From: Desulfovibrionaceae bacterium | Lineage (GTDB): Bacteria; Pseudomonadota; Gammaproteobacteria; Burkholderiales; Burkholderiaceae_C | Reading direction: 5' to 3' | NCBI GenBank assembly: GCA_009778355.1 | Contig: WRJY01000336.1 | Coordinates: 1 to 39,951 of the forward strand | DNA length: 39,951 nucleotides | Part shown: positions 1 to 39,951 of the stretch, piece after piece | Layout of the letters: every line of letters begins with the position of its first letter | Numbering within the stretch: the stretch's first letter is position 1 | The notes under the pieces: model-generated | What the model was told of the DNA's origin: nothing | Databases searched by the model: none | What the model saw: the letters and a program-made list of their open reading frames with translations, nothing else | Translations under genes and position numbers: made by a program

Positions 1-7
1 AGACCAC

Positions 8-1033
8 ATGTCGCACCACGAAAAACTTGCTCACAAAATGGAGTTCCCTCCCGCCACAGAGCAACCCAACGTCTATCCGTTGAGCTGGCACAACCAGACC
101 AAAAAGCTCGAAGAAGTCTGGGACGCCTCGACGCGCGAGTACTGGGACCCCAAGAAACTGCCCTGGGACACCTTCAATCCCAACAAGTATTCCTGGGAAG
201 AGCGCGAAGCCATCGCCTACTGGTGGACCATCCTGTCGGTGTTCGACGCTTCCGCGCCGCCGGTATTCGCGGCAGCCTTCATCAAAACCTATGAAGCGCA
301 TGAGGAAGACGCCGTGCGCCGCTGCTTCTTCTCGGTCACGCGCGACGAACAGAATCACGAAACCATGTGCGGCATGGCCATCACCAAGCTGCTGGAGCAT
401 CCCGACCCGCTGACCTACACGCCCAAGACCGAAATCGGTCGCAAGGCGCAAAAGAATGCCCAATGGCTGTACTACAACGGCAGCCGTTACTGGTCTGGTT
501 ACAAGAGCGCCGTGCCCAAGTACCCCCTGGCCGTGCTGTTCACCTCGTTCCTGATGGGCGAGATCGCCGCGGCGACCATCTTTCACCAGATGGCCGCCAA
601 GTGCACCGAGCCGGTATTCCAGGAGGGCTTTCGCAAAATCGGGCGCGACGAAGGCCGCCACATGGCCATCTGCATGGCGCTGATGGAGCGCGACTATCCG
701 AAGATGGATCTGACCAACAAGCCGTTGATTACCAAGCAGGTGCGCGCGGGTTACCTGTTCCTGTCGGGCGTGCTGTTCGAGCCGCCAGAGGACTTCTGGG
801 ACATCGGACCGGACTTCATCAAGCACCAGCGCGAGATCGAAACCGTGGCGCGCAATGCCGGCTTCTTCATCCCCGACTACGAGGCCAAGAAGGAGAACTG
901 GAAAAACGCCATGCTCAACCTCAAGGGCGTACTCGACAAGTACGACATTCCTTTCCCGGCGATTCCCGAGGTGGGCATTTCGGGGCAGGAAGTCACCGAT
1001 GTCGACATGAAAGACATCATCCCGGTGTTCTAA
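8..1033 (+). CDS. Ferritin-like diiron oxygenase, substrate unknown
   Basis: A soluble 341-residue helical protein with the repeated ferritin-like diiron signature: E114-x-x-H117 (in DEQNHE) and E215-x-x-H218 (in RDEGRH), with E185 and a glutamate near 96-100 as likely further ligands. The fold is that of ribonucleotide reductase R2-like and non-haem diiron oxygenases. The next gene, 4 bases downstream, is a [2Fe-2S]/FAD/NAD(P)H reductase, so this is probably the oxygenase half of a two-component monooxygenase or desaturase. I do not recognise the substrate. No signal peptide or membrane segment is seen. The ATG lies 7 bases from the window edge, so the ribosome binding site and a possible longer start cannot be judged. 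The diiron family is well supported; the reaction is inference. Confidence 0.8.
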   Translation: MSHHEKLAHKMEFPPATEQPNVYPLSWHNQTKKLEEVWDASTREYWDPKKLPWDTFNPNKYSWEEREAIAYWWTILSVFDASAPPVFAAAFIKTYEAHEEDAVRRCFFSVTRDEQNHETMCGMAITKLLEHPDPLTYTPKTEIGRKAQKNAQWLYYNGSRYWSGYKSAVPKYPLAVLFTSFLMGEIAAATIFHQMAAKCTEPVFQEGFRKIGRDEGRHMAICMALMERDYPKMDLTNKPLITKQVRAGYLFLSGVLFEPPEDFWDIGPDFIKHQREIETVARNAGFFIPDYEAKKENWKNAMLNLKGVLDKYDIPFPAIPEVGISGQEVTDVDMKDIIPVF

Positions 1034-1037
1034 AGCC

Positions 1038-2063
1038 ATGAAGACCGTCTCGCTATCTCCATCGGGTCAAAGCGTACCGGTCGCCGAAGGCGAGACGGTC
1101 CTTCAGACACTGGAAAAGGGCGGCTTCGCGCTGCCCAGCAACTGCCGCGCCGGCACCTGCGGCGAATGCAAGGTGCGCGTGCTCGAAGGCGAGGTCGATC
1201 AGGGCTTCGTCATGGACATGTCCCTGTCGCAGGAAGAGCGCGCACAGGGCTATCGCCTGATCTGCGTATCCCAGCCCATTTCCGACAACATCGTCATCGA
1301 ATGGGGCGCCGCCGACGCCGCGCCCAAGTTGTTTCCTCCGCGCGAAAACGTGCTTTACCTGGTCGTGGACAAAATCCAGCGCACGCCGCGCATCGTCGAA
1401 TTGCACCTGATGCCGCTGGGCGAGCCGATGCGCTTCTGGCCGGGCCAGTACGTCGCCATCAAAGCGCCGAACCGCTCCGGGCAGCCGCGGCATTATTCGC
1501 TGGCCAAGGCGCCGCGGCCCGATGGCATGCTGGTGTTGCAGATCACACGGGTGGATGGCGGCATCACCAGTACCTGGCTGCATGAAAAAGTCATCATCGG
1601 CGCCACTCTGCCCATATCCGGTCCTTACGGCGCGTTCATTGGCGACCCGAAAGCCGAAACGCCCGTGCTGTGCCTGGCCGCCGGCTCTGGCCAGGCGCCC
1701 ATTCTGTCGCTGGCCGATGCCGCGCTCAGGCGTGGTTACCGCGCTCCCGTCACACTGCTGTTTTCCGCGCGCACCGCCGATGACGTGTACGCGCAAGGGC
1801 AACTGGCGTACTGGACGCACACACACCGCAACTTCAAATCGCTCATCACGCTCACGCGCGAGCAGCGATCAGGTTTGCTGCACGGGCGCATCCCGGACAT
1901 CCTGCCCAGCCTGTTTCCCGACTTGTCGGCCTACAGCGTCTTTATCGCCGGAAGCCCGGCGTTTTCCGAGACTTGTCTCGCCGTCGTGAAACGGCTCGGC
2001 GCCAGAGACGATCTGCTGCACACCGAAAAATTTGTCGATCAGCACGCGCCTGCAAAGGCGTAA
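1038..2063 (+). CDS. Ferredoxin reductase-type electron transfer component (2Fe-2S, FAD, NAD(P)H)
   Basis: A 341-residue modular reductase. Residues 1-90 form a plant-type ferredoxin domain with cysteines C36, C41, C44 and C76. Residues ~100-200 form the FAD domain, with RHYS at 151-154 and GPYG at 195-198. Residues ~205-335 form the NAD(P)H domain, with AAGSGQAP at 214-221. It would pass electrons from NAD(P)H through FAD and the iron-sulfur cluster to a partner oxygenase. Domain order matches the reductases of phenol, benzoate and methane-type oxygenases and of CDP-6-deoxy-glucoseen reductase, a name often attached to such proteins. The diiron protein 4 bases upstream is the obvious partner, and the spacing implies one transcript and coupled translation. 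Confidence 0.9.
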   Translation: MKTVSLSPSGQSVPVAEGETVLQTLEKGGFALPSNCRAGTCGECKVRVLEGEVDQGFVMDMSLSQEERAQGYRLICVSQPISDNIVIEWGAADAAPKLFPPRENVLYLVVDKIQRTPRIVELHLMPLGEPMRFWPGQYVAIKAPNRSGQPRHYSLAKAPRPDGMLVLQITRVDGGITSTWLHEKVIIGATLPISGPYGAFIGDPKAETPVLCLAAGSGQAPILSLADAALRRGYRAPVTLLFSARTADDVYAQGQLAYWTHTHRNFKSLITLTREQRSGLLHGRIPDILPSLFPDLSAYSVFIAGSPAFSETCLAVVKRLGARDDLLHTEKFVDQHAPAKA

Positions 2064-2067
2064 CGCG

Positions 2068-2271
2068 CTACCGCCGCGCCGACGCCACGCCCGCCATCGA
2101 CAGCAGCGCGCCGGCCAGTTGTGCGCGCGTCACCGGCACGGCAAAAAACAACCGCCCCAGCGCCAGCACCCACAGCGGCAGGCTGGAGGCTACCAGCGTC
2201 ACATTCAGCGGCGTCGAAGTGCGCAGCGCCAAGTATTGCAGCGCGTTGTACAACCCAACCCAGAAGCCTCT
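2068..2271 (-). pseudogene. EamA/DMT-family transporter fragment
   Basis: A minus-strand frame runs from just after a TAG at 2272-2274 to a TAG at 2068-2070. It encodes about 68 residues that read like the middle of an EamA (drug/metabolite) transporter, including FWVGLYNALQYLALRTSTP and QLAGALLSMAGV. Full family members are about 300 residues with ten membrane segments; only about two segments remain. No ATG begins the piece, and recognisable sequence starts abruptly beside non-coding DNA at about 2275. It is a truncated remnant, not a functional small gene. The family call rests on pattern recognition. Confidence 0.65.
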
Positions 2272-2466
2272 CTAACGAATGGCATCAAGAGCCTGTAGGG
2301 GAGGGGGAAAAGACCGGGAGCGATAGCCTCCCAGCGGGGGAAGAAGCACGAGACAGTCTCACCGACTCGCCGGCACTCGTGAAGCTCCTCGCACGTTTCG
2401 CCCTTGCCCTGCGCCTGCTGCAAACCCTGTTGGTCAACCGCAGGCTTTCCGGGCCGCCGAACGCGG
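2272..2466. other. Non-coding stretch between transporter remnant and tolA
   Basis: This is about 195 bases with no convincing gene. The part near 2290-2345 is rich in G-runs and, read on the minus strand, resembles the interior of the dispersed intergenic element at 17488-17636. It may be a worn fragment of that family. It lies just after the tolA stop, so it may contribute to ending tolA transcription, but I see no hairpin followed by a T-run. Confidence 0.4.
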
Positions 2467-3384
2467 TCAATCGTTGGGCCGGAATGCGATGGTAAGCGGG
2501 TTCCAGTAGCGGCCCTGGTCGGAAGGCAGTTTTTGGGTGCTGTCGAGGGCGCGCAGCACGGCGGCGTCCCAGGATTTGATGCCGCTGGACTTGGTGATGC
2601 GGCGGCTGATGATGACGCCGGTAGGGCTGGTCTGCACTTCCACTTCGGCTTCAGGGTTGCCTGACACGATGTCGGTGAACACGATGCGGGGCTTGACCGC
2701 CGCACGGATGAGGTCGCCGTAATTGCTCGATGGGCTGGCGGCGACGGCGGCGTTGCCGCTGCCGCCTTCGCTGTTGGCTGCAGCCAGCATGTCGCGCTGG
2801 GCTTCGGCCAAGCGGGCGGCTTCGGCTTTCCGCTCGGCTTCGACCTTGGCCTTGGCCTGCAATTCCTCGCGCCGGGCTTGTTCTTCGGCGGCTTTTTTCT
2901 CGGCCAGTTCTTTTTTCTTCTGACGTTCTTCCTGGGCCCGCTTCTCGGCCAGTTCTTTCTTCTGGCGTTCTTCCCGGGCCAGCTTCTCGGCCCGTTCCTT
3001 TTTCTGGCGTTCTTCTTCGGCCAGCCGGCGTTGTTCTTCTTCGCGCTTTTTCTTCTGTTCCAGGGCGATTTCGGCCTCGCGCTGCTCGGCCTCCTGCTCT
3101 TCGGTGACGTCGGGCTCGGGCGGCGGGGCGGGCGGCTGCGGAACAGGCGGCGGCGGGGGCGGAGGTGGCGGAACAGCGGGAGGGGACGGAGCGGCTTGCT
3201 GGACCACGGGCGACCACAGTTCGGCTTCGACGGACATGGTTTGCGGCTCGCTCTTCCAGCGCAGGCCCCAGGTCAATGCCAGGATCAGCAGCAGGTGGGC
3301 CAGCAGCGCCAACGCGAGCGCAAAGCCGAAACCGCCCTGGGGAGGCGGATCGAACTCGGAGCGTTCGGCGGCGACGGCGTTCAT
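2467..3384 (-). CDS. tolA: Cell envelope integrity protein TolA
   Basis: TolA spans the periplasm and couples the TolQ-TolR inner-membrane motor to TolB-Pal at the outer membrane during constriction. The 305-residue protein has the expected order: a short cytoplasmic N-terminus, one membrane anchor at about residues 19-40, a run of about nine consecutive prolines near 70-80, a long charged coiled coil at about 95-205 with repeated EERQKKELAEKRA-like units, and a TonB-like C-terminal domain ending TIAFRPND. It is the last of the minus-strand tolQ-tolR-tolA genes and starts 6 bases after the tolR stop. tolB and pal do not follow, unlike the common arrangement; they must be elsewhere. The coiled-coil coding region is internally repetitive, which may favour length variation. 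Confidence 0.95.
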   Translation of the reverse strand: MNAVAAERSEFDPPPQGGFGFALALALLAHLLLILALTWGLRWKSEPQTMSVEAELWSPVVQQAAPSPPAVPPPPPPPPPVPQPPAPPPEPDVTEEQEAEQREAEIALEQKKKREEEQRRLAEEERQKKERAEKLAREERQKKELAEKRAQEERQKKKELAEKKAAEEQARREELQAKAKVEAERKAEAARLAEAQRDMLAAANSEGGSGNAAVAASPSSNYGDLIRAAVKPRIVFTDIVSGNPEAEVEVQTSPTGVIISRRITKSSGIKSWDAAVLRALDSTQKLPSDQGRYWNPLTIAFRPND

Positions 3385-3390
3385 GTTGCC

Positions 3391-3801
<411 letters not shown>

Positions 3802-3803
3802 GG

Positions 3804-4526
3804 TCAGTACTCCGCCGCCGCTGGCGTGGCGGCGCTGCGCGGCGCTGGCGCGGGCACGCCCAGGTTGCGTTGCAGGATGTTGGAGAACTCCTCGATGAAG
3901 GTCTCCATCTTGATGGCGATGCGGTCGATGTCGCGCGCGAAGCGGTTGTAGGCAACCACCGCCGGAATGGCGGCGAACAAGCCCAGCGCCGTGGCCACCA
4001 GCGCTTCGGCAATGCCGGGCGCCACCGTGGCCAGCGTTACCTGCTGCAAGCTGGCCAGGCCGGAGAAGGCATGCATGATGCCCCACACAGTGCCGAACAG
4101 GCCGACGTAGGGACTGACTGAGCCGACCGAGGCCAGGAACGACAGGTTGACCTCCGCCGCGTCCAGTTCGCGCTGGTAGCTGGCGCGCATGGCGCGGCGG
4201 GCGCCGTCCATCAGCGTGCCGGGGTCGGCGATGCGGCGCTCGCGCAGCTTCTGGTATTCGCGCATTCCGCTGGCGAAGATGCGCTTCATGGGGCCGCCGC
4301 GCGCGGGGTTCTGCGCCGCGCTGGCGTACAGGTCGTTCAGGCTGGCGCCGGACCAGAAATCGCGCTCGAAGTCCTCGTTGTGAACCTTGATCTTCTTGAG
4401 CGCGCGCAGTTTGCGGAAAATGGCGGCCCAACTGGCAATGGAGCCCAGCAGCAGCAGCAGCATGACCAGTTGGACGATGAAACTGGCGTGCATGACCAGT
4501 TGGACGATGGAAAGATCCTGGTTCAT
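3804..4526 (-). CDS. tolQ: Tol-Pal motor protein TolQ (ExbB/MotA family)
   Basis: TolQ is the multi-pass inner-membrane stator that forms the proton-driven motor with TolR. The 240-residue protein has an N-terminal helix, a cytoplasmic loop, and the conserved pair of helices containing VSPYVGLFGTVWGIMHAF and PGIAEALVATALGLFAAIP. Its ATG overlaps the ybgC stop by 4 bases, implying coupled translation. The N-terminal coding region contains a 20-base direct repeat that gives the doubled peptide IVQLVM...IVQLVM (see separate entry). The C-terminal tail is Ala/Pro-rich and variable in the family. Confidence 0.95.
   Translation of the reverse strand: MNQDLSIVQLVMHASFIVQLVMLLLLLGSIASWAAIFRKLRALKKIKVHNEDFERDFWSGASLNDLYASAAQNPARGGPMKRIFASGMREYQKLRERRIADPGTLMDGARRAMRASYQRELDAAEVNLSFLASVGSVSPYVGLFGTVWGIMHAFSGLASLQQVTLATVAPGIAEALVATALGLFAAIPAVVAYNRFARDIDRIAIKMETFIEEFSNILQRNLGVPAPAPRSAATPAAAEY
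4460..4509. repeat. 20-bp direct repeat inside tolQ
   Basis: GCATGACCAGTTGGACGATG occurs at 4460-4479 and again, identically, at 4490-4509: a 30-base period separated by 10 bases. It falls in the first codons of tolQ and encodes the duplicated motif IVQLVM. Being a multiple of three, loss or gain of one unit would keep the frame. Confidence 0.9.
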
Positions 4527-4936
4527 TGGTTCAGCTTTTCAACGATGGCAGGCGGAATGCGCGCCGGTTTCATGGACGCCGCATCGACCCAGCCGATGCG
4601 GATGATGGCCTCGCACAGCAGTTGCCGCGATCCGGTTGGCCCGGGCAGCCAGGCGTGCTGCGCAATGGTCAGCGCCGCCCGGCCACTGGCCTGGAGCCGG
4701 GCGGCAACCGCCAGCTCGTCGTCCAGCCGGGCGGGCCGGTGGTACTTCAGGCTGGCATCGGTCACCACGAACATGCCGCCCGCGCCTTCGCGCTGCGCGC
4801 GCTGGCCGACGCCGAGGCGGCGCAGCCACTCGGTGCGCGCGCGCTCGAAAAATTTCAGGTAGTTGGCGTAGTACACGATGCCGCCGGCATCGGTGTCTTC
4901 CCAATAGACGCGGATGGGCAATTCGAACGCCGCCAT
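4523..4936 (-). CDS. ybgC: Acyl-CoA thioesterase YbgC
   Basis: A 137-residue hotdog-fold thioesterase of the YbgC/4-hydroxybenzoyl-CoA thioesterase family. The N-terminal active-site motif is RVYWEDTDAGGIVYYANYLKFFERAR, with the catalytic aspartate in EDTDAGG. The enzyme hydrolyses short or acyl-carrier-linked thioesters at the membrane, and in many proteobacteria its gene precedes tolQ, as here (4-base overlap). Size is typical (130-140). The upstream aminotransferase stop is 6 bases away, so it belongs to the same operon. Confidence 0.93.
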   Translation of the reverse strand: MAAFELPIRVYWEDTDAGGIVYYANYLKFFERARTEWLRRLGVGQRAQREGAGGMFVVTDASLKYHRPARLDDELAVAARLQASGRAALTIAQHAWLPGPTGSRQLLCEAIIRIGWVDAASMKPARIPPAIVEKLNQ

Positions 4937-4942
4937 GATCTG

Positions 4943-6163
4943 TTAGGCCAATAGCTCGCGCAGCCGGTCGATGGCGGCCTGCAATTGCGGCATGGAGTTG
5001 GCGGTCGAGAAACGGATGTAGCGCGCCGTATCGGCGTGCCCGAAGTCGCGCCCGGGCGTCACCGCCAGATGCGCGCGCTCGATCAAGGCAAAAGCCAATT
5101 CCCAACTGCCTGGTGTCTGCATGGCGCTATTATATTGGGAGCTAAATGTAAGAACTTTGTCACAAATAGCGCCACAATCGGCCCATGCGTAGAAGGCGCC
5201 GTCGGGCATCACCGGCACTTTCAGGCCGAGCGCGTCGAGTTGCGGCACGAACCAGTCGCGCCGCGCCTTGAACTCCTGCCGGCGGCGCTCGTATTCGGCC
5301 AGGCTTTCGGGCTCGAAGCAGGCCAGCGCGGCATGTTGCGCGACCGTGCTGGGGCAGATGAACAGGTGTTGGGCCAACTGCTCCACCACGTCCGTCAGCG
5401 CGTCGGGCACCACCAGCCAGCCCAGCCGCCAGCCGGTCATGCAGAAATACTTGCTGAAGCTGTTGATGCTGATGATGTCTTCCGACAGGCCGAGCGCGCT
5501 GCGGCCATAAGTGCTGTCGTAGCTCAGACCCAGGTAGATTTCGTCGATCAGCGTGATGCCGCCGCGCTCGGTCACCACGCAGTGGATGCGCGCCAGTTCA
5601 TCGGGGTGAATCGAGGCGCCGGTGGGGTTCGACGGCGAGGCCAGCATCACCCCGCGCGTGCGCGCGCCCCAGGCTTGGGCCACCTTGGCGCTGCTGAGCT
5701 GAAACCGCTCGGCGGCGCTGGCCGCGATCGGCACGGCCCGGCCTTCGGCGGCGCTGACGAACTGCCGGTTGCAGGGGTAGCCGGGATCGGACATCAGGAT
5801 TTCGTCGCCGGGATCGATCAGCGCCAGACAGGCCAGTTGCAGCGCCGCCGACGCGCCGGCGGTGACGACAATGCGCCGCGCCGGCACTTGCAGGCCGAAG
5901 CGGTTCTGGTACCAGCCGCTGATGCGCTCGCGCAACTGCGGCAGGCCGGTAGCCTGGGTGTACTGCGTGCGGCCATCGCGGATGGCGCGCTCGGCGGCCT
6001 CGATCACCAGCGGCGGCGCGGTGAAGTCAGGCTCGCCGATGTTCAGGTAGATCATGGGCCGGCCGGCGCCGGCGGCGGCGGCGCGCGCGACGGCCTGGGC
6101 CGACTTGGCGATCTCCATCACGTAGAACGGTTCGACGCGCCGGGCGCGCGCGGCAATCCTCAT
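4943..6163 (-). CDS. PLP-dependent aminotransferase, class I/II
   Basis: A 406-residue fold-type I aminotransferase. It shows the substrate loop [22 protein letters not shown], the PLP lysine in [18 protein letters not shown], and the C-terminal arginine in YIRFSTANS. Such enzymes in this position are usually called aspartate/alanine-type transaminases; the substrate cannot be fixed from sequence. The ATG at 6163 overlaps the nusB stop by 4 bases, and homology begins at [13 protein letters not shown], so the open frame further upstream is only the shadow of nusB. A 51-base AT-rich inverted-repeat segment at 5123-5173 adds about 17 residues ([17 protein letters not shown]) in a loop before the [19 protein letters not shown] segment, apparently without breaking the frame. 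Confidence 0.9.
5123..5173. repeat. MITE-like inverted-repeat insertion inside the aminotransferase gene
   Basis: Perfect 9-bp inverted repeats GGCGCTATT (5123-5131) and AATAGCGCC (5165-5173) flank a 33-base, strikingly AT-rich core in a GC-rich gene. The total is 51 bases, a multiple of three, and it contributes 17 in-frame codons. It has the look of a miniature palindromic element in coding DNA. No target-site duplication is obvious, and the origin is inference. Confidence 0.6.
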
Positions 6164-6672
6164 GCCTTTTTGGCCGTCCGGGCAGCGGCGCGGTCGGCCT
6201 CGACTTCGTGCGGGCGCAGCTTGGGCGCCAGGCCGTTGAGCACCGCGTTGACGTACTTGTGGCCGTCGGTGCCGCCAAAGTCCTTGGCCAGTTCGATGCA
6301 CTCATTGAGCACCACGCGCCAGGGCACGTCGGGGCACTTGAGAAACTCGTAGGCGCCGATCCACATGCAGCCGTGCTCGATGGGCGAAATCCGCTCCAGT
6401 TCGCGGTCCAGCAGCGGCGCGATCAGCGCGTCCAGATCGCCCCCGCATTCGACGCAGCCGCGCAGCAGCGCGTCGTAGTGCACCGAGTCGGCCTTGGAAA
6501 AGCCTTGCAGTTCGCGCGTGAAGGCGTCGATCAGCGCCACGTCGCTGTTGCCGACGAAATGCTGGTACAGCCCTTGCAGCGCGAATTCGCGCGCGCGCGA
6601 ACGGGGCGATTTGGCCGAGGACTTGCGCGTGCCGGGCGGCGCGGCGCGGGCGGCTGCCGTCATGGTCGTCAT
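6160..6672 (-). CDS. nusB: Transcription antitermination factor NusB
   Basis: NusB binds boxA RNA with NusE (ribosomal protein S10) in the rRNA antitermination complex. The 170-residue protein has a basic, variable N-terminal tail (residues 1-25), then the all-helical NusB domain with [10 protein letters not shown] and the signature [27 protein letters not shown]. The C-terminus ends in a basic tail. Its start overlaps the ribH stop by 4 bases and its stop overlaps the aminotransferase start by 4 bases. The ribH-nusB pairing is widely conserved. Confidence 0.95.
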
Positions 6673-7136
6673 GCCAGTTGCTCTTTCAAAAGCGCCATCT
6701 CCACGGCCACGCGGGCGGCGTCGCGGCCCTTGTCGGTCTGGCGGGCCACGGCCTGCTCGATGTTCTCGGTGGTCAGGATGGCGTTGGCCACCGGCAGGCC
6801 GCTGTCCAGCATCACCCGCGTGACGCCGTCGCCCGATTCGTTGGCGACCAGCTCGAAGTGGTAGGTCTCGCCGCGAATGATGCAGCCCAGCGCGATCAGC
6901 GCGTCGAAACGCCCGCTGCGGGCCATGTGTTGCAGCGCCAGCGGTACTTCCAGCGCGCCCGGCACGGTGACGTGCACGATGTTCTCGCGCCGCACGCCCA
7001 GCGCCGCCAGTTCATCCAGGCAGGCGCCGGCCAGCGCCGTGGTCACGCCTTCGTTGAAGCGCGCCTGCGCCACGCCAACGCGCAGCTTGCCGCCGTCGAG
7101 CGCGGCGGCGGATCGTCCCTTGTCAGCGTTCAACAC
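6669..7136 (-). CDS. ribH: 6,7-dimethyl-8-ribityllumazine synthase
   Basis: Lumazine synthase condenses 5-amino-6-ribitylaminouracil with 3,4-dihydroxy-2-butanone 4-phosphate, the penultimate step of riboflavin synthesis. The 155-residue product has [17 protein letters not shown] and [20 protein letters not shown], with the family catalytic histidine in TYHFE and the phosphate-binding region near the C-terminal TDKGRDAA. The start lies 14 bases inside the 3' end of the upstream ribBA gene, indicating coupled translation with the enzyme that supplies one substrate. Confidence 0.95.
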
Positions 7137-8283
7137 GTTGCTTGCCCTCTTCGGTTCCAGTGATGTAGCCGACGCCTTCCAGCCCGAAGCCGCCGGTAAT
7201 GCTGGGCAGGCGCCGTTGCGTGCCCAGCACCATCATGCGGTGCACGCCGAGGTTGCGCAGAATCTGCGCGCCCACGCCGTAGCTGCGCAGCGCCACGTGC
7301 CCGGGCGCGTGGGCGGCGCGCGACGCGCCGTTGAACTGCGCCAGCAACTGCTCGGCGCTTTCGCCGCAGTTGAGAAACACCGCAACGCCGCGCCCTTCCT
7401 GCCGCAGGCGCGCCAGGCTGGCGTCCACGCTCCAGGAGTGGATGCCGCGATCGACCTCCAGCACGTCCAGCACCGACAGCGGCTCGTGCACGCGCACCGG
7501 CACCACGTCCTGCGGCGCCCATTGGCCCAGCGTCAGCGCCAGGTGCAGCGAGCCGCTGGGCTTGTCGCGGTAGGCGTGCGCCATGAACTCGCCGTGCGCG
7601 GTGCGCAGCGGGCGGGTGGCGACCAAGTCCACCAGCGATTCGGTGCGGCTGCGGTGCTCGATCAAGTCGGCGATGGTGCCGATCTTCAGGCCGTGCTGCG
7701 CCGCGAAGGCCCGCAGATCGGGCAGGCGCGCCATGGTGCCGTCGTCCTTCATCACCTCGCAGATCACGGCGGCGGGCGAGCAGCCGGCCATGGCGGCCAG
7801 ATCGCAACTGGCCTCGGTGTGGCCGGCGCGCATCAGCACGCCGCCGTCCACCGCTTGCAGCGGGAAGATGTGGCCGGGCTGCACCAGGTCGCTGGCCTGC
7901 GCGCCGGGCGCCACGGCGGCGGCCACGGTGCGCGCGCGGTCGGCCGCCGAAATGCCGGTGGTCACGCCCTCGGCCGCCTCGATGGAGACGGTGAAGGCCG
8001 TTCCCATCTTGGTGCCGTTGCGCGTCGTCATGGGCGGCAGGCGCAGGCGCTCGCAACGTTCGCGCGTCAGGGCCAGGCAAACCAGGCCGCGGGCGAAGCG
8101 CACCATGAAGTTGATCGCCTCCGGCGTCACGTGGTCGGCGGCCAGCACCAGGTCGCCCTCATTCTCGCGGTCTTCCTCGTCCACCAGAATCGCCATGCGG
8201 CCGGCGCGCAGATCGGCGACGATGTCCTCGACAGGCGAAATCGGCGCCAGCGCGGGCGGGGAAACAAGAACGGAATCGGTCAT
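7123..8283 (-). CDS. ribBA: 3,4-dihydroxy-2-butanone 4-phosphate synthase with degenerate GTP cyclohydrolase II-like domain (RibBX type)
   Basis: Residues ~15-210 are a complete DHBP synthase (RibB), converting ribulose 5-phosphate to the four-carbon riboflavin precursor; the metal-binding acidic loop [10 protein letters not shown] is at 35-44, RAGHTEA at 152-158 and [13 protein letters not shown] at 174-186. Residues ~215-380 align with GTP cyclohydrolase II ([27 protein letters not shown]), but the zinc-binding cysteine cluster of true RibA is missing, replaced by a segment reading [17 protein letters not shown]. The second domain is therefore probably not catalytic, as described for RibBX proteins, and an active RibA should be encoded elsewhere. 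I chose the ATG at 8283 because homology starts soon after; an upstream in-frame ATG at 8310 gives nine poorly conserved residues. Confidence 0.9.
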
Positions 8284-8444
8284 GATGGGGCAATGATGAA
8301 CGTGTGGCAAAACCGGCGCGGCGCGCGCTGCCGGCGCCCGCGAGAGTGTGCATTATCCGGCCCCGGTCAGCCGCGCGCGGCGGCAGGCGATTGCCGTTGC
8401 CGGAAAATAAGATCATTCAGCCGCCTCACCTTCATCGCCTCGAC

Positions 8445-9188
8445 ATGCCCAACCATCCCGACCGCTCCCTGCGCCTGGCCGGCGCCAGCAATTTCCGCGA
8501 CCTCGGAGGCTACGCCGGCGCCGACGGGCGATCGGTGCGCTGGCGGCGGCTGTTTCGCTCCGACCACCTGGCGGCGCTGACCGCCGCGGATGCCCAAGTG
8601 CTGCAATCACTGGGCGTGACCCGCGCGTTCGATTTGCGCGGCGAGGCCGAACGCGCCGCCACGCCCTACCACTTGCCCGGCGCACGGCAATATTCGCTGC
8701 CGATCGAACCGACCGTGGTGCAGCGCATGAAAGACCTGCTCAACACCGGCCAGCAAATCACGCCCGCCCGGACGGTGGAACTGATGCAGCTCACCTACCG
8801 CGCCTTCGTGCACGACAACGCGGCGCGCTTCGCGGCGCTGTTCGAGCACCTGCTGGACAGCGATGAGCCGTTGATCTTTCACTGCACCGCCGGCAAGGAC
8901 CGCACGGGCTTTGCCGCCGCGCTGATCCTGCTGGCGCTGGACGTGCCGCGCGAGGCGGTGATGCGCGACTACCTGCTCACCAACGAGCTGTACCGAATGC
9001 CCGCGTTCGCCGGCAACCGCGTCTCGCCCGAAGTGCTGAACGTGCTGTGGCGCGTGCAAGAGACGTTCCTCGACGCCGCGTTGCAAGCGGTGGACCAGGA
9101 CTTCGGCGGCGCCGACCGCTACCTGACGCGCGAACTGCGCCTGCCCCCCACCGCGCGCCAGCGGTTGAAGGCGCTGTACCTGAAGTGA
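8445..9188 (+). CDS. Tyrosine-protein phosphatase-like protein (dual-specificity fold)
   Basis: A 247-residue cytoplasmic protein with the cysteine phosphatase P-loop [10 protein letters not shown] (nucleophile C147, arginine R153) and the N-terminal NFRDLGGY motif of the MptpB/IphP-like family. These act on phosphotyrosine, phosphoserine/threonine or phosphoinositides; the substrate here is unknown. The frame is open upstream to 8304, but [22 protein letters not shown] at 8445 is where family similarity begins. The promoter region is shared with the divergent ribBA start at 8283. Confidence 0.87.
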
Positions 9189-9243
9189 CCTTTTCGAGCG
9201 CGCAACGCCGTATCAACCCCCGCACTGTGAAAAAATAGCGCCG

Positions 9244-10155
9244 ATGCAAACCGTTTCCGCCCCCACGCCGCCGTCCCCGCTGCGCGAAAAGCTTGCGCTG
9301 TACCTCGACCTGATTCGAGTCAAGCCGCCCGTGGGCTGGCTGCTGCTGACCTGGCCGACGCTGGCCGCGCTGTGGCTGGCCTCGGGCGGCTGGCCGGGCT
9401 GGCACCTGTTCCTGATCTTTGCGTTCGGGCCATTCCTGATGCACTCGGCCGGCTGCTGCATCAACGACGTGGCCGACCGCGAATTCGACCGCCACGTCAA
9501 GCGCACCGTGCAGCGCCCGATCACCACCGGCAAAATGGGCGTGCCCGAGGCGCTGGCCGTCGGCGCGGTGTTGTCGCTGGTCGGGCTGGGCATGGCCTTC
9601 ACCATCAACTGGCAGACCGTGGTGTGCTCGATCCCGGCGCTGCTGATCGCCATCATCTACCCCTTTTCCAAGCGCTGGTTTTCCATGCCGCAGGCCGTGC
9701 TCGGCGTGGCCTTCGGCTTCGGCATTCTGATGGCCTACACCGCCGCGCAAGGGCGCCTGCCGCTGGACGCACTCCTGCTGTTTGCCTTCTCCATCATCTA
9801 CACGCTGGGCTACGACACCAGCTACGCCATGGTGGACCGCGACGACGATTTGAAGATCGGCATCCAGACCTCGGCCATCACCCTTGGCCGGCTGGACGTG
9901 TTCGCGATCATCAGCTTCTACGTGATCTTCCTGGCCGGCTGGCTGGCCGTCATCGCCTGGCGCTTCACGGCGATGGAACTGCCGCCGCGTTCACTGCTGT
10001 GGCTGTGCCTGGGCTTTGCCGCCGCCGCCGCGCAAGTGGCCTGGCACTACACCCTGATCCGGGGCCGCACCCGCCCCGGCTGCCACAAGGCGTTTCTCAA
10101 CAGCCACTGGATCAGTTGCGCCGTTTTCGTCGGTATCGTGCTGGCAATGGCGTAG
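9244..10155 (+). CDS. ubiA: 4-hydroxybenzoate polyprenyltransferase UbiA
   Basis: UbiA attaches the polyprenyl tail to 4-hydroxybenzoate in ubiquinone synthesis, in the inner membrane. The 303-residue protein has eight or nine hydrophobic segments and both aspartate-rich prenyl-diphosphate/Mg motifs: N74-D75-VA-D78 (in [15 protein letters not shown]) and the D198-D202 stretch ([11 protein letters not shown]). Length is normal. It starts 55 bases after the phosphatase gene; no strong ribosome binding site precedes the ATG. It is followed by hairpins and the convergent ppx gene. Confidence 0.95.
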
Positions 10156-10183
10156 CCTTGCCGAAGCCGCGAATGCCAAACCC

Positions 10184-10229
10184 CATGCAGTTTGCATGAA
10201 GGCGCAGCGAACAGCCGGCTGCCGTTCGC
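10184..10229. terminator. Hairpin pair between convergent ubiA and ppx
   Basis: Two dyads lie in the 83-base convergent gap: CATGCA-gtt-TGCATG (10184-10198), and GCGAAC (10207-10212) with GTTCGC (10224-10229) enclosing the self-complementary CAGCCGGCTG. They could halt transcription from both sides, but no T-run follows, so classical intrinsic termination is uncertain. Confidence 0.4.
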
Positions 10230-10238
10230 AGGCTTGAT

Positions 10239-11750
10239 TCACCCTTGCCGCAGCGCCAGACTCCAGGGCGTTTTTTGCCACGTGGCGGCTTCCTCGCGCA
10301 GCAGGTGGGCCGATTGCGGCCAGTCGGCGCTCCAGCCGTCGCGGCAGTCCAGCGTGAAGCCGCGCGCTGGTTCGGCGCCGGGGCCGATGCTCAGGCGGAG
10401 CAGTTCCGGGTCTTGCCGCGCGTGGCACAGGATCACGGCCAGCCGCAGTGCCAGCAACTGGCGCATGAACGGCGCATCGCCAAATTGCGCTTGCAGTTTG
10501 CGCAACTTGCCGCGCTGGCCCAGCACGAGTTGGCCAAGCCGGTGCAGCTCGTGCATGGCAAAGCCGGGCGGGTCGGCGTGCTCGATGATGTAGGCGCCGT
10601 GCTTGTGATGGTCGGTGTGCGAGATGTACGCGCCGATTTCGTGCAGGCGAGCCGCCCATTCGATCTGGCGCTCCAGTTCCTGGCGCTGTTTGTTTTTCAA
10701 CTGAAGCGCCGGTGTCAACTGGCCGAACAGGTACAGCGCGGCGCGCGCCACGCGCGCGGCCTGCGCCGGGTCGGTCTGAAAGCGCGCGGCCAGCGCTTCG
10801 ATGGCGGCGGCGCGCACGTCGGTGGCCTGGTCTTGCCGGCCCAGCATGTCGTACAGCGCGCCGTGGCGCAGTGCGCCGTAGGCGTAGCGCAGGCGGTCGA
10901 TGTGCAGCAGATCGGCCAGCGCGCACAGCGTTGCCAGCCCGCCGGCGATGACGCTCTTGCGTTCGTCCTTGATGCCATCGAGCCGGATGGCTTGCACGCG
11001 CCGGGCCTTGATGAGCTTCTCGCGCAACCAGGCCAGGCCGGCGCGGGTGATGATGTGGCGCGCCGGCGTCTGGCCGGCGGCCAGCAGTGTGTCGGCGATG
11101 GCGCCCACGGTGCCTGAGCAGCCGTAGGCCATGTCCCACTGCGCCGGCCCGTGGGTGGATGCGGCGGCGTCGAACACCGCCTTGGCGGCGATTTCGGCGC
11201 GCTCGAAGTTGCGCGCCGAAAGCTGCCCATCGGCAAAGTAGCGCATCGACCACGCCACGCTGCCGATGGGATAGGACTCCATGACGCGCGGCGCGCGGCC
11301 CTGGCCGACGATCAGTTCGGTGGAACGCCCGCCGATATCGAGCACCAGCCGCCGCTCGTCCGACGGCGGCAGCAGGTGCGCGACGCCCTGGTAGATCAGG
11401 CGCGCTTCCTCGCGACCGGAGATGACGTCGATCGGAAAGCCAAGGATCCGCTCGGCCTCGATCAGAAACTGGTCGCGGTTGAGCGCCTCGCGCAGCGTCT
11501 GCGTGGCGACGGCGCGCACCTGGCTGGGCGCAAGGCCGGCCAGCCGGCCGGCAAAGCGGGCGAGGCAACTCCAGCCGCGCTGCATGGCCTCCTGCGACAG
11601 GCGGCCCTCATCGTCCAGCCCGGCGCCCTGGCGCACGGTTTCCTTGTGGTATTCCACGCGCCGCAACTGGCCCAGTTCGAGTTGGGCGATTTCGAGGCGG
11701 AAGCTGTTGGAGCCCAGATCCACGGCGGCGAGGCGGTCGGCGGTCGGCAT
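10239..11750 (-). CDS. ppx: Exopolyphosphatase, Ppx/GppA family
   Basis: Releases phosphate from polyphosphate, or hydrolyses pppGpp. The 503-residue protein has the actin-like ATPase-type N-terminal half, with AAVDLGSNSFRLEIAQ at 9-23, the acidic SGREEARLIYQG near 111-122 and DIGGRSTELI near 138-147. The C-terminal half carries HD-domain-like histidines (LHEIGAYISHTDHHKHGAYII). The ATG at 11750 places the P-loop-like motif near the N-terminus as in homologues; an ATG 19 codons further upstream would lengthen the tail without similarity. It is divergent from pstS across a Pho-box array, so phosphate starvation may control both genes. Confidence 0.92.
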   Translation of the reverse strand: MPTADRLAAVDLGSNSFRLEIAQLELGQLRRVEYHKETVRQGAGLDDEGRLSQEAMQRGWSCLARFAGRLAGLAPSQVRAVATQTLREALNRDQFLIEAERILGFPIDVISGREEARLIYQGVAHLLPPSDERRLVLDIGGRSTELIVGQGRAPRVMESYPIGSVAWSMRYFADGQLSARNFERAEIAAKAVFDAAASTHGPAQWDMAYGCSGTVGAIADTLLAAGQTPARHIITRAGLAWLREKLIKARRVQAIRLDGIKDERKSVIAGGLATLCALADLLHIDRLRYAYGALRHGALYDMLGRQDQATDVRAAAIEALAARFQTDPAQAARVARAALYLFGQLTPALQLKNKQRQELERQIEWAARLHEIGAYISHTDHHKHGAYIIEHADPPGFAMHELHRLGQLVLGQRGKLRKLQAQFGDAPFMRQLLALRLAVILCHARQDPELLRLSIGPGAEPARGFTLDCRDGWSADWPQSAHLLREEAATWQKTPWSLALRQG

Positions 11751-11800
11751 GATTGCGGGCGATTGTGGCGCATGAACGCGTGCGCCGGGCGGCTGTTGCT

Positions 11801-11875
11801 GCGTCATCGTTGCGTCATCGTTGCGTCATCGTTGCGTCATCGTTGCGTCATTGTTATGTCATCAAATTGTCACAT
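11801..11875 (+). promoter_or_regulatory. Extended PhoB-binding array (seven 11-bp-phased half-sites)
   Basis: Starting at 11801, the 11-base unit GCGTCATCGTT occurs four times perfectly (11801-11844), then GCGTCATTGTT (11845-11855), ATGTCATCAAA (11856-11866) and TTGTCACAT (11867-11875). PhoB binds direct repeats of a 7-base TGTCA-containing half-site every 11 bases. The last two units read ATGTCATCAAATTGTCACAT, close to the classical Pho box, and the five upstream units keep exact phase with the core GTCAT. The array sits between ppx and pstS. Confidence 0.85.
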
Positions 11876-11889
11876 GGGCTGCCTACATT
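11856..11889 (+). promoter_or_regulatory. PhoB-dependent pstS promoter
   Basis: The Pho box at 11856-11873 stands in for a -35 element. A -10-like TACATT follows at 11884-11889, 10 bases after the box, which is the spacing usual for PhoB-activated promoters. Transcription would start near 11896, about 30 bases before the pstS ATG. Position is inferred from sequence only. Confidence 0.7.
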
Positions 11890-11926
11890 GCCTTGTGTCC
11901 GCTTCAACCACGAGAGACTTTTTGCA

Positions 11927-12955
11927 ATGAAACGCACCTTTCTCAAAACACTGGCCTTCGCCGCCATCGGCGCATTCATCGGCGCCACGGCGCAGGCTGC
12001 CGACATCACCGGCGCGGGGGCGAGTTTCCCGTACCCGGTCTACGCCAAGTGGGCCGAAGGCTACAAGGCCGCCACCGGCACGGGCCTGAACTACCAGTCC
12101 ATCGGCTCGTCGGGCGGCGTGCGCCAGATTCAGGCCAAAACGGTGGCCTTCGGCGCTTCCGACGCGCCGCTGGCAGCCGGCGATCTGGACAAGGACGGCC
12201 TGGCGCAGTTTCCCGCCATCATCGGCGGCACGGTGCCGGTGCTGAACGTCGAGGGCTTTCAGCCTGGCGAATTGCGCGTGACCGGCCCGGTGCTGGCCGA
12301 CATTTTCATGGGCGTCATCGCCAAGTGGAACGATCCCCGGTTCGCGGCCCTGAATCCGGGCAAGAAGCTGCCTGACCTGGCCATTACCGTGGTGCACCGC
12401 GCCGACGGTTCGGGCACCACCTTCAACTGGACCGACTACCTGAGCGCCGTCAGCCCGGACTGGGCCGCCAAGGTGGGCAAGGGCAACGCCGTCAAGTGGC
12501 TGGCCGATACGGCGGTGGGCGGCAAGGGCAACGAAGGCGTGGCCGCCAACGTCAGCCGCATCAAGGGCGCCATCGGCTACGTGGAATACGCCTACGCCAA
12601 GAAAAACAGGCTGACCCACATGCAGGTGCAAAACCAGGCCGGCAAGTTCGTCAACCCCGACGACACCAGCTTCGCCGCCGCCGCTGCCGGCGTGGACTGG
12701 TTCAGCGTGCCGGGCATGGGCGTGTCGATGGTCAACGCCAGGGGCGACAACGCCTGGCCGATTTCCACCGCCTCGTTCATCCTGATGTACAAGCAGCCCG
12801 TTGACAAGGCGCAGTCCGCCGAGGTGCTGAAGTTCTTCGACTGGGCGTTCACCCACGGCAAGCAGGCCGCCGCCGAATTGGACTACGTGCCGCTGCCCGA
12901 CTCCTTGACCGCCGACATCCGCGCCAAGGTGTGGCCGCAGATCAACACCAAATGA
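11927..12955 (+). CDS. pstS: Periplasmic phosphate-binding protein PstS
   Basis: High-affinity phosphate receptor of the Pst ABC transporter. The 342-residue precursor has a Sec signal peptide with a basic start (MKRTFLK), a hydrophobic core, and a likely cleavage after TAQA (residue 24), leaving a mature N-terminus ADITGAGASFPYPVYAKW. Phosphate-contacting motifs are SIGSSGGVRQI, the SDAPL region and RADGSGTTFNW. I chose the ATG at 11927 because it starts the signal peptide; the open frame extends upstream through the Pho-box repeats without meaning. A GAGAG sequence about 9 bases upstream may serve as ribosome binding site. It heads the pst-pho gene set. Confidence 0.96.
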   Translation: MKRTFLKTLAFAAIGAFIGATAQAADITGAGASFPYPVYAKWAEGYKAATGTGLNYQSIGSSGGVRQIQAKTVAFGASDAPLAAGDLDKDGLAQFPAIIGGTVPVLNVEGFQPGELRVTGPVLADIFMGVIAKWNDPRFAALNPGKKLPDLAITVVHRADGSGTTFNWTDYLSAVSPDWAAKVGKGNAVKWLADTAVGGKGNEGVAANVSRIKGAIGYVEYAYAKKNRLTHMQVQNQAGKFVNPDDTSFAAAAAGVDWFSVPGMGVSMVNARGDNAWPISTASFILMYKQPVDKAQSAEVLKFFDWAFTHGKQAAAELDYVPLPDSLTADIRAKVWPQINTK

Positions 12956-13020
12956 AGACGGGCGTGCACGCTGGGGCTTGTGAGGCGCGATGGATGCTCT
13001 CGCCGTCATTCACCGCCGCG

Positions 13021-13254
13021 GGCCCCCATCCCAGCCTTCCCCCAGAGGGGGAAGGAGCAAGACTTCTTCTCCCTCCGAGGGAAAGTTTTCCATTCCCTCC
13101 CTCTCTGGGGGAAATTTTTCCATTCCCTCTCTCTCTGGGGGAAAGTTTTTCATTCCCTCTCTCTCTGGGGGAAAGTTTTTCATTCCCTCCCCTCTGGGGA
13201 AAAGTTTTCCATCTCCTCCCCCTCTGGGGGAGGGTAGGGTGGGGGCCTGCGGCG
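13021..13254. repeat. Dispersed GC-rich element with internal 30-bp tandem repeats, between pstS and pstC
   Basis: The 388-base gap between pstS and pstC holds this element. Its ends are inverted relatives: GGCCCCCATCCCAGCC at the left, and GGGTGGGGGCC near the right. The left end contains a perfect hairpin CCTTCCCCC-aga-GGGGGAAGG (13035-13055). Inside, units of 24, 30, 30, 30 and 29 bases (from 13071 to 13213) carry a pyrimidine block, a CTGGGGGAAA core and TTTTTCATT; the units at 13125-13154 and 13155-13184 are identical. A relative lies at 17488-17636. In RNA it would fold strongly, so it may separate pstS from pstC expression. No coding potential is convincing. Confidence 0.8.
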
Positions 13255-13343
13255 CAACGCACGCCTGAGTCAAAAATACGCCAGAGCCATCCATGACCAC
13301 GGCAGCGCACCTCATCGTCAAGCGAACAGGGATAGCATGGGGC

Positions 13344-14339
13344 ATGAGCGCCTTGGAGCACGCACCACAAGCCGTACCGGAAGCCGTCGCTGCTTCCCGC
13401 ATGGCGGCGATCGCGCGCCGGCAACGCTGGCAGGACTGGCTGTTTCATCGCGGCACGCAGGCGTTTTCGCTGCTGGTGCTGGCGGCGCTGGCGGGCATTC
13501 TGGTGTCGCTGTTCATCAGCGCCTGGCCCGCGTTCCAGACCTTCGGGCTGCCGTTTCTGTGGACCGTGGAATGGGATGCCGTCAACCAGCGCTTCGGCGC
13601 CGCCATCGCCATCACCGGCACGTTGCTCAGTTCCGGCATCGCGCTGCTGATCGCGGTGCCGCTGGCCTTCGGCATCGCGCTGTTCCTGACCGAAAACTGC
13701 CCGCCCTGGCTGCGCCGGCCCTTGGGCACTGCCGTCGAATTGCTGGCCGCCGTGCCCTCCATCATCTACGGCATGTTCGGCGCGTTCGCATTCGCGCCGC
13801 TGTTCGCCGACTTTTTCCAGATGCCGGCGCAGCGCGTGCTGGGCGGAATGCCGCTGGTCGGCGGCCTGTTCGGCGGCGCGGCCAACGGCATGGGCATTCT
13901 GGCCGCCGGCATCGTGCTGTCCTTCATGATCCTGCCCTACATCGCGGCGGTGATGCGCGACGTGTTCGAGATCGTGCCCGCCACTCTGCGCGAATCGGCC
14001 TACGGCCTGGGCTGCACCACCTGGGAGGTGGTGCGCAAGGTGGTGCTGCCCTACACACACAAGGGCGTGGTCGGCGGCATCATGCTGGGCTTGGGCCGCG
14101 CGCTGGGCGAGACGATGGCCGTCACCTTCGTGATCGGCAACGCCAACCGCATGCCGGCCTCGCTGTTTTCGCCCGGTACGTCGATTGCCGCCACCCTGGC
14201 CAACGAATTCGGCGAGGCGACGGGCCTGCACCTGAGCGCGCTGTTCGCCCTGGGGTTTTTGCTGTTCGTCATCACCTTCGTGGTGCTGGCGCTGGCCAAG
14301 CTGATGATTCTGCACGCCGAAAGGGCCAAGGGCGCATGA
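13344..14339 (+). CDS. pstC: Phosphate ABC transporter permease PstC
   Basis: Inner-membrane permease of the Pst transporter. The 331-residue protein has about six membrane segments and the binding-protein-dependent transport signature (cytoplasmic EAA-like loop) [22 protein letters not shown] followed by [11 protein letters not shown]. The start is uncertain: ATGs exist at 13293, 13344 and 13401 in this frame, and none has a clear ribosome binding site. I prefer 13344 because 13293 lies close to the repeat element and adds unconserved residues. It is coupled to pstA by a 4-base overlap. Confidence 0.93.
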
Positions 14340-15202
14340 CCGCCATTGCACCAACCACCTCCCTGTACCGCAAACGCCGCGCGGCCAACGCCATCGGCCT
14401 GACGTTTTCGATGGCCGCGATGGCCGTTGGCCTGCTGGTGCTGCTGTGGATTTTGTTCGTGCTGCTGTCCAAGGGGCTGGCGGCGGTCGATCTGAACATG
14501 TTCCTCAAGGACACGCCGGCCCCCGGCTCCGAAGGCGGCGGGTTGCACAACGCCATCGCCGGCAGCCTGATGATGGTCGGCCTGACGGTGCTGGTGTCCA
14601 CGCCGGTCGGCATCCTGGCCGGCATCTACCTGGCCGAATATGGCGATGCGGGCCGCACGGCGGGTATCACGCGCCTGATTACCGACATCATGCTGTCGGC
14701 GCCGTCCATCGTACTGGGGCTGTTCGTCTATGCCGTGATGGTGGCGCCGATGGGAGGTTTTTCGGGTTTTGCCGGTTCGATGGCGCTGTCGCTGATCGCC
14801 ATTCCGGTGGTGATGCGCACCACCGAGAACATGCTGCGCCTGGTGCCCGGCAGCCTGCGCGAAGCGGCGGCGGCGCTGGGCGCGCCGCGCTGGAAGGTGT
14901 CGCTGGCCATCGCCCTGCGGGCCGCGCGCAGCGGCGTCATCACCGGCCTGCTGCTGGCGGTGGCCCGCGTCAGCGGCGAAACCGCGCCGTTGCTGTTCAC
15001 GGCCCTCAACAACCAGTTTTTCAGCGCCAACATGAACCGGCCCATGGCCAACCTGCCGGTGGTAATCAACCAGTTCGCCATGAGCCCCTACGACAACTGG
15101 ATTCGCCTGGCCTGGGGCGGCGCGCTGCTGATTACGCTCACGGTGCTGGTCATCAACATCGTCGCGCGGGTGTTTTTCCGCGACCGCTCGGCGCGGCATT
15201 GA
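14336..15202 (+). CDS. pstA: Phosphate ABC transporter permease PstA
   Basis: Second permease of the Pst transporter, pairing with PstC. The 288-residue protein has about six membrane segments and the EAA-like loop [50 protein letters not shown]. The ATG overlaps the pstC stop (ATGA). Upstream in-frame sequence lies inside pstC and is not used. The next gene, pstB, follows after 23 bases with its own ribosome binding site. Confidence 0.95.
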
Positions 15203-15225
15203 CAGGCAATTTCCAAGGAACTCAC

Positions 15226-16041
15226 ATGGCAGTCGCCACCCCCCGTCCGCTGGTTGCGCCGCGCGCCGACGCCGCCGAGCCTGGGCGCGCCGCGCTGGAA
15301 ACGAGCAATCTGGACTTTTTCTACGCCAACGGTTTTCAGGGCCTGAAGAACATCAACCTGTCGATCCCCGAGCGCAAGGTCACGGCCTTCATCGGCCCGT
15401 CGGGCTGCGGCAAATCCACGCTGCTGCGCACGTTCAACCGCATGTACAGCCTGTACCCGGGCCAGCGCGCGGTGGGCCAAATACTGCTGCACGGGCAGAA
15501 CATTCTCGATGCCGGCGTGGACGTGAACCTGCTGCGCGCCCGCGTCGGCATGGTGTTTCAGAAGCCGACGCCGTTTCCGATGACGATCTACGACAACATC
15601 GCCTTCGGCGTGCGCCTGTACGAGCGGCTGGGCAAGGCCGACATGGACGATCGCGTCGAATGGGCGCTGACCAAGGCGGCGCTGTGGGGCGAAGTCAAGA
15701 ACAAGCTGGGCCAGAACGGCCTGTCGCTGTCCGGCGGCCAGCAGCAGCGCCTGTGCATCGCGCGCAGCGTGGCGGTCAAGCCCTCGGTGCTGCTGCTGGA
15801 CGAGCCGACCTCGGCGCTCGACCCCATTTCCACCGGCAAAATAGAGGAATTGGTGCACGAACTCGAACGCGACTACACCATCGTCATCGTGACGCACAAC
15901 ATGCAGCAGGCCGCGCGCGTGAGCGACTACACGGCCTATATGTACCTGGGCGAGTTGATCGAATTCGGCGCCACCGAGGAGCTGTTCTTCAAACCCAGGC
16001 GCAAGCAAACCGAGGACTACATCACGGGCCGTTTCGGCTGA
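15226..16041 (+). CDS. pstB: Phosphate ABC transporter ATP-binding protein PstB
   Basis: ATPase that powers PstCA. The 271-residue protein has Walker [10 protein letters not shown] at 57-65, the Q-loop in [11 protein letters not shown], the ABC signature LSGGQ at 168-172, Walker B ending in [11 protein letters not shown] (DEPT 192-195) and the switch histidine H224. The start at ATG 15226 is supported by AAGGAA 5 bases upstream. The first 20 residues are an extra Ala/Pro-rich lead before the usual PstB start. Length is otherwise normal. Confidence 0.97.
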
Positions 16042-16047
16042 GGCGAC

Positions 16048-16745
16048 ATGCAGGACAAACACCTTTCCAGCCAGTTCGACCATGAGTTGAATGCAATCTC
16101 CTCGCGCGTGCTTCAGCTCGGCGGCATGGTGGAGATGCAGATCCATCAGGCCATGGTCGCGCTGGCCGAGTTCAGCACCGAGGTGGCCGACCAGATCGAG
16201 CAGACCGAGCGCAGCGTGAACGCGCTGGAACTCGACATCGACCGCGAGCTGTCCACCATCATCGCGCGCCGTCAGCCCGCCGCCATCGACCTGCGGCTGC
16301 TGCTGGCGATCTCCAAGACCACCGCCAACCTGGAGCGGGTGGGCGACGAGGCGGCAAAAATAGCGCGCATGGTCAAGCGCATCATCGCCTCCGGTCACGC
16401 GCGCAGGCTGCCCTCCGGCGAACTGCGCGTGGCTGCCGACCTGGCCGCGCGGCAACTGCGCAAGGCGCTGGACGCCTTCGCGCGCCTGAGCGCCGAGGAC
16501 GCCGTCATCATCATCCGCGACGACGACCAGGTGGACCGCGAGTTCGACGGCTTCGTGCGCAAACTTATCACCTATATGATGGAAGACCCGCGCACCATCT
16601 CCGCCTGTCTGGACCTGCTGACGCTGGCCAAGGCCATCGAGCGCGTGGGCGACCATGCCAAGAACATCGCCGAGTTCATCATCTACATCGTCAAGGGCGC
16701 CGACGTGCGGCATGGCGGCCTGAAAAGCATGGAGCCGGCAGCCCA

Positions 16746-16749
<4 letters not shown>
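16048..16749 (+). CDS. phoU: Phosphate signalling regulator PhoU
   Basis: PhoU links the Pst transporter to the PhoR kinase and represses the Pho response when phosphate is plentiful. The 233-residue protein is two similar three-helix bundles, each with the metal-binding motif: ERVGDEAAKIARM in the first and ERVGDHAKNIAEFIIY in the second. It starts 6 bases after pstB and its stop overlaps the phoB start by 4 bases, so transporter and regulator genes are co-translated. Confidence 0.96.
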
Positions 16750-17441
<692 letters not shown>

Positions 17442-17487
17442 CGCTGGAGCGGTTGTGGATTCGGTCATGCTCATTTTCCGCGCTGCC

Positions 17488-17636
17488 GGCCCCCATCCCA
17501 GCCTTCCCCAAAAGGGGGAAGGAGCCGCAATCCCTCCCCTGCTGGGGATGCTCCTTCTTTTCCTTTCCTCACTGGGAGATGCTCCTTCTTCTCCCTCACC
17601 CGCTTGGGGAGGGCTGGGGTGGGGGTCAGCGGCGGC
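17488..17636. repeat. Dispersed GC-rich element, second copy, between phoB and phoR
   Basis: The left end GGCCCCCATCCCAGCCTTCC is identical to the element at 13021, followed by the same type of C-run/G-run hairpin and GGAAGGAGC. The right end GGGGTGGGGGTCAGCGGCG is an inverted relative of the left end, and ACGCACGC follows a few bases downstream in both copies. The interior has two GGGGATGCTCCTTCTT / GGGAGATGCTCCTTCTT units. It occupies most of the 261-base phoB-phoR gap. Confidence 0.75.
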
Positions 17637-17702
17637 AAATAACGCACGCACCTCCAATGCGGAGGCGATCCACTCAAAACCGCTTTAGCGCCCTGCTTGC
17701 CG

Positions 17703-19031
17703 ATGCGCATCCTTGTCTTTGTCCTCGTGCAAGCCGTGCCCGGCCTGCTGGGCTGGCTGTGGCAAGGCTGGCCTGGCGCGGCGGCGGGCGTGGCCGGCGG
17801 TTCGGTTGCGCTGCTGGCGCTGGATGCATGGCATGGCCGCCGTTTCATGCGGTGGCTGCGCGCGCCTGAATCCAGCCCGCCGCCGGCGCTGCGCGGCCTG
17901 TGGCGTGAAGCCGCTCACCGCGTCGCGCGGGCGCTGCGCGAAGAGCGCGAACGCGGGCGCGAAAGCGCCCGGCGGCTGGACGATTTCCTGGCCGCCATCC
18001 AGGCCTCGCCCGACGGCGTGATCCTGCTCGACGCCGAGGGCCGCATCGAGTGGTGCAACGGCATGGCGAGCCGGCATTTGGGCATCGACCCGCGTCGCGA
18101 CCTGTTGCAGCACATTGGCAACCTGGTGCGCGATCCGGCCTTCGCCGCACATCTGGCGGGGCGCGACGGCACCGCGGAAGTCGCGCTCGCCGGACGCGAC
18201 CACACCCCGGCGCAGCCGGTGCGGCTGTCGGTGCAGATGCATCCTTATGGCGCGGGCCATCGGCTCATGCTCTCGCGCGATGTCACGGCGCTGGTCCAGT
18301 CCGACGCCATGCGGCGCAACTTCGTCGCCAACGTGTCGCACGAGTTGCGCACGCCGCTCACGGTGCTGGCCGGTTTCGTCGAGACCATGCAGTCGCTGCC
18401 GCTGGCCGAAGACGAACGCGCCCGCTACTTGGACTTGATGGCCGGGCAGTCGGCGCGCATGAAGGCGCTGATCGACGATCTGCTCACGCTCTCGCGGCTG
18501 GAAGGCAGCCCGCCGCCCGGCGCTGACCAGGCTGATCTGCCCGCCCTGATGGCGCAGTGCGAGGCCGAGGCGCGCGCTCTCTCGAACCTGCTGCATCCGT
18601 CCGCGGAGCCGGCGCAGCGCCTGCGCTTTGCCGAACTGCCCGGCTTCGCCCTGACGGGCGCGGCCCATGAGCTGCGCAGCGCCATCTCCAACCTGGTCAA
18701 CAACGCCGTGCGCTACACCCCCGCTGGCGGCGCCATCGACGTGGCCTGGCAGCGCCTGCCCGATGGCGGCGCCCGGCTGTCAGTGGCCGACACCGGCCCC
18801 GGCATCGCGCCCGAACACCTGTCGCGGCTGAGCGAGCGTTTTTACCGCGTCGATCACAGCCGCGCGCGCGCCTCGGGCGGCACCGGCCTGGGCCTGGCCA
18901 TCGTCAAGCACGTGGCGCAGCGCCACGGCGGCGAACTCCAGATCAGCAGCGTCCTCGGTCACGGTTCGTGCTTCGCGCTGGCGCTTCCGGCGCAGCGGGT
19001 GCGGGAGCTGAACGCGGCGACGGCCCCTTGA
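17703..19031 (+). CDS. phoR: Phosphate regulon sensor histidine kinase PhoR
   Basis: Membrane kinase that phosphorylates PhoB. The 442-residue protein has two short N-terminal membrane segments (about 2-20 and 26-41), a charged linker, a PAS domain at about 90-190 (FLAAIQASPDGVILLDAEGRI), the dimerisation domain with phospho-histidine H213 in NVSHELRTPL, and an ATPase domain with SNLVNNAVRYT (N box), VADTGPGIAP (G1) and GGTGLGLAIVKH (G2). The ATG at 17703 begins MRILVFVLVQ; an in-frame TTG lies 6 bases upstream. It is separated from phoB by the dispersed element. The last 89 bases overlap a small convergent gene. Confidence 0.95.
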   Translation: MRILVFVLVQAVPGLLGWLWQGWPGAAAGVAGGSVALLALDAWHGRRFMRWLRAPESSPPPALRGLWREAAHRVARALREERERGRESARRLDDFLAAIQASPDGVILLDAEGRIEWCNGMASRHLGIDPRRDLLQHIGNLVRDPAFAAHLAGRDGTAEVALAGRDHTPAQPVRLSVQMHPYGAGHRLMLSRDVTALVQSDAMRRNFVANVSHELRTPLTVLAGFVETMQSLPLAEDERARYLDLMAGQSARMKALIDDLLTLSRLEGSPPPGADQADLPALMAQCEAEARALSNLLHPSAEPAQRLRFAELPGFALTGAAHELRSAISNLVNNAVRYTPAGGAIDVAWQRLPDGGARLSVADTGPGIAPEHLSRLSERFYRVDHSRARASGGTGLGLAIVKHVAQRHGGELQISSVLGHGSCFALALPAQRVRELNAATAP

Positions 19032-19209
19032 TGCCGTCTGACCCGCACTGGCCGCATTCGTCGCAGGCGTGGCAGTTGCCAATGTTGGCCGCGCGCGCGC
19101 CCAGGCCCAGCCGGGCGGCGGCGCGGCGGCGCCAGCGCGCGGGCATGAAGTGCCAGGCCGCGAACGCCAGCGCGGCCAGCACGATCAGGGCGACGGCGAT
19201 TTCCTGCAT
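18943..19209 (-). CDS. Small Cys-rich membrane protein downstream of feoB
   Basis: An 88-residue protein with one N-terminal membrane helix (about 3-20), a basic patch (PARWRRRAAARLG) and the evenly spaced cluster C46-x2-C49-x2-C52-x2-C55 (CHACDECGQC), then a Pro/Ala-rich tail. It starts 5 bases after the feoB stop, so it is the third gene of the feo operon. The plan, one helix then clustered cysteines beside feoB, matches the FeoB-associated Cys-rich membrane proteins known from other phyla, and it may replace FeoC. Binding of iron or a cluster is inference. It overlaps the convergent phoR 3' end by 89 bases. Confidence 0.75.
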   Translation of the reverse strand: MQEIAVALIVLAALAFAAWHFMPARWRRRAAARLGLGARAANIGNCHACDECGQCGSDGIKGPSPRSAPAPAAPEAPARSTNRDRGRC

Positions 19210-19214
19210 GAGCC

Positions 19215-21272
19215 TCACCCCGCGCCCAGCGCCAGCGCCGCGCGGTACGTGACGAAAGCCGCCAGGTAGGCCAGCCCGAACAACTGCGCCAGCATGACCA
19301 GCGGAGTGCGCCAGCCGCCTGTTTCGCGCTTGACGGCGACCAGGGTGGACACGCATTGCGGCGCGAACACGTACCAGGCCAGCAGCGCCAGCGCGGTGGC
19401 CAGGCTCCAGCTTTGCGCCAGCAGCGGTTCGAGTTGCCGCGCCACGTCGTCGCCGCTGGCCGACAGCGCGTACACCGTGCCCAAAGCGCCCACCGCCACT
19501 TCGCGCGCGGCCATGCCGGGCACCAGGGCGATGGCGATTTGCCAGTTGAAGCCCACCGGGGCCAGCAGTTTTTGCAGCGCCAACCCGATCTGCCCGGCCC
19601 AACTGTGCAAGATGGCCGGCCCGGCGGCGCCCGGCGGCGGGGCGGGGTAGCTGGAGAGGAACCACAGCAGCACCATCACCGCCAGAATGATGCCGCCCAC
19701 CCGCCGCAAAAAAATGCGCGCCCGCTCCCACAGCCCGAAAGCCAGTTGGCGCGGGCTGGGCCAGCGGTAGGCCGGCAGTTCCATGATGAGCGGCGTGGGC
19801 TGCGCGCCCTGACTGGCGTTGCCCAGCCGGTAGCTCCAGGCCAGGCCGAGCGCGCTCAGAATGCCCGCCAAATACAGTGCGAACAGCACCAGCCCTTGCA
19901 GATTGAACCAGCCGGCCACCGCGCGGTTGGGAATGAAGGCGGCGATCAGCAGCGCATACACCGGCAGCCGGGCCGAGCAGGTCATCAGCGGCGCGATCAT
20001 GATGGTGACCAGCCGGTCGCGCCAGTGCGTGATGGTGCGCGTGGCCATGATGCCTGGCACCGCGCAGGCAAAGCTCGACAGCAGCGGAATGAACGAGCGC
20101 CCCGACAGCCCCACGCGGCCCATCACCCGGTCCAGCAAAAAGGCGGCGCGCGGCAGGTAGCCGGAGTCTTCCAGCGCCAGGATGAACAGAAACAGAATCA
20201 GAATCTGCGGCAAGAACACCAGCACGCTGCCCACGCCGGCAACGATGCCGTCGGCCAGCAGGCTGCGCAGCGGCCCTTCGGCCATGTGCGCGTGAACGAA
20301 TGCGGCGGCGCCCTTCATGCCGCTTTCGATCCAGCCGGCGGGCACGGCGGCCCAACTGAACACGGCCTGAAACATCAAAAACAGCAGCGCCGCCAGAATC
20401 GCCATGCCCCACAGCGGGTGCAGCAGCACGCGGTCGATGGCGTCGTCGCGCGCCAGCGGCTGCTCGGGCGCCTGCACGGCTTCGCGCACGATGCGCTGCA
20501 CTTCGTGGTGGGCCAGCATCACTTCCTGCACGCCGGGCGGCTGGCTGGCGGCGGCGGCGCTGCGCTGAACCAGCGGCGGGCGGCGCGCGTCCAGCGCCGC
20601 CACCAGCGCCCTGGCGCCGCCGGCCTGCACGCCCACCGTCGGCACCACCGGCGCGCCCAGCAGCGCGGCCAGGCGTTCGGTGTCGATGCGGATGCCCAGC
20701 CGCTCGGCCATGTCGCTCATGTTCAGCGCCACCAGCATCGGAATGCCCAGCCGCCGCGCTTCCAGCACCAGACGCAGGTTCAGGCGCAGCTTGGTGGCAT
20801 CGACCACGCACACCAGCAGGTCGGGCAGCGCCTCGCCGGCGCGCTGGCCGGTAACCACGTCGCGGGTGATTTCCTCGTCCAGCGACAGCGCGTTCAGGCT
20901 GTACGCGCCGGGCAAATCCAGCACCACGGCATCGCGCCCGCTGGGCAGATGCAGGCGGCCTTCCTTGCGCTCCACCGTGACGCCGGCATAGTTGGCCACC
21001 TTCTGGCGGCTGCCGGTCAGCAGGTTGAACAACGCCGTCTTGCCGCAGTTGGGGTTGCCCAGCAGCGCCACGCGCAAGGGGCGAGTGGCCTGGGGGCTGC
21101 CGGCAACGGGGCGCGGCGGCGGCTCCCCCGCTGGGAGTTGAGCGTTGAGCGTTGAGCGTTGAGCGTGGTCCGGGTCAGGACGCTGAACGCTGAACGCTGA
21201 ACGCTGAACGCTGAACGCTGAACGCTGAACGCTGAACGCTGAACGCTGAACGCTTTTTTGCGGGGCGGTCAT
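19215..21272 (-). CDS. feoB: Ferrous iron transporter FeoB
   Basis: GTP-driven Fe(II) importer of the inner membrane, 685 residues. The G domain has GNPNCGKT at 72-79 (G1), switch region VANYAGVTVERKEG, DLPGAYSL at 119-126 (G3) and LNMSDMAE (G4); the C-terminal part has the two gate regions (ILALEDSGYLPRAAF; PLMTCSARLPVYALL) and about ten membrane helices. The start at 21272 overlaps the feoA stop by 4 bases. About 67 unusual residues precede the G domain, encoded by heptanucleotide tandem repeats (SVQRSAF repeated), which family members lack. If translation starts at 21272, a change in repeat number shifts the frame; an internal start after the repeats is the alternative. Confidence 0.95.
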   Translation of the reverse strand: MTAPQKSVQRSAFSVQRSAFSVQRSAFSVQRPDPDHAQRSTLNAQLPAGEPPPRPVAGSPQATRPLRVALLGNPNCGKTALFNLLTGSRQKVANYAGVTVERKEGRLHLPSGRDAVVLDLPGAYSLNALSLDEEITRDVVTGQRAGEALPDLLVCVVDATKLRLNLRLVLEARRLGIPMLVALNMSDMAERLGIRIDTERLAALLGAPVVPTVGVQAGGARALVAALDARRPPLVQRSAAAASQPPGVQEVMLAHHEVQRIVREAVQAPEQPLARDDAIDRVLLHPLWGMAILAALLFLMFQAVFSWAAVPAGWIESGMKGAAAFVHAHMAEGPLRSLLADGIVAGVGSVLVFLPQILILFLFILALEDSGYLPRAAFLLDRVMGRVGLSGRSFIPLLSSFACAVPGIMATRTITHWRDRLVTIMIAPLMTCSARLPVYALLIAAFIPNRAVAGWFNLQGLVLFALYLAGILSALGLAWSYRLGNASQGAQPTPLIMELPAYRWPSPRQLAFGLWERARIFLRRVGGIILAVMVLLWFLSSYPAPPPGAAGPAILHSWAGQIGLALQKLLAPVGFNWQIAIALVPGMAAREVAVGALGTVYALSASGDDVARQLEPLLAQSWSLATALALLAWYVFAPQCVSTLVAVKRETGGWRTPLVMLAQLFGLAYLAAFVTYRAALALGAG
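21137..21164. repeat. Heptanucleotide tandem repeat GTTGAGC x4 in feoB
   Basis: Four perfect copies of GTTGAGC (plus strand) at 21137-21164, followed by a partial copy. They lie in the 5' coding region of feoB, 16 bases from the larger heptamer tract. The minus-strand unit GCTCAAC recurs before hslU at 30951-30984. Confidence 0.95.
21181..21254. repeat. Heptanucleotide tandem repeat CGCTGAA x10.6 in feoB
   Basis: Ten perfect copies of CGCTGAA run from 21181 to 21250, plus CGCT to 21254. The tract starts about 18 bases inside feoB and encodes the repeated peptide SVQRSAF. The unit length is not a multiple of three, so slippage by one unit changes the reading frame: the form of a contingency-locus tract. 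Confidence 0.97.
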
Positions 21273-21592
21273 GCGGTTTCTCCGCCCTCGCCTTCGGGCT
21301 GCACCCGCACCAGTTCGGCCTCGCGCCGGCGCAACGCGAAAGTGGACTGCCCGCCCAGCCGCACCGCCACCGGTTCGCGCCCGCCAGCGGCGCGGGCCAC
21401 GACGCGCACCGTTTCGCCGGGCAGAAAGCCGATTTCGATCAACCGCAGCAGCACTTCGTGCTCGCCTTCGTCTTGGGGCGCGCCCAGTCTGACGATGGTT
21501 GCGCGCGCGCCCTGGCGCAGCGCGTTCAACGGCAGCGCGTCAACGGCATCGAGCACGCTGCCCGAAAGGAATGGAGCGGAAGCGGCGATCAT
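21269..21592 (-). CDS. feoA: Ferrous iron transport protein FeoA
   Basis: A 107-residue SH3-like cytoplasmic protein that supports FeoB. Motifs are LPLNALRQGARATIVRL and RLIEIGFLPGETVRVVARA, then VAVRLGGQSTFALRRREAELVRV. Two in-frame starts exist: ATG 21592 and ATG 21610. The second lies inside the Fur-like palindrome and upstream of the transcription start predicted from the TATAAT at 21609-21614, so I prefer 21592. The stop overlaps the feoB ATG by 4 bases. A 10-residue acidic insert (GAPQDEGEHE) sits between the motifs. Confidence 0.9.
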   Translation of the reverse strand: MIAASAPFLSGSVLDAVDALPLNALRQGARATIVRLGAPQDEGEHEVLLRLIEIGFLPGETVRVVARAAGGREPVAVRLGGQSTFALRRREAELVRVQPEGEGGETA

Positions 21593-21614
21593 AATGAGAG
21601 TAGTTCTCATTATA
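21591..21614 (-). promoter_or_regulatory. Fur-like operator overlapping the feoA promoter
   Basis: Perfect 9-base inverted repeats ATAATGAGA (21591-21599) and TCTCATTAT (21605-21613) around GTAGT resemble a Fur box. On the minus strand a perfect TATAAT (21614 to 21609) overlaps its upstream half, so bound Fur would block RNA polymerase. Transcription would begin near 21602, leaving a leader of about ten bases before ATG 21592. No good -35 was seen. Confidence 0.75.
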
Positions 21615-21651
21615 AATCACCACGGCGCCGCATCGCGTCAGAATGGCGGGC

Positions 21652-22719
<1,068 letters not shown>

Positions 22720-22759
22720 AGTGCCAGCACGAGCGATGGGCCGGGAGATAATTGCGGCC

Positions 22760-22798
22760 ATGCGCATCCGCTGTATCCAGATGCAGGGCGCGGCTTGA
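22760..22798 (+). pseudogene. Possible dapF N-terminal remnant
   Basis: After an ATG at 22760, 12 codons read MRIRCIQMQGAA before a TGA at 22796. This closely resembles the start of diaminopimelate epimerase in this group (MRIRFTKMQGAGNDF as I recall it). A GGGAGA lies about 12 bases upstream. Directly afterwards another frame reads LTGPA, like the dapF C-terminal TGPA motif. The next genes, DUF484 and xerC, are the usual dapF neighbours. I infer an internal deletion of dapF; the match is short. Confidence 0.45.
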
Positions 22799-22876
22799 CC
22801 GGCCCGGCGCGAATGCAGGTTTGCCCGGCGTTTTCGATAACCCCTGACCCCGGCCCGCGCGAGCGGCATCGATCCC

Positions 22877-23551
22877 ATGCAACCGCCCTCCCCCATCACC
22901 GAAGAAGACATCGCCCAGTTCCTGATTCTGACGCCGGACTTCTTCGAACGCCATGCCAGCCTGCTGGCCGCCGTGCAGCTCACCAGCCCGCACGGCGGGC
23001 GCACCGTCAGCCTGCAAGAGCGCCAGGCCGAAATGCTGCGCGACAAGATCAAGCTGCTGGAGCAGCGCCTGATGGAGCTGATGCGCCACGGCAACGAGAA
23101 TATGCTGATCGCCGACAAGCTGCTGCGCTGGGCGTGCCAGATGTTCCTGGTGGCGCGGCCCGTCGATTTGCCCGCGGTGCTGGCCAGCGAAATCAAAAGC
23201 CAGTTCAACGTGCCGCAGGCGGCGCTGAAAATCTGGGACGTGGCCGAGGTGTACGCGAACCAGCCGTTCGCCCAGGGCGCCAGCGACGACGTGCGCAGCC
23301 TGGCCGGTTCGCTGGCCACGCCGTACTGCGGCGTCAACGCCGGCTTCGACGCCGTGCAGTGGCTCGACGAGCCGCAGTCCGTCGCCTCGCTGGCGCTGAT
23401 CCCCCTGCGCGCCAACGCCGCCGCGCCCGCCTTCGGCCTGCTGATCGTGGCCTCGCCCGACAGCCAGCGCTACCAGGCCGGCATGGCGACCGATTTTCTG
23501 GAGCGCATCGGCGAGCTGGCCAGCGCGGCGCTGTCGCGCCTGAGGGATTGA
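22877..23551 (+). CDS. DUF484 family protein
   Basis: A 224-residue cytoplasmic protein with the DUF484 start (ITEEDIAQFLILTPDFFERHASLLAAVQLTSPHGGRTVSLQERQ cut here into its conserved parts: an acidic helix, the PDFF motif and the SLQERQ motif), a coiled-coil helix at about 45-75, and a GAF-like C-terminal domain (LALIPLRAN...FGLLIVASPD). Function is unknown. In related genomes it sits between dapF and xerC; here a MaoC-phosphotransacetylase fusion separates it from xerC and dapF appears deleted. The ATG at 22877 is the first in frame consistent with the family. Confidence 0.85.
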   Translation: MQPPSPITEEDIAQFLILTPDFFERHASLLAAVQLTSPHGGRTVSLQERQAEMLRDKIKLLEQRLMELMRHGNENMLIADKLLRWACQMFLVARPVDLPAVLASEIKSQFNVPQAALKIWDVAEVYANQPFAQGASDDVRSLAGSLATPYCGVNAGFDAVQWLDEPQSVASLALIPLRANAAAPAFGLLIVASPDSQRYQAGMATDFLERIGELASAALSRLRD

Positions 23552-23558
23552 CGCATTC

Positions 23559-24986
23559 ATGAACGGCATCGCATCCCTTGCCCCGCTCGATGACGAGCAG
23601 CACACCATCCGCAACCGCACGTTCGACGAAATCGCCGTCGGCGATGAGGTCACGCTCCAGCGCACGCTGACCGAGGCCGACATCCAGTTGTTCGCCACGT
23701 TGTCGGGCGACGTGAACCCGCAGCACCTCGACCCGGCATTCGCCAACTCGACGCGCTTTCGCGGCGTCATCGCGCACGGCATGTGGGGCGCGGGGCTGAT
23801 CTCCGCCGTGCTCGGCACGCGCCTGCCCGGCCCGGGCACGGTTTACCTCAGCCAGACCCTGAAGTTTCGCGCTCCGGTGCGCATCGGCGACACCATCACC
23901 ACCCGCGTCGTGGTGAGCGCGCGCGACGAGCAAAAAAAACGCCTCTCCATCGACTGCTCGTGCATCAACCAGGACGGCGTCACCGTCATCGAGGGCGAGG
24001 CCCAGGTGCTCGCGCCCACCGAACGCATCGAACGCCCGCGCGCCACGCTGCCCGAAGTGCGCCTGATCGACCGCTCCGGCAAGACCTTGCTCGACCTGGC
24101 GCGCCCGCTCGGCCCGATCCGCGCCGCCATCGTGCACCCCTGCGACGCACCCAGCCTGCGCGCGCTGCTCGACGCTAGGCAAGCCGGCCTGATCGAGCCG
24201 CTGATCATCGCCCCGCGCGCCAAAATCGAAGCCATCGCCAGCGCGGCGGGCCTGAACATCGCCGGCATCCAGATCGAGGACGTCTCGCACAGCCACGCCG
24301 CCGCCGCGCGCGCCGTCCACCTGGCCGGCAGCGGCAAGGCCGATGTCCTGATAAAAGGCAGCCTGCACACCGACGAGCTGATGACCGCCATCGTCGCCCA
24401 CGACTCGCCGCTGCGCACCGCGCGCCGCATGTCGCACTGCTGCCTGATCCATACGCCGGCCTACCCGCAGCCGTTCATCATCACCGACGCCGCCATCAAC
24501 GTCGCGCCGACGCTGGAAGAAAAAGCCGACATCGTGCGCAACGCCATCGAACTGGCGCAAATCATCGGCGTCGCCGAGCCGCGCGTGGCGATCCTCGCCG
24601 CCGTCGAAACCGTCAACCCGCGCATGACCGCCACGCTCGATGCCGCCGCGCTGTGCAAAATGGCCGACCGCGGCCAGATCAGCGGCGGCATACTCGACGG
24701 CCCACTGGCGCTCGACAACGCCATCTCGGCAGCCGCCGCGCGCCTCAAGGGCATCGAATCGCCGGTTGCCGGCCATGCCGACGTGCTGATCGCGCCCGAT
24801 CTCGAAAGCGGCACCATGCTTGCCAGACAGCTCGAATACCTCGGCGACGCCTCCAGCGCCGGCATCGTCATGGGCGCGCGCGTGCCCGTCATCCTGCCCG
24901 GCCGCGCCGATTCGCACGAAACCCGTCTCGCCTCCTGCGCCCTCGCCGCGCTGGTCGCGCACCGCAAGCGCAAGGCGGCACCGTAA
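23559..24986 (+). CDS. Bifunctional enoyl-CoA hydratase (MaoC)/phosphate acyltransferase
   Basis: A 475-residue fusion. Residues ~15-150 are a MaoC-like hotdog hydratase with the catalytic segment FATLSGDVNPQHLDPAFA and the RGVIAHGMW motif. Residues ~180-470 are a phosphate acetyl/butyryl transferase, with VLIKGSLHTDELM, ADVLIAPDLESGTMLARQL and a C-terminal AGIVMGARVPVILPGRAD. The fused architecture is known from proteobacteria and would hydrate enoyl-CoA and move acyl groups between CoA and phosphate. No acetate kinase or enoyl reductase gene is nearby, so the pathway is open. It starts 7 bases after the DUF484 stop. Confidence 0.9.
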   Translation: MNGIASLAPLDDEQHTIRNRTFDEIAVGDEVTLQRTLTEADIQLFATLSGDVNPQHLDPAFANSTRFRGVIAHGMWGAGLISAVLGTRLPGPGTVYLSQTLKFRAPVRIGDTITTRVVVSARDEQKKRLSIDCSCINQDGVTVIEGEAQVLAPTERIERPRATLPEVRLIDRSGKTLLDLARPLGPIRAAIVHPCDAPSLRALLDARQAGLIEPLIIAPRAKIEAIASAAGLNIAGIQIEDVSHSHAAAARAVHLAGSGKADVLIKGSLHTDELMTAIVAHDSPLRTARRMSHCCLIHTPAYPQPFIITDAAINVAPTLEEKADIVRNAIELAQIIGVAEPRVAILAAVETVNPRMTATLDAAALCKMADRGQISGGILDGPLALDNAISAAAARLKGIESPVAGHADVLIAPDLESGTMLARQLEYLGDASSAGIVMGARVPVILPGRADSHETRLASCALAALVAHRKRKAAP

Positions 24987-25160
24987 CGCGCCAGCAGTTG
25001 CGCGTTGTGCGCCCTCCCCTGTTGTTCTGCAGGGGCGATAGCAGGGAAGGCAGCGCATCGTAAACCGCCATCACCAGTTCCCGGCCCAACCTTCCCAAAG
25101 CGCGGCAAGAAGCCGAGCAGCCCTTGCCATTTCATCATCATGTGCTACTATTTAGGTAGC

Positions 25161-26147
25161 ATGACAGCCGCTGAACCCCTCGTCATCGACCCCGCCGGCG
25201 CAGCGCTGGTCGCGCGCTACCTGGAGCACGCGCGGGTCGAAAAGCGCCTGGCCGGGCGCACCGTCACGTTGTACGGGCTGGACCTGGACAGGCTGGCGCG
25301 CCTGGCCGCCACGGCGGGCGTGGCGCTGACCGCCGTGCAAAACCACCACGTGCGCCACTGGACGGCGCAGATGCGCGCCGGCGGGCGCAGCGGGCGCGGC
25401 ATCGCGCTCATTCTGTCGGGCTGGCGCGGCTTTTATGCCTGGCTGGGCCGGCAGGGGCTGATCGGGGCCAATCCGGTGCAGGACGTGCGGGCGCCGCGCC
25501 AGCCGCGTCCGTTGCCCAAGGCGCTGGGGGTGGACGAGGCGGTGCAACTGGCCGACCACGTGGCCGGGGCCGACAACCCCTGGCTGGACGCGCGCGATGC
25601 CGCCATGGTCGAGTTGTTCTACGGCTGCGGCCTGCGCGTGGGCGAGTTGATTGGCCTGAACATCGCGCCCAGCGCCGGCGCCCTGCTCGCCGGGCGCGGC
25701 TGGATCGACCTGGCTGCCGCCGAGGTGCAGGTGCAGGGCAAGGGCAGCAAGCGCCGCGCCGTGCCGCTGGGGCGGCAGGCGCTGGCCGCGCTGCGGCGCT
25801 GGCTGGCGCTGCGCGGCCAGGCGGCGGGCGCGGCAGCCGCAGGCAATGGCGATGCGGCGCAGGCGCTGTTCATCGGTCAGCGCGGCACGCGGCTGACGGC
25901 GCAGTCCATCTGGCAGCGCCTGCGGCGGCGCAGCCTGTGCGCCGGCCTGCCGACGCCAGTGCACCCGCACATGTTGCGCCATTCATACGCTAGCCACGTA
26001 TTGCAGTCCAGCGGCGATTTACGCGCGGTGCAGGAACTGCTGGGCCACGCCAGCATCGGTTCGACGCAGGTCTATACGCGGCTGGATTTTCAGCACCTGG
26101 CACAGACTTACGATGCCACTCATCCGCGGGCGCGGCGGGGAGGGTGA
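25161..26147 (+). CDS. xerC: Tyrosine recombinase XerC
   Basis: Resolves chromosome dimers at dif with XerD. The 328-residue protein has an N-terminal core-binding domain and a catalytic domain with R159 (GCGLRVGEL), K194 (QGKGSKRR), H270-x-x-R273 (HPHMLRHSYASH), H296 (LLGHASI) and nucleophile Y305 (VYTRL). The ATG at 25161 follows AGGTAG; the small dyad GCTAC-tatttag-GTAGC (25144-25160) covers that ribosome binding site. The frame stays open upstream to 25005 but without similarity. A Gly/Ala-rich insert (GQAAGAAAAGNGDAAQ) lies before LFIGQRGTRL. The 174-base gap before it holds no gene. Confidence 0.93.
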   Translation: MTAAEPLVIDPAGAALVARYLEHARVEKRLAGRTVTLYGLDLDRLARLAATAGVALTAVQNHHVRHWTAQMRAGGRSGRGIALILSGWRGFYAWLGRQGLIGANPVQDVRAPRQPRPLPKALGVDEAVQLADHVAGADNPWLDARDAAMVELFYGCGLRVGELIGLNIAPSAGALLAGRGWIDLAAAEVQVQGKGSKRRAVPLGRQALAALRRWLALRGQAAGAAAAGNGDAAQALFIGQRGTRLTAQSIWQRLRRRSLCAGLPTPVHPHMLRHSYASHVLQSSGDLRAVQELLGHASIGSTQVYTRLDFQHLAQTYDATHPRARRGG

Positions 26148-26271
26148 CTGCGCCTCGAGCCGCTGATGCGACTGGCGCAGGGCTGGCTTTGCGACCTTCG
26201 GTTTTTTGGCTTTGCGCGCGGGGCTAAACTGTGACGCTTTGCTGTCACCACGCTGCGGCGTTTTATCAACC

Positions 26272-27333
26272 ATGTCCATGATTCCCGCCACCATCCTCAC
26301 CGGCTTTCTCGGCTCGGGCAAGACCACGCTGCTCAAGCGCGTATTGACCGAGGCGCATGGTCAGAAGATCGCCGTGATCGAAAACGAGTTCGGCCAGGAG
26401 AACATCGACAACGAGATTCTGGTCGCCGACGCCCAGGAGCAGATCATCCAGATGAACAACGGCTGCATCTGCTGCACCATCCGCGAAGACTTGCGCGCCA
26501 CGCTGTCCGATCTGGCGGCCAGGCGGCGCAAGGGCGAACTGGATTTCGAGCGCGTGGTCATCGAAACCACCGGCCTGGCCGACCCCGGCCCGGTGGCGCA
26601 AACATTCTTCATGGACGACGAGATCGCCGAGAGCTACCTGCTGGACGCCATCGTCACGCTGGTGGACGCCAAGCACGCCGCCGGGCAACTCGACGACCGC
26701 GTCGAGGCGCAGCGCCAGGTGGGTTTCGCGGACCAGATTTTCATCAGCAAGGCCGACCTGGTGTCGAGCCAGGAATTGTCGGCGTTGCAGCATCGCCTCA
26801 AGCACATGAACCCGCGCGCGCCGCAACGGATGGCGCACTTCGGCGAGGCGCCGATCTCGGAGGTGTTTGACTTGCGGGGCTTCAACCTGAACGCCAAGCT
26901 GGACATCGACCCTGATTTTCTGGCCGGTGATGACCACGATCACGACCATCACCACGAGCATGGCGAGCACTGCGATCATTGTCATTGCGGTCACTCATCG
27001 CATGAACACGCGCACGGCCGCCACCATCATCACGATGACGACGTCCAGAGCTTCGTGTTCCGCGCCGAGCGGGCGTTCGATCCGGCCAAGCTGGAGGACT
27101 TTCTGGGCACCGCGGTCAACATCTACGGCCCGCGCATGTTGCGTTACAAGGGCGTACTGTGGATGAAGGGCACCGAGCGCAAGGTCATCTTCCAGGGCGT
27201 GCATCAACTCATGGGCAGCGACCTCGGGCCGGCCTGGAAGGCGGGCGAGCCGCGCGTCAGCAAGATGGTGTTCATCGGCATCGATCTGCCGCGCGACATC
27301 CTGACCCAGGGGCTGGAGCAGTCGCTGGTTTGA
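26272..27333 (+). CDS. CobW/COG0523-family GTPase (metal chaperone-like)
   Basis: A 353-residue G3E GTPase. Walker A is GFLGSGKTT at 11-19, the metal-binding C-x-C-C is C65-I-C67-C68 (GCICCT), a Walker B-like ETTGLADP is near 99-105, and the base-specifying motif is SKAD at 159-162. A His/Asp-rich loop at about 220-257 suggests zinc or other metal binding, and the C-terminal domain begins near FVFRAERAFDP. Such proteins deliver or insert metals; the client is unknown. The start at 26272 follows the family. The leader has the dyad GTGAC-n8-GTCAC (26231-26248), whose regulator is unknown. dksA follows, a DksA with a nearly absent zinc site. Confidence 0.9.
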   Translation: MSMIPATILTGFLGSGKTTLLKRVLTEAHGQKIAVIENEFGQENIDNEILVADAQEQIIQMNNGCICCTIREDLRATLSDLAARRRKGELDFERVVIETTGLADPGPVAQTFFMDDEIAESYLLDAIVTLVDAKHAAGQLDDRVEAQRQVGFADQIFISKADLVSSQELSALQHRLKHMNPRAPQRMAHFGEAPISEVFDLRGFNLNAKLDIDPDFLAGDDHDHDHHHEHGEHCDHCHCGHSSHEHAHGRHHHHDDDVQSFVFRAERAFDPAKLEDFLGTAVNIYGPRMLRYKGVLWMKGTERKVIFQGVHQLMGSDLGPAWKAGEPRVSKMVFIGIDLPRDILTQGLEQSLV

Positions 27334-27354
27334 CCCGAACCCACCAGACGTTCA

Positions 27355-27383
27355 CCCGGGGTGACCGCTTCCTCGTCACCGGG
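27355..27383 (+). terminator. Hairpin after the CobW-family gene
   Basis: GGTGAC (27360-27365) pairs with GTCACC (27375-27380), extended by CCC (27355-27357) with GGG (27381-27383) around a two-base bulge; the loop is nine bases. GGTTATTGG follows instead of a T-run, so it is a weak candidate terminator, placed just before the next promoter. Confidence 0.4.
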
Positions 27384-27386
27384 TTA

Positions 27387-27415
27387 TTGGCACACTGTTG
27401 TCAGACCGATACAAT
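27387..27415 (+). promoter_or_regulatory. Sigma-70-type promoter for dksA
   Basis: TTGGCA (27387-27392), a 17-base spacer, then TACAAT (27410-27415): five of six matches to each consensus element at ideal spacing. Transcription would start near 27422 and give a leader of about 160 bases before dksA. Confidence 0.7.
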
Positions 27416-27582
27416 CGCCGCCTTCGACCCGGTCGGCCACGCCATGATTCACTTGGCGGAATCACCCGATAAGGTCTATAAAGAGCCCTTTGTGCGAACG
27501 AGTGCCCCCCATTGCTTCGTTCGCTTGACATGCGGTCGAAGCCGGCGCAGCGATGCGCCAGCCTCGACAGGAGAAACCCGAA

Positions 27583-28464
27583 GTGAAATCCGCGGCTGCC
27601 AAGCATCCGGCCAAAGCCAAGCCCCCATCGGCCAAAACCACCGCCGCCAAGCCGGCGGTCAGCCACGCTGGCGTCAAGGCGTCGGGCAAAAGTGTGTTGA
27701 CCACGAAGGCGAAGACGCTCGCGTCCCCCAAGACACCAGCGGCCAAGGCGGCAGCAACCAAACAGCCCGCGCCCAAGGCGCCGGTAGCCAAGGGGGCGGC
27801 ATCCAAAGCGAAAGCGCCAATAGCCAAACCGGTTGCGCCCAAAGCGCCGGCGGCCAAGGGCGCTGCGTCCAAAGCGCCCGTGAAAGCGCCTGCCAAGACG
27901 CCGGCGTCGAAAAGCCACGCAGCCAAGCCCGCGGCTGTCTCCCGGCCAGCGGCGCCCAAATTGTTGCCCTTGCCAGTGGCGGCCTCCCGGCCCGTACCGG
28001 TGGCGGTCCGAAAAGACCCCAGACTGGCCAACAACTGGAAAATCAAACCCATCGAACAGTGGACCGATCCGGAAGTCATCGCCATGCCGGACGGCGAATA
28101 CATGAACGACAAGCAACTGGCGTTCTTCCGCCTGAAGCTGGTCGAGTTGAAGGACGGCATCCTGTCCAACGCCGGCCAGACCGCCGAAAACCTGCGCGAC
28201 GACACCGTGGTCGTGCCCGACCCCGCTGACCGCGCGACCATTGAAGAGGAACACGCGCTGGAGCTGCGCACGCGCGATCGCGAGCGCAAGCTGCTCAAGA
28301 AAATCGAGCAGTCCATCGCGCGCATCGACGCCGGTGACTACGGCTACTGCGACGAGACGGGCGAGCCCATCGGCGTGCCGCGTCTGCTGGCGCGCCCCAC
28401 CGCCACGCTTTCGCTCGAAGCCCAGCAGCGGCGCGAGATGAAGCAAAAAATGTTCGGCGACTGA
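27583..28464 (+). CDS. dksA: RNA polymerase-binding transcription factor DksA
   Basis: DksA acts with ppGpp in the RNA polymerase secondary channel to adjust rRNA and amino-acid promoters. The GTG at 27583 is chosen because AGGAG lies 9 bases upstream and MKSAAAKHPAK is the familiar beginning; an ATG at 27553 precedes the ribosome binding site. Of 293 residues, the first ~145 are a low-complexity Ala/Lys/Pro tail. The DksA core follows, with the coiled-coil tip VPDPADRATIEEE carrying the two aspartates needed for activity. In the zinc-finger region only C256 remains (YCDETGEPIG), and the last pair is replaced by SLEA, so zinc binding is unlikely. This fits Burkholderiales DksA rather than the four-cysteine enterobacterial form. 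Confidence 0.94.
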   Translation: MKSAAAKHPAKAKPPSAKTTAAKPAVSHAGVKASGKSVLTTKAKTLASPKTPAAKAAATKQPAPKAPVAKGAASKAKAPIAKPVAPKAPAAKGAASKAPVKAPAKTPASKSHAAKPAAVSRPAAPKLLPLPVAASRPVPVAVRKDPRLANNWKIKPIEQWTDPEVIAMPDGEYMNDKQLAFFRLKLVELKDGILSNAGQTAENLRDDTVVVPDPADRATIEEEHALELRTRDRERKLLKKIEQSIARIDAGDYGYCDETGEPIGVPRLLARPTATLSLEAQQRREMKQKMFGD

Positions 28465-28490
28465 GGACGCGGGCCGCGGAGTCATTCGAC

Positions 28491-30299
28491 ATGGACAAGA
28501 ACCCGGATTCGAAGGACAGCGGCAACCGCCGTCTGCTATCGAAGATGGTTCAGTTCGTCAAGAGCCCGACCACCCACTGGTCCGATCTCAGCCAGCCGCC
28601 GCCCGATGCAGCGGACACCCAGTCCAGGCAAATCCTCAAGGAAATGATCGAGCGCAAGCGGCGCAATGACTTCGTGCGCAGCCGCGAGTTCGATATGCTG
28701 CGCAAGCTGCGCCGCAAGGAAATGCTCAAGGACGAGCACAAGCCTGCCGGCCCCAGCAGTCAGCATCCTTGTCCCATCAGCACATCGGCCAGTTCCCGCG
28801 GGCGCGCCCAGACGCTGAAGAAAATCGACGAGATCGAATCCCAAATAGCCAATGCCTGGTTCCGGCGCAAGGGCCATGCGGTAACCGCGTCAGTCAGGGA
28901 CGCTGGCGCTGCCACGCCCCAAGCCGCGCCCGCCAAGGCGGCGGCTCCGGCGCCGCAAGAGCGGGCCGCGCCGCCGCCTGCTGCCGCCGCTACGCCGCTC
29001 CAGCCGGTCGCCGTGCATGCATTCGTGCCCACGATGCCAATGAACTACGCCGCGTTCGAGGCAGAACAGGCGCGCAAAGCCCAGGAGCGGAATGCGGCGC
29101 AAGGAGCCATTGAAGGAGTCGCCCCCCTGCCGCCCCATTCCGGCATGGCCGGCGAGTTGGCGGACTTCCAGATCGAGATCGCCGCCGCTGCCAAGCTGGA
29201 CCCCGCTACCGAAGAGGCCGCAATCCGCTTTGCCAATGGCGACATCGCCGGGGCCGAAGCCGGCCTGCGGGACCTGGTGGCCGATGACGGCGGGCGCGAG
29301 GACGACATTTACACGTGGCTGACCTTGTTCGATCTTTACCGCGCCACGGGCGAGCCGGACAAGTTCGACGATCTGGCGCTGCATTTCGCGGCGCGGTTTG
29401 GCCGCTCCGCGCCGCAGTGGGGCGTGGATGCCGCGGCGAGCAGCCGCCCGGCGCCGGTGGCCGCGCCAGCCGCGGTCAGCACCGCGCGCTTTCACTGGAG
29501 CAGCCCGCCCGCGCTCGGCGCGCCATCGATGGTCACGCTCAACGCCGCGCTGGCGCGCAGCGCCCCGCCATGGCGCGTCGATTGGCGCCGCTTGAAAACC
29601 ATCGACTTCGCGGCCTTGCCGGCGTTGCACGACACCCTGCAACGCTGGGCCAGGCAGCCGGTACAGATTCAGTTCACGGGAGCCGAGAGCCTGCTGCAAG
29701 TGCTGGCCGAGAACTCGCCCCCTGACGACCGCCAAACCGACCCGCTCTGGTGGCAAACGCGCCTGGCGCTGCTTCGGGTGCAAGGCGAAATGGACGAGTT
29801 CGAACTGGTGGCGCTCAACTACTGCGTGACCTACGAAGTTTCCCCGCCTGCCTGGGAAGACCCGAAAAACAGCTATCGCTCGATGAACGAGAAGGGCGAT
29901 GCGGACACCCCCGCCGAATCGCAGCGCCAGGCAGCGTTGGCATGGCCTTCGACAAAGTCCGGGGCAACCGACTTCGGAATCACCGACTTCCCTGGCACGT
30001 GGCCCATTGCGCCGGACGACAGCGTGGTGCGCCCCGAACTGGCGGGAGAATTGCTCGAATCGGCGGACAACGCACTCGGTCAGGTGCCCCTGACCAGCGC
30101 CACCCGGCTGGTCGAATTCAACTGCCGCAACCTGCTGCGGGTGGACTTCGGCGCCGCTGGCGACCTGCTCAACTGGGCGATAGCCCAGAAAAGCGCGGGT
30201 CTGCAAGTCCGCTTCAAGCAGGTCAACCGCCTGGTGGCGGCCTTTTTCGGCGTGATTGGCATCACCGACGCCGCCGGCGTCGTCCTCCGCACCGATTGA
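28491..30299 (+). CDS. Uncharacterised protein with STAS-like C-terminal domain
   Basis: A 602-residue predicted cytoplasmic protein. The first ~130 residues are charged and helical (QILKEMIERKRRNDFVRSREFDMLRKLRRKE), followed by an Ala/Pro-rich linker at about 140-180, a helical part with FQIEIAAAAKLDPATEEAAIRFANGDIAGAE, a second low-complexity linker near 310-330, and a C-terminal region with two STAS-like stretches (RLKTIDFAALPALHDTLQRW and RLVEFNCRNLLRVDFGAAGDLL). No catalytic motif, signal peptide or membrane helix is visible. It lies between dksA (26 bases away) and hslV and may be co-transcribed with dksA. The DxxxxLLxxGDLL style of the C-terminus suggests a regulatory or scaffold role; that is inference. 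Confidence 0.75.
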   Translation: MDKNPDSKDSGNRRLLSKMVQFVKSPTTHWSDLSQPPPDAADTQSRQILKEMIERKRRNDFVRSREFDMLRKLRRKEMLKDEHKPAGPSSQHPCPISTSASSRGRAQTLKKIDEIESQIANAWFRRKGHAVTASVRDAGAATPQAAPAKAAAPAPQERAAPPPAAAATPLQPVAVHAFVPTMPMNYAAFEAEQARKAQERNAAQGAIEGVAPLPPHSGMAGELADFQIEIAAAAKLDPATEEAAIRFANGDIAGAEAGLRDLVADDGGREDDIYTWLTLFDLYRATGEPDKFDDLALHFAARFGRSAPQWGVDAAASSRPAPVAAPAAVSTARFHWSSPPALGAPSMVTLNAALARSAPPWRVDWRRLKTIDFAALPALHDTLQRWARQPVQIQFTGAESLLQVLAENSPPDDRQTDPLWWQTRLALLRVQGEMDEFELVALNYCVTYEVSPPAWEDPKNSYRSMNEKGDADTPAESQRQAALAWPSTKSGATDFGITDFPGTWPIAPDDSVVRPELAGELLESADNALGQVPLTSATRLVEFNCRNLLRVDFGAAGDLLNWAIAQKSAGLQVRFKQVNRLVAAFFGVIGITDAAGVVLRTD

Positions 30300-30327
30300 G
30301 CTTGCCCTTGCACGTATCGCCAGCGCC

Positions 30328-30355
30328 CTTGATTTGCGCCCCCGCGCCCCCACTT
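30328..30355 (+). promoter_or_regulatory. Candidate heat-shock (sigma-32) promoter for hslVU
   Basis: CTTGATT (30328-30334), 13 bases, then CCCCACTT (30348-30355) resembles the sigma-32 consensus (CTTGAAA and CCCCATnT). Predicted transcription starts at or just before the hslV ATG at 30363, which has no ribosome binding site, so the message could be nearly leaderless. Confidence 0.55.
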
Positions 30356-30362
30356 TGACGCG

Positions 30363-30935
30363 ATGCAAGCATTTCACGGCACCACCATCATCAGCGTGCG
30401 CCGGCAAACCCCAGAAGGCTGGCAGGTGGCCATCGGGGGCGACGGCCAGGTCACGCTGGGTAACATCGTCGTCAAAGGATCGGCGCGCAAGGTGCGCAAG
30501 CTCTACCACGGCAGGGTGCTGGCGGGTTTTGCCGGCGCCACGGCGGATGCCTTCACGCTGTTCGAGCGTTTCGAGGCCAAGCTGGAAAAGCACCAGGGCC
30601 ACCTGACCCGCGCCGCCATCGAGCTGACCAAGGACTGGCGCACCGACCGCGTGCTGCGCCGCCTGGAGGCCATGCTGGCTGTGGCCGACAAGAGCGCTTC
30701 GCTCATCATCACCGGCAACGGCGACGTACTGGAGCCTGAGCACGGGCTGGTGGCCATCGGTTCCGGCGGCGCCTATGCGCAGGCGGCGGCCAAGGCGCTG
30801 CTCGATCACACCGAATTGCCCGCCGAACAAATCGTCAAGAAGGCGCTGGAAATCGCTGGCGAGCTGTGCATCTACACCAACATGCAGCACACCGTCGAAA
30901 CGCTTGGTGATGCGGGTTCCGCGTCGGGCGTTTAG
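30363..30935 (+). CDS. hslV: ATP-dependent protease proteolytic subunit HslV
   Basis: Threonine protease core of the HslUV (ClpYQ) complex. The 190-residue product starts [14 protein letters not shown]; removal of the first six residues would expose catalytic T7. Other motifs are [38 protein letters not shown] and [14 protein letters not shown]. The C-terminal ~10 residues (GDAGSASGV) are longer than usual, and the stop codon lies inside a decayed heptamer repeat, which may have moved the original stop. hslU follows after 58 bases. Confidence 0.96.
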
Positions 30936-30984
30936 CGTTTAGCGTCCCACGCTCAACGCCCAACGCCCACGCTCAACGCTCAAC
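30930..30984. repeat. Imperfect heptanucleotide repeats between hslV and hslU
   Basis: From 30930: GTTTAGC twice, GTCCCAC, GCTCAAC, GCCCAAC, GCCCAC, then GCTCAAC twice. The unit GCTCAAC is the same as the minus-strand heptamer in feoB. The tract contains the hslV stop codon (30933-30935) and ends 9 bases before the hslU start, so it sits where the hslU ribosome binding site should be. Confidence 0.85.
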
Positions 30985-30993
30985 GAACGCCCC

Positions 30994-32328
30994 ATGTCCT
31001 CCATGACGCCGCAGGAGATCGTCTCCGAACTCGACCGCCACATCGTCGGCCAGCAGGACGCCAAGCGCGCCGTGGCCATCGCGCTGCGCAACCGCTGGCG
31101 CCGCCAGCAGGTCGATGAAAAGCTGCGCGCCGAAATCACGCCCAAGAACATTCTGATGATCGGCCCCACCGGCGTTGGCAAGACCGAAATCGCGCGCCGG
31201 CTGGCGCGGCTGGCCGACGCGCCCTTCATCAAGGTCGAGGCCACCAAGTTCACCGAGGTCGGCTATGTCGGCAAGGATGTCGATTCCATCATCCGCGACC
31301 TGGCCGAAATGGCCGTCAAGCAAGAGCGCGAGCGCGCCATGCGCCAGCACCGTACCCGCGCCGAGGACCTGGCCGAGGAACGCATTCTCGACGTGCTGAT
31401 TCCGCCCGCCCGCAATGCCGACGGCAGCAGCGCGCCGCCCGCCGACGGCGCCGCGCGCCAGACCTTCCGCAAGAAACTGCGCGAGGGCCAGTTGAACGAC
31501 AAGGAGGTGGAGATCGAACTCGCCCAGCCCGCGCCCGCCCTCGAAATCATGGGACCGCCCGGCATGGAGGACATGACCGAACAGATCAAGGGCATGCTCG
31601 GCAACCTGGGCGCTGGCCGGCGCAGGCAGCGGCGCGTGAAGATCGGCGAGGCGATGAAACTGCTGATCGACGAAGAAGCGGGCAAGCTGGTCAACGAGGA
31701 CGACATCCGCACGCAGGCCGTGCACAACCTGGAGCAGAACGGCATCGTCTTCATCGACGAAATCGACAAGGTGGCCTCGCGCAGCCTGGAAGGCGGCGGC
31801 AGCGCCGAGGTGTCGCGCCAAGGCGTGCAGCGCGATTTGCTGCCGCTGGTCGAAGGCACCACGGTCAGCACCAAGTACGGCATGGTGCGCACCGACCACA
31901 TTCTGTTCATAGCCTCCGGCGCCTTTCATCTGGCCAAGCCCAGCGACCTGATCCCCGAGCTGCAAGGGCGCCTGCCGATCCGCGTCGAACTGGCATCGCT
32001 GTCGGTGCGCGACTTCGAGGCCATCCTGACGCAAACCGACGCTTCGCTGGTGCGCCAGTACCAGGCGCTGCTGGCCACTGAGGGCGTGACGCTGGACTTC
32101 AAGCCCGACGGCATCTCGCGGCTGGCCGAGATTGCGTTCGCCGTCAACGAATCGACCGAGAACATCGGCGCGCGCCGCCTGTCCACGGTCATGGAGCGCC
32201 TGCTGGAAGAGGTCAGCTTCGAGGCCACGCGGCTCCAGGGTCAGAGCGTGACCATCGACGCCGCCTGCGTGGACGCGCGCCTGTCCGCGCTCAGCCGCAA
32301 CGAAGACCTGTCGCGCTTCATTCTCTGA
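30994..32328 (+). CDS. hslU: ATP-dependent protease ATPase subunit HslU
   Basis: AAA+ unfoldase that feeds proteins to HslV. The 444-residue protein has Walker A GPTGVGKT at 57-64, the pore loop GYVG at 90-93, an intermediate (I) domain from about 110 to 225, Walker B ending DEID at 255-258, and the sensor region [17 protein letters not shown]. The C-terminus ends SRFIL, the tail that docks into HslV. Length matches the family (about 440). No clear ribosome binding site precedes the ATG; a heptamer repeat occupies that position. It is the last gene before the restriction-modification island. Confidence 0.97.
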
Positions 32329-32406
32329 CCCGCGCCGGAAAACTGGAAGCGTCGGACGACTGGCACGGAAACCCCACGCAATGGCCTTTGGCTTTCCAGG
32401 CCACTG

Positions 32407-33405
32407 CTACCACAGGGCAAGTTCGGCTTGCTTTCGGTACTGGTCGATGTTTATGCAGTCCCCCGAGGTGATCTTGTCGTAGATCGCCTTTAATTGTTCC
32501 AACGGCGGGTCCTTGTCGAGGAAGCGAAATGCGGATGCAGCCACGTATTCGGGCAATGCCTCGAACGCAAGCCACTGGCGCCCTTCTGCTTCGGCGACCT
32601 GTCCCGTAGTGTTCGATCCTGCGAAGATATCCACCACCAAGTCCCCAGGCTCTGTCAGCATCTTGATGAAGAACTCGGGCAGCTTTGCCGGAAAGCGCGC
32701 CGGATGACCATTGATGCCCATGGCCTTGCAGCCCGCGAGGTAGTGGCTGTTCGACTCTGAGTTGGGCAACTGAATCAAGTTCGGCGGAATCGCTCCACCG
32801 TTATCCTTGGCAAAGCCCTTCCCGATGTCGTGCCCAGAGGGGCGAACCTTGGGCGTGTAAAACTTGCCTGGGTCTTCAATCAGCTTCTTCATTCGGTCGC
32901 TGTACGGCGCAAGCACTTTCGTGATGTCCGACTTGGGCCACTCGGTCTTGCTGAACCACCACACGGTGTTGATGGAGTCTTTCGCCCGAAGCTTGCGCTT
33001 GTTTACCCACTCGATTGGGCTGGGCAACTTCGAGGGGTTGAACCAATAGAAGTCCTCCGCGAGGAAAAAACCAAGTTCATCGACCATGCGGATCAGAACG
33101 CGAAAGTTGTACAGGCTCCGGGCCGGAACCCCTTTCATGTAGGCTCCGCCGAAGTCAACGACAAAGCTGCCGTCGTCGCGTAGCTTGCGATGGACGATGC
33201 GCCCGAACTCCAGGAACCAGTCGATGTATTCGTGTTGATCCAGGTTGCCGTACTCTTTCTGTCGTTGAAGCGCGAAGGGCGGGCTGGTCACAACGAGATT
33301 CACGTTTTCGTCCGGCAATTCCTCCAGCAACTTGCGCGAGTCGCCCACGAAGGCCGCACCGTTGGGGGTGTAGTAGGCGGGGGCGGTTTTCGTTCTCATC
33401 AGCAT
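32407..33405 (-). CDS. PvuII-type N4-cytosine DNA methyltransferase
   Basis: Modifies CAGCTG, by close resemblance to M.PvuII: shared stretches include TSPPFALQR, GNLxQHEY, DGSFVVDFGGAYMKGVPAR, EDFYWFNPSKLPSPIEWVNKRK and MGIxxHPARFPAKLPEFFI. Of 332 residues, catalytic motif IV TSPPF is at 40-44 and the SAM motif FAGSNTTG at 261-268; motif IV before motif I is the beta-class order. The start at 33405 (MLMRTK) has a second ATG two codons on. It is divergent from the C and R genes. Its sequence is clearly AT-richer than flanking hslU and mraZ, a sign of transfer. Confidence 0.95.
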   Translation of the reverse strand: MLMRTKTAPAYYTPNGAAFVGDSRKLLEELPDENVNLVVTSPPFALQRQKEYGNLDQHEYIDWFLEFGRIVHRKLRDDGSFVVDFGGAYMKGVPARSLYNFRVLIRMVDELGFFLAEDFYWFNPSKLPSPIEWVNKRKLRAKDSINTVWWFSKTEWPKSDITKVLAPYSDRMKKLIEDPGKFYTPKVRPSGHDIGKGFAKDNGGAIPPNLIQLPNSESNSHYLAGCKAMGINGHPARFPAKLPEFFIKMLTEPGDLVVDIFAGSNTTGQVAEAEGRQWLAFEALPEYVAASAFRFLDKDPPLEQLKAIYDKITSGDCINIDQYRKQAELALW

Positions 33406-33412
33406 CGGATGC

Positions 33413-33438
33413 TACTCAAAGTCTGTAGATTCATAGTC
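33413..33438 (+). promoter_or_regulatory. C-boxes (controller-protein operators)
   Basis: Two spaced dyads of the GACTnnnAGTC kind: TACTcaaAGTC (33413-33423) and GATTcatAGTC (33428-33438), separated by TGTA. Downstream, TATCCT (33452-33457) could be the -10 of the C-R promoter, with the right box overlapping its -35. By analogy with PvuII, the C protein would first activate and then repress C-R transcription here and affect the M promoter. Confidence 0.8.
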
Positions 33439-33443
33439 GTCAC

Positions 33444-33701
33444 ATGGGCATTATCCTGTTTGTGAACAGGAAGATAAAGCCCTCACATACAAGGAGAGTC
33501 TTCGCCTTCAATCTGAGGGCTACGCGTGAACGACTCGGATTGTCTCAGGAGGCGCTGGCCGATGCTGCGGGCCTCCATCGAACTTACGTCGGCTCGGTGG
33601 AACGAGGCGAGCGGAACATCTCCATCGACAACATCGAAAGACTGGCGACGGCGCTCGAGATCGATCCTGCGTCTTTATTGGCGGGAGGCTCGAAGAAGTG
33701 A
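33444..33701 (+). CDS. Restriction-modification controller protein (C protein, XRE-type HTH)
   Basis: An 85-residue (or 79-residue) helix-turn-helix protein like C.Pvu[56 protein letters not shown], written here as its conserved core of five helices. It binds the C-boxes just upstream and times restriction-enzyme synthesis after methylation. I give the ATG at 33444, but a GTG at 33462 (MNRKIKPS) falls almost on the predicted transcription start and may be the true leaderless start, as found for other C genes. The stop overlaps the endonuclease GTG by 4 bases. Confidence 0.9.
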
Positions 33702-34240
33702 TCTTCTTGCCGCACAGCGACTACAAGCGCCTGCTTCAAGTCTGGCCCGCCGTTCAAGAGTATCAGACCCTTGCCACCAAACACGGGATTGATGACGTGT
33801 TTCAAGACAACGGCGGAAAGCTTCTCCAGGTGCTCTTGCTTCTGGGCCTGAAGATCATCCCGGGCCGCGAGGGCAACGACGCCATTGACACTGAGGGGCG
33901 CGAGTATGAGTTGAAGTCAGTCAACATCGAACTGACGCACGGTTTTTCCACGCACCACCACATGAACCCGGCCATCATCGCCAAGTACCGGCAAGTGCCT
34001 TGGGTGTTCGCTGTCTATCGAGACATCGCGCTACAGACTGTCTACCTACTGGAGCCGGCTGACTTGGAGTTCTACTTCACCAAGTGGGAAGAGAAGTGGC
34101 ACGCGGACGGAAGGAAGGACATCAACAACCCAAAGATTCCCATCAAGTACGTGATGAAGTACGGCAAGCTGATACACGGCACTGCGCCGGGTCTTTCCAT
34201 CAAACGTAAGAAGGTCGTGACGAACAAGCGCAAGCCGTAG
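33698..34240 (+). CDS. PvuII-type restriction endonuclease (CAGCTG)
   Basis: A 180-residue type II endonuclease very like R.PvuII (157 residues). It shares [20 protein letters not shown], LPGREGNDA-like [26 protein letters not shown] and AKYRQVPW. The R.PvuII catalytic residues D58, E68 and K70 correspond to D61, E71 and K73; the base-contacting histidines (H86-H88) and Y97 are also present, so it should be active. Start is GTG 33698, overlapping the C stop. About 20 extra residues (ending [12 protein letters not shown], basic) extend the C-terminus, followed at once by a hexamer repeat. AT-richer than the chromosome. Confidence 0.95.
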
Positions 34241-34294
34241 CTATGGCTATGGCTATGGCTATGGCTATGGCTATGGCTATGGCTATGGCTATGG
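34241..34294. repeat. Hexanucleotide tandem repeat CTATGG x9
   Basis: Nine perfect copies of CTATGG begin on the base after the endonuclease stop codon (TAG 34238-34240). Apparent open frames through it (Met-Ala or His-Ser runs) are products of the repeat. It marks the right end of the restriction-modification island. Confidence 0.97.
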
Positions 34295-34619
34295 CGAAGG
34301 GTTGCAACATCGCAACCGTTCCGGTCGGCAGGTGCAACACGGCGCGGCGATTCGTAGAAGGCATCTTCTGTCCTGTGCTTCCCAAGCTCCAGCGCAGGTG
34401 CGGTCATGGCTTCCCGTTGAGTGGTTGGATTCGCCGTGTCAGTGCGGCGGCACAGGCGCGGCAGCCGCCCAGGGTTAGCGATTTACTTTGACTGTGTTCG
34501 CTAAGTTGTTAATTACAAAGGTTTTTGTCCTTGGTATCTCGCCAAAGGCCCATCTAACACATTGATTTCATTGAAATAATTTACTGTTTCCCTGTTGCGC
34601 GGCGCTCAATTCCTGCTAC
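34295..34619. other. Non-coding region before the mraZ operator
   Basis: About 325 bases with no supported gene. The right half (34480-34610) is notably AT-rich for this chromosome and includes the dyad ATTTC-att-GAAAT (34566-34578), so it probably contains the promoter of the division cluster. I could not place -35 and -10 elements with confidence. The left half may belong to the inserted island. Confidence 0.4.
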
Positions 34620-34656
34620 AGTGCCAAAAAGTGCAATTAAGTGGTGAAAAGTGCCG
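34620..34656 (+). promoter_or_regulatory. MraZ operator (four 10-bp-spaced direct repeats)
   Basis: AGTGC (34620), AGTGC (34630), AGTGG (34640) and AGTGC (34650) recur at exactly 10-base intervals, mostly preceded by A-runs. MraZ is known to bind short direct repeats at this spacing in front of its own gene, so this is the likely autorepression site of the mraZ-led operon, 40 bases before the mraZ start. Confidence 0.8.
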
Positions 34657-34695
34657 GTATCGTGTAAAGTCGGCGCTTGCAACAGGAGTTTTCGC

Positions 34696-35124
34696 GTGTT
34701 TCAAGGGCCATCGTCGTTGAGTCTGGATGCCAAGGGAAGGCTGTCGGTGCCGACCCGGCATCGCGACGCCTTGCTGACGGCTTGCGCCGGCGCGCTGACG
34801 ATCACCAAACACCCGGAAGGTTGCCTGATGGTGTTCCCGCGCACCGAGTGGGAAAAGTTCCGTGACCGCGTGACCGGACTGCCCATGTCCGCCCAATGGT
34901 GGAAGCGCATTTTTCTGGGCAATGCCATGGACGTTGAAATGGACGCCACGGGCCGCGTGCTGGTGCCGCCCGAGTTGCGCGCCGCCGCTGGCCTGACGCG
35001 CGAGGCGATGCTGCTGGGCATGACGACCTACTTCGAGCTGTGGGATCAGGCCACCTACGAGGCCAAGGAAGCCGAGGCCAGGCAGGCGGGGATGCCCCAG
35101 GCGGTTCAAGACTTTGTATTCTGA
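34696..35124 (+). CDS. mraZ: Transcriptional regulator MraZ
   Basis: Ring-forming regulator of the division and cell-wall cluster. The 142-residue protein has two AbrB-like swapped-hairpin domains with [11 protein letters not shown] and [15 protein letters not shown]. The start is GTG 34696 (MFQGPSSL) because AGGAG lies 7 bases upstream; an earlier in-frame ATG at 34651 falls inside the operator repeats. It is followed after 12 bases by rsmH, its conserved neighbour. Confidence 0.96.
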
Positions 35125-35136
35125 TGGCGCAGACAG

Positions 35137-36069
35137 GTGAACACATGGTCCCACGCCACGGTACTGCTGAACGAGGCGGTCGACGCCCTCGTCACGGACC
35201 CGCAAGGCCAGTACGTGGATGCCACGTTCGGGCGCGGCGGGCACGCGCGCCTGATTTTGAGCCGGCTCGGCCCCGAAGGCAGTCTGACAGCCTGCGACAA
35301 GGACCCGGACGCGCTGGCCGAGGCGGCGCGGATCACCGACGCGCGCCTGGCCATCCGTCACCAAAGCCTTGCCGAGCTTGGCCGGTGGCCCTCGGGCAGC
35401 TTGGCTGGCGTGCTGATGGACTTGGGCGTCAGCTCTCCGCAAATCGACAACCCCGCGCGGGGTTTTTCTTTTCGCGCCGACGGCCCGCTGGACATGCGCA
35501 TGGACCCCACGCGCGGCCAGAGCGCGGCCCAGTGGCTGGCGCAGGCCAGCCAGCGGCAGATCGCGGAGGTCATTCGTGATTACGGAGAAGAACGGTTTGC
35601 TGTGGCCATTGCAAAGGCGGTTGTTGCGCGCCGACAGGCACGGGGGCCTGTTGCAACCACCGCTGAACTGGCCGCAATCGTGGCTGGCGCGGTCAAAACC
35701 CGCGAGCCGGGCCAGAACCCTGCAACGCGCACATTTCAGGCTGTTCGGATTTTCATCAACGCCGAGCTTGAAGAGCTCGAACAGGCGCTAGAGGCGAGTC
35801 TGCATGTGCTGCAACCTGGAGGCCGGCTCGTGGTGATCAGCTTCCATTCGCTGGAAGACCGCATCGTCAAGCAGTTCATCGCGCGGCATTCGCGCGCGGT
35901 GGTGGATCGCCGCGCGCCCTTTGCCGAACCCGCGCCCGCGCTGCTGCGCGCGCTGGCGCGCGTACGCCCCAGCGAGGCCGAGGTGGCCGCCAATGCGCGC
36001 GCGCGCAGCGCCATCATGCGCGTGGCCGAGCGCACCGCCGCGCCAGCCGATCCGGGGAGCGCGCCGTGA
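35137..36069 (+). CDS. rsmH: 16S rRNA (cytosine-1402-N4) methyltransferase RsmH
   Basis: Methylates C1402 in the ribosomal decoding centre. The 310-residue protein has the SAM-binding motif DATFGRGGH at 28-36, [12 protein letters not shown], the family insert [16 protein letters not shown], and the C-terminal [14 protein letters not shown]. The GTG at 35137 is the start that gives the family N-terminus ([14 protein letters not shown]-like). It is in the same frame as mraZ, after the mraZ TGA. The stop overlaps the ftsL start by 4 bases. Confidence 0.96.
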
Positions 36070-36413
36070 CGCGGCTGTCGATCATGCTGCTGGCCGCCGT
36101 GGTGGTGTCGGCGCTGTACCTGGTGCGGGTGCAGTACGACTCGCGCCGCCTGTTCACCGAGCTGGACCGCGCGGAAGCCGAGTCGCAGCGGCTCGAAACC
36201 GAACGCAGCCGGCTGGAAGTGGAAAAGCGCGCCGGGGCGACCTCGCTGCGGGTCGAAAAACTGGCCAAGGAAAAGCTTGCCATGCGCACGGTGACGCCCG
36301 CCGTTACCGAGTACGTGACCTCCACCGCCGCCATGCCGGCGGCGCTGGCCCTGGCCGCGCCAGCCGCATCGGCTGCGTCGGCAGCGTCGCAAACGGAGGC
36401 CGGTCAGCCATGA
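36066..36413 (+). CDS. ftsL: Cell division protein FtsL
   Basis: Small bitopic divisome protein that works with FtsB and FtsQ to activate FtsWI. The 115-residue product starts at GTG 36066 (overlapping rsmH), with a membrane helix at about 3-20 and a periplasmic coiled coil at about 22-70 (heptads with [20 protein letters not shown]), then an Ala-rich tail. Sequence conservation is low in the family; position between rsmH and ftsI and the topology make the call. Confidence 0.92.
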
Positions 36414-38146
36414 AGGACCTTCGCTACACGTCGAGTCCCCTGCTGGCGTCCAAGACGCCGGTCTGGCGCAGCAAGTTCATCGTGGCGGCGCTGGGGCTGG
36501 CGTTCGTCGCTCTGGTGGCGCGCGCGGGCTATGTGCAGGTGGTCGGCAACGCTTTCTTCCTGCGCCAGGGCGAGGTGCGTTTCGCGCGCACGCTGGAACT
36601 GCCGGCCAGCCGCGGCCGCATTCTGGACCGCAATGGCCTGCTGCTGGCTTCGAGCGTGGCGGCGCGCGGCATCTGGGCGATTCCCGAGGATGTCGAGCGC
36701 AACGCCGCCAAGCTCAAGCAACTGGCCAGGCTGCTGAACATGACGCCGGCTGAACTGAACCGCCGGCTTGCCGACGAGGACAAGACTTTCGTCTGGCTCA
36801 AGCGCCAGGTCGATGAGCCGGTTGCCCAGCAGATCGCGGACCTCAAGCTGGCCGGCATTTACCAGCGCAAGGAATACAAGCGCAAATACCCGGAAGGCGA
36901 AGCCGCCGCGCACATGGTGGGCTTTACCGACGTGGACAACAAGGGCGTGGAAGGCGCCGAAAAATCGTTTGAACAGCGGCTGGCCGGCAAGCCGGGCTCG
37001 CGCCGCGTCATCAAGGACCGCCTGGGCCAGGTGGTGGATGCCGTGGGCGAGGAGGTGCCGCCGGTCGATGGGCAGGACGTTCAGTTGTCCATCGACTCCA
37101 AGGTGCAGTTCTTCGCCTACCAGAAGCTGCGCGACACGGTCACCCAGCACAAGGCCAAATCCGGCAGCGTGGTGGTGCTCGACGCGCAGACCGGCGAAGT
37201 GCTAGCGCTGGCCAATTACCCCAGCTACAACCCCGACGAACGCCGCAATCTGGCCGGCGCGCAACTGCGCAACATCGCCGTCACCGACACCTTCGAGCCC
37301 GGCTCGGTGATGAAGCCCATCACCGTGGCGATGGCGCTGGATGCCGGCAAGGTGACGCCGCAGACCATCATCGACACCTCGCCGGGCTCCTACCAGTTCG
37401 GCAAATTCACCATCCGCGACACACACAACTACGGCGCGCTGACGGTGGAAGGCGTGATCCAGAAGTCGAGCAACATCGGCGCCCTGAAGATCGCCCAGAA
37501 GCTCAATGCCCAGCAGATGTGGGAAACCTACACCGCGCTGGGCTACGGACACAGGCCGGAACTGGCGTTTCCCGGCGCCGCCGCGGGCCTGCTGCGGCCC
37601 TGGAAAAGCTGGAAGCCGATCGAGCAGGCCACCGTTGCCTATGGCTATGGCCTTTCGGCGTCGCTGTTCCAGATGGCGCATTCGTACACCGCGTTCTCGC
37701 GCGACGGCAGCGTGATTCCCGTCACCTTGCTCAAAAGCCCGGACGGCGAACCGGCGCGGGGCGTGCGGGTGTTCTCCGAAAAAAGCGCCCGCGCGATACG
37801 CAAGATGCTGCAAATGGCCGCCGGCCCCGGCGGCACCGGCCAGCGTGCGCAAACCATGGGCTATTCGGTCGGCGGCAAGTCGGGCACGGCGCGCAAGCAG
37901 CAAGGCAACGGCTACGCCAGCGGCAAGTACCGCGCCTGGTTTGCCGGCATGTCGCCGATCGAGCAGCCGCGCGTGATCGTGGCCGTGATGATCGACGAGC
38001 CAGGCAACGGCGAATTCTTCGGCGGCCAGGTGGCCGCCCCCGTGTTCAGCGAGGTGGTGCAGCAAACGCTGCGCATCATGGGCGCGCAGCCTGACATGGC
38101 CGTCAAGCCCCAGATCGTGGCCGATCAGGTGGAGGAGTCCCTGTGA
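36410..38146 (+). CDS. ftsI: Septal peptidoglycan transpeptidase FtsI (PBP3)
   Basis: Class B penicillin-binding protein that cross-links septal wall with FtsW. The 578-residue protein has a cytoplasmic N-terminus, one membrane helix at about 22-40, a dimerisation domain with ASRGRILDRNG, and a transpeptidase domain with active serine S299 in S-V-M-K302, SSN at 353-355 and KSGT at 490-493. The ATG at 36410 overlaps the ftsL stop; the longer open frame upstream belongs to other genes. Confidence 0.97.
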   Translation: MKDLRYTSSPLLASKTPVWRSKFIVAALGLAFVALVARAGYVQVVGNAFFLRQGEVRFARTLELPASRGRILDRNGLLLASSVAARGIWAIPEDVERNAAKLKQLARLLNMTPAELNRRLADEDKTFVWLKRQVDEPVAQQIADLKLAGIYQRKEYKRKYPEGEAAAHMVGFTDVDNKGVEGAEKSFEQRLAGKPGSRRVIKDRLGQVVDAVGEEVPPVDGQDVQLSIDSKVQFFAYQKLRDTVTQHKAKSGSVVVLDAQTGEVLALANYPSYNPDERRNLAGAQLRNIAVTDTFEPGSVMKPITVAMALDAGKVTPQTIIDTSPGSYQFGKFTIRDTHNYGALTVEGVIQKSSNIGALKIAQKLNAQQMWETYTALGYGHRPELAFPGAAAGLLRPWKSWKPIEQATVAYGYGLSASLFQMAHSYTAFSRDGSVIPVTLLKSPDGEPARGVRVFSEKSARAIRKMLQMAAGPGGTGQRAQTMGYSVGGKSGTARKQQGNGYASGKYRAWFAGMSPIEQPRVIVAVMIDEPGNGEFFGGQVAAPVFSEVVQQTLRIMGAQPDMAVKPQIVADQVEESL

Positions 38147-38153
38147 AATCGAA

Positions 38154-38271
38154 CCACCCCCAGGCTTCACTCGCTGCGCGATGTTTCGCCTCCACCCTCG
38201 AGGGGGCGCGCCCACTGGCCGGGGAAACCCCGTCCACGGGCGCCTTGGCGTGGCCTGCTCCGCGGCCTTCG
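38154..38271. repeat. Dispersed Comamonadaceae-type intergenic repeat between ftsI and murE
   Basis: The 181-base gap holds a GC-rich block beginning CCACCCCCAGGCTTCACTCG, with the palindrome CCCTCGAGGG (38195-38204), the hairpin CGGGG-aaa-CCCCG (38220-38232) and the ending GCCTTGGCGTGGCCTGCTCC. I recall very similar blocks scattered between genes in many Comamonadaceae. A short open frame through it (from a GTG at 38143) is not supported as a gene. Confidence 0.65.
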
Positions 38272-38327
38272 GTCTCTTTTTTGTTTCATGCGTCGCGGGT
38301 CGTGCAAAACGCGGTGGAGCAACTGAA

Positions 38328-39821
38328 ATGATGCTGTTTCACACGCCGCAAGACGCCGCACGCTGGCTGCATGAGCGCGTGCGCGGCGATCTGCACGCCG
38401 ACAGCCGCAAGGTGCGGCCCGGCGACGGCTTCATCGCCTGGCCGGGCGCGGCCACCGATGGCCGGCAATTCGTGCCGGCGGCGCTGGCGCAGGGAGCGGG
38501 CGCCTGCCTGGTCGAGCGCGAAAGCGTCGAGGCGTTCGGCTTCGACGGCGAGGCCATCGGCGTTTACCCCGGGCTCAAGGCCGGCGCCGGCCCGATTGCC
38601 GCCGCGTACTGCCAAACGCCTTCGCGCTCGCTCGCGGTAGTGGCCATCACCGGCACCAACGGCAAGACCTCGTCGGCCTGGTGGCTGGCCTGGGCGCTCT
38701 CGAAATTGAAGCATGAAACCCTTTCGCCATGCGCCTTGGTGGGAACACTGGGCGTGGGGCTGCCGGACGCGCTGGAATACACCGGCCTGACCACGCCCGA
38801 CCCGGCGCTGCTGCAGCGGCGGCTGCGCGAGTTCGCCGATGGCGGCGTCAAGTCCTGCGCCATGGAGGCGTCGTCGATCGGGATTGCCGAACACCGGCTG
38901 GACGGCACGGCGATTCGTGTCGCGGTTTTCACCAACTTCACGCAGGATCATCTGGACTACCACGGCAGCATGGACGCCTACTGGGCCGCCAAGGCCGCGC
39001 TGTTCGGCTGGCCCGGCCTGCAGGCCGCCGTGGTCAACGTGGACGACCCGCGAGGGGCCGAACTGATGGAGCGCGCCCGCGCGCGCGGCCTCGACGTCTG
39101 GAGCGTGTCGCTGCGGCCCGGCGCGCGGCTGCACGCAACCGATCTGGCCTGGGGCGAACGCGGCCTGCGCTGGACGCTGTGCGAAGGAGCGCAGACCGCG
39201 CCCATGACCACGCCGCTGGTGGGCGAGTACAACGTGTCCAACCTGCTGGGCGTGATTGGCGCGCTGCGCGCGCTCGGCGTGCCGCTGGCCGACGCCGCCC
39301 GCGCCTGCGCCGATTTGCCGCCGGTGCCGGGCCGCATGGAGCGCGTGCAGGGCACGGACGGCTCGGGCGAGCCGCTGGTGGCGGTGGACTACGCCCACAC
39401 GCCCGCCGCGCTGGAAAAAGCGCTGGCCGCCCTGCGCCCGCTGGCCACGCAACGCGGCGGGCGGCTGTGGTGCGTGTTCGGCTGCGGCGGCGAGCGCGAC
39501 GCGGGCAAGCGGCCCCTGATGGGCGCGGCGGTGCAAGCGGGCGCGGATGCGGTGGTGGTCACCAGCGACAACCCGCGCGGCGAAGCGCCACAGGCGATCA
39601 TCGACGGCATCCTGCGCGGCCTGCGGCGCGTGGATGCGGCGCGGGTGGAGCCGGACAGGGCGCGGGCCATTGAATGGGCCATTGTGCAGGCTGGCGAGCG
39701 CGACGTGGTGCTGATCGCGGGCAAGGGCCACGAGGATTATCAGGAAGTGCGCGGCCAGCGGCTGCCTTTCTCCGACCAGCAGCAGGCGCGGGCGGCGCTC
39801 GCTTTGCGGGGGGCGTCATGA
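38328..39821 (+). CDS. murE: UDP-N-acetylmuramoyl-L-alanyl-D-glutamate--2,6-diaminopimelate ligase MurE
   Basis: Cytoplasmic ATP-dependent ligase adding the third amino acid to the peptidoglycan stem. The 497-residue protein has the substrate domain with DSRKVRPGDGFIA, ATP loop GTNGKTS at 109-115, MEASSIGI, and DNPR at 414-417, the motif that marks meso-diaminopimelate as substrate. ATG 38328 is chosen because GGAG lies 8 bases upstream; an adjacent ATG (38331) is possible. Its need for diaminopimelate is notable given the apparent dapF scar at 22760. The stop overlaps murF by 4 bases. Confidence 0.97.
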   Translation: MMLFHTPQDAARWLHERVRGDLHADSRKVRPGDGFIAWPGAATDGRQFVPAALAQGAGACLVERESVEAFGFDGEAIGVYPGLKAGAGPIAAAYCQTPSRSLAVVAITGTNGKTSSAWWLAWALSKLKHETLSPCALVGTLGVGLPDALEYTGLTTPDPALLQRRLREFADGGVKSCAMEASSIGIAEHRLDGTAIRVAVFTNFTQDHLDYHGSMDAYWAAKAALFGWPGLQAAVVNVDDPRGAELMERARARGLDVWSVSLRPGARLHATDLAWGERGLRWTLCEGAQTAPMTTPLVGEYNVSNLLGVIGALRALGVPLADAARACADLPPVPGRMERVQGTDGSGEPLVAVDYAHTPAALEKALAALRPLATQRGGRLWCVFGCGGERDAGKRPLMGAAVQAGADAVVVTSDNPRGEAPQAIIDGILRGLRRVDAARVEPDRARAIEWAIVQAGERDVVLIAGKGHEDYQEVRGQRLPFSDQQQARAALALRGAS

Positions 39822-39951
39822 CCAGCATGAACCTCAGCTTGCGCGACGCCGCTTCCGGCCTGACCGGGGCGCGGATTGTGGGCAACCCCGCCGCCGTCAT
39901 CGCCCGCGTCCACAGCGACACGCGCACCCTGCAAGCGGGCGACTTGTTCGT
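39818..39951 (+). CDS. murF: UDP-N-acetylmuramoyl-tripeptide--D-alanyl-D-alanine ligase MurF (partial)
   Basis: The first 44 codons are present before the window ends. MTSMNLSLRDAASGLTGARI continues to ARVHSDTRTLQAGDLFV, the family's N-terminal UDP-MurNAc-binding motif (HSDTR...GDLF). The ATG at 39818 overlaps the murE stop (ATGA); ATG 39827 is an alternative. The order murE-murF is standard, and the rest lies beyond 39951. Confidence 0.93.
   Translation, partial: MTSMNLSLRDAASGLTGARIVGNPAAVIARVHSDTRTLQAGDLF

Follow-up and report, generated by a model that had tools for sequence, protein, structure and literature searches.

Seven phased 11-bp units at a putative PhoB promoter of pstS in a draft Burkholderiaceae genome

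Operators that contain more than two half-sites are already known for regulators of the PhoB type, as described for E. coli pstS and ugp and for Streptomyces PhoP. The ugp promoter of E. coli is described as carrying multiple Pho boxes, with more than one site for a PhoB dimer (PMC4415409), and multiple Pho boxes at the phoBR promoter of V. cholerae are the subject of a title cited in PMC6194859. Complex PhoP operators in Streptomyces are portrayed as adjoining 11-nt direct repeats of differing affinity, in which a strong core is accompanied by weaker neighbours (PMC4415409, PMC7866108). In Burkholderia sensu lato, Pho boxes have been predicted upstream of olsB and modelled as 18-bp two-unit boxes (PMC7814305). 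Activation by PhoB has been reported to require a strict spacing between the Pho box and the core promoter (PMC10294691).

The DNA analysed here (the window) is a stretch of 39,951 bp from a metagenome-assembled draft genome of 2.53 Mb (338 contigs, 62.8% complete), which named relatives place in Ottowia (Comamonadaceae/Burkholderiaceae); the number of units reported below is that of this assembly. A search for further genomes of the species found none, the nearest PstS being 84% identical. The pstS gene is followed by a pst gene and then by phoU, phoB and phoR, and ppx lies divergently upstream of it (Table 1), with its start likely at 11750 rather than at 11807, the latter falling within the array. 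The DNA-binding domain of the encoded PhoB aligns to that of E. coli PhoB (1gxp/3t72), and the alignment takes in the recognition helix (RTVDVH-RLR); the protein would therefore be expected to recognise half-sites of the TGTCA type. The window also contains other repeats. A 30-bp repeat occurs in five copies between pstS and pstC (13079-13231), and GC-rich sequence similar to it, with related translated text, lies between phoB and phoR (about 17500-17680); the two may belong to a REP-like family. Perfect or near-perfect short tandem arrays are found at 21137-21254, 30928-30985 and 34240-34295, with the motifs GTTGAGC, ACGCTGA (10.7 copies), GCGTTTA/ACGCTCA and GCTATG (9.3 copies).

Between ppx and pstS, seven GTCA-bearing 11-bp units follow one another in strict phase from 11802 to 11878, when read in the C/T-GTCA register. 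A sequence-only reading of the window had described a Pho box lengthened in 11-bp steps to seven units in phase, of which the first four are identical, and all of this is borne out, the span that it gave (11801-11875) being correct to within 3 bases. Tandem Repeats Finder reports the array with period 11, 5.8 copies, a 92% match and a score of 107, which places it second among arrays with a period not divisible by 3 in the 400 kb of the genome sampled. The exact two-unit pattern TGTCATN5TGTCA has a single match in the 2.53-Mb draft assembly, namely the array itself, and no three phased GTCAT units occur elsewhere in that assembly. The array is not a chance occurrence; its units are nevertheless not independent events, because four of them are identical copies. 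A second candidate Pho site in the same genome (C252, L199), which has the two-unit pattern and a -10 element, was discarded since no convincing phosphate gene adjoins it. A coding repeat was likewise rejected: though an ORF that begins at 11753 crosses the array and enters pstS in frame, 11 is not divisible by 3, and pstS starts at 11927 with a signal peptide of its own.

Table 1. Coordinates of the array units, promoter elements and neighbouring phosphate genes in the window
Feature	Position	Strand	Remarks
Units 1-4	11802-11812, 11813-11823, 11824-11834, 11835-11845	+	All CGTCATCGTTG, identical
Unit 5	11846-11856	+	CGTCATTGTTA; spacer is the sole difference from units 1-4
Unit 6	11857-11867	+	TGTCATCAAAT
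Unit 7	11868-11878	+	TGTCACATGGG
Core Pho box (units 6 and 7)	11857-11878	+	Half-sites common to relatives; 8.7 and 12.5 bits on the pstS matrix
pstS -10 element, TACATT	11884-11889	+	15 nt after the G that opens the last GTCA
ppx -10-like element, CACAAT	11762-11767	-	Roughly 12 nt upstream of the start of ppx, within the block GATTGTGRCGCA
pstS	11927-12955	+	Phosphate-binding protein of the Pst transporter; PF12849, PBP_like_2
ppx	10239-11750	-	Exopolyphosphatase, divergent; Ppx-GppA; PF02541, PF21447
phoB	16746-17441	+	Response regulator, presumed binder of the array; DNA-binding domain aligns to E. coli PhoB
phoR	17697-19031	+	Sensor kinase; PF11808, HisKA, HATPase_c

To place the array in its promoter context, the regions upstream of pstS were aligned from 80 related genomes. 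The last half-site lies 15 nt before TAnnnT in all 75 cores that were located (the window and 74 relatives), in a search that permitted spacings of 14-16 nt and whose scoring favoured 15. Exact phased runs of GTCA at these cores comprise no unit in 5 genomes, one in 17, two in 51 and three in a single genome, against seven in the window; thus two units are typical, and none of the relatives' pstS cores has more than three. In nine aligned relatives of the Ottowia group the GTCA motifs of the core and the TACA of the -10 element are invariant, and none of the nine has counterparts of units 1-5; these relatives have two units at the site where the window has seven. Units 6 and 7 correspond to the conserved pair, and the Pho box stands in place of the -35 element at exactly 15 nt from TACATT. 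The locus combines two TGTCA 11-bp half-sites at a fixed spacing to the -10 element with the presence of pstS, phoB and phoR, as in a PhoB-activated sigma-70 promoter, and its seven exact GTCA cores compare with the at least three contiguous phased cores that define an extended Pho operator. By its anatomy and conservation, the proximal pair is well supported as the Pho box of a PhoB promoter of pstS, since that pair and its 15-nt spacing to TAnnnT are conserved before pstS in the relatives, and E. coli pstS shows the same spacing. Many relatives have TGTGAC, a half-site inverted in orientation, immediately 5' of the distal half-site of the core (TGTGACGTCAC; L058-L064, Hydrogenophaga loci), and the window has TGTTAT at the same place.

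The seven units agree in phase but are not equal: a strong match to the pstS consensus is found only in the proximal two. Units 1-5 score from -0.3 to 2.6 bits on the matrix of the relatives' pstS sites (2.6 for each of units 1-4), compared with relatives' means of 14.0 bits for the proximal half-site and 11.4 bits for the second one, because C replaces T before GTCA (position 0) and the A after GTCAC/T (position 6) is missing. On a second matrix, for which 37 distinct multi-unit arrays of Burkholderiaceae were used, units 1-5 fall at the 41st percentile; as these arrays were selected for GTCA, only the other positions of that matrix are informative. In the multi-unit arrays, GTCA is followed by C or T in 94% of the units, against 52% for GTCA generally in the same loci. 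Units 1-4 are probably distal, low-scoring candidate half-sites that were copied by tandem slippage, and since identical copies carry no conservation signal, selection on them is not demonstrable.

Arrays of several units are in themselves not very exceptional in the family, since four phased GTCA units are present in 74 of 401 Burkholderiaceae genomes, compared with 9 for a reversed control (counted from the table of matches). Of the 63 arrays examined, most of which have four units, 14 carry TAnnnT at +15 relative to the last GTCA, and none of the 63 carries it at a different spacing within the range 8 to 22. The genes directly 3' of the arrays encode an OlsB-like N-acyltransferase (in many genomes), PhoX, PhoD, glycerophosphodiester phosphodiesterase (GDPD), PPK2, 5'-nucleotidase, a calcineurin-like phosphoesterase and a phytase-like protein (Ottowia G014), as well as an ABC ATPase with a PhnD-like gene next in line. 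As these are phosphate-starvation functions, most GTCAC/T arrays in the family are very likely PhoB promoters. Loci L142-L186 hold such arrays, for example those at L167:2143-2179, L182:3055-3091 and L178:2951-2987, each with four units and the 15-nt spacing to the -10 element; at L171 the start of a 16S gene lies some 2.4 kb away, an observation of position only. No paper on four-unit arrays in Burkholderiaceae was found in the openly licensed literature, and this family-wide design may outweigh the single window in interest. That weak half-sites come in fours, at a fixed 15-nt spacing, ahead of many phosphate-starvation genes suggests that scans with 18- or 22-bp two-unit models will overlook or misread some of the Pho regulon in these GC-rich Burkholderiaceae.

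Not every 11-bp GTCA array belongs to the Pho system, a generalisation ruled out by three arrays that lack a phosphate context. These are six copies of GTCAAACCCG flanked by genes for an SDR and a GST-like protein (L187), twelve TGTCATYACCC units upstream of grpE-dnaK in G522, a small-genome member of the order (L262:1501-1632), and GTCATCAGCRG in 11 units in G742. Five phased GTCAY units were found in three of 399 genomes of the order, namely that of the window, G522 and G742. Loci L146-L149 and L156-L158 carry four-unit arrays that likewise advance by 11 bp but are of a GTCAG type, and those at L147-L149 and L156-L158 precede genes for related transporter-like proteins with the common motif VIFASSLGTVFEWYDFYLYG; possibly they mark a different regulon of the OmpR/PhoB family.

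The recent tandem expansion that had been proposed finds support in the four identical units and in the two units carried by the Ottowia relatives, and the extra units would have arisen by tandem slippage from one weak third half-site. A parallel is seen in G118 (L177:2996-3076), where eight GTCA units precede phnC and units 3-7 are all GTCACGGCGA; two relatives of G118 have a two-unit site before their phnC. Judged from these two sequences, expansion of an 11-bp array has occurred independently at least twice, at pstS here and at phnC in G118. Short tandem arrays (period 5-40) number 1.7 per 100 kb in the source genome and 0.5-0.8 in three Ottowia genomes sampled, roughly a two- to threefold difference in density that derives from small counts (7 against 3, 1 and 1).

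We consider it reasonably probable that the proximal pair is functional and that the extra low-affinity half-sites load more PhoB~P, modestly raising or sharpening pstS output. Units 6 and 7 are well supported as the ancestral strong Pho box, at which a PhoB~P dimer is predicted to sit against sigma-70 where a -35 element would otherwise lie, and slippage would have turned the third half-site into five in-register weak ones that reach to about -94. Under phosphate starvation, PhoB~P bound to the core pair could extend head-to-tail along the array, and this loading may bring a modest gain in the occupancy and steepness of pstS activation, with ppx not driven by the array. What speaks for the involvement of the extra units is that units 1-5 have stayed in register, retain GTCAT and accord with the family array matrix, and that many comparable arrays precede phosphate-starvation genes, the eight-unit array of G118 among them; a point against it is that pstS of the relatives is regulated through two units. 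That two units are enough there also favours a neutral minisatellite, in which a unit at the edge of the box was copied by slippage and the copies are without effect, the core pair being sufficient. Such an origin is a possibility to be taken seriously, although we incline against it: identical head-to-tail units, as units 1-4 are, typify minisatellites, the five distal units are weak on the pstS matrix, 11-bp arrays exist outside any Pho context (those of G522, with 12 units, and G742, with 11, and CAGAGCACCTT in 4.8 copies in G020), and the source genome is somewhat richer in short tandem arrays than the three relatives, small as the counts are. However, the units lie in the Pho-box register, face pstS and have kept GTCAT, and the recurrence of non-identical multi-unit arrays at phosphate-starvation promoters is something that slippage alone does not explain.

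The two remaining explanations carry far less weight. The array had also been proposed to activate ppx, and as a two-way operator it would at least be suitably placed, between both genes and with the start codon of ppx about 50 bp away. All of its units face pstS, however, and the 15-nt spacing to the -10 element suits pstS only; no TGAC, that is, no ppx-facing half-site, occurs between 11751 and 11926. The promoter-like block GATTGTGRCGCA of ppx is present in 14 of the 80 relatives whatever the length of their arrays, including relatives with only two units, and at L179, where two Pho-type targets diverge, a four-unit array faces the neighbour of pstS and points away from pstS itself. Given the missing ppx-facing half-site, the conserved -10 block that ppx has of its own and the strict spacing reported for PhoB activation (PMC10294691), activation of ppx by the array is unlikely, and a two-way operator very improbable. 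Least probable of all is a unit count inflated by an artefact of assembly or binning; the draft state and low completeness of this metagenome-derived genome would allow it, but the 77-bp array fits within one typical short read and its units are not all identical.

Whatever the role of the extra units, the locus offers a natural experiment on the number of PhoB half-sites per promoter, as sister species carry two at the same place. A wider proposal, that slippage in Pho-box arrays is a recurrent means of tuning in Burkholderiaceae, by which the gain or loss of single 11-bp units adjusts how low phosphate must fall, or how steeply the promoter responds, and unit number varies among strains (pstS here, phnC in G118), seems to us rather unlikely.

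Compared with the systems described earlier, the boxes predicted before olsB in Burkholderia come from the same order, and the arrays before olsB-like genes have units and a spacing of the same kind, but with four non-identical units where an 18-bp two-unit model was applied (PMC7814305). E. coli ugp and V. cholerae phoBR, as far as their descriptions go, offer sites for more than one PhoB dimer in a single promoter, as the window would. The Streptomyces PhoP operators share with it several contiguous 11-nt repeats of unequal strength; they differ in their consensus (GTTCACC) and in the four units cited for pitH2, and the accounts cited for them describe no identical slippage copies among their repeats. 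Another counterpart is E. coli pstS, the same gene, which with its two Pho boxes has 11-bp phased GTCA half-sites with a degenerate third position and its last GTCA 15 nt from TATTTT, but four positions with three exact GTCA and no identical run, where the window has seven. What is new is the seven contiguous units at pstS with their run of identical copies, a genuine, if modest, departure from a promoter layout already known.
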